DNA of 64,000 bases from Gallionella sp. (GTDB lineage: Bacteria > Pseudomonadota > Gammaproteobacteria > Burkholderiales > Gallionellaceae), in assembly GCA_028714075.1 (NCBI GenBank), contig JAQTMZ010000003.1, positions 186,001 through 250,000 of the forward strand, written 5' to 3'. Each line of letters opens with the position of its first letter. The first letter of the stretch is position 1. The notes under the pieces are model-generated. The model searched no databases. It worked only from the letters and a program-made list of their open reading frames with translations, and had not been told where the DNA came from. This document shows, piece by piece, positions 1-64,000 of this stretch. The translations under genes were made by a program, and so were the position numbers.

Positions 1-76
1 GCACCCGCTCGAAATCCTTGCTCGTGAATACAAATTCGCGGTCATGCCCGGCGCTGTATTGGAGATTAGTGTTCAT
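1..76 (-). CDS. cheR: Chemotaxis protein methyltransferase CheR, N-terminal fragment
   Basis: An ATG at 76 preceded by an AGGA-type ribosome site opens a frame that runs off the window edge after 25 codons. The visible residues include REFVFTSKDFERV, which resembles the beginning of CheR, the SAM-dependent methylase of receptor glutamates. It follows two receptors that end in a CheR-tether-like pentapeptide, which fits its identity. Only the first tenth of the protein is visible, so the call rests on a short motif plus context. Confidence 0.7.
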   Translation of the reverse strand, partial: MNTNLQYSAGHDREFVFTSKDFERV

Positions 77-181
77 GGAATCCTAAACCGGGTGAGCCGG
101 GATCAAATGTAGGTCGGGTTGTGCGCTCGACATGGTGGACATGGCCCGCTCTACGGGTACTGCAAAAATGGCACAGTGGAG

Positions 182-202
182 GTAATTCACGAATCGCCCC
201 TG
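182..202. repeat. REP-like half element
   Basis: The segment contains ATTCACGAATCGCCCCT, which closely matches the palindrome at 6049-6072 and the copy at 8326-8347. It lies just past the stop codon of the first receptor gene, in the receptor-cheR junction. Only one arm is well conserved. Confidence 0.5.
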
Positions 203-212
203 TAATTCCATA

Positions 213-3062
213 TTAAAACTCTTCCCACTCCCCATCGTCATCGCCGCCCGGCTTGGCTTTGGGCTTGACCGCCGCAGCCTTGCCCGGCGCAGCCTTGGCG
301 ACCGCCGTACCCTTGCGCGCGGGAGCGCGTGCAGCGGGGGCCGTCTCGCGGCGCGCGACCGCCGTGCCGCTCGAGTGACTGTCCATCTTGAAGGTACCCA
401 CCGAGACCGCCAGGTTCTGCGCCTGCTCTTCCAGCGATTCCGCCGCGGCCGCGGCCTCTTCGACCAGTGCGGCGTTTTGCTGGGTCACCTCGTCCATCTG
501 GGTGATGGCGGTATTGACCTGCTCGATGCCCTGGCTCTGTTCCTGCGATGCGGCGGTGATCTCGGACATGATGTCGGTCACGCGCTTGATCGCGGTGACG
601 ATCTCTTCCATGGTCTGCCCGGCCTGCGCGACCAGCTTGCTGCCGCCTTCGACCTTCTCGACCGAGTCGCCGATCAGCGTCTTGATTTCCTTGGCGGCGG
701 CCGCACTTCTTTGAGCGAGGTTACGCACTTCGCCGGCCACCACCGCGAAGCCGCGGCCCTGTTCGCCGGCACGGGCGGCTTCCACCGCCGCGTTGAGCGC
801 GAGGATGTTGGTCTGGAACGCGATGCCGTCGATCACGCTGATGATGTCCACGATCTTGCGCGACGATTCGTTGATCGAGTCCATCGTGGTGACCACCTGT
901 CCGACCACCGAGCCGCCCTTGGAGGCGATGTCCGATGCGCCGATCGCGAGCTGGTTGGCCTGCTTGGCGTTTTCGGCGTTCTGCTTCACGGTCGAGGTCA
1001 GTTCTTCCATGCTGGAGGCGGTTTCCTCCAGGCTGGATGCCTGCTCTTCGGTGCGTTGTGACAGGTCGTTGTTGCCCGCGGCGATTTCCTTGGCGGCGGT
1101 GTTGATGGTGTCGGTGGCGTCCTTGATCTGGCCGATGATTTCCTTGAGCTGCGCGGAGGTCGCGTTGGCATCGTCCTTCAACTGCCCGAAGGTGCCGGCG
1201 TATTCGTTGGTGATATGGTCGGTCAGGTCGCCGCGTGCCAGCGAGCCCAGCATGCGCACCACTTCCTGCAAGCCGCGGTCCGAGGTTTCCATCAGCTTGT
1301 TGATGCCCTCGGCCAGTTGCTTGAAGAAGCCTTCCTTGCCTTGCAGGCCGATACGCTCGGTGAAGTCGCCGTTGACGGCGGCTTCCACGATGCCCGCCAC
1401 TTCCTTTTCCACCGCCACTTCGGTGGTGCGGTCTTTCCATTCCAGCGCCGTGCCGAGGCGCGTGCCGCGCTCGTTGATGACCGGGTTGGCGGCCAGCGCG
1501 AAGGTGCGCCCGCCCACTTCGATTTGCTTGCGGTGGGTACTGCTCAAGCTCGCCAGCATGGATTTCTGGTGTTCCGGGTTCTTGTGGAACTGGTCGATGC
1601 TGCTGCCCAGCAGGGTGGCGGCGTTGAAGTTCGGCAGTTCCTTGCGCAGATCGCTTTCGGCGGTCTGCATCAGCTCGTGCACCGCCTTGTTCATGTAAAT
1701 GATGTTGCGCTCCGTGTCGGAGATCATCACGCTGGTGGAGACGTTGTCCAGGCCGATCTTGATGCGCAGGTTTTCGTTGGCTACACGCAACGCTTCGGCG
1801 ACATCGAAACCCAGCTTGATTTGCATCGACTTGATGGACTCTATCAGTTTGCCGATTTCATCCTGGCGCTGAACGTCGATCTGGTTGTTGTACTTGCCTT
1901 GTGAGACAAGCTGCAACAGGCTGACCACCTTTTCGATCGGGCTGATGATGCCGCGGAATACTGTCAACAATGCCCAGATTGCCATCAGCGCACCCAGCAG
2001 GATCAGTGCGACTGATTGATTGCGTATAGTTTTGAAATGAGCCTGCGCGTCGCCATATTCCTGTTTGGCGACGCTGATTTGCAGATCGACGAGTGCATTA
2101 ATATCCTCGTGTACCGGTTTATACAACTGCCTGGCTACCTCAATCATGTGTTTTTTTGCCGCATCGCTATTGCCGTCGCGCAGCATCGCAATAGCCGGTT
2201 TGAGGCCCTGTGCCACGAAAACTTTGCGATCTGCAGCAAATTTTTCGGCCAATGTTTTTTCCTCCGGCGTGAGAGGTGTTGCCATGTAATCATCCCATGT
2301 CTTGCCTATTACAATAATATTTTTCTCGACAGTAACAGTATCCTTTTCAATTTCTGCTGCCGTTGGATTCAACGCCGCGCTGGTTAAATCAAGCCTGTTG
2401 CGCAATAAGAGCCCCCTTATTTCGCTTAATTGTTGTAGCGGCACCGTACGATCCTCATACACTCTGCGCAAACCTTCATTGCTATTGCTCATACCGTACA
2501 GCCCGATAATGCCAATCGAGAGTAGCGACAAAGACATGGCCGCCAGTACCATTACCATACGAGTCTTGATGGAGACATTTTTCAGCAAATTCAGATTGCC
2601 CAGCAAACTGGGCTTGACCACCTGACCATCCTTGATGCGCAGGCCGTCCGCGTGCCCTTCGCGGAACATCCGGTAGGCCGACTGGGCGGCCCTGATCTGC
2701 TCCTGACCGGGTTTGCTGCGTACCGACAGGTAGCCGATACACTGGCCGCTCTCATAAATCGGCGTAGCGTTCGCCAGCACCCAGTAAAAATCGCCGTTCT
2801 TGCAGCGGTTTTTGACTATGCCGGTCCACGGGCGGTTGGCCTTGAGCGATGCCCAGAAATCGGCAAATGCTTCCGGCGGCATGTCGGGGTGGCGCACGAT
2901 GTTGTGCGGAGCGCCGATCAACTCGGATTCACTGAAGCCGCTGATGCGCAAGAAGTCTTCGTTTACGTAGGTGATCTGCCCCTTGAGGTCGGTCTTGGAA
3001 ACGATGGAATCGGTATCTTTGAGCACATATTCGACTGTCGTCACCGGCTGGTTATTTTTCAT
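213..3062 (-). CDS. Large methyl-accepting chemotaxis protein with two PAS domains
   Basis: Transmembrane chemoreceptor of 949 residues that should control CheA activity through CheW. It starts with an Aer-type PAS domain (about 10-120, with NIVRHPDMP), then a membrane segment (about 165-190), a four-helix periplasmic region (about 190-345), a second membrane segment (about 347-367), HAMP, a second PAS-like region (about 430-545) and a long signalling coil with the hairpin-tip sequence typical of MCPs. The tail is basic and Ala/Pro/Lys rich and ends in EWEEF, matching the aromatic-x-x-aromatic pentapeptide that tethers CheR or CheB. The signalling half is almost identical to that of the next receptor. 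The Aer-like PAS suggests redox or oxygen sensing, but no ligand can be read from sequence. The ATG at 3062 has GAGG upstream. Confidence 0.95.
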
Positions 3063-3106
3063 TATTACCTCACACAGTTATGTTGCGTTGGCCCAATTAG
3101 ATTCAG

Positions 3107-3145
3107 ATTCGGTATGGGTGAGCGCCGGTGCCGCCCATACCGAAT
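3107..3145. repeat. Perfect 12-bp inverted repeat in receptor junction
   Basis: The arms ATTCGGTATGGG (3107-3118) and CCCATACCGAAT (3134-3145) pair perfectly around a 15-base loop. It lies between two receptor genes. The GGTATGG core resembles the palindrome at 15218-15242, so this may be a member of a small repeat family rather than a dedicated terminator. Confidence 0.6.
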
Positions 3146-3152
3146 GTGAGTC

Positions 3153-3183
3153 TGCAGGGGGCGCAATTTATTGCACCCCCTGC
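3153..3183 (-). terminator. Hairpin just after the second receptor gene
   Basis: GCAGGGGGCGCAA and TTGCACCCCCTGC form a 13-bp stem with one mismatch and a four-base loop, six bases beyond the stop codon at 3189. There is no run of T on the minus-strand side, so it could slow or process the transcript rather than end it. Confidence 0.45.
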
Positions 3184-3188
3184 ATTAA

Positions 3189-5468
3189 TTAAAATTCTTC
3201 CCACTCACCATCGTCATCGCCGCCCGGCTTGGCTTTGGGTTTGACCGCCGCGGCCTTGCCCGGCGCAGCCTTGGCGACCGCCGTACCCTTGCGTGGCGGG
3301 GCGGCATGGTGCGCGGGAGCGCGTGCAGCGGGGGCCGTCTCGCGGCGCGCGACCGCCGTGCCGCTCGAGTGACTGTCCATCTTGAAGGTACCCACCGAGA
3401 CCGCCAGGTTCTGCGCCTGCTCTTCCAGCGATTCCGCCGCGGCCGCGGCCTCTTCGACCAGTGCGGCGTTTTGCTGGGTCACCTCGTCCATCTGGGTGAT
3501 GGCGGTATTGACCTGCTCGATGCCCTGGCTCTGTTCCTGCGATGCGGCGGTGATCTCGGACATGATGTCGGTCACGCGCTTGATCGCGGTGACGATCTCT
3601 TCCATGGTCTGCCCGGCCTGCGCGACCAGCTTGCTGCCGCCTTCGACCTTCTCGACCGAGTCGCCGATCAGCGTCTTGATTTCCTTGGCGGCGGCCGCAC
3701 TTCTTTGAGCGAGGTTACGCACTTCGCCGGCCACCACCGCGAAGCCGCGGCCCTGTTCGCCGGCACGGGCGGCTTCCACCGCCGCGTTGAGCGCGAGGAT
3801 GTTGGTCTGGAACGCGATGCCGTCGATCACGCTGATGATGTCCACGATCTTGCGCGACGATTCGTTGATCGAGTCCATCGTGGTGACCACCTGTCCGACC
3901 ACCGCACCGCCTTTGCCCGCCACGTCGGATGCGCCGATCGCGAGCTGGTTGGCCTGTTTGGCGTTCTCGGCGTTCTGCTTCACGGTCGAGGTCAGTTCTT
4001 CCATGCTGGAGGCGGTTTCCTCCAGGCTGCTAGCCTGTTCTTCGGTGCGTTGCGACAGGTCTTGGTTGCCTTGCGCAATTTCCTTGGAGGCGGTGTTGAT
4101 GGTGTCGGTGGCTTCCTTGATTTCGCCGACCAGTACCTTGAGGTTTTCTACTGTGCCGTTCACACCGGTCTTCATTTCACCGAAGGAGCCGGGATAATCC
4201 TTGCTGATGGTCTGGGTCAGGTCGCCCTTGGCCAGTGCATTGGCTACGCGCACCACGTCGGCAATGCCGGTTTCGGTGACGTTCGACAGCTGGTTGAGCA
4301 GTTCGGACAAGGTTTTGGTATAACCCTGCTTGCCGGTCATGTCCATCTTGACGGTGAAACTACCCTGATTGGCGGCGGCCTCGACGATGTTCTGGATTTC
4401 GCTGACGATCTTGGTCAGGGAATCGGCGGTGGTGTTGACGCTGACCTTGACCTGGTTGTAAGCACCGGAATATTCCTTGGTGACTTTCTGGCTCAGGTCG
4501 CCTTGGGCCAGCGCGTTGGCCACGCGTATGGTGTCCTTGAAAGCATCGTCGACGGTGTTGCTCAACTGGTTGAGCAACTCGGACAGGGTCTTGGTGTAAC
4601 CGGCCTTGCCGTTCATGTCCATTTTGACGCTGAAGTCGCCCTGTACGGCGGCCTGCACGATGCCCTGTATCTCGGCAACGATAGAGCGCAAACTATCCTG
4701 CATGGTCTTCAGCGAATACAGCAGGCTGCTGGTGTCGCCCGGTTTGAGCGCCAACTCAGCAGACAGGTCGCCGGCGGCGATCTTGCCGACCGCGTCCGCC
4801 GCGTAATCCGGCTCGCCGCCCAGTTGCTTCATCAGGCCGCGCACGATCATGAAAGCGACGATCACGCCGAGCAGAACCGCAATCAGCGAGATGACGATGA
4901 TGATGATCAGGGCAGTTTGCACCGACTTGTTCACTTCACCGCCGATTTCTGTCATCCGGTTGCTTTCCAGCACAACCAACTCGTTCACGGATTGGATATA
5001 GGCATCCTGGAGTTCCATTGCCTCTGCCATAAACAAGGCTTTCGCTTCAGCCTGCTTGCCTTCTTTCTGCAATTTCAAGAAGGCATCCTGGGCGCCCATG
5101 TACTTGCCGCGCATGTCCAGCACCTTATTCAGCGCGGCTTTGCCCTTTTCGGAAGCAATTGAGGCTTGCAGTTTTTCCAGATTTTCCTTGATGATTTTGC
5201 GCTGTGCGTCAATACTGACCAGTTCCTTCTGGATGGCTTCATGCCCTGTTACCAGCAGGGAGTCGCGCATAAGCACCCCGATTTTGTTGATGCCGTCGAT
5301 CATATTGTTCGCCTGCACCGTCTTGGGGAATTCATCGTTGATAATGTCATCAAGATTACCTTGAACACTGCGCATATTGGTGATGCCAAGCAGCGCAACG
5401 ATAATTAATAATACAATCACTGCGCCGAAGCCCAGCCCTAAACGGGTTCCCACTTTCATGCTAGCCAT
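3189..5468 (-). CDS. Methyl-accepting chemotaxis protein with a poly-HAMP array
   Basis: Chemoreceptor of 759 residues. A membrane segment (about 10-30) and a four-helix periplasmic domain are followed by a second membrane segment (about 187-212) and a HAMP domain. Next comes a tandem array of HAMP-like modules of about 90 residues, in which [15 protein letters not shown] and RVANALA-GDL each recur, and then the cytoplasmic signalling hairpin. The tail ends in EWEEF, a CheR/CheB tether-type pentapeptide. Compared with the neighbouring receptor the tail carries six extra residues (HHAAPP). The ATG at 5468 follows AAGGAG at good spacing. It lies directly downstream of cheW in the same direction, so it is probably part of the cheA-cheW operon. 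The ligand is unknown. Confidence 0.95.
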
Positions 5469-5499
5469 GATTTTCTCCTTGAAAAATTTAATTCTTAAT

Positions 5500-5985
5500 T
5501 TAAGCCGCAGCCATTTCGACCAGATCCATGTCGCGGCTGGTCATCAGTCTTTCGATGTCCACCACGATGATCATGCGGTCATCCACCGTGCCCAGCCCGG
5601 TGATGTACTGGGTGTCCAGCGCCGAGCTGAATTCCGGCGCGGGTTTCAGTTGTTCGGCGGTCAGCGTGATCACGTCCGACACGCCGTCCACCACGATGCC
5701 GACTACGCGGTTCGCGACGTTGAGGATGATGACCACGGTGAGCTGGTTGTAGGTCACGTTGCCGAGATGGAATTTGATGCGCATGTCGATGATCGGCACG
5801 ATGATGCCGCGCAGGTTGATCACGCCCTTGATGAACTCCGGGGAGTTGGCGATCGTGGTCACCGCGTCATAGCCGCGGATTTCCTGAACCTTGAGGATGT
5901 CGATGCCATATTCCTCGCTGCCCAGTGTAAAAGTCAACAGTTCGCGGCCTCCCGTATTCGCCGCCTGGCCTTCGTTTGCTTGCAT
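5500..5985 (-). CDS. cheW: Chemotaxis coupling protein CheW
   Basis: A single CheW domain fills the 161 residues. It bridges receptor tips and the CheA regulatory domain in the cytoplasmic signalling array. The family signature around [14 protein letters not shown] (about residues 55-70) and the C-terminal VVDIERL stretch are present, and the length is normal for CheW. It lies between cheA and the poly-HAMP receptor on the same strand with short spacers, so co-expression is likely. No receiver domain is attached, unlike the two cheV genes further upstream. Confidence 0.96.
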
Positions 5986-6048
5986 GGTGTCCTCCCTCTT
6001 TATGTTTTAACAGTTATTGTTTAACAGCATTGCTGATGCCTCACATGC

Positions 6049-6072
6049 AGGGGCGATTCGTGAATTGCCCCT
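6049..6072. repeat. REP-like palindrome overlapping the cheA stop
   Basis: AGGGGCGATTCGTGAATTGCCCCT is a near-perfect 24-base palindrome and overlaps the cheA stop codon (6071-6073). Related copies lie at 182-202 and 8326-8347. It could act as an mRNA 3'-end stabiliser or attenuator between cheA and cheW. Confidence 0.65.
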
Positions 6073-8215
6073 ACGCCTGCGCAAACTTGACCAGCGCGCC
6101 CACGTCCATAATCATCGCCACTCGCCCGTCGCCCATGATCGTGGCGCCCGATACCCCAACCACTTTACGGTAATTGGTTTCCAAGCTCTTGATCACCACC
6201 TGATGCTGGCTGACCAGGTCGTCCACGAACAATGCGATCTTTTTGCCTTCCGCTTCCAGTAACACCAATATACCTTTTGACGGATCGGTGATTTGGGTCT
6301 GGATATTAAACACCTGATGCAATGCGATTATCGGCAGGTATTCTCCACGCACATGTAGCACCTGCCCCTGCCCGCTGATTTCCTTGATGTCTTCAGCCTT
6401 GGGCTGCAACGATTCGATGATGAAGCTGAGCGGGACGATGTAAAGCTGGTCGCCCACCGCGATGGATAGGCCGTCCAGTATCGCCAGCGTCAGCGGCAGG
6501 CGGATGGTGACGGTGCTGCCTTCTCCAAACTTGGAGGAAATTTCGACGCGCCCACCGATGCCTTCGATATTTTTCTTTACCACGTCCATGCCGACCCCGC
6601 GCCCGGATACATCCGTGACCACGGCAGCGGTGGAAAAACCGGGTGCAAAGATCATCAGCCAGACATCGGCATCGCTGATGTTGTCGCTGAAGGGTATGCC
6701 TTTTTCTTTGGCTTTGGCGAGTATTCGTTCGCGATTCAACCCGCCACCGTCATCTATTACCTGGATAACGATGTTACCGCCCTGATGCGCGGCGCGCAGG
6801 GTAATGGTGCCTTGCGGGTCTTTGCCCCTGGCGATGCGCTCATCGGGCATTTCGATACCGTGATCGAGGCTGTTGCGCACCAGATGAGTGAGCGGATCGC
6901 TGATTTTTTCGATCAGTCCCTTGTCCAGCTCGGTACCTTCGCCGATCATTTTGAGCTGTACTTTTTTGTCGAGCTTGCCGGCCAGATCGCGCACCAGGCG
7001 CGGGAAACGGCTGAATACAAAATTGATCGGCATCATGCGCACCGACATGACGGCCTCCTGCAGTTCGCGGGTATTGAGTTCGAGCTGCGCCAATCCGTTG
7101 ACCAGCGATTCGTTCAATACCGGATCCAGATGAGAGGCGATTTCCGCCAGCATGGATTGGGTAATCACCAGCTCGCCGACCAGATTGATCATCTGGTCGA
7201 CTTTTTCCACGCTGACGCGGATCGAGGTTTCTGCAGCCGGTGCAGCGGCCGGTGTCCGGTCAGAGGCGCGGCGGTGTGGTTCTTCTATTGCCTGCTCCGC
7301 CGTTGCAGCGGATGCCGACGACGCTGTCTTATCTTCCACATCGACGAAAAAACCGTAACCCTGCGCATTTTCGGCTTCCGACTTGAGCGTTTCCGGCTCC
7401 ACGAAGAAACCATAACCCTGGGCATCTTCGGCCGCTGCCTGAAGCTGCTCCGGCTCGACAAAAAAGCCGTAGCCTTGCTCATCTTCGGAACTGGCGCTCA
7501 CGGCCTCTGCCGCCTGATCGCCAAGCAGCGTGATGGTGAGTTGTTCCGGTTCCAAAAAGAATGAGAAGGTATCGCGCAAGTCCTCTTCGGATGCGTAACT
7601 GGTCAGCGTTAGCGTTACCGAGTTGGCGGCAATTTCCTGTTTTTCGATCTTGCCAATATTACCCAGTTCTTCCAGCAGGTTGTCGAGTTCTGCTTTGCTT
7701 GGGAAAATGGCAGGGGATTTGTCGAACTTGACCTGATAAATATGCTGCACGGAAGGAGGTGCTGCTGCTTTTTGCCCGGGGCTGGAAGTTGTGGATACCG
7801 TCTTTTGCTCACCGCCTTGCTGCGTTCCTTTCGCGGTCAATTGCGCCAGCTTGGCGCGAATTTCGACCGATGGTGCGGGATCGGCGATAGTTCCATTCTG
7901 GTGCGCTTCCAGCAAGCCTTTCAGCACATCGCCCGCTTGCAGGAAGGCATCCACCATGTCGGCAGTAATCTTGATTTCATTTTTGCGTATGCCATCCAGC
8001 AGGGTTTCCAGGATGTGCGTCACTTCGGTCATGTCGTTGAAACCGAACGTGCCGCTGCCGCCTTTGATGGAATGTGCCGAACGGAAGATGGCGTTTAGCT
8101 GATCCGGGTCGGGCGCATCCAGATCAAGCGCGAGCAGCAGGCTTTCCATGCTATCGAGATGTTCGGCTGATTCTTCGAAGAACACCTGATAAAACTGGCT
8201 CATGTCGATGGACAT
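6071..8215 (-). CDS. cheA: Chemotaxis histidine kinase CheA (first copy)
   Basis: Kinase of 714 residues that phosphorylates CheY. An HPt domain (1-105) carries the phospho-accepting His48 in SAHSIKGG. A CheY-binding P2-like region follows (about 155-235), then an unusual linker with three QGYGFF repeats (244-295), a dimerisation helix pair (about 330-395), an ATPase domain with N box HLVRNSLDHG (444-453), G1 DDGGG (488-492) and G2 GRGVGMD (538-544), and a CheW-like regulatory domain to the C-terminus. All catalytic motifs are intact. The cheY at 8375 lies just upstream and cheW just downstream, so this is one complete signalling set; a second cheA at 10119 serves a second set. Confidence 0.97.
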   Translation of the reverse strand: MSIDMSQFYQVFFEESAEHLDSMESLLLALDLDAPDPDQLNAIFRSAHSIKGGSGTFGFNDMTEVTHILETLLDGIRKNEIKITADMVDAFLQAGDVLKGLLEAHQNGTIADPAPSVEIRAKLAQLTAKGTQQGGEQKTVSTTSSPGQKAAAPPSVQHIYQVKFDKSPAIFPSKAELDNLLEELGNIGKIEKQEIAANSVTLTLTSYASEEDLRDTFSFFLEPEQLTITLLGDQAAEAVSASSEDEQGYGFFVEPEQLQAAAEDAQGYGFFVEPETLKSEAENAQGYGFFVDVEDKTASSASAATAEQAIEEPHRRASDRTPAAAPAAETSIRVSVEKVDQMINLVGELVITQSMLAEIASHLDPVLNESLVNGLAQLELNTRELQEAVMSVRMMPINFVFSRFPRLVRDLAGKLDKKVQLKMIGEGTELDKGLIEKISDPLTHLVRNSLDHGIEMPDERIARGKDPQGTITLRAAHQGGNIVIQVIDDGGGLNRERILAKAKEKGIPFSDNISDADVWLMIFAPGFSTAAVVTDVSGRGVGMDVVKKNIEGIGGRVEISSKFGEGSTVTIRLPLTLAILDGLSIAVGDQLYIVPLSFIIESLQPKAEDIKEISGQGQVLHVRGEYLPIIALHQVFNIQTQITDPSKGILVLLEAEGKKIALFVDDLVSQHQVVIKSLETNYRKVVGVSGATIMGDGRVAMIMDVGALVKFAQA
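7331..7486 (-). repeat. Triple 19-residue repeat inside CheA linker
   Basis: Codons 244-295 encode three consecutive modules beginning EDEQGYGFF, EDAQGYGFF and ENAQGYGFF, each 19 codons apart. They lie in the linker between the CheY-binding region and the dimerisation domain. The aromatic core within acidic flanks looks like a repeated short binding motif, though no partner is evident. Confidence 0.8.
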
Positions 8216-8325
8216 TGGCTTTTCCCTAGAGTGATATGTGAAAAATTCTGGCTGGTTTTTGACCTAAAAGCGGCAATTAGATACGGATTACCACCGATAA
8301 AATTATCGCGAAAAACCCGCTGCAC

Positions 8326-8347
8326 GGGAGATTCATGAGTCGCCCCT
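8326..8347. repeat. REP-like palindrome between cheY and cheA
   Basis: GGGAGATTCATGAGTCGCCCC is an imperfect palindrome of the same family as 6049-6072. It lies between the cheY stop (8375) and the cheA start (8215), inside the presumed operon. Confidence 0.55.
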
Positions 8348-8374
8348 ACCCGTTGACGATCAGCCAATGGCGTT

Positions 8375-8740
8375 TTAGCCGATCACTTTTTTAACAACCT
8401 CCAGTAATTTCTGCGGGTCGAACGGCTTCACCAGCCAACCGGTTGCGCCCACCGCCTTGCCTTGCGCCTTCATGGCATCACTGGATTCGGTGGTCAGCAT
8501 CAGGATTGGTACAGACTTGTACTGCGGCAGTCCGCGCAGAGTCTTGATCAGGGTAAGCCCATCCATTCTTGGCATGTTCTGGTCGGTCAGCACCAGATTG
8601 GCCGCATTGGCTTTGGCCTTGTCCAGCCCTTCCTGCCCATCGGCCGCCTCGATGACGGTGTAGCCGGCAGATTTCAGGGTGAAAGCCACCATTTGCCTGA
8701 TGGAGGCGGAGTCATCGACAGTCAGTATGATTTTGGCCAT
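8375..8740 (-). CDS. cheY: Single-domain response regulator CheY (cheA-linked)
   Basis: Stand-alone receiver of 121 residues. The acidic pocket (Asp9, Asp10), phospho-acceptor Asp53 in LTDQNMP, Thr83 and Lys105 are all present, so it should accept phosphate from CheA. It differs clearly from the CheY at 12801 (for example LTDQNMP against VSDWNMP), which suggests a different role such as a phosphate sink or a different output. It lies directly upstream of the first cheA. No output domain is attached. Confidence 0.93.
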   Translation of the reverse strand: MAKIILTVDDSASIRQMVAFTLKSAGYTVIEAADGQEGLDKAKANAANLVLTDQNMPRMDGLTLIKTLRGLPQYKSVPILMLTTESSDAMKAQGKAVGATGWLVKPFDPQKLLEVVKKVIG

Positions 8741-8857
8741 TTTTTACGCCCGGTAAGTTGTTGTGAATGCTTGAGTAGATTGCACTATTTGGCTGAAAAA
8801 TGCAAATACGGATATGTTGCGGCACCGCATGAATCGCGCCTGCCAGAGTAATTAAAT

Positions 8858-10060
8858 CTAGAATAATTCAATGCCGCCGGTATCGAAATTGTCCTGTGCA
8901 ACCGGGTTGGATTTTTTTGCGTCCAGTGTGACCACATGCTCGTGCAACAGGCGATTGTAGGCGGCGATTTGATCCAGGTATTCATGGCGGTTCGGGCTGT
9001 CCGTTCCCCTGCTCATCTCGCTGGCGATTTCCTGCATGGCGGATATGCGCATCTGGGCATGACCGATCAGCTGCGAACTCATGTCCTGAAATTGCAATGT
9101 GGATACTGCCACCCCGACGTTGTGCTCGACTTTGGAGTTGAGATGGTTCAGTTCGACGGCGTTCCTGGCGATGGTTTCATTAAGCTCGGTCAGATCCGTC
9201 ATCATGGATTTCACATGCTGCTTGGAGTCCATCACGAAGGTCATGTCGTTTGCCGCAAGCTTGTCGATGTAATGCTCGGCTTCGATCAGCGATGCGCTGA
9301 CATTGCCCACCAGCGTGCGTATCTGCTTGCTGAATTTGTTGGTATTTTCGGAGAGATTGCGCACTTCGTCCGCGACCACGGCAAACCCGCGCCCGGCCTC
9401 GCCCGCGCGCGCCGCTTCGATCGCCGCATTAAGTGCCAGCAGATTGGTTTGCTTGGCGATGCCCTCCACCTCGTTCAGGATGCTGAGAATGCTGGAAACC
9501 TGCGCATTGATGGCATCCATTTTCTCCACCAGCTCCATCGCGTGCTTGCTGTTTTGAACGGTGCTGTCGACAAATTCGTTCATCGCTTTCTCGGTGTCAT
9601 GGACGAAATGCTCGAATTTTTGTTTTGCGCTGCCGCCCCCGCTGCCCGCATCGCCATCCGTGATAAACAGCGTCAAGGCTTGCTGTGCACGCACCTCTTC
9701 GGCCATCGTGGTGAAGGTGCTGATCAGCGTGGAAATGGCTTCGCTGAGAATAGTCTGGGTATTGCCCAGTTCGGTATGCGCGGAGTTGAGCTGATTGGAT
9801 ACTTCTTTGCCAAATTGCACATGAAAGGTGTTGCTTTCATGAATGAGCGGCGTGTCCTGCGCGGCTTGTCCGTCAGGTTCAAGCTGTGCTTGACCGGTGC
9901 CGGCGCGGTTGAGCAGGTAACTCCAACAAGGCACGACGGCCAGAAACAGCAGCGCGTCGGCCAAGGCGACACCGGCACTGGAGAAATACAGCGCGTGCCC
10001 TCCCAGCAGGATGCCACTTATCAATGCGCCAATAATGGCAAGTCGAGAAAAATTTGTCAT
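8858..10060 (-). CDS. Short membrane-anchored chemoreceptor-like protein
   Basis: Receptor-like protein of 400 residues. Two closely spaced N-terminal membrane segments (about 7-26 and 30-50) leave almost no periplasmic sensor, so any signal is likely sensed in the membrane or cytoplasm, or through partners. The rest is helical and contains the conserved signalling tip [20 protein letters not shown], as needed to engage CheA and CheW. No HAMP domain is obvious. It ends in GIELF, which lacks the first aromatic residue of a CheR tether. It is placed between cheA (10119) and cheY (8375) on the same strand. The input signal is unknown. Confidence 0.88.
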
Positions 10061-10090
10061 GGTTGGTCAGTTATCTCAATATCCTACAGG

Positions 10091-10108
10091 GGGGCAGCAC
10101 GCCGCCCC
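10091..10108. repeat. Short palindrome before the small receptor gene
   Basis: GGGGCAGCACGCCGCCCC is an imperfect palindrome in the 58-base gap between the second cheA and the receptor at 8858. It fits the pattern of a GC-rich palindrome at many junctions of this cluster. Confidence 0.4.
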
Positions 10109-10118
10109 GTTACGTTTG

Positions 10119-11981
10119 CTAATGCCCACGTATATCGCTGAGCAGCTCCTTGATGTCGAGAATCAAAACGATATCGCCTTCGCTGGACATGGTCACGCCT
10201 GCCACGCCCTTGGGGCGGAAGGTGTCCAGCGATTTGATCACCACATCGTCATGCCCGGCAAAGCCGTCCGCCGAGAGGATGAAGCTGTTGCTGCCAAACT
10301 GCATCAGCACGCCCACTTCGGGCACGACACCCTGTTCCCAGCCGATCAGTTGCGCCAGCGGCAGCACCGGCAGCACTTCGCCGCGCACCACCATGGTCGC
10401 CCTGCCGGATACCTGCTGCAACTGGTCGGGCGAAATGGACAAAATTTCGCGCACCATCGACAGCGGCACGGCGAAGGATTGATCGCCGAGGCGCAGGATC
10501 AGTACCGGCAGGATCGCCAGCGTGAGCGGCAGGGAAATGGTGATGACGGTGCCTCTGTCGGGCTCGGACTGAATGTTGATGACCCCGTTGAGTTTCTGGA
10601 TGTTGGTTTTTACCACGTCCATACCCACGCCACGTCCCGACACACTGGATATTTCTTCCTTGGTCGAAAAGCCCGGCAAAAGAATGAGTTCCAGGCATTG
10701 GCTTTCATCCAGCGTGTTCGCCACTTCGTTGGTGATCAGCCCCTTTTCGACGGCCTTGTTGCGGATCACATCGGGGCGCATGCCGCGCCCGTCATCCTTG
10801 ATGGTAATCAGGATGTGGTCACCTTCCTGGCGCGCACTCAACTCTACGATGCTTTTTTCCGGTTTGCCGGCGGCGATGCGTTTTTCGATTGTTTCCACGC
10901 CGTGATCCACCGCATTGCGCACCAAGTGTACCAGCGGATCGTTCAGATCCTCGATCATGGTCTTGTCCATTTCGGTTTCTTCACCGATCAGCACCAGCTC
11001 CACATCTTTGCCCAATGACCGCGCCAGATCGCGCGCCAGACGCGGATATTTTTTAAACAAACGGCCGATCGGCTGCATACGCGTTTTCATCACCGCATTC
11101 TGCAAATTGACCACCAGCATATCCAATTGTGTTACCGATTGATCGAGTTCGCTCAAGGTGGTCGCGTCGTTGCGCCCCTGCAGAATATCGGAACGCAGAT
11201 GCGTGAGCCGGTTCTTGGTCAAGCCGATTTCGCCGGAAAGGTTCAACACCTGATCGAGGCGTTCGGTATCTACGCGGATAGTGGATTCCTTTGCTTCCTG
11301 CGCGGGCACATCGCCGCCACGGCGCCCGACCGTAGAGCCAGGCACATCGGCGGTACGGCGCCCAAATGCTTCTTTGGTGGAGGTTTCCTCCGAAATTGCT
11401 TCGGCAATTTTTTCCGGATCGCGGGTTGCGCCCACTTTGGCGACGATATCCGTGCCGGTCAGCGCGGTGTATAGCGCGTTCCAATCCACTCCGTCGGGAG
11501 GCTGCGGGGCGGTGCTCGCGGACGAAGGGCCGGGAGATGAGGTTCGAGGAGCGTGGGATTCTGTCTTCGGTTTTTTATCTTCTGGCTTCTTGCCGTCCAG
11601 CGCTGCTTTCAAGTTGTCCAGTATTTCGGCGGGAGCGGCATCCGGTTGCAGGCTTTGCTGCAACGCGCCGAACATTCTGCGTACTTCGGCGGTTGCCGCA
11701 AAAATTACATCCATGAGTTCCGCACTCAACGTCAACTCGCGGTTGCGCAGCTTGTCGAACAGGTTTTCGGTGAGGTGGCACAGCGTTACCAACTCGCTCG
11801 CGTTGAGAAATCCCGCGCCACCCTTGATGGTGTGAAAGCCGCGAAATATCTCATTGAGCAGCTTGCTGTCATCAGGGCGTTTCTCCAGATCCATCAGTTT
11901 GCTGTCCACGTCGGACAACATCTCCCCGGCTTCCGTCAAAAAGTCGCTCAACAACTCTTCCATGCCAGCAAAGTCGTTCAT
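10119..11981 (-). CDS. cheA: Chemotaxis histidine kinase CheA (second copy)
   Basis: CheA of 620 residues. The HPt domain carries His50 in GFHTIKGGAG. A long Pro/Ser/Lys-rich linker (about 130-165) leads to a region with an imperfect GRR-DVP duplication (208-226), the dimerisation domain (about 235-300), an ATPase domain with HLVRNAVDHG (352-361), DDGRGM and GRGVGMD, and a C-terminal CheW-like domain. All kinase motifs are intact. It is followed upstream by cheZ and cheY, the classic cheY-cheZ-cheA order of flagellar systems in beta- and gammaproteobacteria, so this is probably the main flagellar kinase. The ATG at 11981 has AGGAG upstream. Confidence 0.97.
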   Translation of the reverse strand: MNDFAGMEELLSDFLTEAGEMLSDVDSKLMDLEKRPDDSKLLNEIFRGFHTIKGGAGFLNASELVTLCHLTENLFDKLRNRELTLSAELMDVIFAATAEVRRMFGALQQSLQPDAAPAEILDNLKAALDGKKPEDKKPKTESHAPRTSSPGPSSASTAPQPPDGVDWNALYTALTGTDIVAKVGATRDPEKIAEAISEETSTKEAFGRRTADVPGSTVGRRGGDVPAQEAKESTIRVDTERLDQVLNLSGEIGLTKNRLTHLRSDILQGRNDATTLSELDQSVTQLDMLVVNLQNAVMKTRMQPIGRLFKKYPRLARDLARSLGKDVELVLIGEETEMDKTMIEDLNDPLVHLVRNAVDHGVETIEKRIAAGKPEKSIVELSARQEGDHILITIKDDGRGMRPDVIRNKAVEKGLITNEVANTLDESQCLELILLPGFSTKEEISSVSGRGVGMDVVKTNIQKLNGVINIQSEPDRGTVITISLPLTLAILPVLILRLGDQSFAVPLSMVREILSISPDQLQQVSGRATMVVRGEVLPVLPLAQLIGWEQGVVPEVGVLMQFGSNSFILSADGFAGHDDVVIKSLDTFRPKGVAGVTMSSEGDIVLILDIKELLSDIRGH

Positions 11982-11997
11982 TTTATTCTCCTAATTC

Positions 11998-12056
11998 AGG
12001 GGCTAGAGGTTGGAGGCTAGGAATTAACCTCCTCTAACCCCTAGCCTCTAATCCCT
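11998..12056. repeat. Inverted repeat between cheZ and cheA
   Basis: The whole gap between cheZ and the cheA ribosome site is built of GGGGCTAGAGG-type and CCTCTAACCCC-type segments that can pair with each other in more than one register. This is a repeat-derived palindrome rather than coding sequence; a role in tuning the cheZ to cheA ratio is possible but not shown. Confidence 0.6.
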
Positions 12057-12057
12057 A

Positions 12058-12804
12058 TTAAAACCCCAAACTTTCCAGTAATTCATCCACCTGATCCTGG
12101 TTGGTCACCACGTCCGTGCGCCCTGCCGCATTGATGACCGGACCATTCAGCAGTCCCGTTTGGTACTCGGCCTTAATTCCGGCGGGCGCGCTCTCCAGCA
12201 ACAACGACACCAGTTGCTGTTCCATGGTTTTGGTGACTTCGATGATTTTTTTGATGACCTGCCCGGTCAGATCCTGAAAGTCCTGCGCCATCATGATTTC
12301 CATCAGGTAACCATTGGTTGCCTTGGTCTGCTTGGGCACCTCATACAGGAATGCATGTGTTTGCGTAACGAGATTCTTGAATTGCTCCACATCCAGCTTT
12401 TTCTCGAACAGCATCTGCCACTGCCCGGCCAGACGGTGCGATTCGACTTCCACTTTCTCCAGGATCGGTTGCGCCGCATCGGTTGCATTCAGCACCTTCT
12501 CGGCGGCTTGTTGCGTCAAGGTCGCCACATAATTCAAGCGGTCGCGCGCATCGGGAATGGACGAAGCCGCCTTCTCGATTTCCTTGTTCAGCCCCAGTTC
12601 ACGCAATGTGTCGTGCAATGTCCGCGCCATGTGCCCGATCTGGTTGATGACTTTGCCTGTATCGGCACCGGCAATCGCGTTATTCGCCGCAGGCGTAGCG
12701 GGAATGGTGGCTTCGGCGACATTCGCCGCAACGATGCTGTCGAACAGCGATTCGAGATCGTCTGAATCCCCGGTTGCAGTATTACTTGTCATGGCATCAC
12801 TCAC
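12058..12804 (-). CDS. cheZ: CheY-P phosphatase CheZ
   Basis: Protein of 248 residues that speeds dephosphorylation of CheY-P. The conserved [12 protein letters not shown] stretch is intact, and Asp178 and Gln182 correspond to the catalytic Asp143 and Gln147 of the E. coli protein. The C-terminal helix [12 protein letters not shown] matches the CheY-binding tail. Helical hairpin segments precede it. The start codon overlaps the cheY stop by four bases (ATGA), showing translational coupling. Its presence beside the CheY at 12801 marks that CheY as the motor-binding one. Confidence 0.97.
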
Positions 12805-13199
12805 TTATTTAGATTTGGGAAGTTTTGAAAGATTTTCTTCAACTTCTCGTCCAGTGTCGCGGCGGTGAACGGTTTCACCACATAACCGCTCGCCCCGGCT
12901 TTCGCCGCCTCGATAATATTTTCTTTTTTCGCTTCCGCCGTTACCATCAGTACCGGCAGATGCTTGAGCTTGGCATCCGCACGAATTTCACGCAACAATT
13001 CGATTCCCGTCATGTTGGGCATATTCCAGTCGGAAACCACGAAATCAAATGGGTCTGAACGCAGCTTGGCCAATGCGTCCACCCCGTCCTCCGCTTCATG
13101 CACGTTGTTAAAGCCCAGCTCTTTGAGCAGGTTGCGCACGATGCGGCGCATCGTCGAGAAATCATCCACCACCAGAAATTTTGTATTTTCTATACCCAT
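12801..13199 (-). CDS. cheY: Flagellar response regulator CheY
   Basis: Receiver of 132 residues close to enterobacterial CheY. It has Asp12 and Asp13, phospho-acceptor Asp57 in VSDWNMP, Thr87 in MVTAEA and Lys109 in KPF. Phosphorylated CheY binds FliM at the flagellar switch. It overlaps cheZ by four bases and shares strand and order with cheA at 10119. The ATG at 13199 opens [13 protein letters not shown]. The second CheY at 8375 is a distant paralogue. Confidence 0.97.
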
Positions 13200-13295
13200 T
13201 GCAACTCCCTAAATTCATTCATTAGTCATTGGCTAAAATCGCGTAACGACAATGTTGGCCGGCAACTAATAACTAACAACTGCTTTATAACTGGC

Positions 13296-14243
13296 TTACG
13301 TTAACAGCGGCCTCAATGTGGTCGACAAAATCATCGAATCAAACTTCGGCACATAGTAATCCACCCCGACACGTCGGCCCATTGCGCGATTGGCGTCGGA
13401 TGACAGCGACGAGTGCATCACCACCGGTATGCCGTCGAAACGGCGATCCGATTTGATATTTTGGGTCAACACGTAACCATCCATTTCCGGCATTTCAGCA
13501 TCGGTCAAAATAACCTGCAACTGGTCATGCAGGTTGGTGCCCGCGCTTTGTGCCGTATCGGCCATCGCCTTGAGCCTGTCCCAGGCCTCTTGCCCATTGT
13601 TCGACTGAATATGCTTGACACCCATTTTGTCCAGCACTTCGGCAATTTTTCTGCGCGCCACCATCGAATCGTCGGCAAAGAATACGCACAGGCTTTGTGC
13701 CGATTCCAGCCGTTCCACACTGCCTACCACGCCTTCGCCGAACGCGTTGGCCAGAATCTGCTCGACATCCAGGATCGAAACCAGCGAGCCATCCGGCAAT
13801 TCGGTGATCGCAGTAATCAGCGACCCTTGGTCGGAGAGCATTCCCTCGGTGGCGCGCACCTTGTCCCAATCCACGCGAATGATGCGATCCACTCCCTTCA
13901 CCAGAAAGCCGAGAATATGGTTGCTATATTCCGCCACCATCATGGTCTGATGCCTCTCGGTGGTGCTGATGCCCATGAAATTCGCCAGGTTCAGCACCGG
14001 CATCACATGCCCGCGCAACGACACGATTCCGTCGACCCCGTTCGGCATATTGGGCGTGCGTGTGATTTTTTTGGCCTGGCTGATTTCCTTGACCTTGAAC
14101 ACATTGATGCCGAATTTTTCATCGCTGCCCAAATTAAACAGCAGGATTTCCATTTTGTTCGTGCCCGCCAGATTGGTGCGCGCATCGACGTGATCCAGCA
14201 AGCCGCTCTGATCGCTGCCCAGCATGTCTTCCGTATAAGTCAT
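13296..14243 (-). CDS. cheV: CheV-type coupling protein (CheW-receiver fusion), copy 1
   Basis: A CheW-like domain (roughly residues 25-165) fused to a receiver domain with the phospho-acceptor Asp in LTDAEMPEMDG. CheV couples receptors to CheA, with adaptation tuned by phosphorylation. I chose the ATG at 14243 (MTYTEDM, 315 residues) because AGGAG lies about seven bases upstream; a TTG at 14261 would add six residues but overlaps the upstream gene. It is adjacent to and similar along its length to a second cheV, so the pair probably arose by tandem duplication. Confidence 0.93.
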   Translation of the reverse strand: MTYTEDMLGSDQSGLLDHVDARTNLAGTNKMEILLFNLGSDEKFGINVFKVKEISQAKKITRTPNMPNGVDGIVSLRGHVMPVLNLANFMGISTTERHQTMMVAEYSNHILGFLVKGVDRIIRVDWDKVRATEGMLSDQGSLITAITELPDGSLVSILDVEQILANAFGEGVVGSVERLESAQSLCVFFADDSMVARRKIAEVLDKMGVKHIQSNNGQEAWDRLKAMADTAQSAGTNLHDQLQVILTDAEMPEMDGYVLTQNIKSDRRFDGIPVVMHSSLSSDANRAMGRRVGVDYYVPKFDSMILSTTLRPLLT

Positions 14244-14257
14244 TTTTTCTCCTACGA

Positions 14258-15199
14258 TCAAGCCAACAATCGCGCCAATGTCTGCGCCAATTTTTGCGCC
14301 TCGAATTTTGGCACATACTCGTCCACCCCGACAGCCTTGCCCATTTGCTCGTTGGACGTGCTGCTCAATGACGAATGCATCAACACTGGTATCCCCGCAA
14401 AGCGCTTATCCGATTTGATCTTGCGCGTCAGCATATAACCGTCCATTTCCGGCATTTCCACATCGGTCAGAATCACATTCACCATTTCCTTGAGCGGCCT
14501 GTTTGCAGCATCGGCATAATCCGCCAACTTTAACAATTCGTCCCATGCTTGGCGCCCATTGATCGCGGAAATATGCTTCACCTGCATGGCATCCAGCGTT
14601 TTGGTAATCTGGTTGCGCGCGACGGAAGAATCATCGGCAAAAAATACCGTGCGATCCTTGCCCAGCGGCTGCACGCTCTTGAATATGGTCTCATCGCTGT
14701 CGAAATGGCCGGTTTCGGAAAGGACTTTTTCCACGTCCAGCATCATCACCAGCCGCTTGTCCTTTAATTCGGTAATCGCCGTAACCAGCCCGCCCATTTC
14801 CGCCACCAGCATCTGCGGCGGCACACGCATCGCCGACCAGTCCAGCCGCAGGATGTTATCCACCGCCCTGACCAGAAAGCCCTGCGTATGCCCGTTGTAC
14901 TCGGTGACAATCATGATGTCCGGCTTGCTGTCGGTTTCGATGCCGATATATTTGGCCAGATCGATCACCGGAACCAGCGTCCCGCGCAAGCTCACCATCC
15001 CCTCGACCGCATTGGGCATTTCCGGTGCGCGCGTAATGGCGGGAATGCGCATCACCTCGCGCACTTTGAACACATTGATGCCGAAGGTCTCCTCGCGCCC
15101 GGTGCGATTGTCCGTACCTAATGAAAACATCAGGATTTCCAGCTTGTTGGTTCCTGCCAGCTTGGTTCTGGCATCAATATTCTTTAATAGGTCTGACAT
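14258..15199 (-). CDS. cheV: CheV-type coupling protein (CheW-receiver fusion), copy 2
   Basis: Protein of 313 residues with a CheW-like domain (about 18-160) and a receiver domain whose phospho-acceptor is Asp246 in LTDVEMPEMDG, with the acidic pair Asp189 and Asp190. It shares segments such as DARTKLAGTNK-EIL and PVLMHSSLSS with the neighbouring cheV. Both have complete receiver signatures, so neither looks degenerate. Two adjacent CheV proteins imply receptor-specific coupling. The ATG at 15199 has GGAG upstream. Confidence 0.94.
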   Translation of the reverse strand: MSDLLKNIDARTKLAGTNKLEILMFSLGTDNRTGREETFGINVFKVREVMRIPAITRAPEMPNAVEGMVSLRGTLVPVIDLAKYIGIETDSKPDIMIVTEYNGHTQGFLVRAVDNILRLDWSAMRVPPQMLVAEMGGLVTAITELKDKRLVMMLDVEKVLSETGHFDSDETIFKSVQPLGKDRTVFFADDSSVARNQITKTLDAMQVKHISAINGRQAWDELLKLADYADAANRPLKEMVNVILTDVEMPEMDGYMLTRKIKSDKRFAGIPVLMHSSLSSTSNEQMGKAVGVDEYVPKFEAQKLAQTLARLLA

Positions 15200-15217
15200 T
15201 TATTTCTCCTCACCTGT

Positions 15218-15242
15218 ACGGGTATGGCGCGCCGTACCCATA
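15218..15242. repeat. REP-like palindrome at the receptor-cheV junction
   Basis: GGGTATGGCGCGCCGTACCC is a 20-base palindrome with one mismatched pair, lying between the haem receptor stop (15245) and the cheV start (15199). Related GGGTAC/GGCGCGCC wording recurs at 22645-22690. Confidence 0.6.
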
Positions 15243-15244
15243 CT

Positions 15245-17320
15245 TCACATCGCGCACTTGGTCAACGGATAACCGGCCTTCTTCAATTCGGCGGCCGACC
15301 TGGCCAATTCTTCAGCGGCCAGTTTGGCATCCTTGGCGGATTGCGTATTATTATCCACTAAGCTGGTCACGCGCTCCAGGCTATTCGCCACACTCTCGCT
15401 TGCCACAGACTGCTCTCTGGCTGCTGTGGCAATATGTTCCATGCGCTCGTCCACGTTGACCATTGCGGCCCTGATTTTTTTGAGTCCTTCGCTATTCATC
15501 TGAACCAGAGTAACCCCGGCCTCGACATCGGTTATCGCGCCCTGCATGGATTTTACGGCAGATTCGGAAATTGAGTTGATTTCTCCGATGGTGCCGGCGA
15601 TATCCTTGGTGCTGGTCGAGGTGCGTTCCGCCAGCTTGCGCACTTCGTCCGCCACCACCGCAAAGCCGCGTCCCTGCTCGCCGGCGCGTGCCGCTTCAAT
15701 TGCCGCATTCAGCGCCAGCAGGTTGGTCTGCTCGGCAATATCCTTGATGGCGTTCGCAATCACGCCGATCTTCTGGATTGCCGCGCTGAGATCAATGATC
15801 GTTTTGCTGGAAGACTGCACGGTATCCACGGCTTTGCTCATTGCGGGGTTAATTTGGCCTTGCATCCGGTCGGCGTTGGCGATGATGATTTCCTGCATGG
15901 CACGCGCATCGGTGAGCGAATCCGCCGCCATGCTTGCCACTTCGGCGATCGACTGGCTGAATTCCTCCATGGTGCTGGCAATCTGCTGTATGTGATCCTG
16001 CTCGTTCACCACGTTATCCGCCACGCTGGACACCCTGGCGTCCATGTCCACGATGCGCTGCTGCATCTGCCCGACCGGCGTGGCAATCTCGTCCACCATG
16101 GTGCGCAAGTAGCATTGCATGGTCTGGATTTCGCACAGCATCAACCCCATTTCGTCCCGGATGGAAAGATCCAGCTCGGTATCGAGATTGCCTTCCATGA
16201 TATTCCTGAATTCGTTACTCACCATGCGGGCCGGGCGGCGAACATATTTGTCGACGCTGTAACCGATGAAAAAGAACAGGAATATTTGTAGCGCAAGCTG
16301 CCCGCCCAGCATCTGCATCTCGGTACGGAAGACCTTGTCGTCATCCGATTTCAAATCGACCACTACATCCGATACCCCGAGCACCACGCCTTCCTGCGCC
16401 GCATGGCAACCGGTGCAATCGGTGCCGTGAAAATCCTTGCTTGCCAGATAGGGAGTTATCACCCGCACCATCTGCGCACCGCGTTCATCGTTCATGAACG
16501 TGATGCTTTGCTTCTTGCTTTCGATCACCTGCCGTTGCGCATCGCTATCGACCTGCTCTTCCGGCAGGCCCGGGCCATACAAATCCACCACCTGCTTGGC
16601 GCGGACAAGCCGTGCGGACTTGATGCTTTTGGATGAGCCAATTTTATGGAGTAACAGCTTGCGGTTGTTCACCTCGCCAATTTGTCCGGTCACCATCAGC
16701 ATGTTTGCGCTGTCGATGATTTCATTGGCGAGCTGTTCGCCTTTCTCAACCGCCAATTTTTTTGGTTCCTCCCTGAGGCTGGCGGAAATAATAACTTGTG
16801 CGGTGGCCAGGACGATGATGAGCGAAGCCTGGATCATGAACTGCAACTTGGCCTTAAGTGACCAGTTCTTGAACTTGAGCCGCTCGTATTTCGATGCGAC
16901 CTGCGCGCCGGATTGGTTCAAATCCCGATACAATTTTTCCGCTTCGGCAATCTGGTTGCGCGTCGGCGCTTTGCGCACCGACACATAGCCGGTAATCTTC
17001 CCGCCTTCAATAATCGGCGCGACGGTAGCGCGCACCCAATAGTGATCGCCGTTCTTGCAGCGGTTCTTGACCATGCCGCGCCACGGATGTTCTTCTTTCA
17101 GCGTATCCCACAGCCATTTGAATGCCTGCGGCGGCATATCGGGATGGCGCACAATGTTGTGGCTTGTGCCGATTAGCTCTTCGCGCGAATATCCGGAGAT
17201 CGCCACAAATGCGTCGTTCGCGTAGGTGATGATGCCCTTGGTGTCGGTTTTCGAGACCAGTACGCCACCCGCCGGAAACGGCACTTCTTTTTGTGACACA
17301 AAAGCATTTTTGTTTTGCAT
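15245..17320 (-). CDS. Chemoreceptor with cytoplasmic PAS and periplasmic c-type haem motif
   Basis: Receptor of 691 residues. It has an N-terminal Aer-type PAS (about 10-120, with NIVRHPDMP), a membrane segment (about 159-181), a periplasmic domain (182-339) and a second membrane segment (about 340-357), then HAMP and an MCP signalling domain with [20 protein letters not shown]. Near the end of the periplasmic domain is C302-x-x-C305-H306, the covalent attachment motif for c-type haem (16403-16417). The protein would therefore have two potential redox-sensing modules on opposite sides of the membrane. Haem-containing receptors of broadly this type are known in Geobacter. No CheR tether is present; the tail ends in KCAM. 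Haem loading is inferred from the motif alone. Confidence 0.9.
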
Positions 17321-17332
17321 GGCTGTCCTTTG

Positions 17333-18955
17333 CTACACCTTAAATCGGCTTGCCGCGACGTGCAATTCTTTGGCAAGTTGATCCAGGCGCACAATGTCCT
17401 GGGTATTCGATTCCAATGCCATATGATTCTCTTCCGACATCTGCGCGATTTTTTCCACGTTGCGCGCAATTTCGGCGCCCGCCTTGCCTTGTTCTCCCAC
17501 CGATGCCGCGATGTCGCTCACGCCGTGACTGGATTGCGTGACCGCCTCGCCCGCCTCAGTCAATACGCTAGAGACACGCTCTATATGTTCCTGTGTCGTC
17601 TGCAGGGAGCGCAAGCCCGCTTGCACGGTGGCCTCGACATGGGTGGATTTCTGGTTCAGCGAGTTGGTTACGCGGTCGATTTCATTGGCCGATTGCGCGG
17701 ACTTCTCCGCCAGTTTGCGCACCTCATCCGCCACCACCGCAAAGCCGCGCCCCTGCTCGCCGGCACGCGCCGCTTCGATCGCCGCATTCAACGCCAGCAG
17801 GTTGGTCTGGTCGGCAATCTCCTTCACTTGCTGGGTCATGCCGGCAATGGCGCGGGTGCTGTCGACAAACTCCTTCACCGACCCGGCGATCTGGTTGACC
17901 GTTTCTTGAACATGGCCGATTTCGCCGATCATTTCCGTCACGCTCAAGTTGCCTTGCTGGGTTTGTTGCAGGCTCGTCTCGGACAGCTTGCGCACGTTTT
18001 CGGTGTTGCCTGCCACCGAATTGATGCTTGCGGTGATTTGTTCCACTGCCGCTGCCGTGGAAGCCGCCGCTTCGCTCTGTTCCCGCGAGCCTTGCGCTAT
18101 TTGCAGCGAGGAGGCGGACAGTTGCGCCGCCGTGCTGGACACCGTGATGGCATTGGCAAGCACCTGCCTGATGATGTTGGCGAAGCCGTCGATCAGCCCG
18201 TTGAATGCGGTTGTTGCCTGGCCGATTTCATCCTGCCCGTACACCTTGGCACGCGCGCTCAAATCACCGTCTGCCGACATTTTCACCATCACACCGCGCA
18301 GCTCATTTACCGAGCGATCGACGCCGCGGATGATCGAGCCCCCCAGCATGCCGCCCAATATCGCGCCGAGCACAGTCAGCGCGATGCAAAATACGCGCAT
18401 GGTTTTAAAGGCGGCAGCCGATTCCTGATGCAAGCTTTCCGCATCGCGCTTTTCCATTTCGATCAACGCGTTCATCGCTTCGTTTAGCGGAGCGTTCAGG
18501 GGGGTAATATGCTCTATCTGTATCCGTTTGACTTCAGCCGCATTATTGGCGCGCATCGCGGCCAGCGCCGGCTTAATGCCTTCTTCGACAAAGCGTCCGC
18601 GCGCATCGGCAAATTTTGCCGCCAGAATCTTGTCCTCCTCGTCGGTCAACGAAGTCATGAAGGCTTCCCACTGCTTGTCGATGACAGACTTGTTCTCCGC
18701 AATTTCCTGAATAGACTTTGCCGTATTTTCAGGCTGTATGACCGCATTGGCGATAGCTATCCGGTTGTTCAAATTAGCCCTGGCGATGGTATCCATTTGC
18801 GTGATGGGGATTAGCTTGGCGTTATACGTTGATTCGAGCGCGCTGTTGGCCTTGGCGGCAGCATACAGCCCCGCCGCGCTGATTACCACGAGACCTGTCA
18901 GCAAGAAGGCCAACAGAAATACCAATCGTGCACGGATTTTCATATTGTCTAACAT
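17333..18955 (-). CDS. Methyl-accepting chemotaxis protein with four-helix sensor
   Basis: Classic receptor of 540 residues from the ATG at 18955, chosen because AGGAGG lies six bases upstream; an ATG further out at 19003 has no such site. A membrane segment (about 10-32), a four-helix-bundle periplasmic domain (to about 190), a second membrane segment (about 190-212), HAMP and a signalling domain with [20 protein letters not shown] are visible. It ends ASRFKV without a CheR tether. It is the first gene of the chemotaxis block and lies only 12 bases from the haem receptor, so the two are probably co-transcribed. Ligand unknown. Confidence 0.95.
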
Positions 18956-19355
18956 CGCAACCTCCTGTTTATCAACATCCGCGCTTTTGCCTAAAGATGT
19001 CATCTTGGTGACAAACTATGGACGATAAGTGACGGATACATGCCTTTTTCCACAGCCATTACTCTAACGACAATACCCCAATCCCCTTAAGGTGAACAGA
19101 GAAATAAACCTACGCCAATTCGCGGGATTAAGCGTCTTTTTTGGCAGTTTTGCCGCTACTGCGGCACGGTGTGCAGAGCTCCCATTATGAAAAGTTTTTG
19201 TTCGGGTGCCGGAGAGGCGTTTCCATGGATAGCTAGCGATCAGGTTGTCGTTTTCGGACAACCTGGTTACAGGCCGCGGGAGCGGTACAAAGATTCATGA
19301 TTTATCGCGGCTGAAGCTGCTGCCGAGAGAGCGGGGCTGATCGCGAATATTCTGG
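18956..19355. other. 400-base gap between motB and the chemotaxis block
   Basis: I see no credible gene here. A 65-codon frame at 19064-19261 lacks a ribosome site and any recognisable feature. The gap separates motB (ends 19356) from the first receptor gene and is the likely site of a promoter for the chemotaxis operon, but I could not place a sigma-28 or sigma-70 promoter with confidence. A TTTTTGTTCGGGTGCCGG segment near 19195 resembles one at 22653. Confidence 0.5.
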
Positions 19356-20330
19356 CTAACGCGTTACCGGTGCGGCGGGAACAGCGGAGGAGGTCGGCAT
19401 TTCACCGGACTCTGTCGCGTCATCCTCGGGAATATCTTCTCCCACCGTGCCGCCGTCATGGCTGGCGGCCTCCTCGGCCTGCTTGTTCATCACGATCATG
19501 CTGATACGGCGGTTGATCGGATTTAGCGGATCATCTTTCATAAACGGCACAGCGGACGACAAGCCCACCACACGGATAATTTTCTCGCTCGCCATGCCGC
19601 CCACGATCAATTCGCGGCGCGACGCATTGGCGCGGTCGGCGGACAATTCCCAGTTGCTGTATCCCATGGCGCCGCCGCCATAGAGAGCCGCATCGGTATG
19701 GCCGGATATGCTTATTTTATTGGGAACTTCGTTCAGCATCAGGCCGATCTCATGCAGGATTTCTTTGGTGTAAGATTCAAGTTCCGCGCTGCCGAGCTGG
19801 AACATCGGCCGGTTCTTTTCATCGACAATCTGGATACGCAGCCCTTCGCTGGTGATGTCGAGCAGAATTTGTTTTTTGAACTGCTTCAACTTGGCGCTGC
19901 TGTCGATGGCTTTCTCGATGCTGGCTTTCAGCTCCTTGAGCTTTTCAAGTTCTTGTTTGCGCTCGGCTCGCGCTTGAGCCTGGTTAGCCGCTTTAACGTT
20001 CAAGACTCTTTTTTCAGCGGGTAAATCGCCATATTTGACCTGGCCCGATGCGCGCGTCAGGTCTTGGCCTCCGCCCTTGAGAATGCTTGAGCTATCGCCA
20101 CTCCCGGAGCCGCCCGACAACGCAACCTTGAGCGGCGTTTTGAAATATTCGGAAATGCCCTTCAGGTCGCCCGCAGTCACCGAGCCAAGCAACCACATTA
20201 GCAGAAAAAACGCCATCATCGCCGTGACGAAATCGGCATAAGCAATTTTCCACGCGCCGCCATGCGCCAAGCCCACCACTTTTTTGACGCGCTTTATGAC
20301 GATGGGTTTTTTGTTCTTGTCTTCGGACAT
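19356..20330 (-). CDS. motB: Flagellar motor stator protein MotB
   Basis: Stator subunit of 324 residues. A basic N-terminus leads into a single membrane helix (about 30-50) with the proton-accepting Asp33 in AYADFVTAMMAFFLLMW. A linker and coiled segment (about 110-150) precede an OmpA-like peptidoglycan-binding domain with ISGHTDA and NRRISMIV. A Glu/Asp/Ala-rich tail follows. The conserved Asp and plain motor context suggest a proton-driven stator. It lies 50 bases after motA on the same strand. Confidence 0.97.
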   Translation of the reverse strand: MSEDKNKKPIVIKRVKKVVGLAHGGAWKIAYADFVTAMMAFFLLMWLLGSVTAGDLKGISEYFKTPLKVALSGGSGSGDSSSILKGGGQDLTRASGQVKYGDLPAEKRVLNVKAANQAQARAERKQELEKLKELKASIEKAIDSSAKLKQFKKQILLDITSEGLRIQIVDEKNRPMFQLGSAELESYTKEILHEIGLMLNEVPNKISISGHTDAALYGGGAMGYSNWELSADRANASRRELIVGGMASEKIIRVVGLSSAVPFMKDDPLNPINRRISMIVMNKQAEEAASHDGGTVGEDIPEDDATESGEMPTSSAVPAAPVTR

Positions 20331-20380
20331 GTTGGGCCGGTGTTAGATGTCAGGCACCAATCTTGGTGCCTGATTGCTGG

Positions 20381-21235
20381 CTAGCGTTTTGTTTTGACAT
20401 GCTCTTCCAGCTCGGCAAAACCGGGGCGCTCGGTGGAGTTCAGCGCCTTGCGGCCGAATTCGACTGCCATCGCCGGTGCGTAACCGTTCAGATTGGCCAG
20501 CAACGTCACCTTGATGGTCTGGAGCATCTTGGTGCTTTCTTCGGCTTTTTGTTCCAGTAGTGTTGCCAGCGGACCGACAAACCCGTAGGCGAGCAGGATG
20601 CCGAGGAAAGTGCCCACCAGCGCATGGGCGATCAGCATCCCCAATTCGGCGGGCGGAATGCCGACCGACTCCATGGTGTGCACCACGCCCATCACCGCCG
20701 CGACAATGCCGAATGCCGGCATCCCGTCGCCCATCTTGGCCAGCACATGGGAGGTCACCATCGACTCGTGGTGATGCGTGTCGATTTCCACATCTATCAG
20801 GTTTTCGATTTCCATGGCGTTCAGGTTGCCGCTGACCATGATGCGCAAATAGTCGGTCATGAATTCGACGATATGATGGTCGGAAGTGATTTTGGGGTAT
20901 TTGGCGAAGATCGGGCTTTCGTGCGGCTCTTCCACGTCCCCTTCTATGGACATCAGGCCTTCTTTGCGCACTTTGCTCAGCAATTCATACAGCAGAGCCA
21001 GCACTTCCATGAAGCTTTCCTTGGTGTACTTGGAGCCTTTCAGACACTTTGGTAGATCCTTGAGCGTTGACTTGATCACTTTGGCGGTATTGCCGACCAG
21101 GAATGCGCCGGTCGCGGCACCGCCGATCATCAGGAATTCAATCGGCTGAAGCAATGCGGCTATATGTCCGCCAGCCAATAAGAAGCCGCCAAACACCGAG
21201 AAAATTACCGCTATATAGCCAACGATTACTAACAT
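20381..21235 (-). CDS. motA: Flagellar motor stator protein MotA
   Basis: Inner-membrane stator subunit of 284 residues with four membrane helices. The torque-generating charges of the cytoplasmic loop are present as Arg90 and Glu98 (KVRKEGLMSIEGD), at the same numbers as in E. coli, and conserved prolines lie in the later helices (VGIPPAELG). It forms the ion channel with MotB, encoded next. It is downstream of flhDC with a 274-base gap that probably carries its promoter. Confidence 0.97.
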   Translation of the reverse strand: MLVIVGYIAVIFSVFGGFLLAGGHIAALLQPIEFLMIGGAATGAFLVGNTAKVIKSTLKDLPKCLKGSKYTKESFMEVLALLYELLSKVRKEGLMSIEGDVEEPHESPIFAKYPKITSDHHIVEFMTDYLRIMVSGNLNAMEIENLIDVEIDTHHHESMVTSHVLAKMGDGMPAFGIVAAVMGVVHTMESVGIPPAELGMLIAHALVGTFLGILLAYGFVGPLATLLEQKAEESTKMLQTIKVTLLANLNGYAPAMAVEFGRKALNSTERPGFAELEEHVKTKR

Positions 21236-21509
21236 GCACGCTCTCTAATTTATTTTTAGCATTGATGAGGTCAATGAAGCTCTGCGCGCGTATTTTAGAG
21301 CAAATTCGCTTCTTGGGGATGTAACTTTGTGTATGGAGCGGTTTTTATGCATGGCGACAGGAGTTGCAGTATGCAGACAGGTGTCGAGTAGTCGATTTAT
21401 ATCACCTGCATAGCTTTGCAGCCCTGTTCGCGGATTATGGCAAGAACGTGATGCCAACCTGCTGCAAGAGAAGCCATGCTGCGGTGCGGCGCCGTTTTGG
21501 CGATTGCTG

Positions 21510-22094
21510 TCAGGCAGCTTGTGCGGCGGCTATCGAGGCTTGTTTTGCAGCCCTGGTTTTGCCGGCGCGTGCGGGAGGATGGCAAATGCCGCATACATAA
21601 TTATCGTGCAGGTCATTCGCGTGGGTTACGAAGTACCCGCCGCACGCCTTGCAGGGGGCGAGTTGCATCATCCCGGCCTTGAAGAAGCGGATCAGGAACC
21701 ATGCGCGGGTAATGCTCAGCGAGGGTTCGGTATCCTCGATGCCGCGAACCTGGTCGAGGTATAAACGATAAGCGGTAATCAGCGCCTGTACGCCATCAAT
21801 CCCGGCGTATTTGATCAGAAACTGATAAATGTCCATGAATATGGACGAGTGAATATTCGGCTGCCAACTCATAAACCAATCGGTTGAGTAGGGCAGCATT
21901 CCCTTGGAAGGCGATTCGCCCTTGATTTCCTTGTAGAGCCTGAGCAAGCGTTCGCGGCTCAGCGAGGTTTCTTCCTGCAACAACTGTAAGCGCGCGCCCA
22001 GCTCGATCAGGTCAATCGCAATTTTGACTTGTTGGGCTTCACCCGCCACGGTTTTGACAACCGGAGTATTCACCTGGCTACGCCAATTCTTCAA
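21510..22094 (-). CDS. flhC: Flagellar master transcriptional regulator subunit FlhC
   Basis: FlhC of about 194 residues; with FlhD it forms the FlhD4C2 activator of flagellar class 2 promoters. The four cysteines of the zinc site are visible in CKACGGYF and CGICHPP (near residues 145-170), and the family stretch SRERLLRLYKEIKG is intact. The open frame begins with TTG at 22094 inside flhD; a GTG at 22073 is an alternative start. The overlap with flhD implies translational coupling. The tail is Ala/Lys-rich. Confidence 0.95.
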   Translation of the reverse strand: MKNWRSQVNTPVVKTVAGEAQQVKIAIDLIELGARLQLLQEETSLSRERLLRLYKEIKGESPSKGMLPYSTDWFMSWQPNIHSSIFMDIYQFLIKYAGIDGVQALITAYRLYLDQVRGIEDTEPSLSITRAWFLIRFFKAGMMQLAPCKACGGYFVTHANDLHDNYVCGICHPPARAGKTRAAKQASIAAAQAA

Positions 22095-22395
22095 CGGGCT
22101 GCGCCGACATCAGAATCGCCGCATGCGCTTGTGACATCATGCGATCCTTGCTGTAACCGGCCACCATGTTGAGCAGCAGGTTTTCTTCAAAGCGGAAGCA
22201 GCACAGCAACATGTTGGATGCCGCCATTTTGATAACCTGCGCGGGTGACAGACCGGCGATCACATCCACCAAATCCTGGCTGATACCCAAGCGGAAAATT
22301 GCGGCAGGCTTGTCTTCCTTGATCATTTGCTGTGCCAGCATCAAATAAGTCAGGTTGAGGTCGCGGATGCCTTCTTGCAATTGCATGGTGTTCAT
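22078..22395 (-). CDS. flhD: Flagellar master transcriptional regulator subunit FlhD
   Basis: FlhD of 105 residues from the ATG at 22395, chosen because AAGGGGG lies just upstream; the frame opens 15 codons earlier without such a site. The sequence LNLTYLMLAQQMIKEDKPAAIFRLG is typical of FlhD helices. It forms the DNA-binding hetero-hexamer with FlhC and places the whole flagellar regulon under one switch. It is the first gene of flhDC-motAB. Confidence 0.95.
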   Translation of the reverse strand: MNTMQLQEGIRDLNLTYLMLAQQMIKEDKPAAIFRLGISQDLVDVIAGLSPAQVIKMAASNMLLCCFRFEENLLLNMVAGYSKDRMMSQAHAAILMSAQPVEELA

Positions 22396-22715
22396 ATAGC
22401 CCCCTTGTAGCCAGTTAAGAACGGATAATCTTGAACCCACTGCGTTATTCGATAATCATGTGTTGCACATATTGCTCATGAATTGCAGCGGTTGCATTAT
22501 CACGTGGGGAGCATGAAGATAAAATCGGAAGCGCGCTGATTTTTTTGTAAGAATGGCAAGGTGGTTCATGTAGGATTTATGCCTACAAAAACAAACCTGC
22601 CTGCTTGATGAGGTGCGGAGGGGTGCCCTCGAGATAGAGCAGGGGCACGAGAAGCTTTTGTTCGGGTACCGGCACAGCGCGCCGCACCCCTACGGGTCAA
22701 TCAATCGCGGGCAAA
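22396..22715. other. 320-base gap upstream of flhD with repeat remnants
   Basis: This gap between the HDOD-GGDEF gene and flhD should hold the flhDC promoter and its regulatory sites. No gene is visible. The distal part (about 22612-22690) contains repeat-like sequence including GGGTACCGGC and GCGCGCCGCACCCCTACGGG, related to the palindromes in the chemotaxis block. I could not fix a promoter motif by eye. Confidence 0.5.
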
Positions 22716-24641
22716 TTATTTTTCAAAAAACGTCTGGTTGCGCCCGCCGTCTTTTGCCGAATACAGGCACTCATCGGCATGATTCAGCAAGTCATCTATC
22801 GATGCGGTGCTCTCTTTTTTCTCCGCCACGCCGATGCTGATAGTCAGGCCGATGCTCGCTCCCTGAATTTTAAAATCCAGCGCGGCTACATTCAGGCGCA
22901 GCCGCTCGGCGCCCTGATAGGCCGCATCGATGTCGGCATCCGGGCAAATGATCAAGAACTCTTCCCCGCCATAGCGGCACACCACATCCTGCGTGCGCGC
23001 CGATTGGCGCAACATGTGGGCGACAGCCTTGAGCGCCTCGTCGCCGGCCTGGTGGCCGAACCGGTCATTGATGGATTTGAAGTGGTCGATATCCACCATC
23101 ATGCATGACAACGTGCGGGCGCCGCGTTTGGACAGTGCCCATTCTTGTTCGAGGCGCTCCATGGCAAAGCGGCGGTTGGGCAACTCGGTAAGGGCGTCGG
23201 TCAAAGCCAGCCGCTGCAGGCGTTCATTGGAGGCCGCCAGTTCTTTGGAGAAACGCAGCATCTGTTCGCGGTCAAATGCCAATTCCTCTTGTAATCGCAC
23301 TACCCGCTGTGCCGCGCGCAAGCGCGCGAAAAAGATTTTTTGTGTGAGCGGCTTAACCATGCAGTCATCCGCGCCCGCTTCAAAGGCCTCGACCAATCTG
23401 TCGACGCTCTGCTGTGCGGTGAGGATAATTATGTACATATTGCGCTGGTCGTAGCTTTCGCGCAGCTTGCGGCATAAGGTGAGGCCATCCATCTGCGGTG
23501 CCAGGCAATCGCTGATCACCAGCTGCGGATGGTGCTGCTCGGCCAGGCGCATCGCCTCTGTTACACCGCGCGCAGTCAGCACATTATGCCCGGCCGCCTT
23601 GAGCATGGATTCGAGCACCACCAGCATGTTGCGGTCATGCTCCACCACCAGCACGCGCATCTTGTAATCATCCTGATTGGCATGCGGCCACTGCGGTACT
23701 TCAATCGTAGCGTCAACAGCATCCGGCTGATTCAGCAACTCGTCAAATGAGGGTATATGCACCGCCCCCATGTTCATCAGCGTCAGCCAATCCAGCCAGT
23801 CCCGCGCGCACGCATCGCCGATTTCGATGAGATCGCCCGTTTCGATCGCCACATGCGCGGCTTGTAGCCGGATTTTTGTCACCAGTTTGCCGCGCTCCGC
23901 CTGATTCGCCAAACACACATCAGCTATCAATGATGCGAGATGCAGCAAATGCAACAGTTGCCAGTCGCGCGATCCCTCGATTACCTTGGCGGTTTCGGGC
24001 TGCCGGAAATACCGTACTATGGTCTGGAAGATTTTCGGGAAATGCATATCGGCAAGCATTTCCTTGCTCAATTCGGCGTGGTCGCAATCGAATTTGTCGC
24101 GTTCCTGGCGGAGCAATTCTTCCAGCGCCTTGCCCTTGGTTTGGCCGAGTAGCGCCCCGTATTCCTTGGGATGTACCGTGGCCAAAGCCAGCTGTCCGAT
24201 ATCACCGAGCAGGCCCAGCACAAAAACTTCCTCTACTGCAGCCAATCGCGCATGCGCCGCCAAGTGCCGCGCGGCGATGCCGGTCAGCAACGAGATTGTC
24301 CAGAAATGCTGATAGTCGAACTGCTTGCAGGGGCCGTGGCGATAATCCGCAATCAATGCAATGCCCAACACCAGTTGGCGCAACGCGCGCGCGCCCAGCA
24401 CTGTTACGGCATCGGTGATGGTAACGATCGGCCTTGAAGAATTGGCGAGCAATACATTGGCCGCTTTGATGACCCGCGCACTCAGTGCTGGATCGGTGCT
24501 GATCAGGCGAACGATGTCGTGATTGGAGGCGTCCTCGCGCTGCGTCAGGTTGATCACTTCCAGCGCCACACCTTTCGGCGTAGGCAAGCGACCGCTGTTT
24601 TTCAGGCGCGCCAATATCGAATTTTCTGTAATTTCCATCAA
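22716..24641 (-). CDS. HDOD - receiver - diguanylate cyclase protein
   Basis: Signalling protein of 641 residues. An HDOD domain (about 18-215) is followed by a helical region, a receiver domain (about 328-445) with phospho-acceptor Asp378 in ISDCLAPQMDG and Lys430 in VKP, a short coiled linker and a GGDEF domain. The active-site motif is GGEEF (558-562) and a product-inhibition RxxD site (RTQD, 549-552) lies five residues before it, so it should make cyclic di-GMP under feedback control. It sits directly upstream of flhDC on the same strand, suggesting a link between c-di-GMP and motility. Its partner kinase is not visible. Confidence 0.92.
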   Translation of the reverse strand: MMEITENSILARLKNSGRLPTPKGVALEVINLTQREDASNHDIVRLISTDPALSARVIKAANVLLANSSRPIVTITDAVTVLGARALRQLVLGIALIADYRHGPCKQFDYQHFWTISLLTGIAARHLAAHARLAAVEEVFVLGLLGDIGQLALATVHPKEYGALLGQTKGKALEELLRQERDKFDCDHAELSKEMLADMHFPKIFQTIVRYFRQPETAKVIEGSRDWQLLHLLHLASLIADVCLANQAERGKLVTKIRLQAAHVAIETGDLIEIGDACARDWLDWLTLMNMGAVHIPSFDELLNQPDAVDATIEVPQWPHANQDDYKMRVLVVEHDRNMLVVLESMLKAAGHNVLTARGVTEAMRLAEQHHPQLVISDCLAPQMDGLTLCRKLRESYDQRNMYIIILTAQQSVDRLVEAFEAGADDCMVKPLTQKIFFARLRAAQRVVRLQEELAFDREQMLRFSKELAASNERLQRLALTDALTELPNRRFAMERLEQEWALSKRGARTLSCMMVDIDHFKSINDRFGHQAGDEALKAVAHMLRQSARTQDVVCRYGGEEFLIICPDADIDAAYQGAERLRLNVAALDFKIQGASIGLTISIGVAEKKESTASIDDLLNHADECLYSAKDGGRNQTFFEK

Positions 24642-24807
24642 ACTTCTGCTTTGTAAGTTATAGTGCCCCGCAGTCTCTGCGGTATTTTACCGCAAGTGAA
24701 CGCAACAAGCGTCATGAATAAATGATGTGGCTAGGATTTTCTGGAATCGTATTGCTTTTGCTTTATCTATATCTTTGTGCGGCATCCGCAAACAGGAGAT
24801 TGTCATA

Positions 24808-25515
24808 ATGAAACGCAAACAATCCGGTTTTACCTTGATAGAAATCGCCATCGTGCTGGTGATTATCGGCCTGCTGCTCAGCGGCGTGCTGAAAGGACAG
24901 GAGCTCATCAATAGCGCGAAGGTCAAGAATATTGCCGCCGATTTCAAAAACATTCCGGTATTCATCTACGGCTATCAGGACAAGTTCAGGGCATTGCCCG
25001 GGGATGACGCAACCATCGGCACGGCCAATACCCATGTTGCCGGCGCGACAGCCTGTAGCCCCGCTGCCGCCACAAAGTGCGCCGTGGGCAACGGCATTAT
25101 CGATGGCGCGTGGAATACGCATGCCATTACCGACGAAAGCTACTTGTTCTGGCAGCATGTGCGCTTGGCCGGTCTTGCTCCCGGCGTCACCGCTATTCCC
25201 GGCACGCCCGCCAGCGGCGACGGATACCTTCCCACCAATGCGGCCGGCGGCGAAATCGGCATCCAGAGTAACGTCAATTTCACCACCATCACGACCAACG
25301 CGGCGGGTGCCGCCAATACCGGCATGACGGGAACTTACGTCATTTGCTCCCAAGGTATTCTGGGGCAATTCGTAAGGCAACTCGACATCACGCTGGATGA
25401 CGGCAACCCCGATGCGGGCTCGATGCGCACGCTCGACCCTGCCGCCGCGGGCAAATCCATAGCCATCGGCGGGATTCAGGACGGTCAGACCTATACCGTT
25501 TGCATGGGGGTTTAA
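24808..25515 (+). CDS. Type IV pilin-like (prepilin) protein
   Basis: Protein of 235 residues from the ATG at 24808, which has AGGAG ten bases upstream. It begins with a short basic leader and QSGFTLIEIAIVLVIIG, the prepilin peptidase recognition site and hydrophobic spine of type IV pilins and type II pseudopilins. The remainder is Gly/Ala/Thr-rich with several cysteines that could pair. No pilus assembly, secretion or peptidase gene lies nearby, so it is an orphan whose assembly machinery must be elsewhere. It ends convergent with the antiporter gene. It could be a minor pilin or a pseudopilin. Confidence 0.88.
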   Translation: MKRKQSGFTLIEIAIVLVIIGLLLSGVLKGQELINSAKVKNIAADFKNIPVFIYGYQDKFRALPGDDATIGTANTHVAGATACSPAAATKCAVGNGIIDGAWNTHAITDESYLFWQHVRLAGLAPGVTAIPGTPASGDGYLPTNAAGGEIGIQSNVNFTTITTNAAGAANTGMTGTYVICSQGILGQFVRQLDITLDDGNPDAGSMRTLDPAAAGKSIAIGGIQDGQTYTVCMGV

Positions 25516-25519
25516 CAAC

Positions 25520-25562
25520 AGGGGTAGTTTATAGCTGTTCCAGAGATAATTTAACTACCCCT
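25520..25562. terminator. Bidirectional terminator between pilin and antiporter genes
   Basis: Arms AGGGGTAGTT (25520-25529) and AACTACCCCT (25553-25562) pair perfectly and a TTTT run follows on the plus strand. It lies between two convergent genes and overlaps the last codons of the antiporter gene, so it can serve both directions. Confidence 0.75.
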
Positions 25563-27525
25563 TTTGCAGCCTTGCCTCCGCCTGCTGCAATGCTTCCGGC
25601 AACCCGAGCAATACCAGCACGTCTCCCGCCTGCAACAGCATCTCCTCGCTCGGTCTGGCTCCGCGCACACCATGGCGGCGCACCGCGTTGACTTCGATGC
25701 TCAGCGCATCCAGGCCGATCTCGCGCAATCTTTTGCCGACGGCAGCGGAGTCCTTCTTGAGCAGCACGCTCAGGAAGCGCGATTGCAGTTTTTCGCTAAC
25801 TTCGTCCGGCTCATTTTGCACGGTGCGAAAATAACCGCTGAATACCGCATAGCGGCGCGCGCGGCTTTCCTGAACGCGGCGGATCACGCGGCTAAGCGGC
25901 ACACCCGCCATCAACAGCGCTTGCGAGGCGAGCATCACGCTGCCTTCCAGCACCTCGGCGACCACCTCCGCCGCGCCGGCTTCCTTCAAGGCTTCCACAT
26001 GGGTGTCGTCGTTGGTGCGCACCACCACCGGCAGATCGGGGCGCAGCTCCTTGACATGGCGCAGAATCGCCAGCGAGGAATGCTTGTCTTTGTAGGAAAC
26101 CACCAAGGCCTTGGCGCGCATCAGGCCGGCGGCCATCAGCACTTCGCGTTTGGCGGCATTGCCGTACACCACTTTTTTCTTCGCCTCCAAAGCCGCGCTT
26201 ACGCGGCGCGAATCCAGATCCAGCGCGATGAAGGACAAGTTTTCTTCCTCCAGGAATTGCGCCAGCGTGCTGCCGCTGCGGCCGTAGCCGCAAATGATGA
26301 CATGCCCGCTGCTGCCCATGCTCTGGACGGCGATCTGGTGCATCTGCATGGCGCGGTCGGTCCATTCGGCGGCGGAGAAGAGCCGTGCAATGGCTTCGCT
26401 GTGCTGGATCAGAAACGGGGCTGCCAGCATGGAAAGCAGCATCGCCGCCAGGGTGATTTGCATGGTTGCGCCATTGAGCAAGTGTGCGCCGTCCGCCAGC
26501 GTCAGCAGCACGAAGCCGAATTCGCCGGCCTGCGCCAGGCCGATTGCGCTGCGCAACGCCACGCCCCAATCCCTTTCGAAGACGCGCGCCAGCAATGCCA
26601 CGATCAACGCCTTGCACAGGGTCAGCGCCAGTAGTGCCAGCAGTATCCAGCCGGAATGTTCCACCACGCTGCCCAGGTCGAGCTTCATGCCGATGGTGAC
26701 GAAGAACAGGCCGAGCAGCACGTCGCGGAACGGCTTGATGTCTTCTTCCACCTGGTAGCGGTATTCGGTTTCCGAGATCAGCATACCCGCGACAAATGCG
26801 CCCAGCGCCAGCGACAGCCCGGCCAGCTCGGTGATGTAAGCCAGCCCCAGCGTGATGAGCAACACGTTGAGCATGAACAGTTCGGAGGATTTCTGCCGCG
26901 CCACGACGTGGAACCATTGGCGCATGACGTGCTGCCCGAATACCAGCAGCACCAGCAATACCACCGCCGCCTTGAGTGTCGCATAGCCGAGCGTGGCATA
27001 CAGGTCGCCGGGGTTCGACGCCAGCGCGGGAATGATGATCAGCAGCGGGACGACGGCGAGGTCCTGGAACAGCAGCACGCCCATCATCTGCTGGCCGTAG
27101 GGCAGGTTAAGTTCGGCGCGCTCGACCAGCATTTTGCTGACGATGGCGGTGGAAGACATCGCCAGCACCCCGCCCAATGCCAGGCCGGCGCGCCAATCCA
27201 GACCGAACAAGGCAGCGGCAGCCATGACCAGCAGCATGGTCGCGCCTACCTGTGCGCCGCCCAGGCCGAACACCGTGTGCTTCATCGCCATCAGGCGCGG
27301 CAGGCTGAATTCCAGGCCGATGCTGAACATCAGGAACACCACGCCAAACTCGGCGAGATGCCGGGTTTCCACCGTATCGGGAATCCACGCCAAGGCATGC
27401 GGTCCGATCAGGATGCCGACCGCAAGATAGCCCAGCATCGCCGGCAAATGCAGGATGCGGCACAGCACCACCACCATCACGGCGGTGGCAAGCAGAATGA
27501 GAACCAGCGAGAGTGAGCTTTCCAT
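25555..27525 (-). CDS. Kef-type monovalent cation/proton antiporter (CPA2) with TrkA domains
   Basis: Inner-membrane protein of 656 residues. The N-terminal two thirds are a Na+/H+-exchanger fold of about 12 membrane helices, including LLFQDLAVVPLL and IGLAQAGEFGFVLL, typical of KefB/KefC and YbaL proteins. A Rossmann nucleotide-binding TrkA-N domain with GYGRSGS begins near residue 410, and a TrkA-C-like domain ends the protein. This architecture usually means ligand-gated potassium efflux or potassium/proton exchange. No KefF or KefG ancillary gene is adjacent, so the exact ligand is unclear. Confidence 0.92.
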   Translation of the reverse strand: MESSLSLVLILLATAVMVVVLCRILHLPAMLGYLAVGILIGPHALAWIPDTVETRHLAEFGVVFLMFSIGLEFSLPRLMAMKHTVFGLGGAQVGATMLLVMAAAALFGLDWRAGLALGGVLAMSSTAIVSKMLVERAELNLPYGQQMMGVLLFQDLAVVPLLIIIPALASNPGDLYATLGYATLKAAVVLLVLLVFGQHVMRQWFHVVARQKSSELFMLNVLLITLGLAYITELAGLSLALGAFVAGMLISETEYRYQVEEDIKPFRDVLLGLFFVTIGMKLDLGSVVEHSGWILLALLALTLCKALIVALLARVFERDWGVALRSAIGLAQAGEFGFVLLTLADGAHLLNGATMQITLAAMLLSMLAAPFLIQHSEAIARLFSAAEWTDRAMQMHQIAVQSMGSSGHVIICGYGRSGSTLAQFLEEENLSFIALDLDSRRVSAALEAKKKVVYGNAAKREVLMAAGLMRAKALVVSYKDKHSSLAILRHVKELRPDLPVVVRTNDDTHVEALKEAGAAEVVAEVLEGSVMLASQALLMAGVPLSRVIRRVQESRARRYAVFSGYFRTVQNEPDEVSEKLQSRFLSVLLKKDSAAVGKRLREIGLDALSIEVNAVRRHGVRGARPSEEMLLQAGDVLVLLGLPEALQQAEARLQKG

Positions 27526-27609
27526 CCGAAATTTAGCGCGTTATTGATTCCAGCGCGATAATGCCGCACAAATGCGCGATATGCAAAATTTCCGGCAAGC
27601 TTATCCGGG

Positions 27610-29709
27610 CTACCGGATGATGCGCATCACTTCCGGTATCTTGCGCAGGCTGCGGATGATGTTGGCGAGGTGCAGGCGGTTATTCACTTGCAGCGTGAAA
27701 TGCAGCGCGGTGTACTCGCCTTCATTGGTGAAGTTGACGTTCTCAATATTGGATTCCGCTTCGGCGATCGCGGCGGCGACTTTCGCCAGCACGCCGCGCT
27801 GGTTGGCGACCACCAGTTTGATGCCGACCTCGAAGGGGCGCGTGATGTTCTTGTCCCACACCACATCCAGCCATTGTTCGCTGCCGCTGCGCCCTTTGCG
27901 CAATGCCGGGCAGTCGTGGGTGTGCACCACCAGCCCTTGGCCGCTCTTGATCACACCGATGATCGGGTCGCCGGGGATCGGTCGGCAACACTTGGCGAAC
28001 TGCACCGCCATGCCTTCCGTGCCCTGTATCGTGATGACCGTGTTGGCCGCCGTTTCACTCGGTGCGGCATCGCCGACCCTTGCCAGTTGCCGTGCCACCA
28101 CCATGTTGAGGCGGCGGCCCAGACCGATATCGGCCAGAAGATCCTGGCGCGATTTCACGCCGGTATCCTTGAGCAGCTTGTCCCAATGCGCCTCGTCCAT
28201 GTCCTGCGGTTTAACTCCCAGAGTTTGCAGCGCTTGGTTGAGCAGCCGCTCGCCGAGCTGCGCGGATTCTCCCGATTGCATGGTTTTAAGGAAGTGGCGG
28301 ATGTGCCCGCGCGCCCTGCCGGTAGCCACATAGCCCAGCCAGGCCGGGTTCGGCTTGGCATGCGGCGCGGTGATGATCTCCACGCGGTCGCCGTTCCTGA
28401 GCTCGGTGCGCAACGGCGCCAGTTCATGGTTCACCTTGACGGCAATGCAGCGGTTGCCGATGTCGGTATGCACGCTGTAAGCGAAATCCACCGCCGTCGC
28501 GCCGCGCGGCAGCGAGAGTATTTTGCCCTTGGGCGTGAACACATACACCTCGTCGGGGAACAGATCCACCTTGAGGTGTTCCAGAAATTCCGAAGAGTCG
28601 CTGCTCTGGCTCAGGCTTTCCAGCAGCTCCTGCAGCCATTGGTGGGTTTTCTTGTGCAGGTCGTTGGTCGAAAAATGCCCGCTCTTGTACAGCCAGTGCG
28701 ACGCCACGCCGGCGGCGGCGATCTTGTGCATCTCGTGCGTGCGGATCTGGATTTCGATAGGCGTGCCGAACGGCCCGAACAGCGTGGTGTGCAGCGACTG
28801 GTAGCCGTTCACCTTGGGGATGGCGATGTAATCCTTGAACTTGCCGGGAATCGGCTTGTACAGGCCGTGCAGCGCGCCCAGCGCCAGATAGCAGGCAGCG
28901 AAATCGTTGACCAGCACGCGGAAGCCGTAGATATCCAGAACTTCGGCAAAGGCCAACGATTTGCTTTGCATCTTCTTGTAGATGCTGTAAATGTTTTTTT
29001 CGCGCCCGGTGACATCCGCCTGGATATGCTGCTCGGCGAGCCGTTGCCGGATCGCGTCGAGTATCTTGCCGACCACTTCGCGGCGGTTGCCGCGTGCAAC
29101 CTTGAGGGCCTTGAACAACACCGCATAGCGGTTGGGGTGCAGATGCTTGAAACTCAAATCCTGCAGCTCGCGGTAAATGTCGTTCAGGCCGAGACGATTG
29201 GCGATCGGCGCGTAGATTTCCATGGTCTCGCGGGCGATGCGCTCCCATTTTTCGTGCGGCATGGATTCCAGCGTGCGCATGTTGTGCAGGCGGTCGGCCA
29301 GCTTGATGAGAATGACGCGCACATCGCGCGCCATCGCCAGCAGCATCTTGCGGAAATTCTCCGCCTCCGCATCCTCGCGCGTCTCAAACCGGATGCGATC
29401 CAGCTTGCTCAGCCCGTCGACCAGTTCCGCGACCGGCTTGCCGAATTTTTCGGCGATCTGTTCGGCGGTGATTTTGGTGTCTTCCACCACATCGTGCAGC
29501 AACGCGGCGATGATCGCCTGGACATCGAGGTGCAGGGTAGTGAGGGTGCGCGCTACGGCAATTGGATGGGAGATGTACGGGTCGCCGGACTGGCGCGTCT
29601 GGCCTTGGTGCGCGGCATGGCTGAATTCAATCGCTTCACGGATGTGCTCGACATCCTGCGGTTTAAGATAGGCGGCGACTTCCCCGATAAGCAGATCTGC
29701 GTCGGCCAT
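27610..29709 (-). CDS. spoT: Bifunctional (p)ppGpp synthetase/hydrolase SpoT/RelA
   Basis: Enzyme of 699 residues governing the stringent response. The N-terminal hydrolase domain keeps the catalytic His72-Asp73 (LLHDVVEDT), so degradation is expected. The synthetase domain follows (YGFRVLV; GYQSLHTT), then a TGS domain (VFTPKGKI), a helical and conserved-cysteine region (KCCRPIPGD) and a C-terminal ACT domain. Length is typical. It is the third gene of gmk-rpoZ-spoT, the normal arrangement in beta- and gammaproteobacteria. Confidence 0.97.
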   Translation of the reverse strand: MADADLLIGEVAAYLKPQDVEHIREAIEFSHAAHQGQTRQSGDPYISHPIAVARTLTTLHLDVQAIIAALLHDVVEDTKITAEQIAEKFGKPVAELVDGLSKLDRIRFETREDAEAENFRKMLLAMARDVRVILIKLADRLHNMRTLESMPHEKWERIARETMEIYAPIANRLGLNDIYRELQDLSFKHLHPNRYAVLFKALKVARGNRREVVGKILDAIRQRLAEQHIQADVTGREKNIYSIYKKMQSKSLAFAEVLDIYGFRVLVNDFAACYLALGALHGLYKPIPGKFKDYIAIPKVNGYQSLHTTLFGPFGTPIEIQIRTHEMHKIAAAGVASHWLYKSGHFSTNDLHKKTHQWLQELLESLSQSSDSSEFLEHLKVDLFPDEVYVFTPKGKILSLPRGATAVDFAYSVHTDIGNRCIAVKVNHELAPLRTELRNGDRVEIITAPHAKPNPAWLGYVATGRARGHIRHFLKTMQSGESAQLGERLLNQALQTLGVKPQDMDEAHWDKLLKDTGVKSRQDLLADIGLGRRLNMVVARQLARVGDAAPSETAANTVITIQGTEGMAVQFAKCCRPIPGDPIIGVIKSGQGLVVHTHDCPALRKGRSGSEQWLDVVWDKNITRPFEVGIKLVVANQRGVLAKVAAAIAEAESNIENVNFTNEGEYTALHFTLQVNNRLHLANIIRSLRKIPEVMRIIR

Positions 29710-29803
29710 GGAGAATCACGGTCTTAACAGGGAAATGAAAAACGTAGCGGGCGACGGCAGAGCAGCGCAGCCATGCCGGGTAAGGCAGTTTTTAACCCCC
29801 CGG

Positions 29804-30010
29804 TCATGCCTGTCCGCGGTTAAGAATTTCCTTGCCCACCTTGCCTTCGCTGATTTCGCGCAGCGCGACGACGGTAGGCTTGTCATTGCTTTCTCCTACC
29901 AGATGGTTCGCGCCATTGGCCAGCTGGCGCGCGCGATAAGCGGCGACCAGCGTCAGTTCAAAGCGGTTCGGGATATGCGTGAGACATTCTTCGACGGTAA
30001 TGCGGGCCAT
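29804..30010 (-). CDS. rpoZ: RNA polymerase omega subunit
   Basis: Protein of 68 residues beginning [10 protein letters not shown], with [17 protein letters not shown], the core omega signature. It helps assemble the beta-prime subunit and forms part of one ppGpp site on the polymerase, which suits its position between gmk and spoT. Only three bases separate it from the gmk stop, so translation is probably coupled. Confidence 0.97.
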
Positions 30011-30013
30011 GAT

Positions 30014-30631
30014 TTACTCCGGGTGTTGTAACTGGTTAATGAGGGTCTGATAGCGGGTTAATTGTGCGGCGCAGCGCAGTTTGGCGGAAAGCACCACGGC
30101 ATTCAGTTCGCGCAATGCCTCATTCAGATTGTCGTTGATGATAACATAATCGAACTCGGCGACATGGGCGACATCCTCGCGCACCGCCGCCATACGCTTG
30201 GCGATCACCTCTTCATTGTCCTTGCCGCGCCCTTTCAGGCGCTGTTCCAGCGCCTCCAGGGACGGCGGCAGGATGAAAATGCTGATGCATTTTGGAAACA
30301 AGCGGCGCACTTGCGCCGCGCCCTGCCAGTCGATTTCCAGAAGGACATCGCGCCCCTCGGCATTTTTCTGGCTGATCCAGGTTTGCGATGTGCCGTAAAA
30401 ATTGCCGTAGACTTCCGCGCTTTCCAGAAATTCGCCGCGTTTCGCCATCGCGAGAAAAGTCTCGCGGCTGACAAAATGATAAGCCTTGCCGTCCTGCTCT
30501 CCCGGGCGCGGGTCGCGCGTGGTGTAGGAAACCGACAAATCGATCTGCGGGTTGATGTTGAGCAGGGCATGTACCAGGCTGGTTTTTCCCGCACCGGAAG
30601 GCGCGCTGATGACGAATAAATTTCCCGACAT
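30014..30631 (-). CDS. gmk: Guanylate kinase
   Basis: Kinase of 205 residues that makes GDP from GMP. The P-loop SAPSGAGKTS is at the N-terminus, followed by the GMP-binding SYTTRDPRPGEQDG segment and the lid region. Length is standard. It is the first gene of a gmk-rpoZ-spoT unit linking purine nucleotide supply to the stringent response, and it follows yicC by 15 bases. Confidence 0.97.
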   Translation of the reverse strand: MSGNLFVISAPSGAGKTSLVHALLNINPQIDLSVSYTTRDPRPGEQDGKAYHFVSRETFLAMAKRGEFLESAEVYGNFYGTSQTWISQKNAEGRDVLLEIDWQGAAQVRRLFPKCISIFILPPSLEALEQRLKGRGKDNEEVIAKRMAAVREDVAHVAEFDYVIINDNLNEALRELNAVVLSAKLRCAAQLTRYQTLINQLQHPE

Positions 30632-30646
30632 GATTTACTCCCGAAC

Positions 30647-31525
30647 TTACTCCAGATTTTGAATTTGTTCGCGCATTTGCTCGATGAGTATTTTCATCTC
30701 CATCGCGTTGCGCGACACTTCCGCATCCACCGATTTTGAGCCGAGGGTGTTGGCTTCGCGGTTCAGTTCCTGCATCAGAAAATCCAGCCGCTTGCCCACC
30801 GCGCCGCCCTGCGCAAGGATGCGGCGCATTTCGGTGAGATGGCTGGCCAGCCGCGACAATTCTTCATCGACATCGATCTTGCTGGCGAACAGCGTGATTT
30901 CCTGGCGGATGCGCTCGTCCCATATATCCTGGGTTACGGCATTCTGGAGCGCATCGCGCAGCCGCGCGGTGAGCTTTTGTTCGTAAGCGGCGACTGCGGC
31001 GGGAACATGCGGCATCACGCCGCTGCGCAACGCTTCGATCTTGTCCACGCGCTGCAACAAAAAATCTTTGAGCTTCTCGCCTTCGCGCGCGCGCGACGCG
31101 GAGAATTCCTGCAATACCTCCTGCAACAGGTCGAGCAACGCGGCGCGCAGTTCGTCGGCGGATACGCCGGGCGTTTCCAGAACGCCGCTCCAGCGCAGCA
31201 CATCGGCCACACTCAGGCTGCGCGCATCGGGCAGGGCGGTTTGCACTTCGTTGTTCCATGCGGCAAGTTGCTGCAGCAGGCCGCGATTCAGCGCCGCACC
31301 GCTTTGTGCGCCGCGCGCCGCATAGTTGATGCGGCATTCCACCTTGCCGCGCTGCAACTGCGCGGAAATCGCTTCGCGCAGCGCGCCTTCAAAGCCGCGC
31401 AATTCGTCCGGCATGCGCAACTGGACGTCCAGATAGCGATGGTTTACGGCGCGTAATTCCAGCGTCAGCGAGCCGCTGTCGAGTTCCGCGCTGGCGGTGG
31501 CATAGCCGGTCATGCTTAGAATCAT
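30647..31525 (-). CDS. yicC: YicC family endoribonuclease-like protein
   Basis: Protein of 292 residues from the ATG at 31525, giving MILSMTGYA, the invariant start of YicC proteins. It contains the N-terminal YicC domain and the C-terminal DUF1732-type domain ending GSKSVDAEVSRNAMEMKILIEQMREQIQN. E. coli YicC is reported as an endoribonuclease that affects small RNA turnover. The yicC-gmk order is widely conserved. The frame could open 13 codons earlier but without support. Confidence 0.93.
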   Translation of the reverse strand: MILSMTGYATASAELDSGSLTLELRAVNHRYLDVQLRMPDELRGFEGALREAISAQLQRGKVECRINYAARGAQSGAALNRGLLQQLAAWNNEVQTALPDARSLSVADVLRWSGVLETPGVSADELRAALLDLLQEVLQEFSASRAREGEKLKDFLLQRVDKIEALRSGVMPHVPAAVAAYEQKLTARLRDALQNAVTQDIWDERIRQEITLFASKIDVDEELSRLASHLTEMRRILAQGGAVGKRLDFLMQELNREANTLGSKSVDAEVSRNAMEMKILIEQMREQIQNLE

Positions 31526-31603
31526 GGTAAAGGCACCAAATAAAAGGCTGTGCTGAAGCGGCACATTATATTACGATTGGGGTCTGTCAAATTTTGTTTG
31601 CCC

Positions 31604-32407
31604 ATGAATTTCTCGATATACCAGGCCAGCCACATCGGCAACCGCAAATATAATCAGGATCGCGCCGCTTATGCCTACAGCAGCGACGCATTGCTATTGG
31701 TGCTGGCGGACGGCATGGGCGGGCATTTGCACGGCGAGCTGGCCGCGGATTTGATTATCGAGACTTTTGTCGAATCGTTCGGCCGGGATGCGCAACCGCG
31801 CATCGCCGACCCCAAAGAGTTTATTCTGGGCACCATGCGCCACGCCCACGAGCGTATCGTGAACCTTGTGCACGATAAGGCATTGGGTAATGCCCCCGGG
31901 TCGACATGCGTGGCCGCGCTGATTCAGGATGGCAAGATATATTGGGGGCATGCCGGCGACTCGCGCCTTTACATGCTGCGCGACGGCGCGGTATTGGCCA
32001 AAACGCGCGATCACTCGATGGTGCAGCAGTGGCTTGAGTGGGGTACGATTTCTGCCGAGGAAGCGCGTGTCCACCCGCAGCGCAACCAGATCACCAATTG
32101 TCTCGGCGGCCACCAGGACATGTTTTACATGGAACCCGGTGAACCCGCCGCGCTGCAATCCGGCGATGTGTTGCTGCTCGGCAGCGATGGCCTGTGGGGG
32201 CCGTTTGCCGATGAGGAATTCGCCAAGGCATTTGCCGCAAAATCCGTCTCCGAGGCGCTGGATAATCTCGTCGTGCGCGCCCTGGAGCGCGAAAACGGCA
32301 AGTCCGACAACATCACCGGCATAGCGGTGCGCTGGGGCGAGGGCGAAGCGGCACACGATACCGCCCAGCCCGTCTGCCATATTCTGGAAATTTCCACTCC
32401 CCCTTAA
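31604..32407 (+). CDS. PP2C-type serine/threonine protein phosphatase
   Basis: Cytoplasmic Mn/Mg-dependent phosphatase of 267 residues from the ATG at 31604 (MNFSIYQASHIGNRKYNQDR). The metal-binding motifs are present: NQDR, LADGMGGH, GDSRLYML, SDGLWG and SDNITGIAV. The frame opens 18 codons earlier, but those codons cross the divergent promoter region and do not match the family. No partner Hanks-type kinase is in the window. It is divergent from yicC and precedes rph by 21 bases. Confidence 0.93.
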   Translation: MNFSIYQASHIGNRKYNQDRAAYAYSSDALLLVLADGMGGHLHGELAADLIIETFVESFGRDAQPRIADPKEFILGTMRHAHERIVNLVHDKALGNAPGSTCVAALIQDGKIYWGHAGDSRLYMLRDGAVLAKTRDHSMVQQWLEWGTISAEEARVHPQRNQITNCLGGHQDMFYMEPGEPAALQSGDVLLLGSDGLWGPFADEEFAKAFAAKSVSEALDNLVVRALERENGKSDNITGIAVRWGEGEAAHDTAQPVCHILEISTPP

Positions 32408-32428
32408 CCACTTTATCGAGTATTCATC

Positions 32429-33145
32429 ATGCGCCCCAGCCAGAGATCGCCCAGTCAATTACGCACCATCCGTATCACTCGCGGCTACACCAAACACGCC
32501 GAAGGCTCGGTGCTGATCGAATGTGGCGACACCAGAGTGATCTGCACCGCCAGCGTCGAAGAGCGCGTGCCACCGCATAAAAAAGGCAGCGGCGAAGGGT
32601 GGGTGACGGCGGAATACGGCATGTTGCCGCGTTCCACCCATGAGCGCATGGGGCGCGAAGCGGCCAAGGGCAAGCAATCCGGGCGCACCCAGGAAATCCA
32701 GCGCCTGATCGGGCGCAGCCTGCGCGCGGTGGTGGACTTGAAGAAACTCGGCGAGCGCACCATTCAAGTTGATTGTGATGTGATCCAGGCCGATGGCGGC
32801 ACGCGCACCGCCAGCATCACCGGCGCATTCGTCGCGCTGCACGACGCGGTGAGCGGCTTGCTGGGCAAGGAGCTGATCAAGGAAACCCCGCTCAAGGATT
32901 TCATCGCCGCGATCTCGGTCGGCATCTATCAGGGCGTGCCGGTGCTCGACCTCGATTATGTCGAAGACTCCGCCTGCGACACCGACATGAATGTGGTGAT
33001 GCTGGGCAACGGCCACTTCGTCGAAGTGCAGGGCACCGCCGAAGGCCACGCGTTCTCGCGTGAAGAAATGGATACGCTGCTGGAACTGGCGAAGTCCGGT
33101 ATCGAACAGCTGATCGGGATGCAGCGCGCGGCACTGGCAAAATAA
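32429..33145 (+). CDS. rph: Ribonuclease PH
   Basis: Phosphate-dependent 3'-5' exoribonuclease of 238 residues that trims tRNA 3' ends. The N-terminus [12 protein letters not shown] and the stretch [20 protein letters not shown] are diagnostic. The C-terminus is full length, unlike the frameshifted E. coli K-12 copy. It lies between the PP2C phosphatase gene and rdgB; rph-rdgB adjacency is common. Confidence 0.97.
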
Positions 33146-33163
33146 ACCCGGAAAAGCATCTGC

Positions 33164-33244
33164 CCGCAGATTACACAGATTCACGCAGATTATCTGGCCG
33201 AAACAATAGAGATTTTCAATCTATTTAATCTGTGTAATCTGCGG
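33164..33244. repeat. Dispersed inverted repeat between rph and rdgB
   Basis: Two perfect 18-base arms, CCGCAGATTACACAGATT (33164-33181) and its complement (33227-33244), enclose about 45 bases that include a further half copy. A close relative lies at 35919-35974. The element can form a strong hairpin after rph. Confidence 0.75.
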
Positions 33245-33274
33245 ACAAAAAGATTTTCAGGACGTTACATAAAC

Positions 33275-33865
33275 ATGCAAAAACTCGTCATCGCCTCCAA
33301 CAACCCCGGCAAGCTGCGCGAGTTCCAGTTCCTGTTGCAGCCGCTCGGCATCGAGGTGCTGACGCAGGCGCAACTCGGTATCGCAGAGGCCGCAGAACCG
33401 CACTACACCTTCATCGAAAACGCCCTCGCTAAAGCGCGCCATGTCAGTTGCCTGAGCGGGCTGCCAGCGCTGGCGGACGATTCCGGTATCTGCGTGGAAG
33501 CCTTGGGCGGCGCGCCCGGCGTGCTGTCCGCGCGCTATGCCGGAGACGATCCGAAGTCCGACCGGCGCAACAACGAAAAACTGTTGCAGGAAATGCAAGG
33601 CGTGGCGGATCGCCGCGCGCATTACTACTGCGTGCTGGTGCTGCTGCACCACGCCGGCGACCCGCAACCGCTGATCGCCGAAGGCGAATGGCACGGCGAG
33701 ATCGCGCATGAAGAGCGCGGCGACGGCGGCTTCGGCTACGACCCGCTGTTCTGGTTGCCGGAGCTCGGCAAGATGAGCGCGGAACTGGAGCGCGAACAAA
33801 AACATGCCATCAGCCATCGCGGCAAGGCGTTAAGAGCGCTGCTGGAGAAGCTGAAAATTTCGTAG
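33275..33865 (+). CDS. rdgB: XTP/dITP diphosphatase (non-canonical purine NTP pyrophosphatase)
   Basis: Ham1/RdgB family enzyme of 196 residues that removes dITP and XTP from the nucleotide pool. The N-terminal SNNPGKLREF and the later DDSGICVEALGGAPGV and GDGGFGYDPLFW motifs are complete. It precedes hemW by 38 bases on the same strand, a common pairing. Confidence 0.97.
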   Translation: MQKLVIASNNPGKLREFQFLLQPLGIEVLTQAQLGIAEAAEPHYTFIENALAKARHVSCLSGLPALADDSGICVEALGGAPGVLSARYAGDDPKSDRRNNEKLLQEMQGVADRRAHYYCVLVLLHHAGDPQPLIAEGEWHGEIAHEERGDGGFGYDPLFWLPELGKMSAELEREQKHAISHRGKALRALLEKLKIS

Positions 33866-33903
33866 GGCGCGCGGCTCAGCGCACCTCTGCAAGACCAACA
33901 TTC

Positions 33904-35136
33904 ATGGCCACCCACCCCCTGCAACCCACCGCCCTCAAATCGCAGGCGATAAATTTTAAGGCGCTGCCGCCGCTGTCGCTGTATATCCATATTCCATGGT
34001 GCGTGCGCAAATGTCCGTATTGCGACTTCAATTCGCATGAAATTAAAAGGACTCCCTCTCCCTCGAAGGGAGAGGGCTGGGGAGAGGGTGGAATTGAACA
34101 ACAATACGTCGCGGCGCTGATCCGCGACCTGGAGCTGGCCCTGCCGCTGATCTGGGGACGCAAGGTGTATACGGTGTTCTTCGGCGGCGGCACGCCCAGC
34201 CTGTTGAGCGGCGAGAGTGTCGCGGAGATTCTGCGCAACGTGCGCATGCTGCTGCCGCTCGATCTCGGCGCGGAGATTACGCTGGAGGCCAATCCCGGCA
34301 CGGTGGAAGCGGCACGCTTCGCGGCGTATCGCGACGCGGGCGTGAACCGTCTGTCGCTGGGCATCCAGAGTTTCAACGATGCGCATCTGCAAGCGCTGGG
34401 GCGCATCCACAGCGCCGATGAGGCCAGACGTGCGATTGAAATTGCGCGGCAGCATTTCGACAATATCAATCTCGACCTGATGTATGCGCTGCCGAGCCAA
34501 TCTTTGGAGCAAGCGTTGCAGGATGTGCAGACCGCGCTGTCGTTCGCGCCGCAACACCTGTCCTGCTACCACCTGACGCTGGAACCGAACACGCTGTTCC
34601 ACCTCAATCCTCCCTCGCTGCCGGACGACGACGCGAGCAGCGACATGCAGCAGCGCATCGAGGAGCTGCTGGCGGCGCACGGCTACCAGCACTACGAGAC
34701 TTCCGCTTTCGCGCAACCGAATCGCCGCGCCAAACACAATCTCAACTACTGGCAGTTCGGCGATTATCTCGGCATCGGCGCGGGCGCGCACAGCAAGCTG
34801 AGTTTTCCCGATAAGGTGATTCGCCAAGCGCGCCACAAACAGCCGCAGACCTATATGGAACAGGTGGCAAAAGGTGCGCCGCTGCACAGTGAACATGACG
34901 TGCCGCGCGACGAACTGGCATTCGAGTTCATGATGAATGCGCTGCGCCTGAACGAAGGCTTCGCCAGCGTGTTGTTCCAGGAGCGCACCAGCCTGCCGCT
35001 GGCCATTATTCGCCGCGAACTGGATGATGCCGAGAAGCGCGGGCTGTTATTCCGCGATCATCAGCGCATTGCACCGACGCAGATGGGGCAACGGTTTTTG
35101 AATGATCTGCTGGAGATATTCCTGGTTAATAAATGA
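33904..35136 (+). CDS. hemW: Radical SAM haem chaperone HemW
   Basis: Protein of 410 residues, coproporphyrinogen-oxidase-like family. The radical SAM cluster cysteines C33, C37 and C40 (CVRKCPYC) are intact, and GGGTPSLLS and the C-terminal HemN domain (LAFEFMMNALRLNEGF) follow. These HemN-like proteins bind and hand over haem rather than oxidising coproporphyrinogen. Residues about 50-63 (TPSPSKGEGWGEGG) are encoded by a copy of a CCCTCTCCC palindrome inserted in frame; see the repeat at 34054. The insert lies in the loop after the cluster motif and the frame stays open, so the protein is probably still made. Confidence 0.93.
   Translation: MATHPLQPTALKSQAINFKALPPLSLYIHIPWCVRKCPYCDFNSHEIKRTPSPSKGEGWGEGGIEQQYVAALIRDLELALPLIWGRKVYTVFFGGGTPSLLSGESVAEILRNVRMLLPLDLGAEITLEANPGTVEAARFAAYRDAGVNRLSLGIQSFNDAHLQALGRIHSADEARRAIEIARQHFDNINLDLMYALPSQSLEQALQDVQTALSFAPQHLSCYHLTLEPNTLFHLNPPSLPDDDASSDMQQRIEELLAAHGYQHYETSAFAQPNRRAKHNLNYWQFGDYLGIGAGAHSKLSFPDKVIRQARHKQPQTYMEQVAKGAPLHSEHDVPRDELAFEFMMNALRLNEGFASVLFQERTSLPLAIIRRELDDAEKRGLLFRDHQRIAPTQMGQRFLNDLLEIFLVNK
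34054..34090. repeat. Palindromic repeat inserted within hemW
   Basis: CCCTCTCCC and GGGAGAGGG form a nine-base stem, followed by GGGGAGAGGG. The copies at 48694-48751 and 51430-51453 belong to the same family. Here the copy lies inside a reading frame and its length is compatible with translation through it. Confidence 0.8.
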
Positions 35137-35140
35137 TGTT

Positions 35141-35195
35141 GTAGGAGCGGGCCATGCCCGCGATAGCGATGTTCGCGGGCATGGCTCGCTCCTAC
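35141..35195. repeat. REP-type hairpin between hemW and trmB
   Basis: GTAGGAGCGGGCCATGCCCG (from 35141) and its near-perfect complement (35173-35195) form a stem of about 23 bp, followed by a run of A/T. This matches the GTAGGAGCGGG-type REP sequences seen in many proteobacteria. Placed between convergent genes, it can act as a two-way terminator. Confidence 0.8.
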
Positions 35196-35204
35196 AAAAA
35201 CACC

Positions 35205-35894
35205 TTATTTTTTGCGCCGGAACACCAAGTCCCAAACCCCGTGCCCCAAGTTGATGCCGCGTTTCTCGAACTTGGTGAGCGGGCGATAGGCGGGGCGCGG
35301 CGCATAATCTGCCGCCGTGTTTTCCAACAACGGCTCCGCGCTCAACACCGTCAAGACCTGTTCGGCATAGTCCTGCCAGTCGGTCGCGACATGGATGTAG
35401 CCGCCGGGTTTGAGCTTCTGCACCAGTTGCGCGATGAACGGCGCCTGGATCAGGCGGCGCTTGTTGTGGCGCGCCTTGTGCCACGGGTCGGGGAAAAAAA
35501 TATGCACGCCGTCCAGCGTCGCATCGCCGAGCATGTCGCGCAGCACTTCCACAGCATCGTGCTTAATAATGCGGATGTTGCCGATCTGTTGCGCGTCGAT
35601 CAGCTTGAGCAGGTTGCCCACGCCGGGGGTATGCACCTCCAGCGCGAGGTAGTCGTTCTCGGGGTGCGCCAGCGCGATGGTCGCGGTGCTGTCGCCCATG
35701 CCGAAACCGATCTCCAGTATCTTCGGCGCAGTGCGCTCGAAGGCCTGATTCAGGTCGAGCGGCTGCGTTGAATATGGGATGCCGAAGCGCGGCAGCAACG
35801 TGTCGCAGGCGCGTTGCTGCGCGGGCGAGACGCGGCCCTGGCGCAGCACGAAACTGCGGATGTGCCTGTTTTTGAGTTCGGATGGATTGGTCAT
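35205..35894 (-). CDS. trmB: tRNA (guanine-N7-)-methyltransferase
   Basis: SAM-dependent methylase of 229 residues that makes m7G46 in tRNA. The SAM-binding [11 protein letters not shown] and the catalytic region [16 protein letters not shown] are intact. The N-terminal extension [12 protein letters not shown] is usual for the family. It follows thiS and thiG on the same strand, a gene order common in betaproteobacteria. Confidence 0.97.
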
Positions 35895-35918
35895 GGCGTT
35901 AAAGAAACAATGACTGTC

Positions 35919-35974
35919 CGCAGATTACGCAGATTTTTCCCGGTTTTTAATCTGTTTAATCTGCGTAATCTGCG
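35919..35974. repeat. Dispersed inverted repeat between thiG and trmB
   Basis: CGCAGATTACGCAGATT (35919-35935) and its exact complement (35958-35974) are the arms of a hairpin of the same family as 33164-33244. It fills most of the thiG-trmB gap. Confidence 0.75.
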
Positions 35975-35989
35975 AAAGAAGGTTTTGAT

Positions 35990-36784
35990 TTAGCTGTGCG
36001 TTGAGCCGATGATTCCTGCTGTCGGCGAACTCGGGCTGGCGCTGTACAGTTTCTTCGGCATGCGCCCGGCGAGATAAGCCTCGCGCCCGGCTTCCACGGC
36101 CTTCCTCATCGCGCCGGCCATCAGCACCGGCTGTTGCGCGGCGGCGATCGCGGTGTTCATTAGCACGCCGTCGCAGCCTAGCTCCATCGCGATGGCGGCA
36201 TCCGATGCGGTGCCGACGCCGGCATCGACGATTACCGGCACCTGCACGCGCTCCATGATGAGTTGCAAATTCCACGGATTGAGGATGCCCATGCCGGAGC
36301 CGATCAGCGACGCCAGCGGCATGATCGCCACGCAGCCGATGTCCTCCAGTTGCTTGGCGATGATCGGGTCGTCCGAGGTATAGACCATCACCTGAAAGCC
36401 TTCCGCTACCAGCGTCTTCGCGGCGGCCACGGTTTCGATCACGTTCGGGTACAGCGACTGCGGGTCGCCCAGCACTTCCAGCTTGACCAGGCTGTGCCCC
36501 TCCAGTAATTCGCGCGCCAGACGCAGCGTGCGCACCGCATCGGCGGCGCTGTAACAACCGGCCGTGTTGGGCAGCAGCGTATATTGCGACGGCGGCAGAA
36601 TCTCCAGCAGACTCGGTTCGTTGGGGTTCTGCCCGATGTTGCTGCGCCGGATCGCGATGGTGACGATCTCCGCGCCGCTGGCATCGACCGCCGCCTTGGT
36701 CTCGGCGAAATCCTTGTATTTTCCCGTGCCGACCAGCAGCCGGGATGAGTAGCTTTTGCCCGCGATAACCAGATTTTCGTTCAT
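35990..36784 (-). CDS. thiG: Thiazole synthase
   Basis: Enzyme of 264 residues that forms the thiazole phosphate of thiamin from deoxyxylulose phosphate, dehydroglycine and ThiS thiocarboxylate. The N-terminal [19 protein letters not shown] and the phosphate-binding [14 protein letters not shown] are characteristic. I chose the ATG at 36784 because AAGGAA lies upstream; an ATG six codons earlier has none. ThiS is encoded just upstream. Confidence 0.96.
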
Positions 36785-36829
36785 TCTATTTTCCTTGTTC
36801 ATACAGTTGCTGTTTGCTTAATAATAATT

Positions 36830-36900
36830 CCGTTCGCCCTGAGCCTGTCGAAGGGTCTTGGGTGAGTGGCGGGTGGTTCGACTAGCTCACCACGAACGGT
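36830..36900. repeat. Dispersed palindrome of the CCTGAGCCTGTCGAAGG type
   Basis: CCGTTCGCCCTGAGCCTGTC (from 36830) and the complementary CACCACGAACGG end (to 36899) enclose a TTCGACTAGCTC arm. This repeat wording is frequent in beta- and alphaproteobacterial intergenic DNA. It lies between thiS and thiG. Confidence 0.7.
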
Positions 36901-36918
36901 TAAGTGAGTGGTATCAGG

Positions 36919-37122
36919 CTAACCGCCGCCCACCGCCACGACCACTTCCAGCCTGTCGCCCTCCGCCAACTGCTCCGTGGCAAATGCGCTGCGCGGCACG
37001 ATCTCGCCGTTGCGTTCCAGCGCGATGCGCTTGCCGACCAAGCCCATCTCTGCGATGAGCGCGGCAATGCTGGTGGAGCTGGGAAGCTGGCGTGCTACGC
37101 CGTTGATGCTGACCGTTATCAC
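36919..37122 (-). CDS. thiS: Sulfur carrier protein ThiS
   Basis: Ubiquitin-like protein of 67 residues ending in the Gly-Gly tail that is thiocarboxylated to carry sulfur to thiazole synthase. MITVSINGVARQLP at the start and AVGGG at the end fit the family. It is upstream of thiG on the same strand, separated by a repeat. Confidence 0.95.
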   Translation of the reverse strand: MITVSINGVARQLPSSTSIAALIAEMGLVGKRIALERNGEIVPRSAFATEQLAEGDRLEVVVAVGGG

Positions 37123-37197
37123 TTTGTGATTCTCTCTCGGGGGGACTCTCTGAATTGCCGATGACCGTGTTAAAATGCGCGTCGTATTCTACTACAT

Positions 37198-37271
37198 GCG
37201 GGTGTAGTTCAATGGTAGAACGGCAGCTTCCCAAGCTGCATACGAGGGTTCGATCCCCTTCACCCGCTCCA
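37198..37271 (+). tRNA. tRNA-Gly (CCC anticodon)
   Basis: A complete cloverleaf: acceptor arm GCGGGTG/CACCCGC, D arm with AATGGTAG, anticodon stem GCAGC/GCTGC around loop TTCCCAA, and T arm GGGTTCGATCCCC. The anticodon is CCC, reading GGG. The CCA end is encoded. It lies divergent to thiS and directly precedes a small accessory patch. Confidence 0.96.
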
Positions 37272-37331
37272 GTTGCGCTGCTTTAGTAGTGTGCTTGTAG
37301 AATCCACTTCGGTTCGAACAAGGGGTGTGCC

Positions 37332-37532
37332 ATGTTGAGTATAGAAAGTCTGACCCGCACAGAGAAGCTGCGCATGATGGAGGCGATCTGGGATGACTTG
37401 GCGCGCGATCCGGCAGCGCTCACCTCACCCGAATGGCATGCGCAGGCACTAAAAGACGCCGAACATGCACATACGGAAAATCAGGCCATGTTTGTGTCTT
37501 GGGATATCGCCAAGAAAAAACTGCGCGCCTGA
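37332..37532 (+). CDS. Addiction-module antitoxin-like small protein, toxin missing
   Basis: Protein of 66 residues with LTRTEKLRMMEAIWDDLARDP and SPEWHAQALKDAE, the pattern of the family annotated as putative addiction module component, whose partners are usually RelE/ParE-like toxins. GGGGTG lies about nine bases upstream of the ATG. No toxin frame follows in the next 180 bases, so it appears to be an orphan antitoxin. It lies 60 bases downstream of tRNA-Gly. Family assignment is by resemblance. Confidence 0.75.
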   Translation: MLSIESLTRTEKLRMMEAIWDDLARDPAALTSPEWHAQALKDAEHAHTENQAMFVSWDIAKKKLRA

Positions 37533-37692
37533 CTACTACCACCCTTTTCGCAGCATCTTCCCCTGCAAAATAGGCCTTTCGGCATATTGACCGTATGACA
37601 TGTGCGGGTTAGTGTGCACCCAAGCCGTTTGAGCGAAATTGAATCACCAAGTTTTATCCATTTACCCTGATAAAAGATTAGGTTCTTTATTA

Positions 37693-37713
37693 GGGGCTAC
37701 TTAACGTTATGCC
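37693..37713 (+). other. Integron attC-like right core site upstream of the cassette gene
   Basis: CTACTTAACGTTATGCC ends in AACGTTATGC, the L'-R' form of an attC site (consensus GTTRRRY, one mismatch). The start codon of the following gene lies only two bases later, a spacing typical of gene cassettes. The R' octamer GTTATGCC is the exact complement of GGCATAAC at 38738. Confidence 0.5.
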
Positions 37714-37715
37714 TC

Positions 37716-38744
37716 ATGACTAGCGGTTTTCCTACCTACACCCACGGCGCTAAACAAGGCGAGCGCGGCGTCAATCTCTTGTCTGGAATTGTCCATGACG
37801 AATTCGGCTGGCTATTTAAGCGCAACCACCAAGAACATGATTTCGGAATTGACGCCCATATTGAGGTAGTTCAAGACGACGGTGCGGTTACAGGTCAAAT
37901 GCTTGGCATCCAAATTAAGCACGGCGCATCTTTTACAAAGGAGAAGAATAGATGGGGGTATGTCTATCGCGGTGAGCTCAAGCACTTCAACTACCTATCG
38001 AACTACCCACTCCCGGTCATCATCGTCTTGTGTGACCCAGAATCGGGTGAGTGCTATTGGGAAACCTTCTCACCAGAAAAAACCACTCGCACCAAGAGTG
38101 GTTGGCACATGACAGTGCCACAAGAGAACGTGTTTCGCACGTCAAAGAAAGCTCTTCTTTCATTGCTTAGATCATCCCATGATGCACTCTCCGAACTTGA
38201 GGAGTACTGGGCGCTGAACAAAATGATCGTAGACGCATCACGCGTTTTCTACGCAATAGATATCGCTGAGGTTAGAAGTAAATCGGTTGTGCGCGTAAGG
38301 GATTTCATTAAACATCTTTGCACGACAAAGGAACTTGCCTACGAGTGCCAAGGTAAGATCGAGTTCACATTCTCAGGCTATGACGACGACCCGAGGGAGG
38401 TGTTCGAGATCGAAGAAGTCAGGCAGTATGTTGCTCTACTTGAACAGGCAATTCCGAATCTGCTGTTCTTCGCTGCCGCAGACTCCGCAAGGTCATCGCT
38501 CAGAATCATTGGGCTTTGTCTCACTGGCGTGTCATGGGAAAGTGATCGCTCGACGCGACAAGTTACTCGCAGGGTAATCATAGAAACTAAGGGCGTTGCC
38601 CAATTCCTAGAGCGGCAGTTCCCCGGGCTGAACGAGATGACTGAATGGCTCGGGATGTCGGAGGACCAGAATAGGCGCATCACCTACGCAGTTGCAAAGT
38701 GCGTTGGATTTTCTACACCAGAAGGTGGTGCCTATGAGGCATAA
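37716..38744 (+). CDS. DUF4365-like protein in an integron-cassette-like setting
   Basis: Protein of 342 residues. The N-terminal part (FGWLFKRNHQEHDFGIDAHI, then GIQIKHG) resembles the DUF4365 family, which has a PD-(D/E)xK nuclease-like layout: Asp46, Glu50 and Gln66-x-Lys68 are candidate catalytic residues. The C-terminal part has no clear assignment to me and resembles regions often fused to DUF4365. The DNA is visibly more AT-rich than its neighbours. The start lies two bases after one attC-like core and the stop TAA overlaps another, as in integron cassettes. A nuclease or defence role is inferred only. No integrase is in the window. Confidence 0.8.
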   Translation: MTSGFPTYTHGAKQGERGVNLLSGIVHDEFGWLFKRNHQEHDFGIDAHIEVVQDDGAVTGQMLGIQIKHGASFTKEKNRWGYVYRGELKHFNYLSNYPLPVIIVLCDPESGECYWETFSPEKTTRTKSGWHMTVPQENVFRTSKKALLSLLRSSHDALSELEEYWALNKMIVDASRVFYAIDIAEVRSKSVVRVRDFIKHLCTTKELAYECQGKIEFTFSGYDDDPREVFEIEEVRQYVALLEQAIPNLLFFAAADSARSSLRIIGLCLTGVSWESDRSTRQVTRRVIIETKGVAQFLERQFPGLNEMTEWLGMSEDQNRRITYAVAKCVGFSTPEGGAYEA

Positions 38745-38785
38745 CCCTTCGTTGTGGGGGATGCTCCAGCACCCCTGACTAGCAG
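38738..38785 (+). other. Integron attC-like left half site at the cassette 3' end
   Basis: GGCATAACCCTTCGTTG matches the start of many attC sites (R'' followed by CCTTCG). It overlaps the stop codon of the cassette gene. A small hairpin, GGGGATGCT against AGCACCCC, follows, but a terminal GTTRRRY is missing, so the site looks truncated or decayed. Confidence 0.5.
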
Positions 38786-38813
38786 CACGCCACCAGCCAA
38801 GTGTTTCCCGCTC

Positions 38814-39635
38814 CTACTTGATCCGATACAGCCGCTTCTCCAGCGTCTTGCCCTTCACCGCATCGAAGCTCTCGCCCATCGCGACTCCCAGTTTGCCCAG
38901 GCGGTCATCGGGGTGCGGGTGGGTCTTGAACAGCAGCGCGACGCCGCCATCGTCCTTGGCGAAGTGGCCGATCTGTTGCAGTACCGTGGGCAGGCCGAAC
39001 GCGTCGTAACCCGCGCGCGTGGCGAGCACGACGGCGATGCGGTCGGCTTCGAATTCGGCTTCCTTGTCCAGCGAGCGCGACACGATCTCCGCGCCGCTGC
39101 CGATCAATCCCTGCACCTTGTCGTTGCCGCCGACGTTCTTGGCGACCAATTGGCTGCCCAGGTCGAGCAGCTTGCCCTGCTGCAAAATTTTCAGGTGATG
39201 CTGGCGGATCACATGGCCGACCTCATGCGCCAGCACTCCGGCCAGTTCGGCCTCGCTCTGCAACATCCGGTACAGGCCGCGTGTGAGAAAGATGTAGCCG
39301 CCGGGCGCGGCGAACGCGTTCACGTCGTTCGATTCGATCACGCCGAAATGCCAGGCCAGATCGGGCCGCTCGCTCTGGTCGGCGACCCAGCGTCCGACGC
39401 TGTTGACGTACTTTTGCAGCTTCACATCCTTGACCAGCGGCGCGGCGCCGAGCAGGTTTCCGGCGATCTGCCGCCCGATGGCGGTTTCCTCTTCGACCGA
39501 GGTGGCGGGCTTGCCGGTCACCTTTTCCTGCACGCCCTGTTTCAGCGTATTCATCAATTGCTGCTCGAACGGGTTTGCGCCCCATGCGGTTGTGGAGAAC
39601 AGTAGTCCTAGAATCCATAAAGTTTTGCGGCTCAT
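38814..39635 (-). CDS. Periplasmic M48-family metalloprotease
   Basis: Zinc peptidase of 273 residues from the ATG at 39635, which has AAGGAG upstream. A signal peptide ends near TTAWGA. The zinc site HEVGH (in LAHEVGHVIRQHH) and a downstream EAEFEAD motif supplying the third ligand are intact. It resembles periplasmic BepA- or Oma1-like quality-control proteases without TPR repeats. It is the last gene of a CHASE2 / SH3 / M48 trio with a ten-base spacer from the SH3 gene. Confidence 0.92.
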   Translation of the reverse strand: MSRKTLWILGLLFSTTAWGANPFEQQLMNTLKQGVQEKVTGKPATSVEEETAIGRQIAGNLLGAAPLVKDVKLQKYVNSVGRWVADQSERPDLAWHFGVIESNDVNAFAAPGGYIFLTRGLYRMLQSEAELAGVLAHEVGHVIRQHHLKILQQGKLLDLGSQLVAKNVGGNDKVQGLIGSGAEIVSRSLDKEAEFEADRIAVVLATRAGYDAFGLPTVLQQIGHFAKDDGGVALLFKTHPHPDDRLGKLGVAMGESFDAVKGKTLEKRLYRIK

Positions 39636-39645
39636 GGCAATCTCC

Positions 39646-40143
39646 TTATTTCGGCGCAGGCAGGTAATCGAACGGACGTGCCGCGAGCTGGCCAGACGCG
39701 GCAAATTTCGCCGCGTCGGATTTGCTGCTGGCGTAGGACTCGGCGCGCTTCACTTCTTCCTCGTTGAACTTGGCCGCCTTCAGTTCTTCTTCGTTCAGCC
39801 CGCGGATGCCGGTGGTCGCCACCACCTTGCCGGTTCCGGCGCGTCCCGAGGCCAGTGCGAGCACGCCGGAGGCGTCGCCGCCGCCCTTGCGCGCATCGCC
39901 CTTGCGGATGCTCAGCATGCGCACCCAGCCCTTGCCCTTGGCGCTCTTCACCTCGTACCAGCCGCCGTCCTTCTTGAGGATGTCCACCTTGTCGCCGGTT
40001 GCCAGCGTAGCCACCGTCTTTGCGTCGCGGAACGGTTCGGCCTTGAGATCGTCGCCCTTGAGCGCGGTGCCGCTCTCGGCGGCGTGCAGCGCGCCGCTCA
40101 ACAGCAGTGCGCCCAGCGTTAAAACGAGTTTCATGTTTTTCAT
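39646..40143 (-). CDS. Secreted bacterial SH3-domain protein
   Basis: Protein of 165 residues with a signal peptide (about 1-22, ending HAAE) followed by a bacterial SH3 domain (about 28-82; VATLATGDKVDILKKDGGWYEVKS). The C-terminal half is charged and Ala/Lys-rich with no recognised domain. Such domains often bind cell-wall peptides. Its start overlaps the CHASE2 gene stop by four bases (ATGA), and the M48 protease follows, so the three products probably act together in the periplasm. Confidence 0.88.
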   Translation of the reverse strand: MKNMKLVLTLGALLLSGALHAAESGTALKGDDLKAEPFRDAKTVATLATGDKVDILKKDGGWYEVKSAKGKGWVRMLSIRKGDARKGGGDASGVLALASGRAGTGKVVATTGIRGLNEEELKAAKFNEEEVKRAESYASSKSDAAKFAASGQLAARPFDYLPAPK

Positions 40144-41849
40144 GTCGATCCCTTCTCCTGTTTATCCCACTCCAGCAAAGCTTCGGCGAACATCACGCGC
40201 CAGCCGGCGCGCGCCGCATCGCCCCCGGCAATGTTTCCATGATAGACGAAATGGCTGGCCGCATTATCCGGCTGCGCGAGATGGCGGCGCAACACCGCCG
40301 GCAATGCGGTTAGCAGCGTGTCGATATCGCGCCGGATCGCTTCCTGCGCCTCGGCGTCTCCGGCATTGGCGACCCACGACACCGCCAGCGTGTATTCGAA
40401 CAGGTTCCACAACCCCTTCTGGTCGCCGCTCAGCACCTCCACGCTCTTGCCTGCACGTCCGGTCTTGAGCAGCGCCTGGCAAATCCTGGTGAGCACCACG
40501 GGGCGAATCACGTTGTGCGTGGTGTCCAGCCGGATCAGCAGCAGCGTGGCCTGCAATTCGCCGCCATGCGCCGTTGCTGCGCGCACCATGCTTTTTTCCA
40601 GCGCACGCCAAGTCGCCGTCGAGTACAGGCGCGCCAGCGTGAAAAACGCGATACCCACGGTGACCGGGCCGGTGAGGTTGATGTAGGTGGTGGTGAGGTT
40701 GATGCTGGCGTAGCTGATGCCGACCAGAACGAACTGCGACAGGCCGAACGCGCGGTCGATCTTGTCGCGTCCCGTGTCGCGGTAGAAACTCAAGGCCGTC
40801 AGCCAGACGATGGCCAGCGTGAGCAGCAGGTACGCGAAGCGCCACTCCGGGAAGCGCAGCGCGTCGCCGTGCTTGAAATTGTCGATCGCCGTGGCGAGAA
40901 TTTCCACGCCGGGATGCATCTTGTCCAGCGGCGTCGCCTTGATGTCGAACAGGCTGGGCGCGGTGGAGCCGATGATGACGATCTTGTTCTTGAACTCGTC
41001 CAGCGTGCGCTTCTTGTCCTTGCTGCCCATGTCGGCGAACACGTCGCTGAAGCTCACGTAGCGGTAGGTGAACGGCTTGCCGCGCCAGTTGAGCAGCACG
41101 CGTTGCGCGGCGGGTTCGCCCCAACCCAGTTCGCGCGCGATGCGCGCCGGCAGCGAAGGCAGCTTCCAGCCGTAGTCGTCGCGGTACACCATGTATTCGC
41201 GCGCCACGTTGTCGGCATCCGGATAGATGTTGTGCAGGCCGAGTCGTCCGCCGTCGAGCGCGGCCTGGAAGTGCGGCAGCACCACCGCCACGGTCGCGTC
41301 AGCTTGCGGCTGCGCGCCGGGCAGCGGGGTCACGCCGGGGATCATCGCGGGCTTGACCTGGCTCAGGCTGTCGCTGGAGGGATCGAGCCGCAGCATCGGG
41401 AAGAAGGTGTTGTTCGTCGCCGCGATGGCGTCGTTGAAATAGGCGTCGCTGTCCGGGTTGTACACGTCCGCGTCGCTGAACAGGATGTCGAACACCACCG
41501 CCTTGGGCTGCTGCTTCTCGATTTGTTCGACGAATTCGCCCATCACCTGGCGCGGCCACGGCCAGCGCCCGTAGTCCTTGGCCATCGCCGCGAGGCTGGC
41601 CTCGTTGATGTCCACGATCACGATGTCCGGGTCGGGCTTGGGCACGAGGAGGCGATAGCGCACCATCGCGTCGAACGCCGCCTGGCGCATATTTGCGGTG
41701 TAGTGCAGCACCGTCGTGTCGAGCACCGCGAACACGCTGAACAGCCCGGCGAGATAGAGATAGAAGCTGAGCTTCCACAACTGCGCGAGCCGTTCGGAAA
41801 AACGCACGCGCGCTTTGAGCAGGCGGCTGATGAGGAGTTTCCAGGTCAT
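40140..41849 (-). CDS. CHASE2 sensor-domain membrane protein without a known output domain
   Basis: Protein of 569 residues. A first membrane helix (about 28-50) is followed by a large periplasmic CHASE2 domain (about 55-340; PDPDIVIVDINEASLAAM and KIVIIGSTAPSLFDIKATPLD), then about three membrane helices (about 345-430). The cytoplasmic C-terminal 140 residues are helical and contain no cyclase, kinase or GGDEF motif that I can see. CHASE2 proteins usually pass a signal to such an output domain. Here the output may go through the helical tail or through the co-encoded SH3 and protease products. Confidence 0.88.
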   Translation of the reverse strand: MTWKLLISRLLKARVRFSERLAQLWKLSFYLYLAGLFSVFAVLDTTVLHYTANMRQAAFDAMVRYRLLVPKPDPDIVIVDINEASLAAMAKDYGRWPWPRQVMGEFVEQIEKQQPKAVVFDILFSDADVYNPDSDAYFNDAIAATNNTFFPMLRLDPSSDSLSQVKPAMIPGVTPLPGAQPQADATVAVVLPHFQAALDGGRLGLHNIYPDADNVAREYMVYRDDYGWKLPSLPARIARELGWGEPAAQRVLLNWRGKPFTYRYVSFSDVFADMGSKDKKRTLDEFKNKIVIIGSTAPSLFDIKATPLDKMHPGVEILATAIDNFKHGDALRFPEWRFAYLLLTLAIVWLTALSFYRDTGRDKIDRAFGLSQFVLVGISYASINLTTTYINLTGPVTVGIAFFTLARLYSTATWRALEKSMVRAATAHGGELQATLLLIRLDTTHNVIRPVVLTRICQALLKTGRAGKSVEVLSGDQKGLWNLFEYTLAVSWVANAGDAEAQEAIRRDIDTLLTALPAVLRRHLAQPDNAASHFVYHGNIAGGDAARAGWRVMFAEALLEWDKQEKGST

Positions 41850-41987
41850 GGCGGTTTCCTGAATTTCATGGCGTCATTCTATAGCCAACGGGCGGATGTG
41901 TGCAGCGAAACGAAGTGTAATTTGCCGAATATGATCGAGACGGGAGTTGATTGAGGCTGCTGCAATTTTGAAGACAGCTTTATGGAT

Positions 41988-42431
41988 TCATTCAGCGCGA
42001 ACCAGCAGTACGGGAACCGATGCCCTGCGCGCCACATCTTGCGCGACGCTACCCAACAGCAACCGGCTTAAACCGGAACGCCCATGCGTGCCGATCACGA
42101 TCAGATCGGCCTTCCAATCTTGCGCCTCAGCGTCGATCACGCTGGCGACGCGCTTATCGGACACATCAAGCAGCGCAGTTTCCGGTGTCATACCCGACTG
42201 GCGCACAATTTCGGCGGCTTGCGCCAGAGCGCGCTCGCCGGTATGGCGCACCGCTTCCTGTAATGCGGAATAATCTATGAGGGCAAAGCCTTCGGCATCC
42301 AGCGAAAGGACTTCCTCGATCACGTAAGCCAAACGCAATTGAGCCTTGCCCGCCGCCAGCTTGATCGCTTCCTGCAACGCCCGCGTGGAAGTCGTACTGC
42401 CATCTATAGGAACCAGAATGCGTTGATACAT
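41988..42431 (-). CDS. Universal stress protein (UspA family)
   Basis: Single Usp domain of 147 residues from the ATG at 42431, supported by GGGAGAAG upstream; the frame is open for another 97 codons without resemblance to anything. [12 protein letters not shown] at the start and the ATP-binding [18 protein letters not shown] are intact, placing it in the ATP-binding branch. A small unknown gene lies 49 bases upstream on the same strand. Confidence 0.93.
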
Positions 42432-42480
42432 GATCTTCTCCCGCTCTTGACCTGCCATTAAGCGCAATGCCTCATTGTTT

Positions 42481-42642
42481 TTATGAGGTGTAGTTAATGG
42501 TATTTTTCGCCATGCTCCATGCCGTCCTGTGGCCGTGGGAGCGCTTTCGATAGTAGATGTAGTTGTCCAAAAAGTTGCAGGCTTCTTCCATGTTTTTTTG
42601 AAAGCGGTGGACGATGCGCGATATGAATAAATCGATGTGCAT
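42481..42642 (-). CDS. Small protein of 53 residues, function unknown
   Basis: The ATG at 42642 has a strong AAGGAGA site eight to nine bases upstream. The product MHIDLFISRIVHRFQKNMEE... is basic and amphipathic with aromatic residues, and has no membrane helix or known motif. The placement just upstream of the universal stress gene on the same strand suggests co-expression. The start site and composition argue for a real gene; I do not recognise the family. Confidence 0.55.
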   Translation of the reverse strand: MHIDLFISRIVHRFQKNMEEACNFLDNYIYYRKRSHGHRTAWSMAKNTINYTS

Positions 42643-42879
42643 GGCTTTTCTCCTTGGAAGAACGTTGGCTGGCAGGCACACATCCCAACTGCCGCATTAC
42701 AGCCCTCTAATGCGGCATGCAAAACCTGAGTGCGAATGATGTTCCTTGTGCGCGAAGGGTGTTATCGGCGTTTGGCTGATTTTGGCGTAGGGCGATGAGA
42801 AGTTTGCTGTCGGTGTTTGTCTTATAGCCAGCGGCGGGTCGGGCCTAGTGGAGAATTGCTCCGCAGCAAAGCTTCTTGT

Positions 42880-44130
42880 TTAATGCGGAACCAGCAGCAA
42901 GTAAGCACTCAGCCCCACCATGACCAGGCCGCTGACCAGCTTGAGCCAGCGCCCCTCTTTTTCCTGAAGGCGGCGCTGGCTGAGCGTAATTACACCGATG
43001 GACAAAACGATCACGTCATCGAGCATGTAGGCCAGATCGTAAAGCAGGAGGTAGCCGTAATAGCTCAGGCTATCCAGTTGCCTCAGCGTCAATATCCGCG
43101 TGAACAGCGCCGGAAAACCCGAGGTGCACATGAATTCCACGATCTGCACCAGGACAGCCAGCACCGCTGCGCCGAGTATCGCGCCGCCAAGATTCTCGGC
43201 TTGCAGGATGCGCCGTATGCGCACGTAGATGCCCGGCTTCGCGGCAGCGGGTATCGAGAGCGAGACTCCCCGGCCAAAGGCCCGGAAGTCCTTGAGATTG
43301 ATCGCTCCCGCCAGCAACGCCAGCGTGGCGACGATGATCTCCGAGGCGCGCGACAGGCCGATCAGCAGAAAAAGATTGAGCCAAGCCGCCATGAAAACAA
43401 AATAGGCAATGCCTTCCACGGCGACAAATGTGCCGGCGATGGCGAGCATCCGCGAACGGTTATTCATCGGGGCCAGCAGCGAGATCATCAGGAGCAATAC
43501 CCACATGGAGCAGGGATTGAAGCCGTCCAGCAAACCCATCGCCAGCGTGAACAGCGGCAGGCCGACCCGATCGGGCGACACGCTGTGGCCGAAGAAATCG
43601 ACGGCGAATATCTCCGGCCTGGCAGCAGGAACGGGCGCATCCGCGCCGCAAGTCAGGCGCTCTTCGGCCTCGCAATTGCCTGTGACATTATTTGTTTTTC
43701 GGCTTTGCTGCCGTGCTCTGGCGAGGCCGTCGCGAATGAGCCGGCCGGTGGTTGCATCGTCGGAAAAGCCGACGATCAATTGCCCGCCCAGCGCAAATGC
43801 CGGCACTCGCACTGCCGCGGTATCTTGGCCTTCGGCGAGGTGTTTTAACCGCTCCAGAGCCGCCGGCTCCCGATGTACATCGCGAACAACAATCCTCAAT
43901 TCCGGCTGTTCCCGTTGCAGTGTTGTCAGGAACGCTTCGGCCTTGGCGCAGTGCGGGCAGCCCTCGCGGACAAAAACTTCAATGTCGGCGGACTGTACAG
44001 CGATGTCTTCGGCATGTACCGGCGATGAGGCCGCCGCTGTGGCAGACGCAGCGGCACACCAACCTGAAGCCGATATCAGCAACAAGATTACGCAGCACTT
44101 TGCAATAAATAGTTTGACCATCGTTTTCAA
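42880..44130 (-). CDS. Thioredoxin-like / CcdA-like fusion membrane protein
   Basis: Protein of 416 residues. A signal-anchor (about 5-26) precedes a periplasmic thioredoxin- or glutaredoxin-like domain with C58-P-H-C61 and the cis-proline VP (109-110). A membrane domain of six or seven helices follows, with Cys207 in DGFNPCSMW and a second cysteine in VEFMCTSGFP, the cysteine pair layout of CcdA/DsbD electron carriers. It probably moves reducing equivalents across the membrane to periplasmic thiols. The start is TTG at 44130 with GGAGG five bases upstream, or the ATG at 44121. Confidence 0.85.
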   Translation of the reverse strand: MKTMVKLFIAKCCVILLLISASGWCAAASATAAASSPVHAEDIAVQSADIEVFVREGCPHCAKAEAFLTTLQREQPELRIVVRDVHREPAALERLKHLAEGQDTAAVRVPAFALGGQLIVGFSDDATTGRLIRDGLARARQQSRKTNNVTGNCEAEERLTCGADAPVPAARPEIFAVDFFGHSVSPDRVGLPLFTLAMGLLDGFNPCSMWVLLLMISLLAPMNNRSRMLAIAGTFVAVEGIAYFVFMAAWLNLFLLIGLSRASEIIVATLALLAGAINLKDFRAFGRGVSLSIPAAAKPGIYVRIRRILQAENLGGAILGAAVLAVLVQIVEFMCTSGFPALFTRILTLRQLDSLSYYGYLLLYDLAYMLDDVIVLSIGVITLSQRRLQEKEGRWLKLVSGLVMVGLSAYLLLVPH

Positions 44131-44156
44131 TATGTCCTCCGGGCTAAGCCGGTATT

Positions 44157-44990
44157 TTATTTACAGCCCGCATCCATCTGCCCACCGAGAAAATCCTCCA
44201 GCGTCTTCACCCATGCTTCGCGCATGAAAATGAAACCGTCGTTATGCCCCCCGGCAAGTTCGAGGAACTGCTTGGGCGGATTGGCCGCGGCGAAAAGTGC
44301 GCGCCCGTGTTCGAACGGGATGATGTCATCTTGCGGGCTGTGCGCGACCAGCACCGGTGCGGCGACAGAGCGCAGGTATGCGCGCGTGTCGTAACGGATG
44401 CGCGCCAGCCAGCGCACCGGCAGATACGGATAGAGCTGCTGCCCCAGATCGGGCACGGAAGTGAAGCCGGACGCGATCACCAGCGCAGCCGGTTTCTGGC
44501 GACCAGCCAGCCACGCGGCAACGGTACCGCCCAGCGATTCGCCGAACAGCACGATGCGGCAGGAAGGGATGTGCAGCTGTTCGGTCAGGTAGCGCCATGC
44601 GGCCTCGGCATCGCGATAAGTGCCCTGCTCGGAAGGCGTACCGCCGCTGTTGCCGTAGCCACGGTAATCGAAGATCAGCGTGCTGTAGCCCAGACGATGA
44701 AACATCCGCAGCGAATCGAGGCGGTGCGAAATATTCCCCGCGTTGCCGTGCAGGAACAGCACCGTACCGCGCGGTTGCGCAGCCGGGATATACCAGCCAT
44801 GCAGGCTGATGCCGTCGGAAGTTTTCAACTGGAGGTCTTCGTATGGCAAGCCGATCTGGCCGGGTGTGGCGCTGACCTCGCGCCCGATTTCCGGATAGAA
44901 AACCAGACGCGACTGAAAAATAAACAGTAACAGCGCAAGCCCGCCATAAGCTGCGGCCAGAATGCCCAGCACATGCCACATTATGCGCAT
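44157..44990 (-). CDS. Membrane-anchored alpha/beta hydrolase
   Basis: Hydrolase of about 278 residues. An N-terminal membrane helix (WHVLGILAAAYGGLALLLFIF) is followed by an alpha/beta fold with FLHGNAGNISHR, the nucleophile elbow GESLGG, an acidic residue in SPQDDIIPFEHG and a late histidine in AGGHNDGF. This matches the BEM46/YfhR type of serine hydrolases of unknown substrate. The ATG at 44990 has AGG seven bases upstream; a second ATG at 44981 overlaps the stop of a short upstream frame as TAATG. Confidence 0.88.
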   Translation of the reverse strand: MRIMWHVLGILAAAYGGLALLLFIFQSRLVFYPEIGREVSATPGQIGLPYEDLQLKTSDGISLHGWYIPAAQPRGTVLFLHGNAGNISHRLDSLRMFHRLGYSTLIFDYRGYGNSGGTPSEQGTYRDAEAAWRYLTEQLHIPSCRIVLFGESLGGTVAAWLAGRQKPAALVIASGFTSVPDLGQQLYPYLPVRWLARIRYDTRAYLRSVAAPVLVAHSPQDDIIPFEHGRALFAAANPPKQFLELAGGHNDGFIFMREAWVKTLEDFLGGQMDAGCK

Positions 44991-45082
44991 CCCGCTACCT
45001 GCTTGCGTTCCGGCGAGATGCCGGTGACTGCACGATGAATCACAGCCCACGCTGCGCCGCAAAATTGTTCCGAGTTTTTCAT
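44981..45082 (-). CDS. Possible short leader peptide before the hydrolase
   Basis: An ATG at 45082 preceded by GGGGAGGA opens a frame of 33 codons (MKNSEQFCGAAWAVIH...) whose TAA overlaps an in-phase ATG of the hydrolase as TAATG. The good ribosome site and overlap suggest translational coupling. The peptide itself has no recognised family, so it may be only a loading site. Confidence 0.35.
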   Translation of the reverse strand: MKNSEQFCGAAWAVIHRAVTGISPERKQVAGCA

Positions 45083-45176
45083 TTTGCGTCCTCCCCGGTA
45101 TGGATGGCTTTGTATTGAACGCCCATTAGCAAATTGTCCTTTGGCAAAGCGCACACACCTGCTGCGCACCACTCCG

Positions 45177-46187
45177 TCACGGAGGAGTACTCATTTTCTG
45201 CATCATGTGTGGCGGTAGCGCAGCCAGTTGCCGCTGCGTATGCTCATAGCCGATAGCGATGATCTCCTCGGCGCGCCCGAATTCCATGAAACGGATATGC
45301 CCCAGCGGCGGTTGGATGATCACATCCGGGCGGTCGAGGTGCAAGCGTGTCTGGGTGATGCGGGCTTCCATGATATTGATCGACGCCAGCAGCACTTCGA
45401 AGATGTTGGGAAGCGGCTCCGGGGAAATCCATTTTTTGAATTGCGCCGAAGCCGCGTCATCCCCGGCGAGCAGTTTTTGCCTGATGTCTTTCATCGACAG
45501 GCGATAGTCGCTTACCCAGCGCGAGAGCATGCCGGAAGAACCGCTTTCTGCGCTGCTTGCATTTTCAGCGGGCAGCAGCGGTTTCATGTTTTTTCCGGCA
45601 ACGATCTCGTGATTGAGATCGACTGCGATGATGAAATCCGCACCCATGGCGCGCGACACACTCACCGGCACCGGATTGGTGAGGCCGCCGTCCACCAGGA
45701 TGCGCCCGTTGTTGCGCACCGGCGTGAAGATGCCGGGCACCGAAATGCTGGCGCGCACCGCTTCGATGACATCGCCACTGCGGATGGCGATCTCCTCGCC
45801 GCTGACGATATCCGTCGCCACGGCCGCAAAGGTTTTTTTCAGCTCTTCGATAACATCGGCATGGATATGTGCGCGCACCAGCTCGCTGATCCTGGCGCCG
45901 TCGAGCAAGCCGGACTTGGGCAGCACGACATCGAAGAAGGAAACCGTTTTTTTCCAGTCCAGCGCCAGAAAAGTAGCCTCCAACTCATCCAGCTTTCCGG
46001 CGGCATAGATCGCCCCGATGAGCGCCCCCATGCTGGCGCCCGCGATGAAATCCACCTTGATGCCCGCGTCCTCAATGGCGCGGATCACACCCAGATGCGC
46101 CAGCCCGCGCGCCGAGCCGCTGCCCAGCGCCAGGCCGATTTTTGGGCGGATGGCGGTTGCCTCTTTGGTCATCGCAGTATTATCCAT
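45177..46187 (-). CDS. Patatin-like phospholipase
   Basis: RssA/NTE-type acyl hydrolase of 336 residues. The oxyanion motif GSGSARGLAHLGV, nucleophile elbow GASMG and catalytic VDGGL form the Ser-Asp dyad pattern. Family members hydrolyse lysophospholipids or other acyl esters in the cytoplasm or at the inner membrane face. No signal peptide is visible. It follows the spermidine-synthase-like gene by 71 bases. Confidence 0.93.
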   Translation of the reverse strand: MDNTAMTKEATAIRPKIGLALGSGSARGLAHLGVIRAIEDAGIKVDFIAGASMGALIGAIYAAGKLDELEATFLALDWKKTVSFFDVVLPKSGLLDGARISELVRAHIHADVIEELKKTFAAVATDIVSGEEIAIRSGDVIEAVRASISVPGIFTPVRNNGRILVDGGLTNPVPVSVSRAMGADFIIAVDLNHEIVAGKNMKPLLPAENASSAESGSSGMLSRWVSDYRLSMKDIRQKLLAGDDAASAQFKKWISPEPLPNIFEVLLASINIMEARITQTRLHLDRPDVIIQPPLGHIRFMEFGRAEEIIAIGYEHTQRQLAALPPHMMQKMSTPP

Positions 46188-46258
46188 TTTTACCTTTTAC
46201 CAGTTTTTTAGAAGCCGGGTTCGAACTGTTTTATCCTTCAAAATATATTTACTTTTAT

Positions 46259-48691
46259 TTATGCAGCAGCCGATCCAACAAATTTCCTCAAGGCAATACA
46301 AGCCAAACCATAAATTATGACCGCCAGCAAAATTACCGCCGCAAAACCCAGATGGATCGCCAGCAAGGTGGCGAGGACCGCGCCCACTACCGACGCGAAG
46401 CCGTTGATCGCCCATGCCCAGGGAATGGATTGTTCGTTTGCGCCCGCCAGCCGCATCATGCCGGTGGGGAAGGGCACGCCCATGCACAGCGCCAGCGGCG
46501 CGATCAGTGCGACGGAGATGATTATTTTTGTTGCATCGGGCAAATGGATCAGCGCGTGGAACAGGTGCGGCAGGATGGCTAAATAGAGCAGCGCCAACGC
46601 GCCCAGCGCGATCACCGCCAGCGTGACTTTGTTCTCCGCCTGCCAGTGTCCCGCAAGCCAGTTTCCCCCCATCCAGCTTCCAAGGGCGGCGAATATTAAA
46701 AATGCGCACAGCACGACCGCCACGGCGTACAGCGGGTGGGACAGGAACAGCACGAATTTCTGGATGAAGGCGATTTCCATGAACATGAAGGCGAAGCCGA
46801 TCGCAAGAAAATACAGTGCCACCGGCGCGGCGGGCAAGGTGCGGCGGCAGCGCGACAACGCCAGCGGTGCGATGATCAACAACGCGCTTGCCGCGAGCGC
46901 CTGCACCAGCGTCGCGACCAGCAGCGGGTAGCTCCAGTCGAACAGCGACATGCCGCCCTGTTCGCGCAACGAGAATATTTCTGCGGCGGCGTTCCATTTG
47001 AAGAAGCGGAAAAAGTGCGGCCGGTCGTCGGTCGCCGGCTCGATGTAGAACTTGTACTGGTCGATGAAGTCCTGCCGTTGCGGGCTCAGCAGCGCGGTAG
47101 CTCCGTCGAAGAAATAAGGTTGTGACAGGATGTTGTAACGGTTCGCCTCGTCGGCATGCATGCCGGGGTAATACGCCAGATCGAAGGAGTGCGCGCGGCT
47201 GAACTCCCTGAGTGCGGCGATTTCCGGCGCGGTGAAGTCGCTGTTCTTCACCAGCAGCGTGACGGTTTTCCAGCCGCGGATCATCGCCAGCCTTGCCGAC
47301 GGATTGGCCACGCCGCTGCGCTCCAGTGCGGTCACCGCCGTGGCGAACAGCTTCAGCGCGTCGCGCGGCGGCAGCGTGAGCCAGCGGGTGACGGCGAACA
47401 TGCCGCCCGGCGCGAGGCGGCTCAGGTAGGCTTGCAATGCCTCGACCGTATACAGATAATTTTCGCTCAGGCCGTACAGCCCGGCCGAGGCGGTGCCGAA
47501 TGAATCCAGCAGCGCGACCTGGATCAGGTCGTAGCGCGTAGCGCTGCGGTTGACGAAGCCGCGCGCCTCGGCCGCGTACACCTGCACGCCGGGCTGCGCG
47601 TAAAGGTTGCCCGCGTAGCCGCGAAAATTCTGGCCGACCAGAGCACTGATGTTGCGGTCCAGTTCCACCGCATCGATTGCCGCACTGCGGTGGTACAGCG
47701 CCTGCAGCACATCGCTGCCGGCACCCGCGCCCAGCACCAGTACGCGCGGCGCATTTTGCTCGCGCGCGGCCAGCACATGGTAGGGCAGCGCCGAGGTGAG
47801 CTGGTCGAGATAGGCCAGCGGCGCGGGCTTGCCGTCAAATTTGGTCAGCGCCGCCGGCCCGTCGCCGTCGACATATACGCCCAGCTGCGGCGGCGGTTCG
47901 CTCGTCGCGTTGAGGCTCATCCCCGGCGCATGGCGCAACGGCACGCGGGTGTTTTCCACCACCGTGACCTGCCCCAAGGGACTGCTGCGTTCCTCGATCA
48001 CGCGCGCCCCGGCGATGTTCAGCGCCTGGCTCAAATCCTTATAGGGAGAGGGCTGCACCTGAATGCCGGGCAGCGCCACCGCCGCCAGCACGGCCAGCCC
48101 GATGAATAATTCCAGCAGCCATTTCGGTCGCATCTTCAGTTCGACGACGGCAATTGCGGCAGCCAGCAGCGCCAGTGCCGTGAGCGCGGCCAGCACCTGC
48201 GGCGGCGGCACGAGGAACAGCACGCCGATGACGCCCAGGCTGCCCACCCCCGCACCGAGGATGTCGCAGGCATAGATGCGCGATGCCTGTTTGCCGAACT
48301 GCGCCATGACCAGGCCGATACCCAGCCCGCCGCAGAAGAACGGCAGCATCATCAGCAGATATATGGCGAGCAGTTTTACCGGCTGGGTGTTGTCCCACAG
48401 CAGCTCGAGCGGATTGAATGGAACCTGCTGCGCCAGCAGGAATGCGGCGGGCATCAGCACAGCCAATGCCGCTGCGGTCGAGACATACACCGCGCCGAAA
48501 TGCGCGGCGATTTTTTCTTTCAGCAGCGTGAGCAGCGTGCCGCTCGCGCCGTAGCCCAGCATCGCCGCGCTGATGATCATATAGGCGAAATGATGCCACA
48601 GCACGATGCTGAACAGGCGCGTCAGCAGCACCTCGTAGGCCAGCACGCAGGCGGACAGCAGGGCGATGGCGATGAATGGTGGGCGCGACAT
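46259..48691 (-). CDS. Membrane protein with spermidine-synthase-like domain
   Basis: Protein of 810 residues from the ATG at 48691. About seven helices (1-200), a central SAM-methylase-fold region (LVLGAGAGSDVLQALYH; VELDRN) of the spermidine synthase type, and a second set of helices (about 590-800) are visible. The frame opens 22 codons earlier, but that extension (LSRLRERVGERA) is encoded by a palindromic repeat; GGGGAGAGGG from the same repeat provides the ribosome site. No polyamine-binding residues were verified, so the activity is uncertain. The adjacent potABCD operon makes a polyamine link attractive. Confidence 0.85.
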   Translation of the reverse strand: MSRPPFIAIALLSACVLAYEVLLTRLFSIVLWHHFAYMIISAAMLGYGASGTLLTLLKEKIAAHFGAVYVSTAAALAVLMPAAFLLAQQVPFNPLELLWDNTQPVKLLAIYLLMMLPFFCGGLGIGLVMAQFGKQASRIYACDILGAGVGSLGVIGVLFLVPPPQVLAALTALALLAAAIAVVELKMRPKWLLELFIGLAVLAAVALPGIQVQPSPYKDLSQALNIAGARVIEERSSPLGQVTVVENTRVPLRHAPGMSLNATSEPPPQLGVYVDGDGPAALTKFDGKPAPLAYLDQLTSALPYHVLAAREQNAPRVLVLGAGAGSDVLQALYHRSAAIDAVELDRNISALVGQNFRGYAGNLYAQPGVQVYAAEARGFVNRSATRYDLIQVALLDSFGTASAGLYGLSENYLYTVEALQAYLSRLAPGGMFAVTRWLTLPPRDALKLFATAVTALERSGVANPSARLAMIRGWKTVTLLVKNSDFTAPEIAALREFSRAHSFDLAYYPGMHADEANRYNILSQPYFFDGATALLSPQRQDFIDQYKFYIEPATDDRPHFFRFFKWNAAAEIFSLREQGGMSLFDWSYPLLVATLVQALAASALLIIAPLALSRCRRTLPAAPVALYFLAIGFAFMFMEIAFIQKFVLFLSHPLYAVAVVLCAFLIFAALGSWMGGNWLAGHWQAENKVTLAVIALGALALLYLAILPHLFHALIHLPDATKIIISVALIAPLALCMGVPFPTGMMRLAGANEQSIPWAWAINGFASVVGAVLATLLAIHLGFAAVILLAVIIYGLACIALRKFVGSAAA

Positions 48692-48693
48692 TG

Positions 48694-48751
48694 CCCTCTC
48701 CCCAACCCTCTCCCGCAAGCGTGAGAGGGAGCGATCGAATCGCTGCGCGAG
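48694..48751. repeat. CCCTCTCCC palindromic repeat at a gene start
   Basis: CCCTCTCCC, CCCTCTCCCGC and GAGAGGGAGCG segments followed by a CGCTGCGCGAG end match the element at 51430-51476. It lies between the secreted isoaspartyl methyltransferase gene and the spermidine-synthase-like gene, and supplies the latter's ribosome site. Confidence 0.75.
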
Positions 48752-48758
48752 TTTCATG

Positions 48759-49484
48759 TTAGTGTCCGCCGGTAAGCGGGACGAAACGCACCGGCAATAT
48801 CTGGCGGGTGGTCAGCGTGCCGTCCTGCTGTTTTTCCACCAGCATCAGGTACTGGGTCATGAACTGCGTGCCGAGCGGGATCACCATGCGGCCGCCCGGT
48901 TTGAGCTGTTTGAGCAGCGGTGGCGGCACATGGCTGGCGGCAGCCGTCACCATGATCGCGTCGAACGGCGCCGCTTGCGGCCAGCCGTAGTAGCCGTCGC
49001 CTACCCGCGTTTCCACGTTGCGGTAGCCGAGCGATTTCAGCCGCTCGCCCGCTTCTTGTCCGAGCGGCTCGATGATCTCGATGGTGTAAACCGATCCGGC
49101 GATTTCCGCCAGCACCGCCGCCTGATAGCCGGAGCCGGTGCCGATCTCCAGCACCCTGTCGCCTTTTTTTATTTTCATCAGCTCGGTCATCAGCGCCACG
49201 ATGAACGGTTGCGAAATGGTCTGCCCATGGCCGATCGGAATGGGACGGTTGAGATACGCGACCGCAGCCAGCGTGGCAGGCACGAAGCGATGACGCTCCA
49301 CTTTTCCCATTGCCGCGACGACTTCCGGGCTGAGCGCGCGACTGCCGCTGTATGAGGCTGTGGCGGCCGTATCGACCAACACTTCTTTCACCATCTGGCG
49401 GCGCTGCGCGTCAAATCCCCCGCCCTGCGCCGGGAGGGCAAAGCAGAGAAACAGGAATGCGCACAGGGCGAAACGGCGTTTCAT
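48759..49484 (-). CDS. pcm: Secreted protein-L-isoaspartate O-methyltransferase
   Basis: Isoaspartyl repair methylase of 241 residues. A signal peptide (MKRRFALCAFLFLCFALPAQG) sends it to the periplasm, unusual for an enzyme that uses cytoplasmic SAM. The SAM-binding LEIGTGSGYQAAVLAE and the C-terminal VRFVPLTGGH are intact. The ATG at 49484 starts the signal sequence; one at 49508 adds eight residues without a ribosome site. It is a paralogue of the methylase at 53524. Confidence 0.9.
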   Translation of the reverse strand: MKRRFALCAFLFLCFALPAQGGGFDAQRRQMVKEVLVDTAATASYSGSRALSPEVVAAMGKVERHRFVPATLAAVAYLNRPIPIGHGQTISQPFIVALMTELMKIKKGDRVLEIGTGSGYQAAVLAEIAGSVYTIEIIEPLGQEAGERLKSLGYRNVETRVGDGYYGWPQAAPFDAIMVTAAASHVPPPLLKQLKPGGRMVIPLGTQFMTQYLMLVEKQQDGTLTTRQILPVRFVPLTGGH

Positions 49485-49536
49485 ATTTTGCTCATTGAGC
49501 CGGTTCATGGGAGGTGTCGTAGTGACATGGATGGAA

Positions 49537-50601
49537 TCACCTCAGCTTGATTTCGGTCCACATGCGCGACAGCACGCGGCGCTGGTGGCGATTCAGGTCG
49601 CGCAGCATTTCCAGATGCGCCAGATGTTGCGCGTCGGGAAAGATCGCCGGATTTTGCGCGATCTCCGGTTTGATGTGGCGCAGCGCATCCAGGTTGGGAT
49701 TGCCGGAGCCGATCAGGTTGGTCAGCTCGGCGGAATTGCTGCCTTCGAGCATGTAATCGATGAAGCGGAGCGCGAGATCGGGGCGCGGGCCGGTCTTGTG
49801 CAACACCATGGAGTCGAGCGACAGCACCGCGCCCTGCTTCGGGATGCTGGAAGCGATGCTGAATTTCCTGCCGGCTTTTTGCGCGTCGAGATTGGCCTGG
49901 AAGATGTCGTTGGAGTAGCCGTGCACCAGCCAGATATTGCCGACGGTCAGCTCCTTGATATAGCTCGATGCGTTGAACGCCGCCCAATACGGCTTGGCGC
50001 GGATGATCAGGTCGCGCGCCTGTTTCCAGTGCGCCTCGCCGGTGTCGTTCGCCGAATAGCCGAGGTATTTCAGCGCCGCCGCCATCAGCTCGCGCTGCGA
50101 GTCGAGCACGGTGACGCGGCCTTTCACTTTTACCAGATATTCCGGCTCGAAGATTACCGCCCAGGTGTCGGTGGGCAGCCCCAGTTCGTGCATCTTCTCC
50201 ACGTTGTAGCCGAGCAGCGTGAGGGTGTAGGCGTAGGGCACGGAGAACCGGTTGCCCGGATCGAAGGCGGTATCGAGATAGGCGGGGTTGATGTTTTTCA
50301 GGTTGGGCAGTTTTGATTTGTCGAGCGGGCGCAGCGCCTGTTGCCGGATCAGCGATTCCATCGCGTTGCCGGTCGGCACGATGATGTCGTAGCCGGTCGC
50401 GCCCGCCGCCAGCTTGGCCAGCATCTCCTCGTTGTCGGAATAATAGTCCTGCACCACGCGGCACGCGCACTGCGCCTCGAAGCGCGCCACCGTCTCGGCG
50501 GAGATATAGTTGTTCCAGTTGTACAGGTGCAGCACATCATCGGCGAACGCATTCCCGGCCAGTAGCAAAAGCAGCAGTGCGCGTAACGAAATATTGCTCA
50601 T
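49537..50601 (-). CDS. potD: Polyamine ABC transporter substrate-binding protein PotD
   Basis: Periplasmic binding protein of 354 residues with a signal peptide (ending GNAFA) followed by DDVLHLYNWNNYIS, the family's N-terminal signature for spermidine/putrescine binders. The fold continues to WTEIKLR. The ATG at 50601 overlaps the potC stop by four bases (ATGA), showing coupling. It is last in potA-potB-potC-potD. Confidence 0.95.
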   Translation of the reverse strand: MSNISLRALLLLLLAGNAFADDVLHLYNWNNYISAETVARFEAQCACRVVQDYYSDNEEMLAKLAAGATGYDIIVPTGNAMESLIRQQALRPLDKSKLPNLKNINPAYLDTAFDPGNRFSVPYAYTLTLLGYNVEKMHELGLPTDTWAVIFEPEYLVKVKGRVTVLDSQRELMAAALKYLGYSANDTGEAHWKQARDLIIRAKPYWAAFNASSYIKELTVGNIWLVHGYSNDIFQANLDAQKAGRKFSIASSIPKQGAVLSLDSMVLHKTGPRPDLALRFIDYMLEGSNSAELTNLIGSGNPNLDALRHIKPEIAQNPAIFPDAQHLAHLEMLRDLNRHQRRVLSRMWTEIKLR

Positions 50602-51392
50602 GTCTTGCCTCGCAGCACATCGGGCGAAAACTTGCTGGCCAGCACGATCATGGTCAGCGTGAGCAGCATCAGCAGCGTGGACACCGCGTTTACTTCCGGG
50701 GTGACGGCGATCTTGATCATCGAGTAGACGCGTAGCGGCAAGGTGCTCACACCGACTCCGGCGGTGAAGAAGGTGATGACGAAATCGTCGATGGACAGCG
50801 TGAACGCCATCAAGCCGCCGGCGACCACGCCGGGCAGGATCAGCGGGAAGGTGACATGGCGGAAGGTTTCCCAGGGGCTGGCGCCGAGGTCGCGCGCCGC
50901 CTCGAAGATGCTTTCGTCGATGCCCGCCAGGCGCGCACGCACGATCACCGCGACGAAGCCGATGGAAAAGGTGATGTGGGCGATGATGATCGACACCAAT
51001 CCCAGGGTGAGATTGATCACCTGGATGAAGAACAGCAGCAATGACACGCCGAGCAGTATCTCCGGCATCGCGACAGGAGTCAGCGCCATGAAGGTCAGCG
51101 CTTTTACACCGTAGCGGTGCATGGCGATGCCGGCCATCGTGCCCAGCACGGTAGCGATCAGGCTGGACACGGTGGCGATAAACAGCGAGTTGCCGACTGC
51201 CGCGAGCATGTCTTCGTCGTGCAGCAGCACGTCGTACCAGTGCCAGGTGAAGCCGACCCATTCGGCGTTGAGGCGCGAATCATTGAACGAGTAGACCACC
51301 ACGATGAGCAGCGGCACGTACAGGAAAGCATACACGCCGAGCGAGGTCGCCCATAGCCAGAAGCCTCTGTGCCCTGCGCCGCTAACTGTCAT
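50598..51392 (-). CDS. potC: Polyamine ABC transporter permease PotC
   Basis: Membrane permease of 264 residues with six predicted helices. The EAA loop motif region (EAARDLGASPWETFRHVTFPLI) that contacts the ATPase is clear. With PotB it forms the transmembrane channel of the spermidine/putrescine importer. The gap before it (51393-51481) holds a palindromic repeat, unlike the tight overlaps of the other pot genes. Confidence 0.95.
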   Translation of the reverse strand: MTVSGAGHRGFWLWATSLGVYAFLYVPLLIVVVYSFNDSRLNAEWVGFTWHWYDVLLHDEDMLAAVGNSLFIATVSSLIATVLGTMAGIAMHRYGVKALTFMALTPVAMPEILLGVSLLLFFIQVINLTLGLVSIIIAHITFSIGFVAVIVRARLAGIDESIFEAARDLGASPWETFRHVTFPLILPGVVAGGLMAFTLSIDDFVITFFTAGVGVSTLPLRVYSMIKIAVTPEVNAVSTLLMLLTLTMIVLASKFSPDVLRGKT

Positions 51393-51429
51393 GGCTGCCC
51401 CTTGATGATGAAACCAACCATGCCTGCTT

Positions 51430-51476
51430 CCCTCTCCCGCAAGCGGGAGAGGGGGCGTGGGCTCGCTGCGCGAGTA
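51430..51476. repeat. CCCTCTCCC palindrome between potB and potC
   Basis: CCCTCTCCCGCAAGCGGGAG plus AGGG (51430-51453) is a near-perfect palindrome, followed by GGCTCGCTGCGCGAG. The same layout occurs at 48694-48751 in the same orientation. It interrupts the otherwise tight pot operon. Confidence 0.75.
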
Positions 51477-51481
51477 TCACG

Positions 51482-52393
51482 TTAAACATAGCGCCCCCGG
51501 GTGCTGCCCAGCTTCGCAGCAATCCACACGAACAACAGCACCGCGATGGTGAGCATGATGGACAGCGTGGAGCCGAACGGCCAGTCGCGCGTGCCGAGGA
51601 ACTGCTCCTTGATCAGGTTGCCCACCAGCATGTCGCCGGTGCCGCCGAGGATATCGGGAATGGCAAACATGCCCAGCACCGGGATGAATACCAGCGTGGA
51701 GCCTGAAAAAACGCCGGGTAAGGAGAGCGGGAACGTCACCTGCCAGAACCGGCGCCAGGCGTTCGCGCCGCAATCCTGCGCCGCATCAAGCAGGCTGGGG
51801 TCATGTTTCTCGAGGTTGGTATACAGCGGCAGCACCATGAACGGCAGGTGCACATATACCATCGAGATCAGCACCGCGAACGGCGAGAATAGCAGTTGTA
51901 CCGGCGCGATGCCCAGCGCACCGAGCAGGCCGTTCACAATTTGGCTGAGCGCCGCCTGCGGCCCGAGCAGAATCATCCACGCATAGACGCGGATCAGGAA
52001 GCTGCTGGCAAACGGCAGGATCACCAGCAGCACCATAAAATCGCGGCTCTTCTTCGGGCTGCGCGCGATCAGCAGCGCCAATGGGTAGGCCATGATAAGG
52101 CAGAGCAGCGTGGTGGCGAGCGCGACCAGAAATGATTTGATGAAAATTTCCGTGTAGATGAAGTCGCTGAAAAAGAAGCGGTAGGTTTCCAGCGTGAACC
52201 CCTGAAGCGTGCCGGGGTCGGCGGCGGTGAGCGGCGCCAGCCCGCCGAATTCGCCGGGGTAGCGGAACGAGGCGATCACCATGATCGCGCCGGGCAGCAC
52301 GAAAAACAGCAGCAGGAATACAAACGGCGGGCCGCTCACCGCCCATTTGGCTAGCCGTGCATGGGAAAACAATTTGCGCGCAAAGCTACTCAT
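51482..52393 (-). CDS. potB: Polyamine ABC transporter permease PotB
   Basis: Inner-membrane permease of 303 residues with six helices and the ATPase-contact loop DAAQDCGANAWRRFWQVTFPLS. I chose the ATG at 52393, which overlaps the potA stop by eight bases, giving MSSFARKLF; an earlier frame start at 52411 lies within potA. It pairs with PotC. Confidence 0.94.
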   Translation of the reverse strand: MSSFARKLFSHARLAKWAVSGPPFVFLLLFFVLPGAIMVIASFRYPGEFGGLAPLTAADPGTLQGFTLETYRFFFSDFIYTEIFIKSFLVALATTLLCLIMAYPLALLIARSPKKSRDFMVLLVILPFASSFLIRVYAWMILLGPQAALSQIVNGLLGALGIAPVQLLFSPFAVLISMVYVHLPFMVLPLYTNLEKHDPSLLDAAQDCGANAWRRFWQVTFPLSLPGVFSGSTLVFIPVLGMFAIPDILGGTGDMLVGNLIKEQFLGTRDWPFGSTLSIMLTIAVLLFVWIAAKLGSTRGRYV

Positions 52394-53471
52394 GCAGAAA
52401 TACTCCCGCATCGTGGCGCCAGCCGACGTTTACCGCGTCGCCCACCCTGAACAGCTCGGCGCGCCCCGGAGCGGAGTTCGGCAGCAGCGCCTCGATCACC
52501 GCGCCGTTGGCGAGGCTCACCTTGTACACCGTCACATCGCCGCGATACAAAAAATGGCGTACCGTGCCGGGAAAATGGTTCTTCAGTTCCTGTATTTCGC
52601 CATGCACGCCGATGCGCACCTGTTCCGGACGGATGGCGAAGGTGCCCTTGCTGCCGACGGCAACGCCGTGCAAGGGCTGGGTCATGATCTCGCCCAAACC
52701 CGATACTCCGAGGCGGAATTGGCCATGTGCCGGTTCCAGCACTTGCGCCTCCAGCATGTTGATGTGGCCGATGAAGTCGGCGACGAAACGGGTCTGCGGA
52801 GAGCCATACAATCTCGATGGTTCGTCCACCTGTTCCACGCGCCCGTCGCGCATCACCGCGATGCGGTGCGACAGGGCCAGCGCCTCGACCTGTGCATGGG
52901 TGACGAACACGAAAGTGACGCCCACCTCCTTTTGCAGGTTGATCAGGTCAACCTGCATCTCCTCGCGCAGCTTGGCATCCAGCGCACCCAGCGGCTCATC
53001 CAGCAACAGCACGCGCGGCCGGTTGACCAGTCCGCGCGCCAGCGCCACACGCTGTTTCTGTCCGCCCGAGAGTTCGTGCGGATAGGCATCGGCCTTGTCG
53101 GCGAGGTGTACCAGCTCCAGCGTTTCATGCAGCATCTTCGCCGCTTCCTTGCCGGGAATGCGCGCCATCTTCAGCGGGAAGGAAATGTTTTGCGCCACCG
53201 TCATGTGTGGGAACAGCGCGTAGCTCTGGAACACGGTGCGCACCGGGCGCTGCTCCGGCGGCGTATCGGCGAGATCTTTGCCGTCCAGCAGTATCTGCCC
53301 CGCGTCGGGCAAGTCGAAACCCGCGATCATGCGCAGGATGGTGGTTTTGCCGCAGCCGGACGGGCCGAGCAGGGTGAAGAATTCGCCCGCCTCGATGTTC
53401 AGGCTGACGTTATCCACCGCCGTGAAATCGCCAAAGCGGCGCGTGACGTTTTTTAGTTCAAGCAGGGACAT
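52386..53471 (-). CDS. potA: Polyamine ABC transporter ATP-binding protein PotA
   Basis: ATPase of 361 residues. Walker A GPSGCGKTT, signature LSGGQKQRVALARGL and Walker B LLLDEPLGALD are intact, followed by a C-terminal TOBE regulatory domain. It drives import through PotBC. It is the first gene of the potABCD operon, 52 bases after the cytoplasmic isoaspartyl methyltransferase gene. Confidence 0.96.
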   Translation of the reverse strand: MSLLELKNVTRRFGDFTAVDNVSLNIEAGEFFTLLGPSGCGKTTILRMIAGFDLPDAGQILLDGKDLADTPPEQRPVRTVFQSYALFPHMTVAQNISFPLKMARIPGKEAAKMLHETLELVHLADKADAYPHELSGGQKQRVALARGLVNRPRVLLLDEPLGALDAKLREEMQVDLINLQKEVGVTFVFVTHAQVEALALSHRIAVMRDGRVEQVDEPSRLYGSPQTRFVADFIGHINMLEAQVLEPAHGQFRLGVSGLGEIMTQPLHGVAVGSKGTFAIRPEQVRIGVHGEIQELKNHFPGTVRHFLYRGDVTVYKVSLANGAVIEALLPNSAPGRAELFRVGDAVNVGWRHDAGVFLHE

Positions 53472-53523
53472 GGGCTTGGTCCATCAGCAAAATAGCGGCG
53501 CTGTGTAGCGCATTCATTTGCAT

Positions 53524-54231
53524 CTAATATCCTCCGGTGAGCGGGACAAAACTTACCGGTAAAACATTTTCCTGATGGATCATTCCATCCTGATCCTTCG
53601 TAATCAGGATCAACTCCTGGATATACGACCAGCCGCCCACCGGGATCACCATGCGCCCGCCCGGCTTGAGCTGATCCACGAGCGGCTGCGGCATGTGGTC
53701 CGCCGCTGCGGTGACGATAATGCCGTCAAATGGCGCATATTCCGGCCAGCCTTTGCTGCCGTCACCGAGCTTCACCTGAATGTTGGCATAGCCCAAATCG
53801 CCCAGCAGTTTGGCCGCCCGCACGGCCAGCGGCTCGATAATTTCCACGCTGTATACCTTGCCTGCCATTTCGGCGAGCACGGCAGACTGATAGCCCGAAC
53901 CGGTGCCAACCTCCAGCACCGTATCCTGCTTGTCCAACGCCAGCAGCTCGGTCATCAGCGCCACGATGTAGGGCTGCGAAATGGTTTGCCCGTGGCCGAT
54001 CGGCAGCGGCCGGTTGTAATAGGCGCTGTAAACCGACCCTTCCTGGATGAAGCGGTGGCGCGGCACCTTGGCCATGACGGACAGCACTTTTGCTGAAATC
54101 GGCCTTGGCTTATAGGCGCCGGTTTCACGCGACATCGCAACGATTTCCTCGACCATATGGCGTCGCGTCAAGGCGTAATGATCCTCGCTACCGGGATTGG
54201 TTTTTGCAGCTTGCGGTTTCAGGAATTCCAT
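53524..54231 (-). CDS. pcm: Protein-L-isoaspartate O-methyltransferase (cytoplasmic)
   Basis: Isoaspartyl repair methylase of 235 residues from the ATG at 54231 (MEFLKPQAAK); the frame opens 54 codons earlier inside dnaJ, without resemblance. No signal peptide is present. The SAM-binding LEVGTGSGYQSAVLAE and the C-terminal VSFVPLTGGY are intact. It shares most of its length with the secreted copy at 48759, and the two copies bracket potABCD. No strong ribosome site is visible. Confidence 0.9.
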   Translation of the reverse strand: MEFLKPQAAKTNPGSEDHYALTRRHMVEEIVAMSRETGAYKPRPISAKVLSVMAKVPRHRFIQEGSVYSAYYNRPLPIGHGQTISQPYIVALMTELLALDKQDTVLEVGTGSGYQSAVLAEMAGKVYSVEIIEPLAVRAAKLLGDLGYANIQVKLGDGSKGWPEYAPFDGIIVTAAADHMPQPLVDQLKPGGRMVIPVGGWSYIQELILITKDQDGMIHQENVLPVSFVPLTGGY

Positions 54232-54262
54232 AATAATTTTGGATGCCCCTAATGATTTCCGG

Positions 54263-55381
54263 TTACTTCCATATCTTCGAGAAGTGTGAGCCCTGTTTGC
54301 CGCCCATGGCGCGCAGTTGTTCATACAGATTATGTTCTTCGCGGGAAAGCTGTTCCGGTATATGCACTTCGATGCGCAAATACAGTTCGCCATGACGCCC
54401 GTTGCCGAATTCCGGCAGGCCTTTCCCCTTGAGGCGCAACACCGCTCCCGGCTGCGTGCCGGGCGGGATGGTCACGCTGGCCGAACCGTCCAGGGTTGGC
54501 ACTTTCAGTGTGGCGCCGAGCACGGCATCGGTCAGCGGGATGGTTTCCTGGCGCAGCAGGTCGGCCCCGGCCCGCTCGAAACGCGGATCGTGCAGCGAAT
54601 GCACCACCACGAATAAATCCCCGGTCACGCCGCCCGCTTCGGGGCTTGGCATGCCCTTGCCGGGGATGCGCAGCGCCATGCCTTCCTCGACGCCCTGCGG
54701 TATCTTCACCGTCAGGTCTTCTTCCTGTTCCACCTCGCCGCTGCCGCCGCATTCCGGGCAGGGATGTTCGATGATGCTGCCGCGTCCATGACAGGCGGTG
54801 CAGGCGCTGATCTGCTGGATCAGGATATGCTCCTTTTCCTTGCGGCTGCTGCGGGTGATGCGCCCCGTGCCTTTGCAGGCCTCGCAGGTCTTCGGCGCGG
54901 CTCCGCCCTTGCCACCCGTGCCTTTGCAGGCCGTGCAGGTAGACGGGCGTCTCAACCGGACTTTCTCCTCGCCACCGCTCGCCACCCGCTCCAGCGGAAC
55001 GGACAGTTCCACCTCGATATTTGCGCCGCGCGACGGCCCTCTTTGGCGGCGGTGAAAGAAACCTTCAAACGGGCTGCCCATGCCAAAGTCGAAATTGAGC
55101 CCGCCGAAAATATCGTCGAAATTGATGCCGCCGAACAAGTCCTCCTGGCTGAAGCCCTGCACGCCGGCGAACCCGCGCGCATCGTATTCGGCACGCTTTT
55201 TCGGGTCGGACAGGATGGCATAGGCCTCGGCAATTTCCTTGAAGCGCTCCTCGGCTCCCGGCTCCTTGTTGCGGTCGGGGTGATATTTCAGCGCGAGGTC
55301 GCGGAACGCGTCCTTGATCGCCTTCTGCTCGGCGTCCTTCGCGACGCCGAGCACCTCATAGTAATCACGTTGCGTAGAAAT
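54263..55381 (-). CDS. dnaJ: Chaperone DnaJ with apparent ATT start
   Basis: DnaJ-type co-chaperone of 372 residues. A J-domain with HPD (KYHPDRN) is followed by a short Gly/Phe region (GGINFDDIFGGLNFDF), four CxxCxGxG zinc motifs (CTACKGTG, CEACKGTG, CTACHGRG, CPECGGSG) and the substrate-binding C-terminal domain. The family start S-x-x-R-DYYEVLGV is encoded, but no ATG, GTG or TTG lies before DYYEV; the only GTG, at 55354, would delete helix I. Upstream of DYYEV are two ATT codons (55381 and 55384) after AAGGTGA, with a TGA beyond. I use the ATT at 55381. A base change or sequence error is the alternative. Confidence 0.85.
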   Translation of the reverse strand: MSTQRDYYEVLGVAKDAEQKAIKDAFRDLALKYHPDRNKEPGAEERFKEIAEAYAILSDPKKRAEYDARGFAGVQGFSQEDLFGGINFDDIFGGLNFDFGMGSPFEGFFHRRQRGPSRGANIEVELSVPLERVASGGEEKVRLRRPSTCTACKGTGGKGGAAPKTCEACKGTGRITRSSRKEKEHILIQQISACTACHGRGSIIEHPCPECGGSGEVEQEEDLTVKIPQGVEEGMALRIPGKGMPSPEAGGVTGDLFVVVHSLHDPRFERAGADLLRQETIPLTDAVLGATLKVPTLDGSASVTIPPGTQPGAVLRLKGKGLPEFGNGRHGELYLRIEVHIPEQLSREEHNLYEQLRAMGGKQGSHFSKIWK

Positions 55382-55418
55382 AATGGATCACCTTGAAAAA
55401 AACCTGACAACGAAATCT

Positions 55419-55538
55419 GTCCGCGAAAAACACGAAAGGCACGAAAAATAGCGATAGCTTGTATAGGTACAGCAACTCATCCATCGGTTGTCGATTCACA
55501 GATTAAATTCAATTGGTTTTTTCGTGTTTTTCGTGGAC
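55419..55538. repeat. Dispersed inverted repeat between the Lon-type gene and dnaJ
   Basis: GTCCGCGAAAAACACGAAA (55419-55437) and TTTCGTGTTTTTCGTGGAC (55520-55538) are complementary at 18 of 19 positions and enclose about 80 bases. This wording recurs widely in bacterial intergenic DNA. It occupies most of the gap and holds no gene. Confidence 0.65.
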
Positions 55539-55550
55539 AAAATGCTTTTT

Positions 55551-57968
55551 TCATTCAGTCTGCTTCTTCGCACCCGATTTTTTACCGGACTGCTTTGCAA
55601 ACGACTGCCTGATTTTGGTCAATTCGGCCAGCCGTGCCGCGACCCTGCAATTGATGCTGCCCTCGGGGTATTCGCCTTTGGCATTGGCTTCCCCGGCAGG
55701 CAATCCGGTCAGGATCGCGATGGCCTGGTCGACATTTTCCACCGCGTATATCCTGAACTTTCCGGCTACCGCAGCCGCGACGACATCATGGCGCAGCATC
55801 AGGTGCTTGATGTTGGCGGCGGGAATCAATACGCCCTGTTCGCCGTTCAATCCGCGCGCCGCGCAGATGTCGAAGAACCCCTCGATTTTTTCGTTGACCG
55901 CGCCGATCGTCTGCGCCTGGCCGAACTGGTTCACCGAGCCGGTGATCGCCAGCGACTGCTTGACCGGCGCATTCGCCAGGTTGGAAAGCAGGGCGCATAA
56001 CTCGGCCATCGAGGCGCTGTCGCCTTCGACCAGGCCGTAGGACTGTTCGAACACCAGGCTCGCGGAAAATGCCAGCGGCTGGTTTTTAGCATAGCGCGCG
56101 GCGAGAAAGGAGGAGAGGATCAGCACGCCCTTGGAGTGGATCGCGCCGGACAACTTCACTTCGCGCTCGATGTTGATCAGCTCCCCTTCGCCCAGCCTTG
56201 TGGTGGCGGTGATGCGGGTCGGTTGCGCAAAGGCGAAATTGCCCAGGTCGATCACGGAAAGGCCGTTGATCTGGCCGGTCACTTCACCCTGGGTCGCGAT
56301 CATCAGCGTGTCGCGCAGGATCGCCTCGTGCAGCCGGTCCCGCAATCGGTCTTGCCGCCGGATCTGGGTGTCGATCGAGCGCTGCACGTCGGCGGCTTGC
56401 ACCGTTCCGTGGCTTGCTTCGCGCGCCCAGTAATCGGCCTCGCGCAGCAGATCCACCACGCCGCGCATGTGCGTGGAAAGCCGTTCCGCATCGTCGGCCA
56501 GGCGCGCGCTGTGCTCGATCACCCTCGCCACGGCGCCGCGGTCGAACGGCAACAGGTTTTCCTTGCGCGCCAGCGTGGCGATCAGGCGCGCATAGAGCAG
56601 ATGGGTATCGGCATTGCGTTCGATGCGCTCCTCGAAATCCGCCGCCACCTTGAACAGTTCGCCGAATTCCGGATCGTATTCCTGCAGCAGGTAATAGAAC
56701 AGCCGGTCGCCGAACAGGATCACCTTGGTGTCCAGCGGGATCGGTTCCGGCTCCAGCGACACGGTGCTGACCAGGCTGTACATCTGCCCCAGCGATTCGA
56801 TGCGGATTTCGCGCGATTGCAGCGCGCGTTTCAGCCCTTCCCACGCGAACGGCTGCACCAGCACCTTGCGGATATCCAGCAGCAGGTAGCCGCCGTTCGC
56901 GCGGTGCAGCGCGCCCGGTTTGATCAGCGTGAAATCCGTGACCAGCGCGCCGAGCTGGGCGATATGCTCGACCCGTCCGACCAGGTTGCTGTAGGTCGGG
57001 TTGTCTTCGCTGACGATCGGCGCGCCGGGTTTTTCACCGTTCGTCACCAGCGCATTCACCTGGTAGCGATGGAAGCTCTGATGGGTGACGATGGTCATGC
57101 CGTCGAGGGTGGTGGACTCCTCCTGTTTGCGGAAATCATCCACGTTGTCGACCATGTCCTGCTGCACCGCATCGAGGTATTTCAGCACCTCGGGCAGGTC
57201 GGCATAGGTCTCGCGCAGTTCGTCCACGAGATGGCCAACCGCCGACAGGGTCGTTTCGCGGTCGAGCTGTTTGACCCGCTCGTGCCGCTCCCTGCGCCAT
57301 TGCGGCATCTGCCGCATGATTTTCTCCAGCCGCTCCTGCAAATTGGCGATGGCCGTTTCCACCCGCTTTTTATCCTCGTTCGGCAGTTTCTCGTATTCGC
57401 CGGGCGGAATCACCTCATGGTTGCGGGTCGGCGCGAAGGCGAACCCGTCGGGGGTGCGCAGCAGAACGATCTCCTGCTTCTCGGCATCCTCTCCCAGTTC
57501 CTTGAACACCTGCTCCTGGCGCTTGCCAAACTCGTCCTGGATCGCTCCTGCCTTGGCGCGGTATTCATCGCTCTCGAACAGCGCGGGGATGGCGCTGCGC
57601 AAATAATCCACCAGTTGCTCCATGCTGCTGCGCAGTTTCGCCCCCCTGCCGGGTGGCAGCCTGAGCGCCTGGGGTTTGTGCGGCTGGGCGAAGTTATTGA
57701 GATAGCACCAGTCATCCGGCGCATGCTCGTCCACCGCCTTTTTTTCGAGGAACTGCCGCACCATGCTGCGCTTGCCGATGCCGGAAGGGCCGAGCACGAA
57801 GAGATTGTAGCCTTCGTGGCGGATGCCGGCACCGAAGTGCACCGCATCCATCGCGCGCATCTGGCCGATGATTTCCGTCATATCTTCCAGGTCCGCCGTA
57901 GTCTGGAACCCGAATTGCTCGGGGTCGCAGGGATGGTGAAGCTGTTGTGGTTGCAGAGGGAGTGTCAT
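55551..57968 (-). CDS. Lon-type (LonC/YcbZ-like) ATP-dependent protease
   Basis: Protein of 805 residues of the family with AAA domain and Lon proteolytic domain but a divergent middle. Walker A GPSGIGKR lies at 60-67. A long helical insertion (about 130-290) is followed by the AAA remainder and the S16 peptidase domain, with catalytic Ser651 (EGDSASMAE) and Lys694 (NEKIEGF), 43 residues apart as in Lon. It lacks the N-terminal domain of classic Lon. The C-terminal tail is basic. It is followed upstream by the uncharacterised NTPase trio. Confidence 0.92.
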   Translation of the reverse strand: MTLPLQPQQLHHPCDPEQFGFQTTADLEDMTEIIGQMRAMDAVHFGAGIRHEGYNLFVLGPSGIGKRSMVRQFLEKKAVDEHAPDDWCYLNNFAQPHKPQALRLPPGRGAKLRSSMEQLVDYLRSAIPALFESDEYRAKAGAIQDEFGKRQEQVFKELGEDAEKQEIVLLRTPDGFAFAPTRNHEVIPPGEYEKLPNEDKKRVETAIANLQERLEKIMRQMPQWRRERHERVKQLDRETTLSAVGHLVDELRETYADLPEVLKYLDAVQQDMVDNVDDFRKQEESTTLDGMTIVTHQSFHRYQVNALVTNGEKPGAPIVSEDNPTYSNLVGRVEHIAQLGALVTDFTLIKPGALHRANGGYLLLDIRKVLVQPFAWEGLKRALQSREIRIESLGQMYSLVSTVSLEPEPIPLDTKVILFGDRLFYYLLQEYDPEFGELFKVAADFEERIERNADTHLLYARLIATLARKENLLPFDRGAVARVIEHSARLADDAERLSTHMRGVVDLLREADYWAREASHGTVQAADVQRSIDTQIRRQDRLRDRLHEAILRDTLMIATQGEVTGQINGLSVIDLGNFAFAQPTRITATTRLGEGELINIEREVKLSGAIHSKGVLILSSFLAARYAKNQPLAFSASLVFEQSYGLVEGDSASMAELCALLSNLANAPVKQSLAITGSVNQFGQAQTIGAVNEKIEGFFDICAARGLNGEQGVLIPAANIKHLMLRHDVVAAAVAGKFRIYAVENVDQAIAILTGLPAGEANAKGEYPEGSINCRVAARLAELTKIRQSFAKQSGKKSGAKKQTE

Positions 57969-58033
57969 TTTTTTCCTTATCGAATAACCATTTTGTATTT
58001 TTAAGTTTCCTGCATTTTGCGCAAAGTGAATAC

Positions 58034-58681
58034 CTAACTTATCCAGATACCCTCTAACCGTACCCGCGTTTCGTTTCCCCGTTTTGCCAGGGCGCTGATC
58101 AGGCCCGAGTGTCTTGATAGCAACACACAGGTGCGCGGCAGAAAATAATAGCGCCTGCCGATCTGGAGTTCCTCCCGGCTATGCCGCACCAAGCCATCGT
58201 AGGCGATGATCTGGTAATAGCCGATCTCGCGGCCTTGCTCTCTTGCAGCCAGAGGCCCCACCACGCACCAGGTGATGGCGCCGTTGAGATAGTCCGGCTC
58301 TTCGACCACCACTCCCGCATGGGTGACCGGGCAGCCGACCAGCGAAGGGCGACCGTACAGGATGTCGCCCTTCTTGACCGCAAGCTTTTCGATGTTGGCC
58401 GGGTTGAGCGGAACGATGGTTTCGCGCGGCCCCGGGTCATCCGGAAATTGCTCCAGAATGAATTCATACTCCCTGCCCAGCGCATCGGCCCAGGTGATTT
58501 CCTCTGTTTTGGGCCAGAATTTTTCCGCATCAGCCAGCAGTTTTTCCAGGTAAATGCATCGCTTCAGCGTGTCTGGATGCGAGGCGGCGAATTCCGCCAG
58601 CTCCGCGCAGGTTTTGAAGCCGCACTGCCCGCAGTTTTTTTCCGGTAGCGATTCCAGTATTTTGAGAACATTGTTTTGCAT
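58034..58681 (-). CDS. Four-cysteine Fe-S protein, function unknown
   Basis: Protein of 215 residues. The N-terminal LPEKNCGQCGFKTCAELA region plus Cys42 gives the C17, C20, C25, C42 pattern of the small [4Fe-4S] domain found in RnfB and corrinoid Fe-S proteins. The remaining 150 residues have no assignment I can make. Its ATG overlaps the GTPase stop as TAATG (58683-58679), so the two are translationally coupled. It is the last gene of an ABC-ATPase / GTPase / Fe-S trio. Confidence 0.85.
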   Translation of the reverse strand: MQNNVLKILESLPEKNCGQCGFKTCAELAEFAASHPDTLKRCIYLEKLLADAEKFWPKTEEITWADALGREYEFILEQFPDDPGPRETIVPLNPANIEKLAVKKGDILYGRPSLVGCPVTHAGVVVEEPDYLNGAITWCVVGPLAAREQGREIGYYQIIAYDGLVRHSREELQIGRRYYFLPRTCVLLSRHSGLISALAKRGNETRVRLEGIWIS

Positions 58682-59376
58682 TATTCACCCCGGTAGAACA
58701 GGTCGGAATCCAGCTTGCGCAGCACCCCGAAGTGATGCTCCCAGCCGATGTCTTTCTTGCCGGCGCAGATGGTGCAGGTCGCCACGGGCGGGCTGCCCTT
58801 GAGCATGAGCGGTTTCTTTATGTCTTCCGCCCGCTCTATCCTGCGCACCAGGCGGTCTATGCCGATGCCGCGCAGGGCATCGGCCTCCAGCACATCGATC
58901 CGGGCGGCATCCATGATGTTGGCGCGGAAGACCTCCCGTTCTGCCTGCGATACCAGATCGATCTTGGTCACCACGGCGATGTCCGCGAGCGCCAGCATGG
59001 CCCCGATCTTGCGCGGCAGGTTCATGCCGCTGGTAGCCTCCAGCACGACAATGCCAAGCGAGCCCGCGATGTAGGGCGCGCAACGCAGGCACAGCCCGGC
59101 AGTTTCGACGATCAGGTCTGCGCCTTCTTCTTCAGCCCACTTCACCGCATCCCCCAGCACCAGCACGCTGGCATGATCCGGGCACAGTTCGCCGGAATAA
59201 ACTTTTCTGGCGGGGATGCCGAATTCGTCGCGGAATACCTCATCCTCATCAGCGAACTGGACGTCGATCTTGAGATAGGCGAGACGGCGCCCCTTTTTTA
59301 GCAGCCTGCGCACAACCTGCCGCAGCACGGTGGTCTTGCCGCTGGTGGGTGGGCCTGCACACATGATGAGTTTCAA
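58681..59376 (-). CDS. HypB/CobW-like P-loop GTPase, function unknown
   Basis: Protein of 231 residues. P-loop GPPTSGKT (8-15), the acidic DIV-like loop region EEGADLIVETAG (83-94), CxxC pairs C96/C99 (CLRC) and C201/C204 (CTIC), and the base-recognition TKID (137-140) are visible. The layout fits the metallochaperone GTPases of the HypB, UreG and CobW group. The cysteine pairs could hold metal. Which metal or client it serves is unknown; no hydrogenase or urease gene is nearby. Confidence 0.85.
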   Translation of the reverse strand: MKLIMCAGPPTSGKTTVLRQVVRRLLKKGRRLAYLKIDVQFADEDEVFRDEFGIPARKVYSGELCPDHASVLVLGDAVKWAEEEGADLIVETAGLCLRCAPYIAGSLGIVVLEATSGMNLPRKIGAMLALADIAVVTKIDLVSQAEREVFRANIMDAARIDVLEADALRGIGIDRLVRRIERAEDIKKPLMLKGSPPVATCTICAGKKDIGWEHHFGVLRKLDSDLFYRGE

Positions 59377-59531
59377 GATGGACTCCTAAGGGTATTTCTG
59401 AAAATCCAGATTTCATCCCAACTACTGTGTTGCGTAAAAAATGTCTTGCTAACATATTAACCATATGCGGTGCGGTAAAATTTTTTCCGCGCCTTGCATT
59501 TGGGCGAACCCCGAATTTTCAGAGGCGCCCT

Positions 59532-60332
59532 TTATGTTAGCCAGGCCATATCCATGATGGACTGGAATTCTTTTTCCAGCATGTGTTCTCCGGAACTGAT
59601 CCTGTCGCGCAGGCCTACTATGATCTTATCCAGTGCCGTGATCTTCTCGCCGATGCGCTTTTCTTCCGGGCTGGTGGTTATCGCATCCTGCATTGCCCCT
59701 CCTTTCATCACGATGCGGTAGTCGGAGGACAGGGTTATTCTCGGGTCATGGGTAACAAAGATGAAAATCTTTTCATATTTCCGCAGCATCTCCAATGCAC
59801 GTGTCAGGTTGATGCCGGCGTTCTCGATTTCATCCAGCAGGATAATCGGCGAATTGCCGATGATCACCGCATCCGCAATCAGCAGCGCGCGGCTCTGCCC
59901 GCCCGATAATTCGGTCATGGCGCTATCGAGGATAATCGGCTCACCGGTGATCTGGTTGGCAAATTCCAGGATGTCGGCAATCACCGCGTCGTGGTTGCCA
60001 TGCTTCCTTATCTTGGCGTGAATGTCGAGAAAATTGGCGACCGTTACGTCGGAAAGGAAGCCGGTATGCTGGGTGATCAGCGCGATGGGGTTCTTGGCGG
60101 GGTCATCCAGAAATTCTTCTGCCGGTGCCGCATCGTTGATGAGGATGCGCCTCATGGAGGGTGTGTCTTCAGCGGCGAACAGGCCGATATCGTTGATCAG
60201 CGCAGTTTTCCCAGAGCCGGTCGGGCCGACGATGCTGAGCAGGTCACCCATTTCAAGGTCAACCTGATCGACCAACTCCTCTTCCCCGCCTCTTCCATAG
60301 CCGCCGAGGATGGTGATTTTCCTGATTTCCAT
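59532..60332 (-). CDS. Soluble ABC-type ATPase without permease, function unknown
   Basis: Protein of 266 residues with Walker A GPTGSGKT (36-43), Q-loop Gln88, signature LSGGQ (142-146), Walker B IILLDEIE (164-170) and H-loop His195. The conventional DEP after Walker B is DEI, and an acidic helix follows. No permease or binding protein is adjacent; the neighbours are the HypB/CobW-like GTPase and the Fe-S protein. A role in energising metal-cofactor assembly is a guess from the group context. Confidence 0.85.
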   Translation of the reverse strand: MEIRKITILGGYGRGGEEELVDQVDLEMGDLLSIVGPTGSGKTALINDIGLFAAEDTPSMRRILINDAAPAEEFLDDPAKNPIALITQHTGFLSDVTVANFLDIHAKIRKHGNHDAVIADILEFANQITGEPIILDSAMTELSGGQSRALLIADAVIIGNSPIILLDEIENAGINLTRALEMLRKYEKIFIFVTHDPRITLSSDYRIVMKGGAMQDAITTSPEEKRIGEKITALDKIIVGLRDRISSGEHMLEKEFQSIMDMAWLT

Positions 60333-60438
60333 ATCTTTAGAAACCTTTCAGGCCAAGCTTTAAGCGGTGGCGTTAACGAACCAATATAGCCACCCAAGCC
60401 ATAGCCAATTTTTTCCTGAACGGATTATTTTTTTGGCT

Positions 60439-62334
60439 CTATGAGTTTTCCCGATACTCGGCATCCACCACCTTGCCGCGCGGGCCCGATCCGCTCGGGC
60501 GCGGTTCGCCCGTCGCGGCACCCACATTGGGGGGTGGCTCCGGCCCTTCCCAGCGGGTTTCCGCATAGGGGCCGCCTTTGCTGGCCTGGCCTGTTTGCGA
60601 ATAGAGCACCGCCCCGGCTTCCTGCAAAATTTTTCGCAACGCTTCCGCGCGTTCCGTGGCGAGGCTGACATCTTTTTTGAGCAGCGCTTCCTTGGTTGCG
60701 CGCAACGCGGTCTCGATGCGCTTCTTCAACTCATCGGTGAGCTTGTCGGCGAAATTGGCGAGCATCTTCTCGGCTTCGTAGCAGCCGGCATCCGCGGCAT
60801 TGAGTTTTTCCGCGTCCTCACGCCGTTTCTTGTCCGCATCGGCATAGCGTTCGGCATCTTCCACCATGCGCTTCTTGGTGTCTTCCGAGAGTCGCGTGGA
60901 GCCGCTGATGTTGATCGATTGCGATTTGCCGCTGGCCATGTCCTTCGCGGAAACGCCGAGGATGCCGTTGGAGTCGATATCGAAAGTCACCTCAATCTTG
61001 GGGATGCCGCGCGGCGCCGGGGGCAGGCCGGTCAGGTTGAATTCGCCGAGGCTGGTGTTGTCTCCCGCCATCGGACGCTCACCTTGGAATACATGGATCG
61101 TGACGCTGGTCTGCATGTCGGCGGCGGTGGTGAAAGTCTCGGAGCGCTTGACCGGAACCGGCGTGTTGCGCGCGATCAGCGGCGTGGCGATGCCGCCCAG
61201 CGTTTCCACGCCCAGCGTGAGCGGCGTCACGTCCACCAGCACGATGCCGCTGACTTCTCCACCCAGCACGCCGGCCTGCACAGCGGCACCGGCGGCGACG
61301 CATTCCATCGGGTCGACGCCCATCTCGGCCTTGCGTCCGAACAGCTCCTCGAAATAGCTGCGCACCACCGGCATGCGCGTCGGGCCGCCGACAAACACGA
61401 TGCGGTTCACATCCTTGGGGGTGATGCCCGCATCATGCAACGCCTGCTCGACCGGACCGCGGCAACGCTCGATCACCGGGCGTACCAGGCGCTCCAGCTC
61501 GGTGCGGTTCAGGTCCAGTTCGAGGTGGCGCGGCTCACCGTTGACCGCGGCGAGATAGGGCAGGCTGAGGTGGGTGGTGATGCTGGTAGTGAGCTCGATC
61601 TTGGCGTTCTCGGCCGCTTCGATCAGGCGTGCGGCGGCCTTGCGGTCGGGGCGCACATCGACGCCGGTGGACATCTGGAAGCGTTCGGCGAGATGCTCGA
61701 AGATGCGCTGGTTCATGTCGGTGCCGCCGAGCTGGGTGTCGCCGCTGGTGGCCTTGACTTCGAACACGCCCTTGCCGAATTCCATGATCGTGACATCCAG
61801 TGTGCCGCCGCCAAGGTCGATCACGACGATGCGCAACTCCTCACCGAGCCGGTCGAGCCCGTAAGCCAGCGAAGCGGCGGTCGGCTCGTTGACCAGGCGC
61901 ACCACTTCCAGCCCGGCGATGCGGCACGCATCCTTGGTGGCGGCGCGCTGGTTGTCGTCGAAATAGGCCGGCACCGTGACCACGGCTTTTTCCACCGGCT
62001 CGCCGAGGAATGCTTCGGCATCGCGTTTGATTTTTTGCAGCAGGAACGCGGAGAGCTGCTCCGGCGAATAATCCTTGTCTCTCAGCCGGACGTTCTCGCG
62101 CTTGCCCATCCTGCGTTTGAACGCGCTGGCCGTACCCTCCGGATTGGACGCCGCCTGGCGCCGCGCCGGTTCGCCCACCAGCATCTGGCCGTCGGCGGTG
62201 AGCGCGACATAGCTGGGAAACGCCTTGCCGCCGATGCTGATGCCTTCGGCGCTGGGGATGATGACCGGGCGCCCGCCGCGCAGCACTGCGGCGGCGGAAT
62301 TGGAAGTGCCGAGATCGATACCGATGATGTTCAT
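60439..62334 (-). CDS. dnaK: Hsp70 chaperone DnaK (probable paralogue)
   Basis: Hsp70 protein of 631 residues. The ATPase motifs IIGIDLGTSNSA, DLGGGTLDV and VFVGGPTRMPVV are intact, followed by the substrate-binding domain (IEVTFDIDSNGILGVSA) and a helical lid. The tail VVDAEYRENS resembles but is not the usual DnaK end. It lies beside Hsp20 and a hibernation factor rather than in a dnaK-dnaJ pair with grpE, so it may be a second, stress-specific copy. The GTP/ATP cycle partner here could be the DnaJ at 54263. Confidence 0.93.
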   Translation of the reverse strand: MNIIGIDLGTSNSAAAVLRGGRPVIIPSAEGISIGGKAFPSYVALTADGQMLVGEPARRQAASNPEGTASAFKRRMGKRENVRLRDKDYSPEQLSAFLLQKIKRDAEAFLGEPVEKAVVTVPAYFDDNQRAATKDACRIAGLEVVRLVNEPTAASLAYGLDRLGEELRIVVIDLGGGTLDVTIMEFGKGVFEVKATSGDTQLGGTDMNQRIFEHLAERFQMSTGVDVRPDRKAAARLIEAAENAKIELTTSITTHLSLPYLAAVNGEPRHLELDLNRTELERLVRPVIERCRGPVEQALHDAGITPKDVNRIVFVGGPTRMPVVRSYFEELFGRKAEMGVDPMECVAAGAAVQAGVLGGEVSGIVLVDVTPLTLGVETLGGIATPLIARNTPVPVKRSETFTTAADMQTSVTIHVFQGERPMAGDNTSLGEFNLTGLPPAPRGIPKIEVTFDIDSNGILGVSAKDMASGKSQSINISGSTRLSEDTKKRMVEDAERYADADKKRREDAEKLNAADAGCYEAEKMLANFADKLTDELKKRIETALRATKEALLKKDVSLATERAEALRKILQEAGAVLYSQTGQASKGGPYAETRWEGPEPPPNVGAATGEPRPSGSGPRGKVVDAEYRENS

Positions 62335-62349
62335 GATGTTCTCCTGAAT

Positions 62350-62940
62350 TTATTGTTTTTGGTACAACCCGATCAGTTCGGAGTGGGTCAGCACATGACC
62401 TTGCATGGCCTTTTCCAAGGCTGCTTTGGTGGGATATTTCAGATCCGGCAACACGGCGTCCAGCGCATAAAGTTTGAAAAAATAGCGGTGTTTGCCAATC
62501 GGCGGACATGGCCCGCCATAGCCGGTACGCTTCCAGTCGTTTACTCCATGCAGTGTTCCGGCCGGGCTGTCTTTTATTGCAACACCCTCCGTCAAACCAT
62601 CTGCATCGGCCGGAATGTTGTATAGCACCCAGTGCGTCCAGGTCGTTTTGGGCGCCGCCGGGTCCGGCGCATCCGGGTCATCGACGATCAGGGCCAGGCT
62701 TTTCGCTCCGGCCGGTACGCCAGACCAGTCAAGCGGCGGTGAAACGTTCAGGCCGTCGCAGGTATGGCGCGCGGGGATCGCACGATCATGCATGAACGAT
62801 GGCGACTTGATAATCATTGGCATGACGATTTTCTCCTTTTCACCTGTTAGCCAACCGGCTACCGCGACAGAGATGCAGATGAGCACGACCCCTAAAATGA
62901 TAGCCCATATCCGGCGAATATACCGGTGTCCGATTTTCAT
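62350..62940 (-). CDS. YbhB/PEBP-family (Raf-kinase-inhibitor-like) protein
   Basis: Phosphatidylethanolamine-binding-protein-like fold. The HTCDGLNVSPPLDW and DDPDAPDP signatures are clear. As written, 196 residues include an N-terminal membrane segment (about 12-31). An internal ATG at 62823 has AAGGAG eight bases upstream and gives a 157-residue soluble protein of the usual PEBP length, so it may be the main start. It lies four bases from the Hsp20 stop. Confidence 0.85.
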   Translation of the reverse strand: MKIGHRYIRRIWAIILGVVLICISVAVAGWLTGEKEKIVMPMIIKSPSFMHDRAIPARHTCDGLNVSPPLDWSGVPAGAKSLALIVDDPDAPDPAAPKTTWTHWVLYNIPADADGLTEGVAIKDSPAGTLHGVNDWKRTGYGGPCPPIGKHRYFFKLYALDAVLPDLKYPTKAALEKAMQGHVLTHSELIGLYQKQ

Positions 62941-62943
62941 GGC

Positions 62944-63456
62944 TCAGGACACCGTGACGGTCTTGCCGCTTTCGCCGGCCACCTTCGGCAGACGAATGCT
63001 CAACACCCCGTTTTTGTAATTCGCTTCCGCCTTGTCCGTGTCGACATTGCGCGGCAACGGGATGGTGCGCTGGAATGACCCATAGGCGCGCTCCATGACA
63101 TGGTAGGTGCTGTCGCTGGTTTCGCGCTCGAAACGTTTTTCCCCGCTCAGATAGAGCAAGTTGTCCTCGATGGTGATGCGGCAGTCTTCCTTCTCCATGC
63201 CGGGCACTTCCACGCGCACCACGATCTCCTTGTCCGTCTCCTCCACCTCTCCGGCCAGCAAGCTCCAGCGCGGAAAGGTGGCGAGAGAGCCGCTGTCCTG
63301 CGGAACCTCATGCTGGTTGTTGCGGGAAAAGTGAGTGAGCGCGTCGCTGCTGCGGCTGAGCAATTCGCGCCAGCCCTCCGACAGGTTCTCCCATGCGCGG
63401 CCAAGCTCGCGTCCGATATTTTTTCCGGCCTGTTTCAATGAGTCCAGCATGTTCAT
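62944..63456 (-). CDS. Small heat-shock protein Hsp20
   Basis: Alpha-crystallin-type chaperone of 170 residues with the ACD region (VRVEVPGMEKEDCRITIEDN) and the C-terminal motif NYKNGVLSIRLPK. It should bind unfolding proteins. Two in-frame ATGs at 63456 and 63450 follow AAGGAA; the second has better spacing. It is co-oriented with PEBP and the hibernation factor. Confidence 0.94.
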   Translation of the reverse strand: MNMLDSLKQAGKNIGRELGRAWENLSEGWRELLSRSSDALTHFSRNNQHEVPQDSGSLATFPRWSLLAGEVEETDKEIVVRVEVPGMEKEDCRITIEDNLLYLSGEKRFERETSDSTYHVMERAYGSFQRTIPLPRNVDTDKAEANYKNGVLSIRLPKVAGESGKTVTVS

Positions 63457-63509
63457 GTTCCTTGTTTGATGGTTGAAAATAACGTCCGGTGCAGCACTCC
63501 ATCCAACCC

Positions 63510-63881
63510 TTATTGCCCGGCAGCAATATTGTCGCTCTCGTTCGCGCGTTTCGGTTCGTGCGTCTTGACGTCGCCACGCAGCTTGCGCGCGTAGTCCTTA
63601 AGCTGGCGTTGGGCGGCATCGAAGGCATCGCGCAACGCTACATAAACATCTTCGGCATGGTCGCGGTTAACCACGATTTCGCTGCCAGGTACGCCGATGT
63701 CGATACGCACATTGAAATGCTTGCCCTGGTGATGATGTTTGTGCGGTACCTCTACCACCACACGGCAGGACGTGACATGTTTGAAGAGCTCGTCAAATTT
63801 TTGCGCCTTGTCGCGGATGTGCGTTTCCAGCGCCTCCGAATGGTCAATGTCGCGGATGGTTATTTGCATTGGTGTCTGCAT
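63510..63881 (-). CDS. hpf: Ribosome hibernation promoting factor (HPF/RaiA family)
   Basis: Protein of 123 residues that binds the ribosome between subunits in stationary phase. MQITIRDIDHSEALETHIRDK and the following beta strands fit the family. The tail is charged and longer than in short HPF, but it lacks the separate C-terminal domain of long HPF. AAGGAGA lies just upstream of the ATG. Confidence 0.9.
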   Translation of the reverse strand: MQTPMQITIRDIDHSEALETHIRDKAQKFDELFKHVTSCRVVVEVPHKHHHQGKHFNVRIDIGVPGSEIVVNRDHAEDVYVALRDAFDAAQRQLKDYARKLRGDVKTHEPKRANESDNIAAGQ

Positions 63882-63894
63882 GATTTTCTCCTTT

Positions 63895-64000
63895 TCAACG
63901 GCGGCTCACCGTTTCCTTTTTCTGTTCGGATTTAACCAGTTTGGCAAGGTCGAGCAACTCTTCCGCCAGTAGTTCCAGCAGGTCATCCAAGGCAAGAATG
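63895..64000 (-). CDS. CBS-domain-type protein, C-terminal fragment
   Basis: A frame from the window edge to TGA at 63895-63897 reads ILALDDLLELLAEELLDLAK..., the usual C-terminal helix of CBS-domain regulatory proteins. It lies 14 bases upstream of the hibernation factor start. Only about 34 residues are visible. Confidence 0.6.
   Translation of the reverse strand, partial: ILALDDLLELLAEELLDLAKLVKSEQKKETVSRR

Follow-up and report, generated by a model that had tools for sequence, protein, structure and literature searches.

Can a gene framed by complementary ends be an integron cassette when no integrase accompanies it, and how would it have come to lie where it does? This question is raised by a DUF4365 gene in a 64,000-nucleotide stretch of a Gallionella sp. 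contig (JAQTMZ010000003.1; the whole stretch is called the window here), in which the original prediction, made from the letters alone, saw a mobile, defence-type nuclease cassette stranded in a chromosome. Very probably, one integron gene cassette occupies an attI site here whose integrase gene is gone or was never present; the cassette would later have lost the 3' half of its attC, and its product is probably a nuclease effector. The part of the prediction that concerned an integron cassette without an integrase held, because the 5' flank matches attI, a homologous gene lies in an Aquabacterium integron array, the corresponding site is empty in some relatives, and the host genome has no integrase over cut-off.

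The ends of the gene are as they had been described. GTTATGCC occupies 37706-37713, with the ATG at 37716, two bases on, and its complement GGCATAAC occupies 38738-38745, spans the TAA stop (38742-38744) and is followed directly by CCTTCG. The perfect inverted repeat comprises 12 nt (37706-37717 and 38734-38745). Among the 191 open reading frames of at least 100 amino acids in the six frames of the window, end-to-end inverted repeats of 8, 9 or 10 nt occur in the DUF4365 gene alone, and those of 7 nt in three. The gene starts 10 nt past the G/TT crossover, and homology to attI stops at the GTT of 37706-37708, so that the element begins as a cassette does, at the crossover of an attI or of a previous attC. 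The gene is also AT-richer than its surroundings, as predicted (GC 0.497 against 0.582 for the window), and the dip in GC within the window is confined to about 37250-38750.

Features of the DUF4365 locus (positions of the window; + and - denote strands)
Feature	Position	Strand	Description and basis
tRNA-Gly (CCC)	37198..37271	+	left anchor of the variable site; ARAGORN; distance to the M48 gene 29-49 nt in 4 relatives
Possible cassette promoter	37571..37615	+	TAGGCCTTTCGGCATAT (37571-37587), TTGACC (37587-37592), 17 nt, TAGTGT (37610-37615); by eye, weak
attI site	37649..37708	+	crossover GTT 37706-37708; DNA matches to the attI of G102:C51 and G145:C87; no intI within 1.6 kb upstream (tblastn)
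Gene cassette	37706..38789	+	GTTATGCC to last attC-like base; complementary ends GTTATGC / GCATAAC
DUF4365 + Crr6-like protein gene	37716..38744	+	342 aa, probable PD-(D/E)xK nuclease (D46, E50, Q66, K68); Pfam, PDB sequence match to DREN, conserved residues
attC remnant	38738..38789	+	R'' GGCATAAC, CCTTCG, L''-like GTTG(T)GGGG, L'-like CCCCTGAC, 3' R' box absent; read against attC alignment; model R1 negative; no attC fold
M48 peptidase gene	38817..39623	-	right anchor of the variable site, convergent; PF01435, E 1.1e-29

When 37640-37716 was searched against 76 genomes of the same genus, it matched, besides the window, two places only. Positions 37665-37708 resemble the attI that adjoins an intact intI in G145 (89% over 44 nt, E 8.7e-10), and 37649-37708 resemble an attI without an adjacent intI in G102 (83% over 60 nt, E 9.2e-12). 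Both matches end at query base 69, corresponding to 37708, where the crossover GTT ends. Because the match to an intI-adjacent attI ends at the crossover, the 5' flank is attI. The attC-flanked layout first proposed therefore stands as a cassette, but its 5' flank is attI rather than attC and its 3' attC is a remnant only. The intI of G145 is intact, with 326 of 326 residues aligned (the protein of G145 was itself among the queries); the DNA divergent to it (L064, L159) has CCCGATAAAAGATTAGGTCTTTTATTGGGGCCTACTTAACGTT, and the corresponding sequence of the window is CCTGATAAAAGATTAGGTTCTTTATTAGGGGCTACTTAACGTT. Downstream of the G102 attI are two attC matches, of 67.9 bits (a member of the training set of the attC model described below) and 28.5 bits, and no IntI was found within 1.6 kb upstream.

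An intI adjoining attI, as in a complete integron, was likewise absent from the window, where tblastn gave no IntI within 1.6 kb upstream of attI. The host genome (G000; 100% complete) has no integron integrase over the TIGR02249 cut-off of 265 bits; the best of its nine matches scored 83.9 bits, at a loose E-value at which all 14 control genomes also give TIGR02249 matches. Half of the genus genomes (38 of 76) encode a protein over this cut-off.

To describe the 3' flank we used R1, a covariance model made from 27 aligned attC (26 of the same genus and one of Thiorhodococcus) and comprising 18 pairs, in 10 of which both sides vary. At the 3' end of the cassette R1 detected no attC (best 6.7 bits, E 0.71, in an unfiltered search of 2.1 kb). 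Across the whole window the cassette end was absent from the matches at E 10 and no attC was found at E <0.1; the best match, at 43762-43836, is unrelated (16.5 bits, E 0.1). In place of a complete attC (R'', L'', L', R') there is only R''-CCTTCG with degenerate L boxes. The CCTTCG spacer is also present in attC of the same genus (e.g., L060), and the attC-like stretch ends in CACG (38789) and continues with CC rather than TT, so that the missing 3' GTTRRRY had been read correctly. Folding of single-stranded 38738-38800, proposed with the original prediction as a check, gave no attC fold, the result being no better than shuffles (z +1.2). The z values of other attC were -5.8 (L143), +0.15 (L034, an accepted attC) and -0.37 (L013); since the last two also fold no better than shuffles, folding alone decides little. 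A 16-nt pattern of the attC 5' half, with two mismatches allowed, matched the window once against 0.24 expected, and 23 of 100 shuffles contained at least one match. As such a half is not rare by chance, the 3' motif is weak by itself, and it is the attI, the paired ends and genome comparison that carry the cassette reading. The element is a cassette by origin and is broken now. Among other searches for attC, simple R-box pairing gave nothing at the window cassette, and a broad pairing scan gave too many false matches and was replaced by a stricter one.

From left to right, the locus consists of the tRNA-Gly (CCC) gene, a small antitoxin-type gene, the DUF4365 gene and the convergent M48 gene. 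The M48 gene was matched in 42 of the 76 genus genomes, with 30 loci listed, one of them the window's own. Among the 29 other listed loci, all of relatives, nine have a tRNA-Gly within 1.5 kb of the M48 gene; four of these nine are empty, with 29, 45, 46 and 49 nt between the two genes, and five are filled, with intervals of 340, 594, 968, 1013 and 1099 nt. Three filled sites have an attI-like junction: L034, with a NERD-domain gene and an attC of 43.6 bits; L026, with a gene without family match and an attC of 34.6 bits (both attC found by R1 and outside its training set); and L032, where R1 found no attC. The remaining two (L028, L029) have neither attI-like junction nor attC, by R1 or by eye. 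At L035 a different gene has cassette-like ends and an attC minus its 3' end (by eye only), and the tRNA is out of reach. It had been stated beforehand that the cassette reading would fail if no attC model matched either end and if DUF4365 homologues lay at the same locus with conserved flanks in related genomes. The attC model was indeed negative at both ends, but relatives do not share the DUF4365 gene as a conserved neighbour at this locus.

A scan of the genome collection for the DUF4365 gene, by a method that catches close relatives only, yielded 12 relatives (L013-L024), and thus 13 loci with that of the window. Six of the 13, the window included, have the cassette signature, in which a GTT precedes the start codon by 10 nt and a complementary R'' follows the gene; the others are L013, L014, L015, L021 and, with one mismatch, L024. 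The remaining seven have no such signature. In Aquabacterium fontiphilum (L015), the DUF4365 gene is part of an array and is flanked by attC at 3880-3997 (26.7 bits) and 5060-5176 (37.1 bits); the integrase of this array is intact and scores 383.8 bits on TIGR02249 (cut-off 265). A homologue is therefore present in a bona fide array, where the original prediction had suggested looking for it. L013 has a weak attC (22.8 bits, E 0.014), at L014 only the beginning of an attC is visible and R1 was negative, and the attC of L021 scores 64 bits but belongs to the R1 training set. In L021 (Thiorhodococcus), a transposase ORF (5014-6360) separates the DUF4365 gene from the attC, and the DUF4365 frame is broken. 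Intact transfer between relatives was considered and rejected: any match occurred in three other genomes of 149, at full length only in G130 and there at another genomic place. A search of plasmids with the protein returned 35 records, one covering at least 80% of the query and none above 60% identity.

In the mechanism that we propose, an IntI, either supplied in trans or once resident at the site, would have recombined the attC of the circular cassette with attI at G/TT (37706). The recombination would have put GTTATGCC next to attI, with the gene 10 nt past the crossover, and the attC would afterwards have lost its 3' half. The junction itself shows insertion by IntI at G/TT, whereas the order of events and the immobility of the cassette are what we infer. 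As the 3' half of the attC is lost, the cassette should be non-excisable, and its excision would no longer be expected.

Sites resembling this attI are scattered through the genus. Twenty-nine of the 76 genus genomes contain the pattern TCTAYWTTACGTTRR, which was derived from sites beside intI; it has 48 occurrences in all, and three when read backwards. Upstream and on the opposite strand of the 44 places examined, 11 had an intact IntI, 6 a fragment (that at L112 weak, with 30% identity) and 27 none detectable, counting among the 44 three sites with short upstream sequence (L128, 126 nt; L135, 474 nt; L151, 843 nt). A second copy of the L128 sequence, L178, with 1.5 kb upstream, has no IntI, and two of the four places outside the 44 (G118:C30, G123:C127) have an IntI 150-170 nt away. 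R1 placed an attC downstream in the correct orientation at 16 of the 27 intI-less sites and 2 of the 6 fragment sites; at about two-thirds of these 18 the attC is in the training set and matches by construction, and attC outside it are those of L139, L144, L146, L148 and L153 and second sites in L120 and L122. The other 11 intI-less sites were attC-negative in the 1.5-2.3 kb seen. A second attI type, TTTTTGCCRTCTAYTTTACGTT, occurs at 25 places in 15 of 158 family genomes (none backwards), some of which overlap the TCTAYWTTACGTTRR set; one has a full IntI, two have part of one and 22 have none. These counts, from genomes many of which are MAG-like drafts where assembly artefacts or strain mixing are possible, with full flanks at most sites, indicate that, in the genus, attI-like sites more often lack an intact integrase than have one. 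The idea that the TTTTTGCCRTCTA attI type never has an integrase was rejected, as L175 has one (62.8% identity, positions 1-323).

The host genome has two further attI-like sites, C4:28475 and C1:247528. The former (L143, 28475-28489) is integrase-less and has a complete attC (70.9 bits, training set) and a HEPN-like product below cut-off; the latter (L142, 247528-247542) is attC-negative by R1 and has a membrane-type product. Within each of two genomes, about 100 nt upstream are shared among sites (L147, L148 and L149 in G080; L133 and L151 in G052), ending near a degraded intI start. At L166 (G144:C58), a stop-interrupted IntI adjoins an attI of the second type.

Could the cassette have been inserted without any attI platform? 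IntI can act at secondary, non-attI sites, and such attG insertions are described, as a term and in E. coli libraries, in passages of PMC12444791; an insertion of this kind beside the tRNA gene would agree with the absence of any intI trace upstream. We consider it very unlikely. The homology of 37649-37708 to attI sites, one of them intI-adjacent, goes far beyond a GTT motif and strongly disfavours attG, and an attI-like junction also occurs at this site in three relatives (L026, L032, L034). It is hardly tenable that the 12-nt repeat arose by chance, or is the terminal repeat of some other one-gene element, and that the gene is an ordinary island gene beside a tRNA. tRNA genes are common island sites, the attC model is negative and seven of the 13 homologous loci lack the cassette ends, but five other DUF4365 loci have the same ends at the same spacing, L015 is an integron array, and other attC-bearing cassettes occupy the same site in relatives. 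The attI upstream of the window gene already contradicts this explanation.

What kind of attI the cassette sits in is less clear-cut. There is about an even chance that the locus is all that is left of a complete resident integron, whose intI and other cassettes were deleted, and that the attI is a dead relic rather than a site for docking in trans. The intI fragments kept at 6 of the 44 attI-like sites, the weak one included, and the stop-interrupted IntI of L166 are in keeping with this, and PMC9024848 terms CALINs degraded integrons. Against it, the interval between tRNA and attI is short (about 130 nt or less) and without intI trace in L026, L032 and L034, and the presence of different cassettes at the same site in different species requires insertion or exchange, although insertion before the loss is possible. 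Tentatively, and with some doubt, we put forward a broader picture of the genus, in which attI sites would serve as dispersed docking points that lack an integrase, some of them downstream of a host promoter; one IntI encoded elsewhere in the cell could load and unload, in trans, the one or few cassettes at each. In such a distributed integron, the site in the window would be one where damage to the attC fixed the nuclease cassette in place. In the open-licence literature searched, no work was found on integrase-less attI sites scattered in Gallionellaceae and none joining Gallionella and integron integrase.

The product of the cassette is probably a DUF4365 nuclease of the PD-(D/E)xK type, as judged from its sequence. 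Residues 17-148 match PF14280 (E 3.7e-32; 111.7 bits against a gathering cut-off of 24.3). A profile of 10 homologues matched in the PDB, over the N-terminal region only, the DREN-APAZ protein 9jsb (E 1.3e-5) and the DUF4365 proteins 9qbq (6.2e-5) and 9qbp (6.9e-5). D46, Q66 and K68 are invariant in all 10 aligned proteins, position 50 is D or E in all, and the three invariant residues align with D41, Q60 and K62 of 9jsb, so that the protein has the catalytic residues of DREN and PD-(D/E)xK enzymes. Passages of PMC12205087 give these three as catalytic in the system of 9jsb, where D41A and Q60A abolish activity and K62A impairs it; for a related enzyme with nonspecific DNA degradation, Q62 and K64 are given as potential active-site residues in passages of PMC10810196. 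PADLOC assigned residues 9-133 to its model of an Ago-associated REase (E 7.6e-20). The D...E...QxK pattern noticed at the outset, and the DUF4365 nuclease deduced from it, are thus borne out at the level of sequence comparison. The C-terminal half is Crr6-like: the window protein is below the cut-offs for Crr6 (PF08847, 18.6 against 25 bits; NCBIfam, 23.3 against 125), and Crr6 is matched by nine of 10 homologues with E values of 0.01 or lower (best 1.4e-8). Pfam shows DUF4365 and Crr6 only, and neither an APAZ domain nor a short pAgo partner, as in SPARDA, was found; the scanned neighbours are antitoxin, M48, SH3, ThiG and ThiS genes. The protein shares the DUF4365 PD-(D/E)xK domain and the same D, Q and K with the SPARDA DREN (DUF4365-APAZ), as described in parts of PMC12205087 and PMC10810196, but differs from it in a Crr6-like rather than APAZ C-terminus and in a cassette without an Argonaute gene. 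A Pseudanabaena DUF4365-DUF1817 protein (NZ_AP017565) has the same layout of two domains (32% identity over 99%) and is encoded on a cyanobacterial plasmid. The nuclease domain would cleave DNA on a trigger, and it is our guess that the Crr6-like half senses this trigger. A defence function of the nuclease cassette, and its stranded state, both part of the original prediction, are likely.

Among the nearest described systems are CALIN and single-attC loci, in the terms of IntegronFinder (PMC9024848, in part), which are likewise chromosomal cassettes without an integrase nearby. By the default given there, a CALIN has at least two attC and no intI, whereas R1 gives no attC in the window at E <0.1; the locus keeps its attI and its sole attC is broken. 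An attC-based finder, if it behaved like R1, would therefore miss it, and attI outside class 1 are, according to the same text, poorly described and not detected. The CALINs of Xanthomonas (PMC12444791, in part) likewise occupy conserved chromosomal positions across species, away from intI, but are defined by at least two attC, with attI not described in the passages at hand, whereas the window has one cassette at an attI beside tRNA-Gly. The delta-attI cassettes of mobile integrons are treated in parts of PMC12901181. The locus is thus a cassette platform recognisable through attI alone, and two usable attI sequence types are gained for one bacterial family. The DUF4365 nuclease family joins the genes carried as integron cassettes; in the open-licence literature searched, integrons and DUF4365 were found together only for genomic islands related to SGI1. 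If defence is confirmed, the locus would support integrons as stores of antiphage genes, an idea mentioned in passages of PMC12444791.

Left of the attI, the window has an orphan Unstab_antitox gene (37332-37529; PF09720, E 2.1e-12), and the segment that contains it, about 37272-37545, is missing after tRNA-Gly in L026, L032 and L034. The candidate promoter stretch that follows recurs at the corresponding site in L026 (86% over 81 nt) and in L032, and a consensus promoter scan gave nothing at 37571-37615 at its threshold. Its elements, TTGACC and TAGTGT 17 nt apart, suggest that the cassette may be expressed from an upstream host promoter. TAGGCCTTTCGGCATAT was rejected as an integron element, as it is dispersed upstream of many genes. 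It is present in 27 of 76 genus genomes with one mismatch allowed (one in the backwards control), often directly before TTG, and precedes attI-like sites in L026, L032, L034, L137, L163 and L089, in some with mismatches. It looks like a transcription-factor site.
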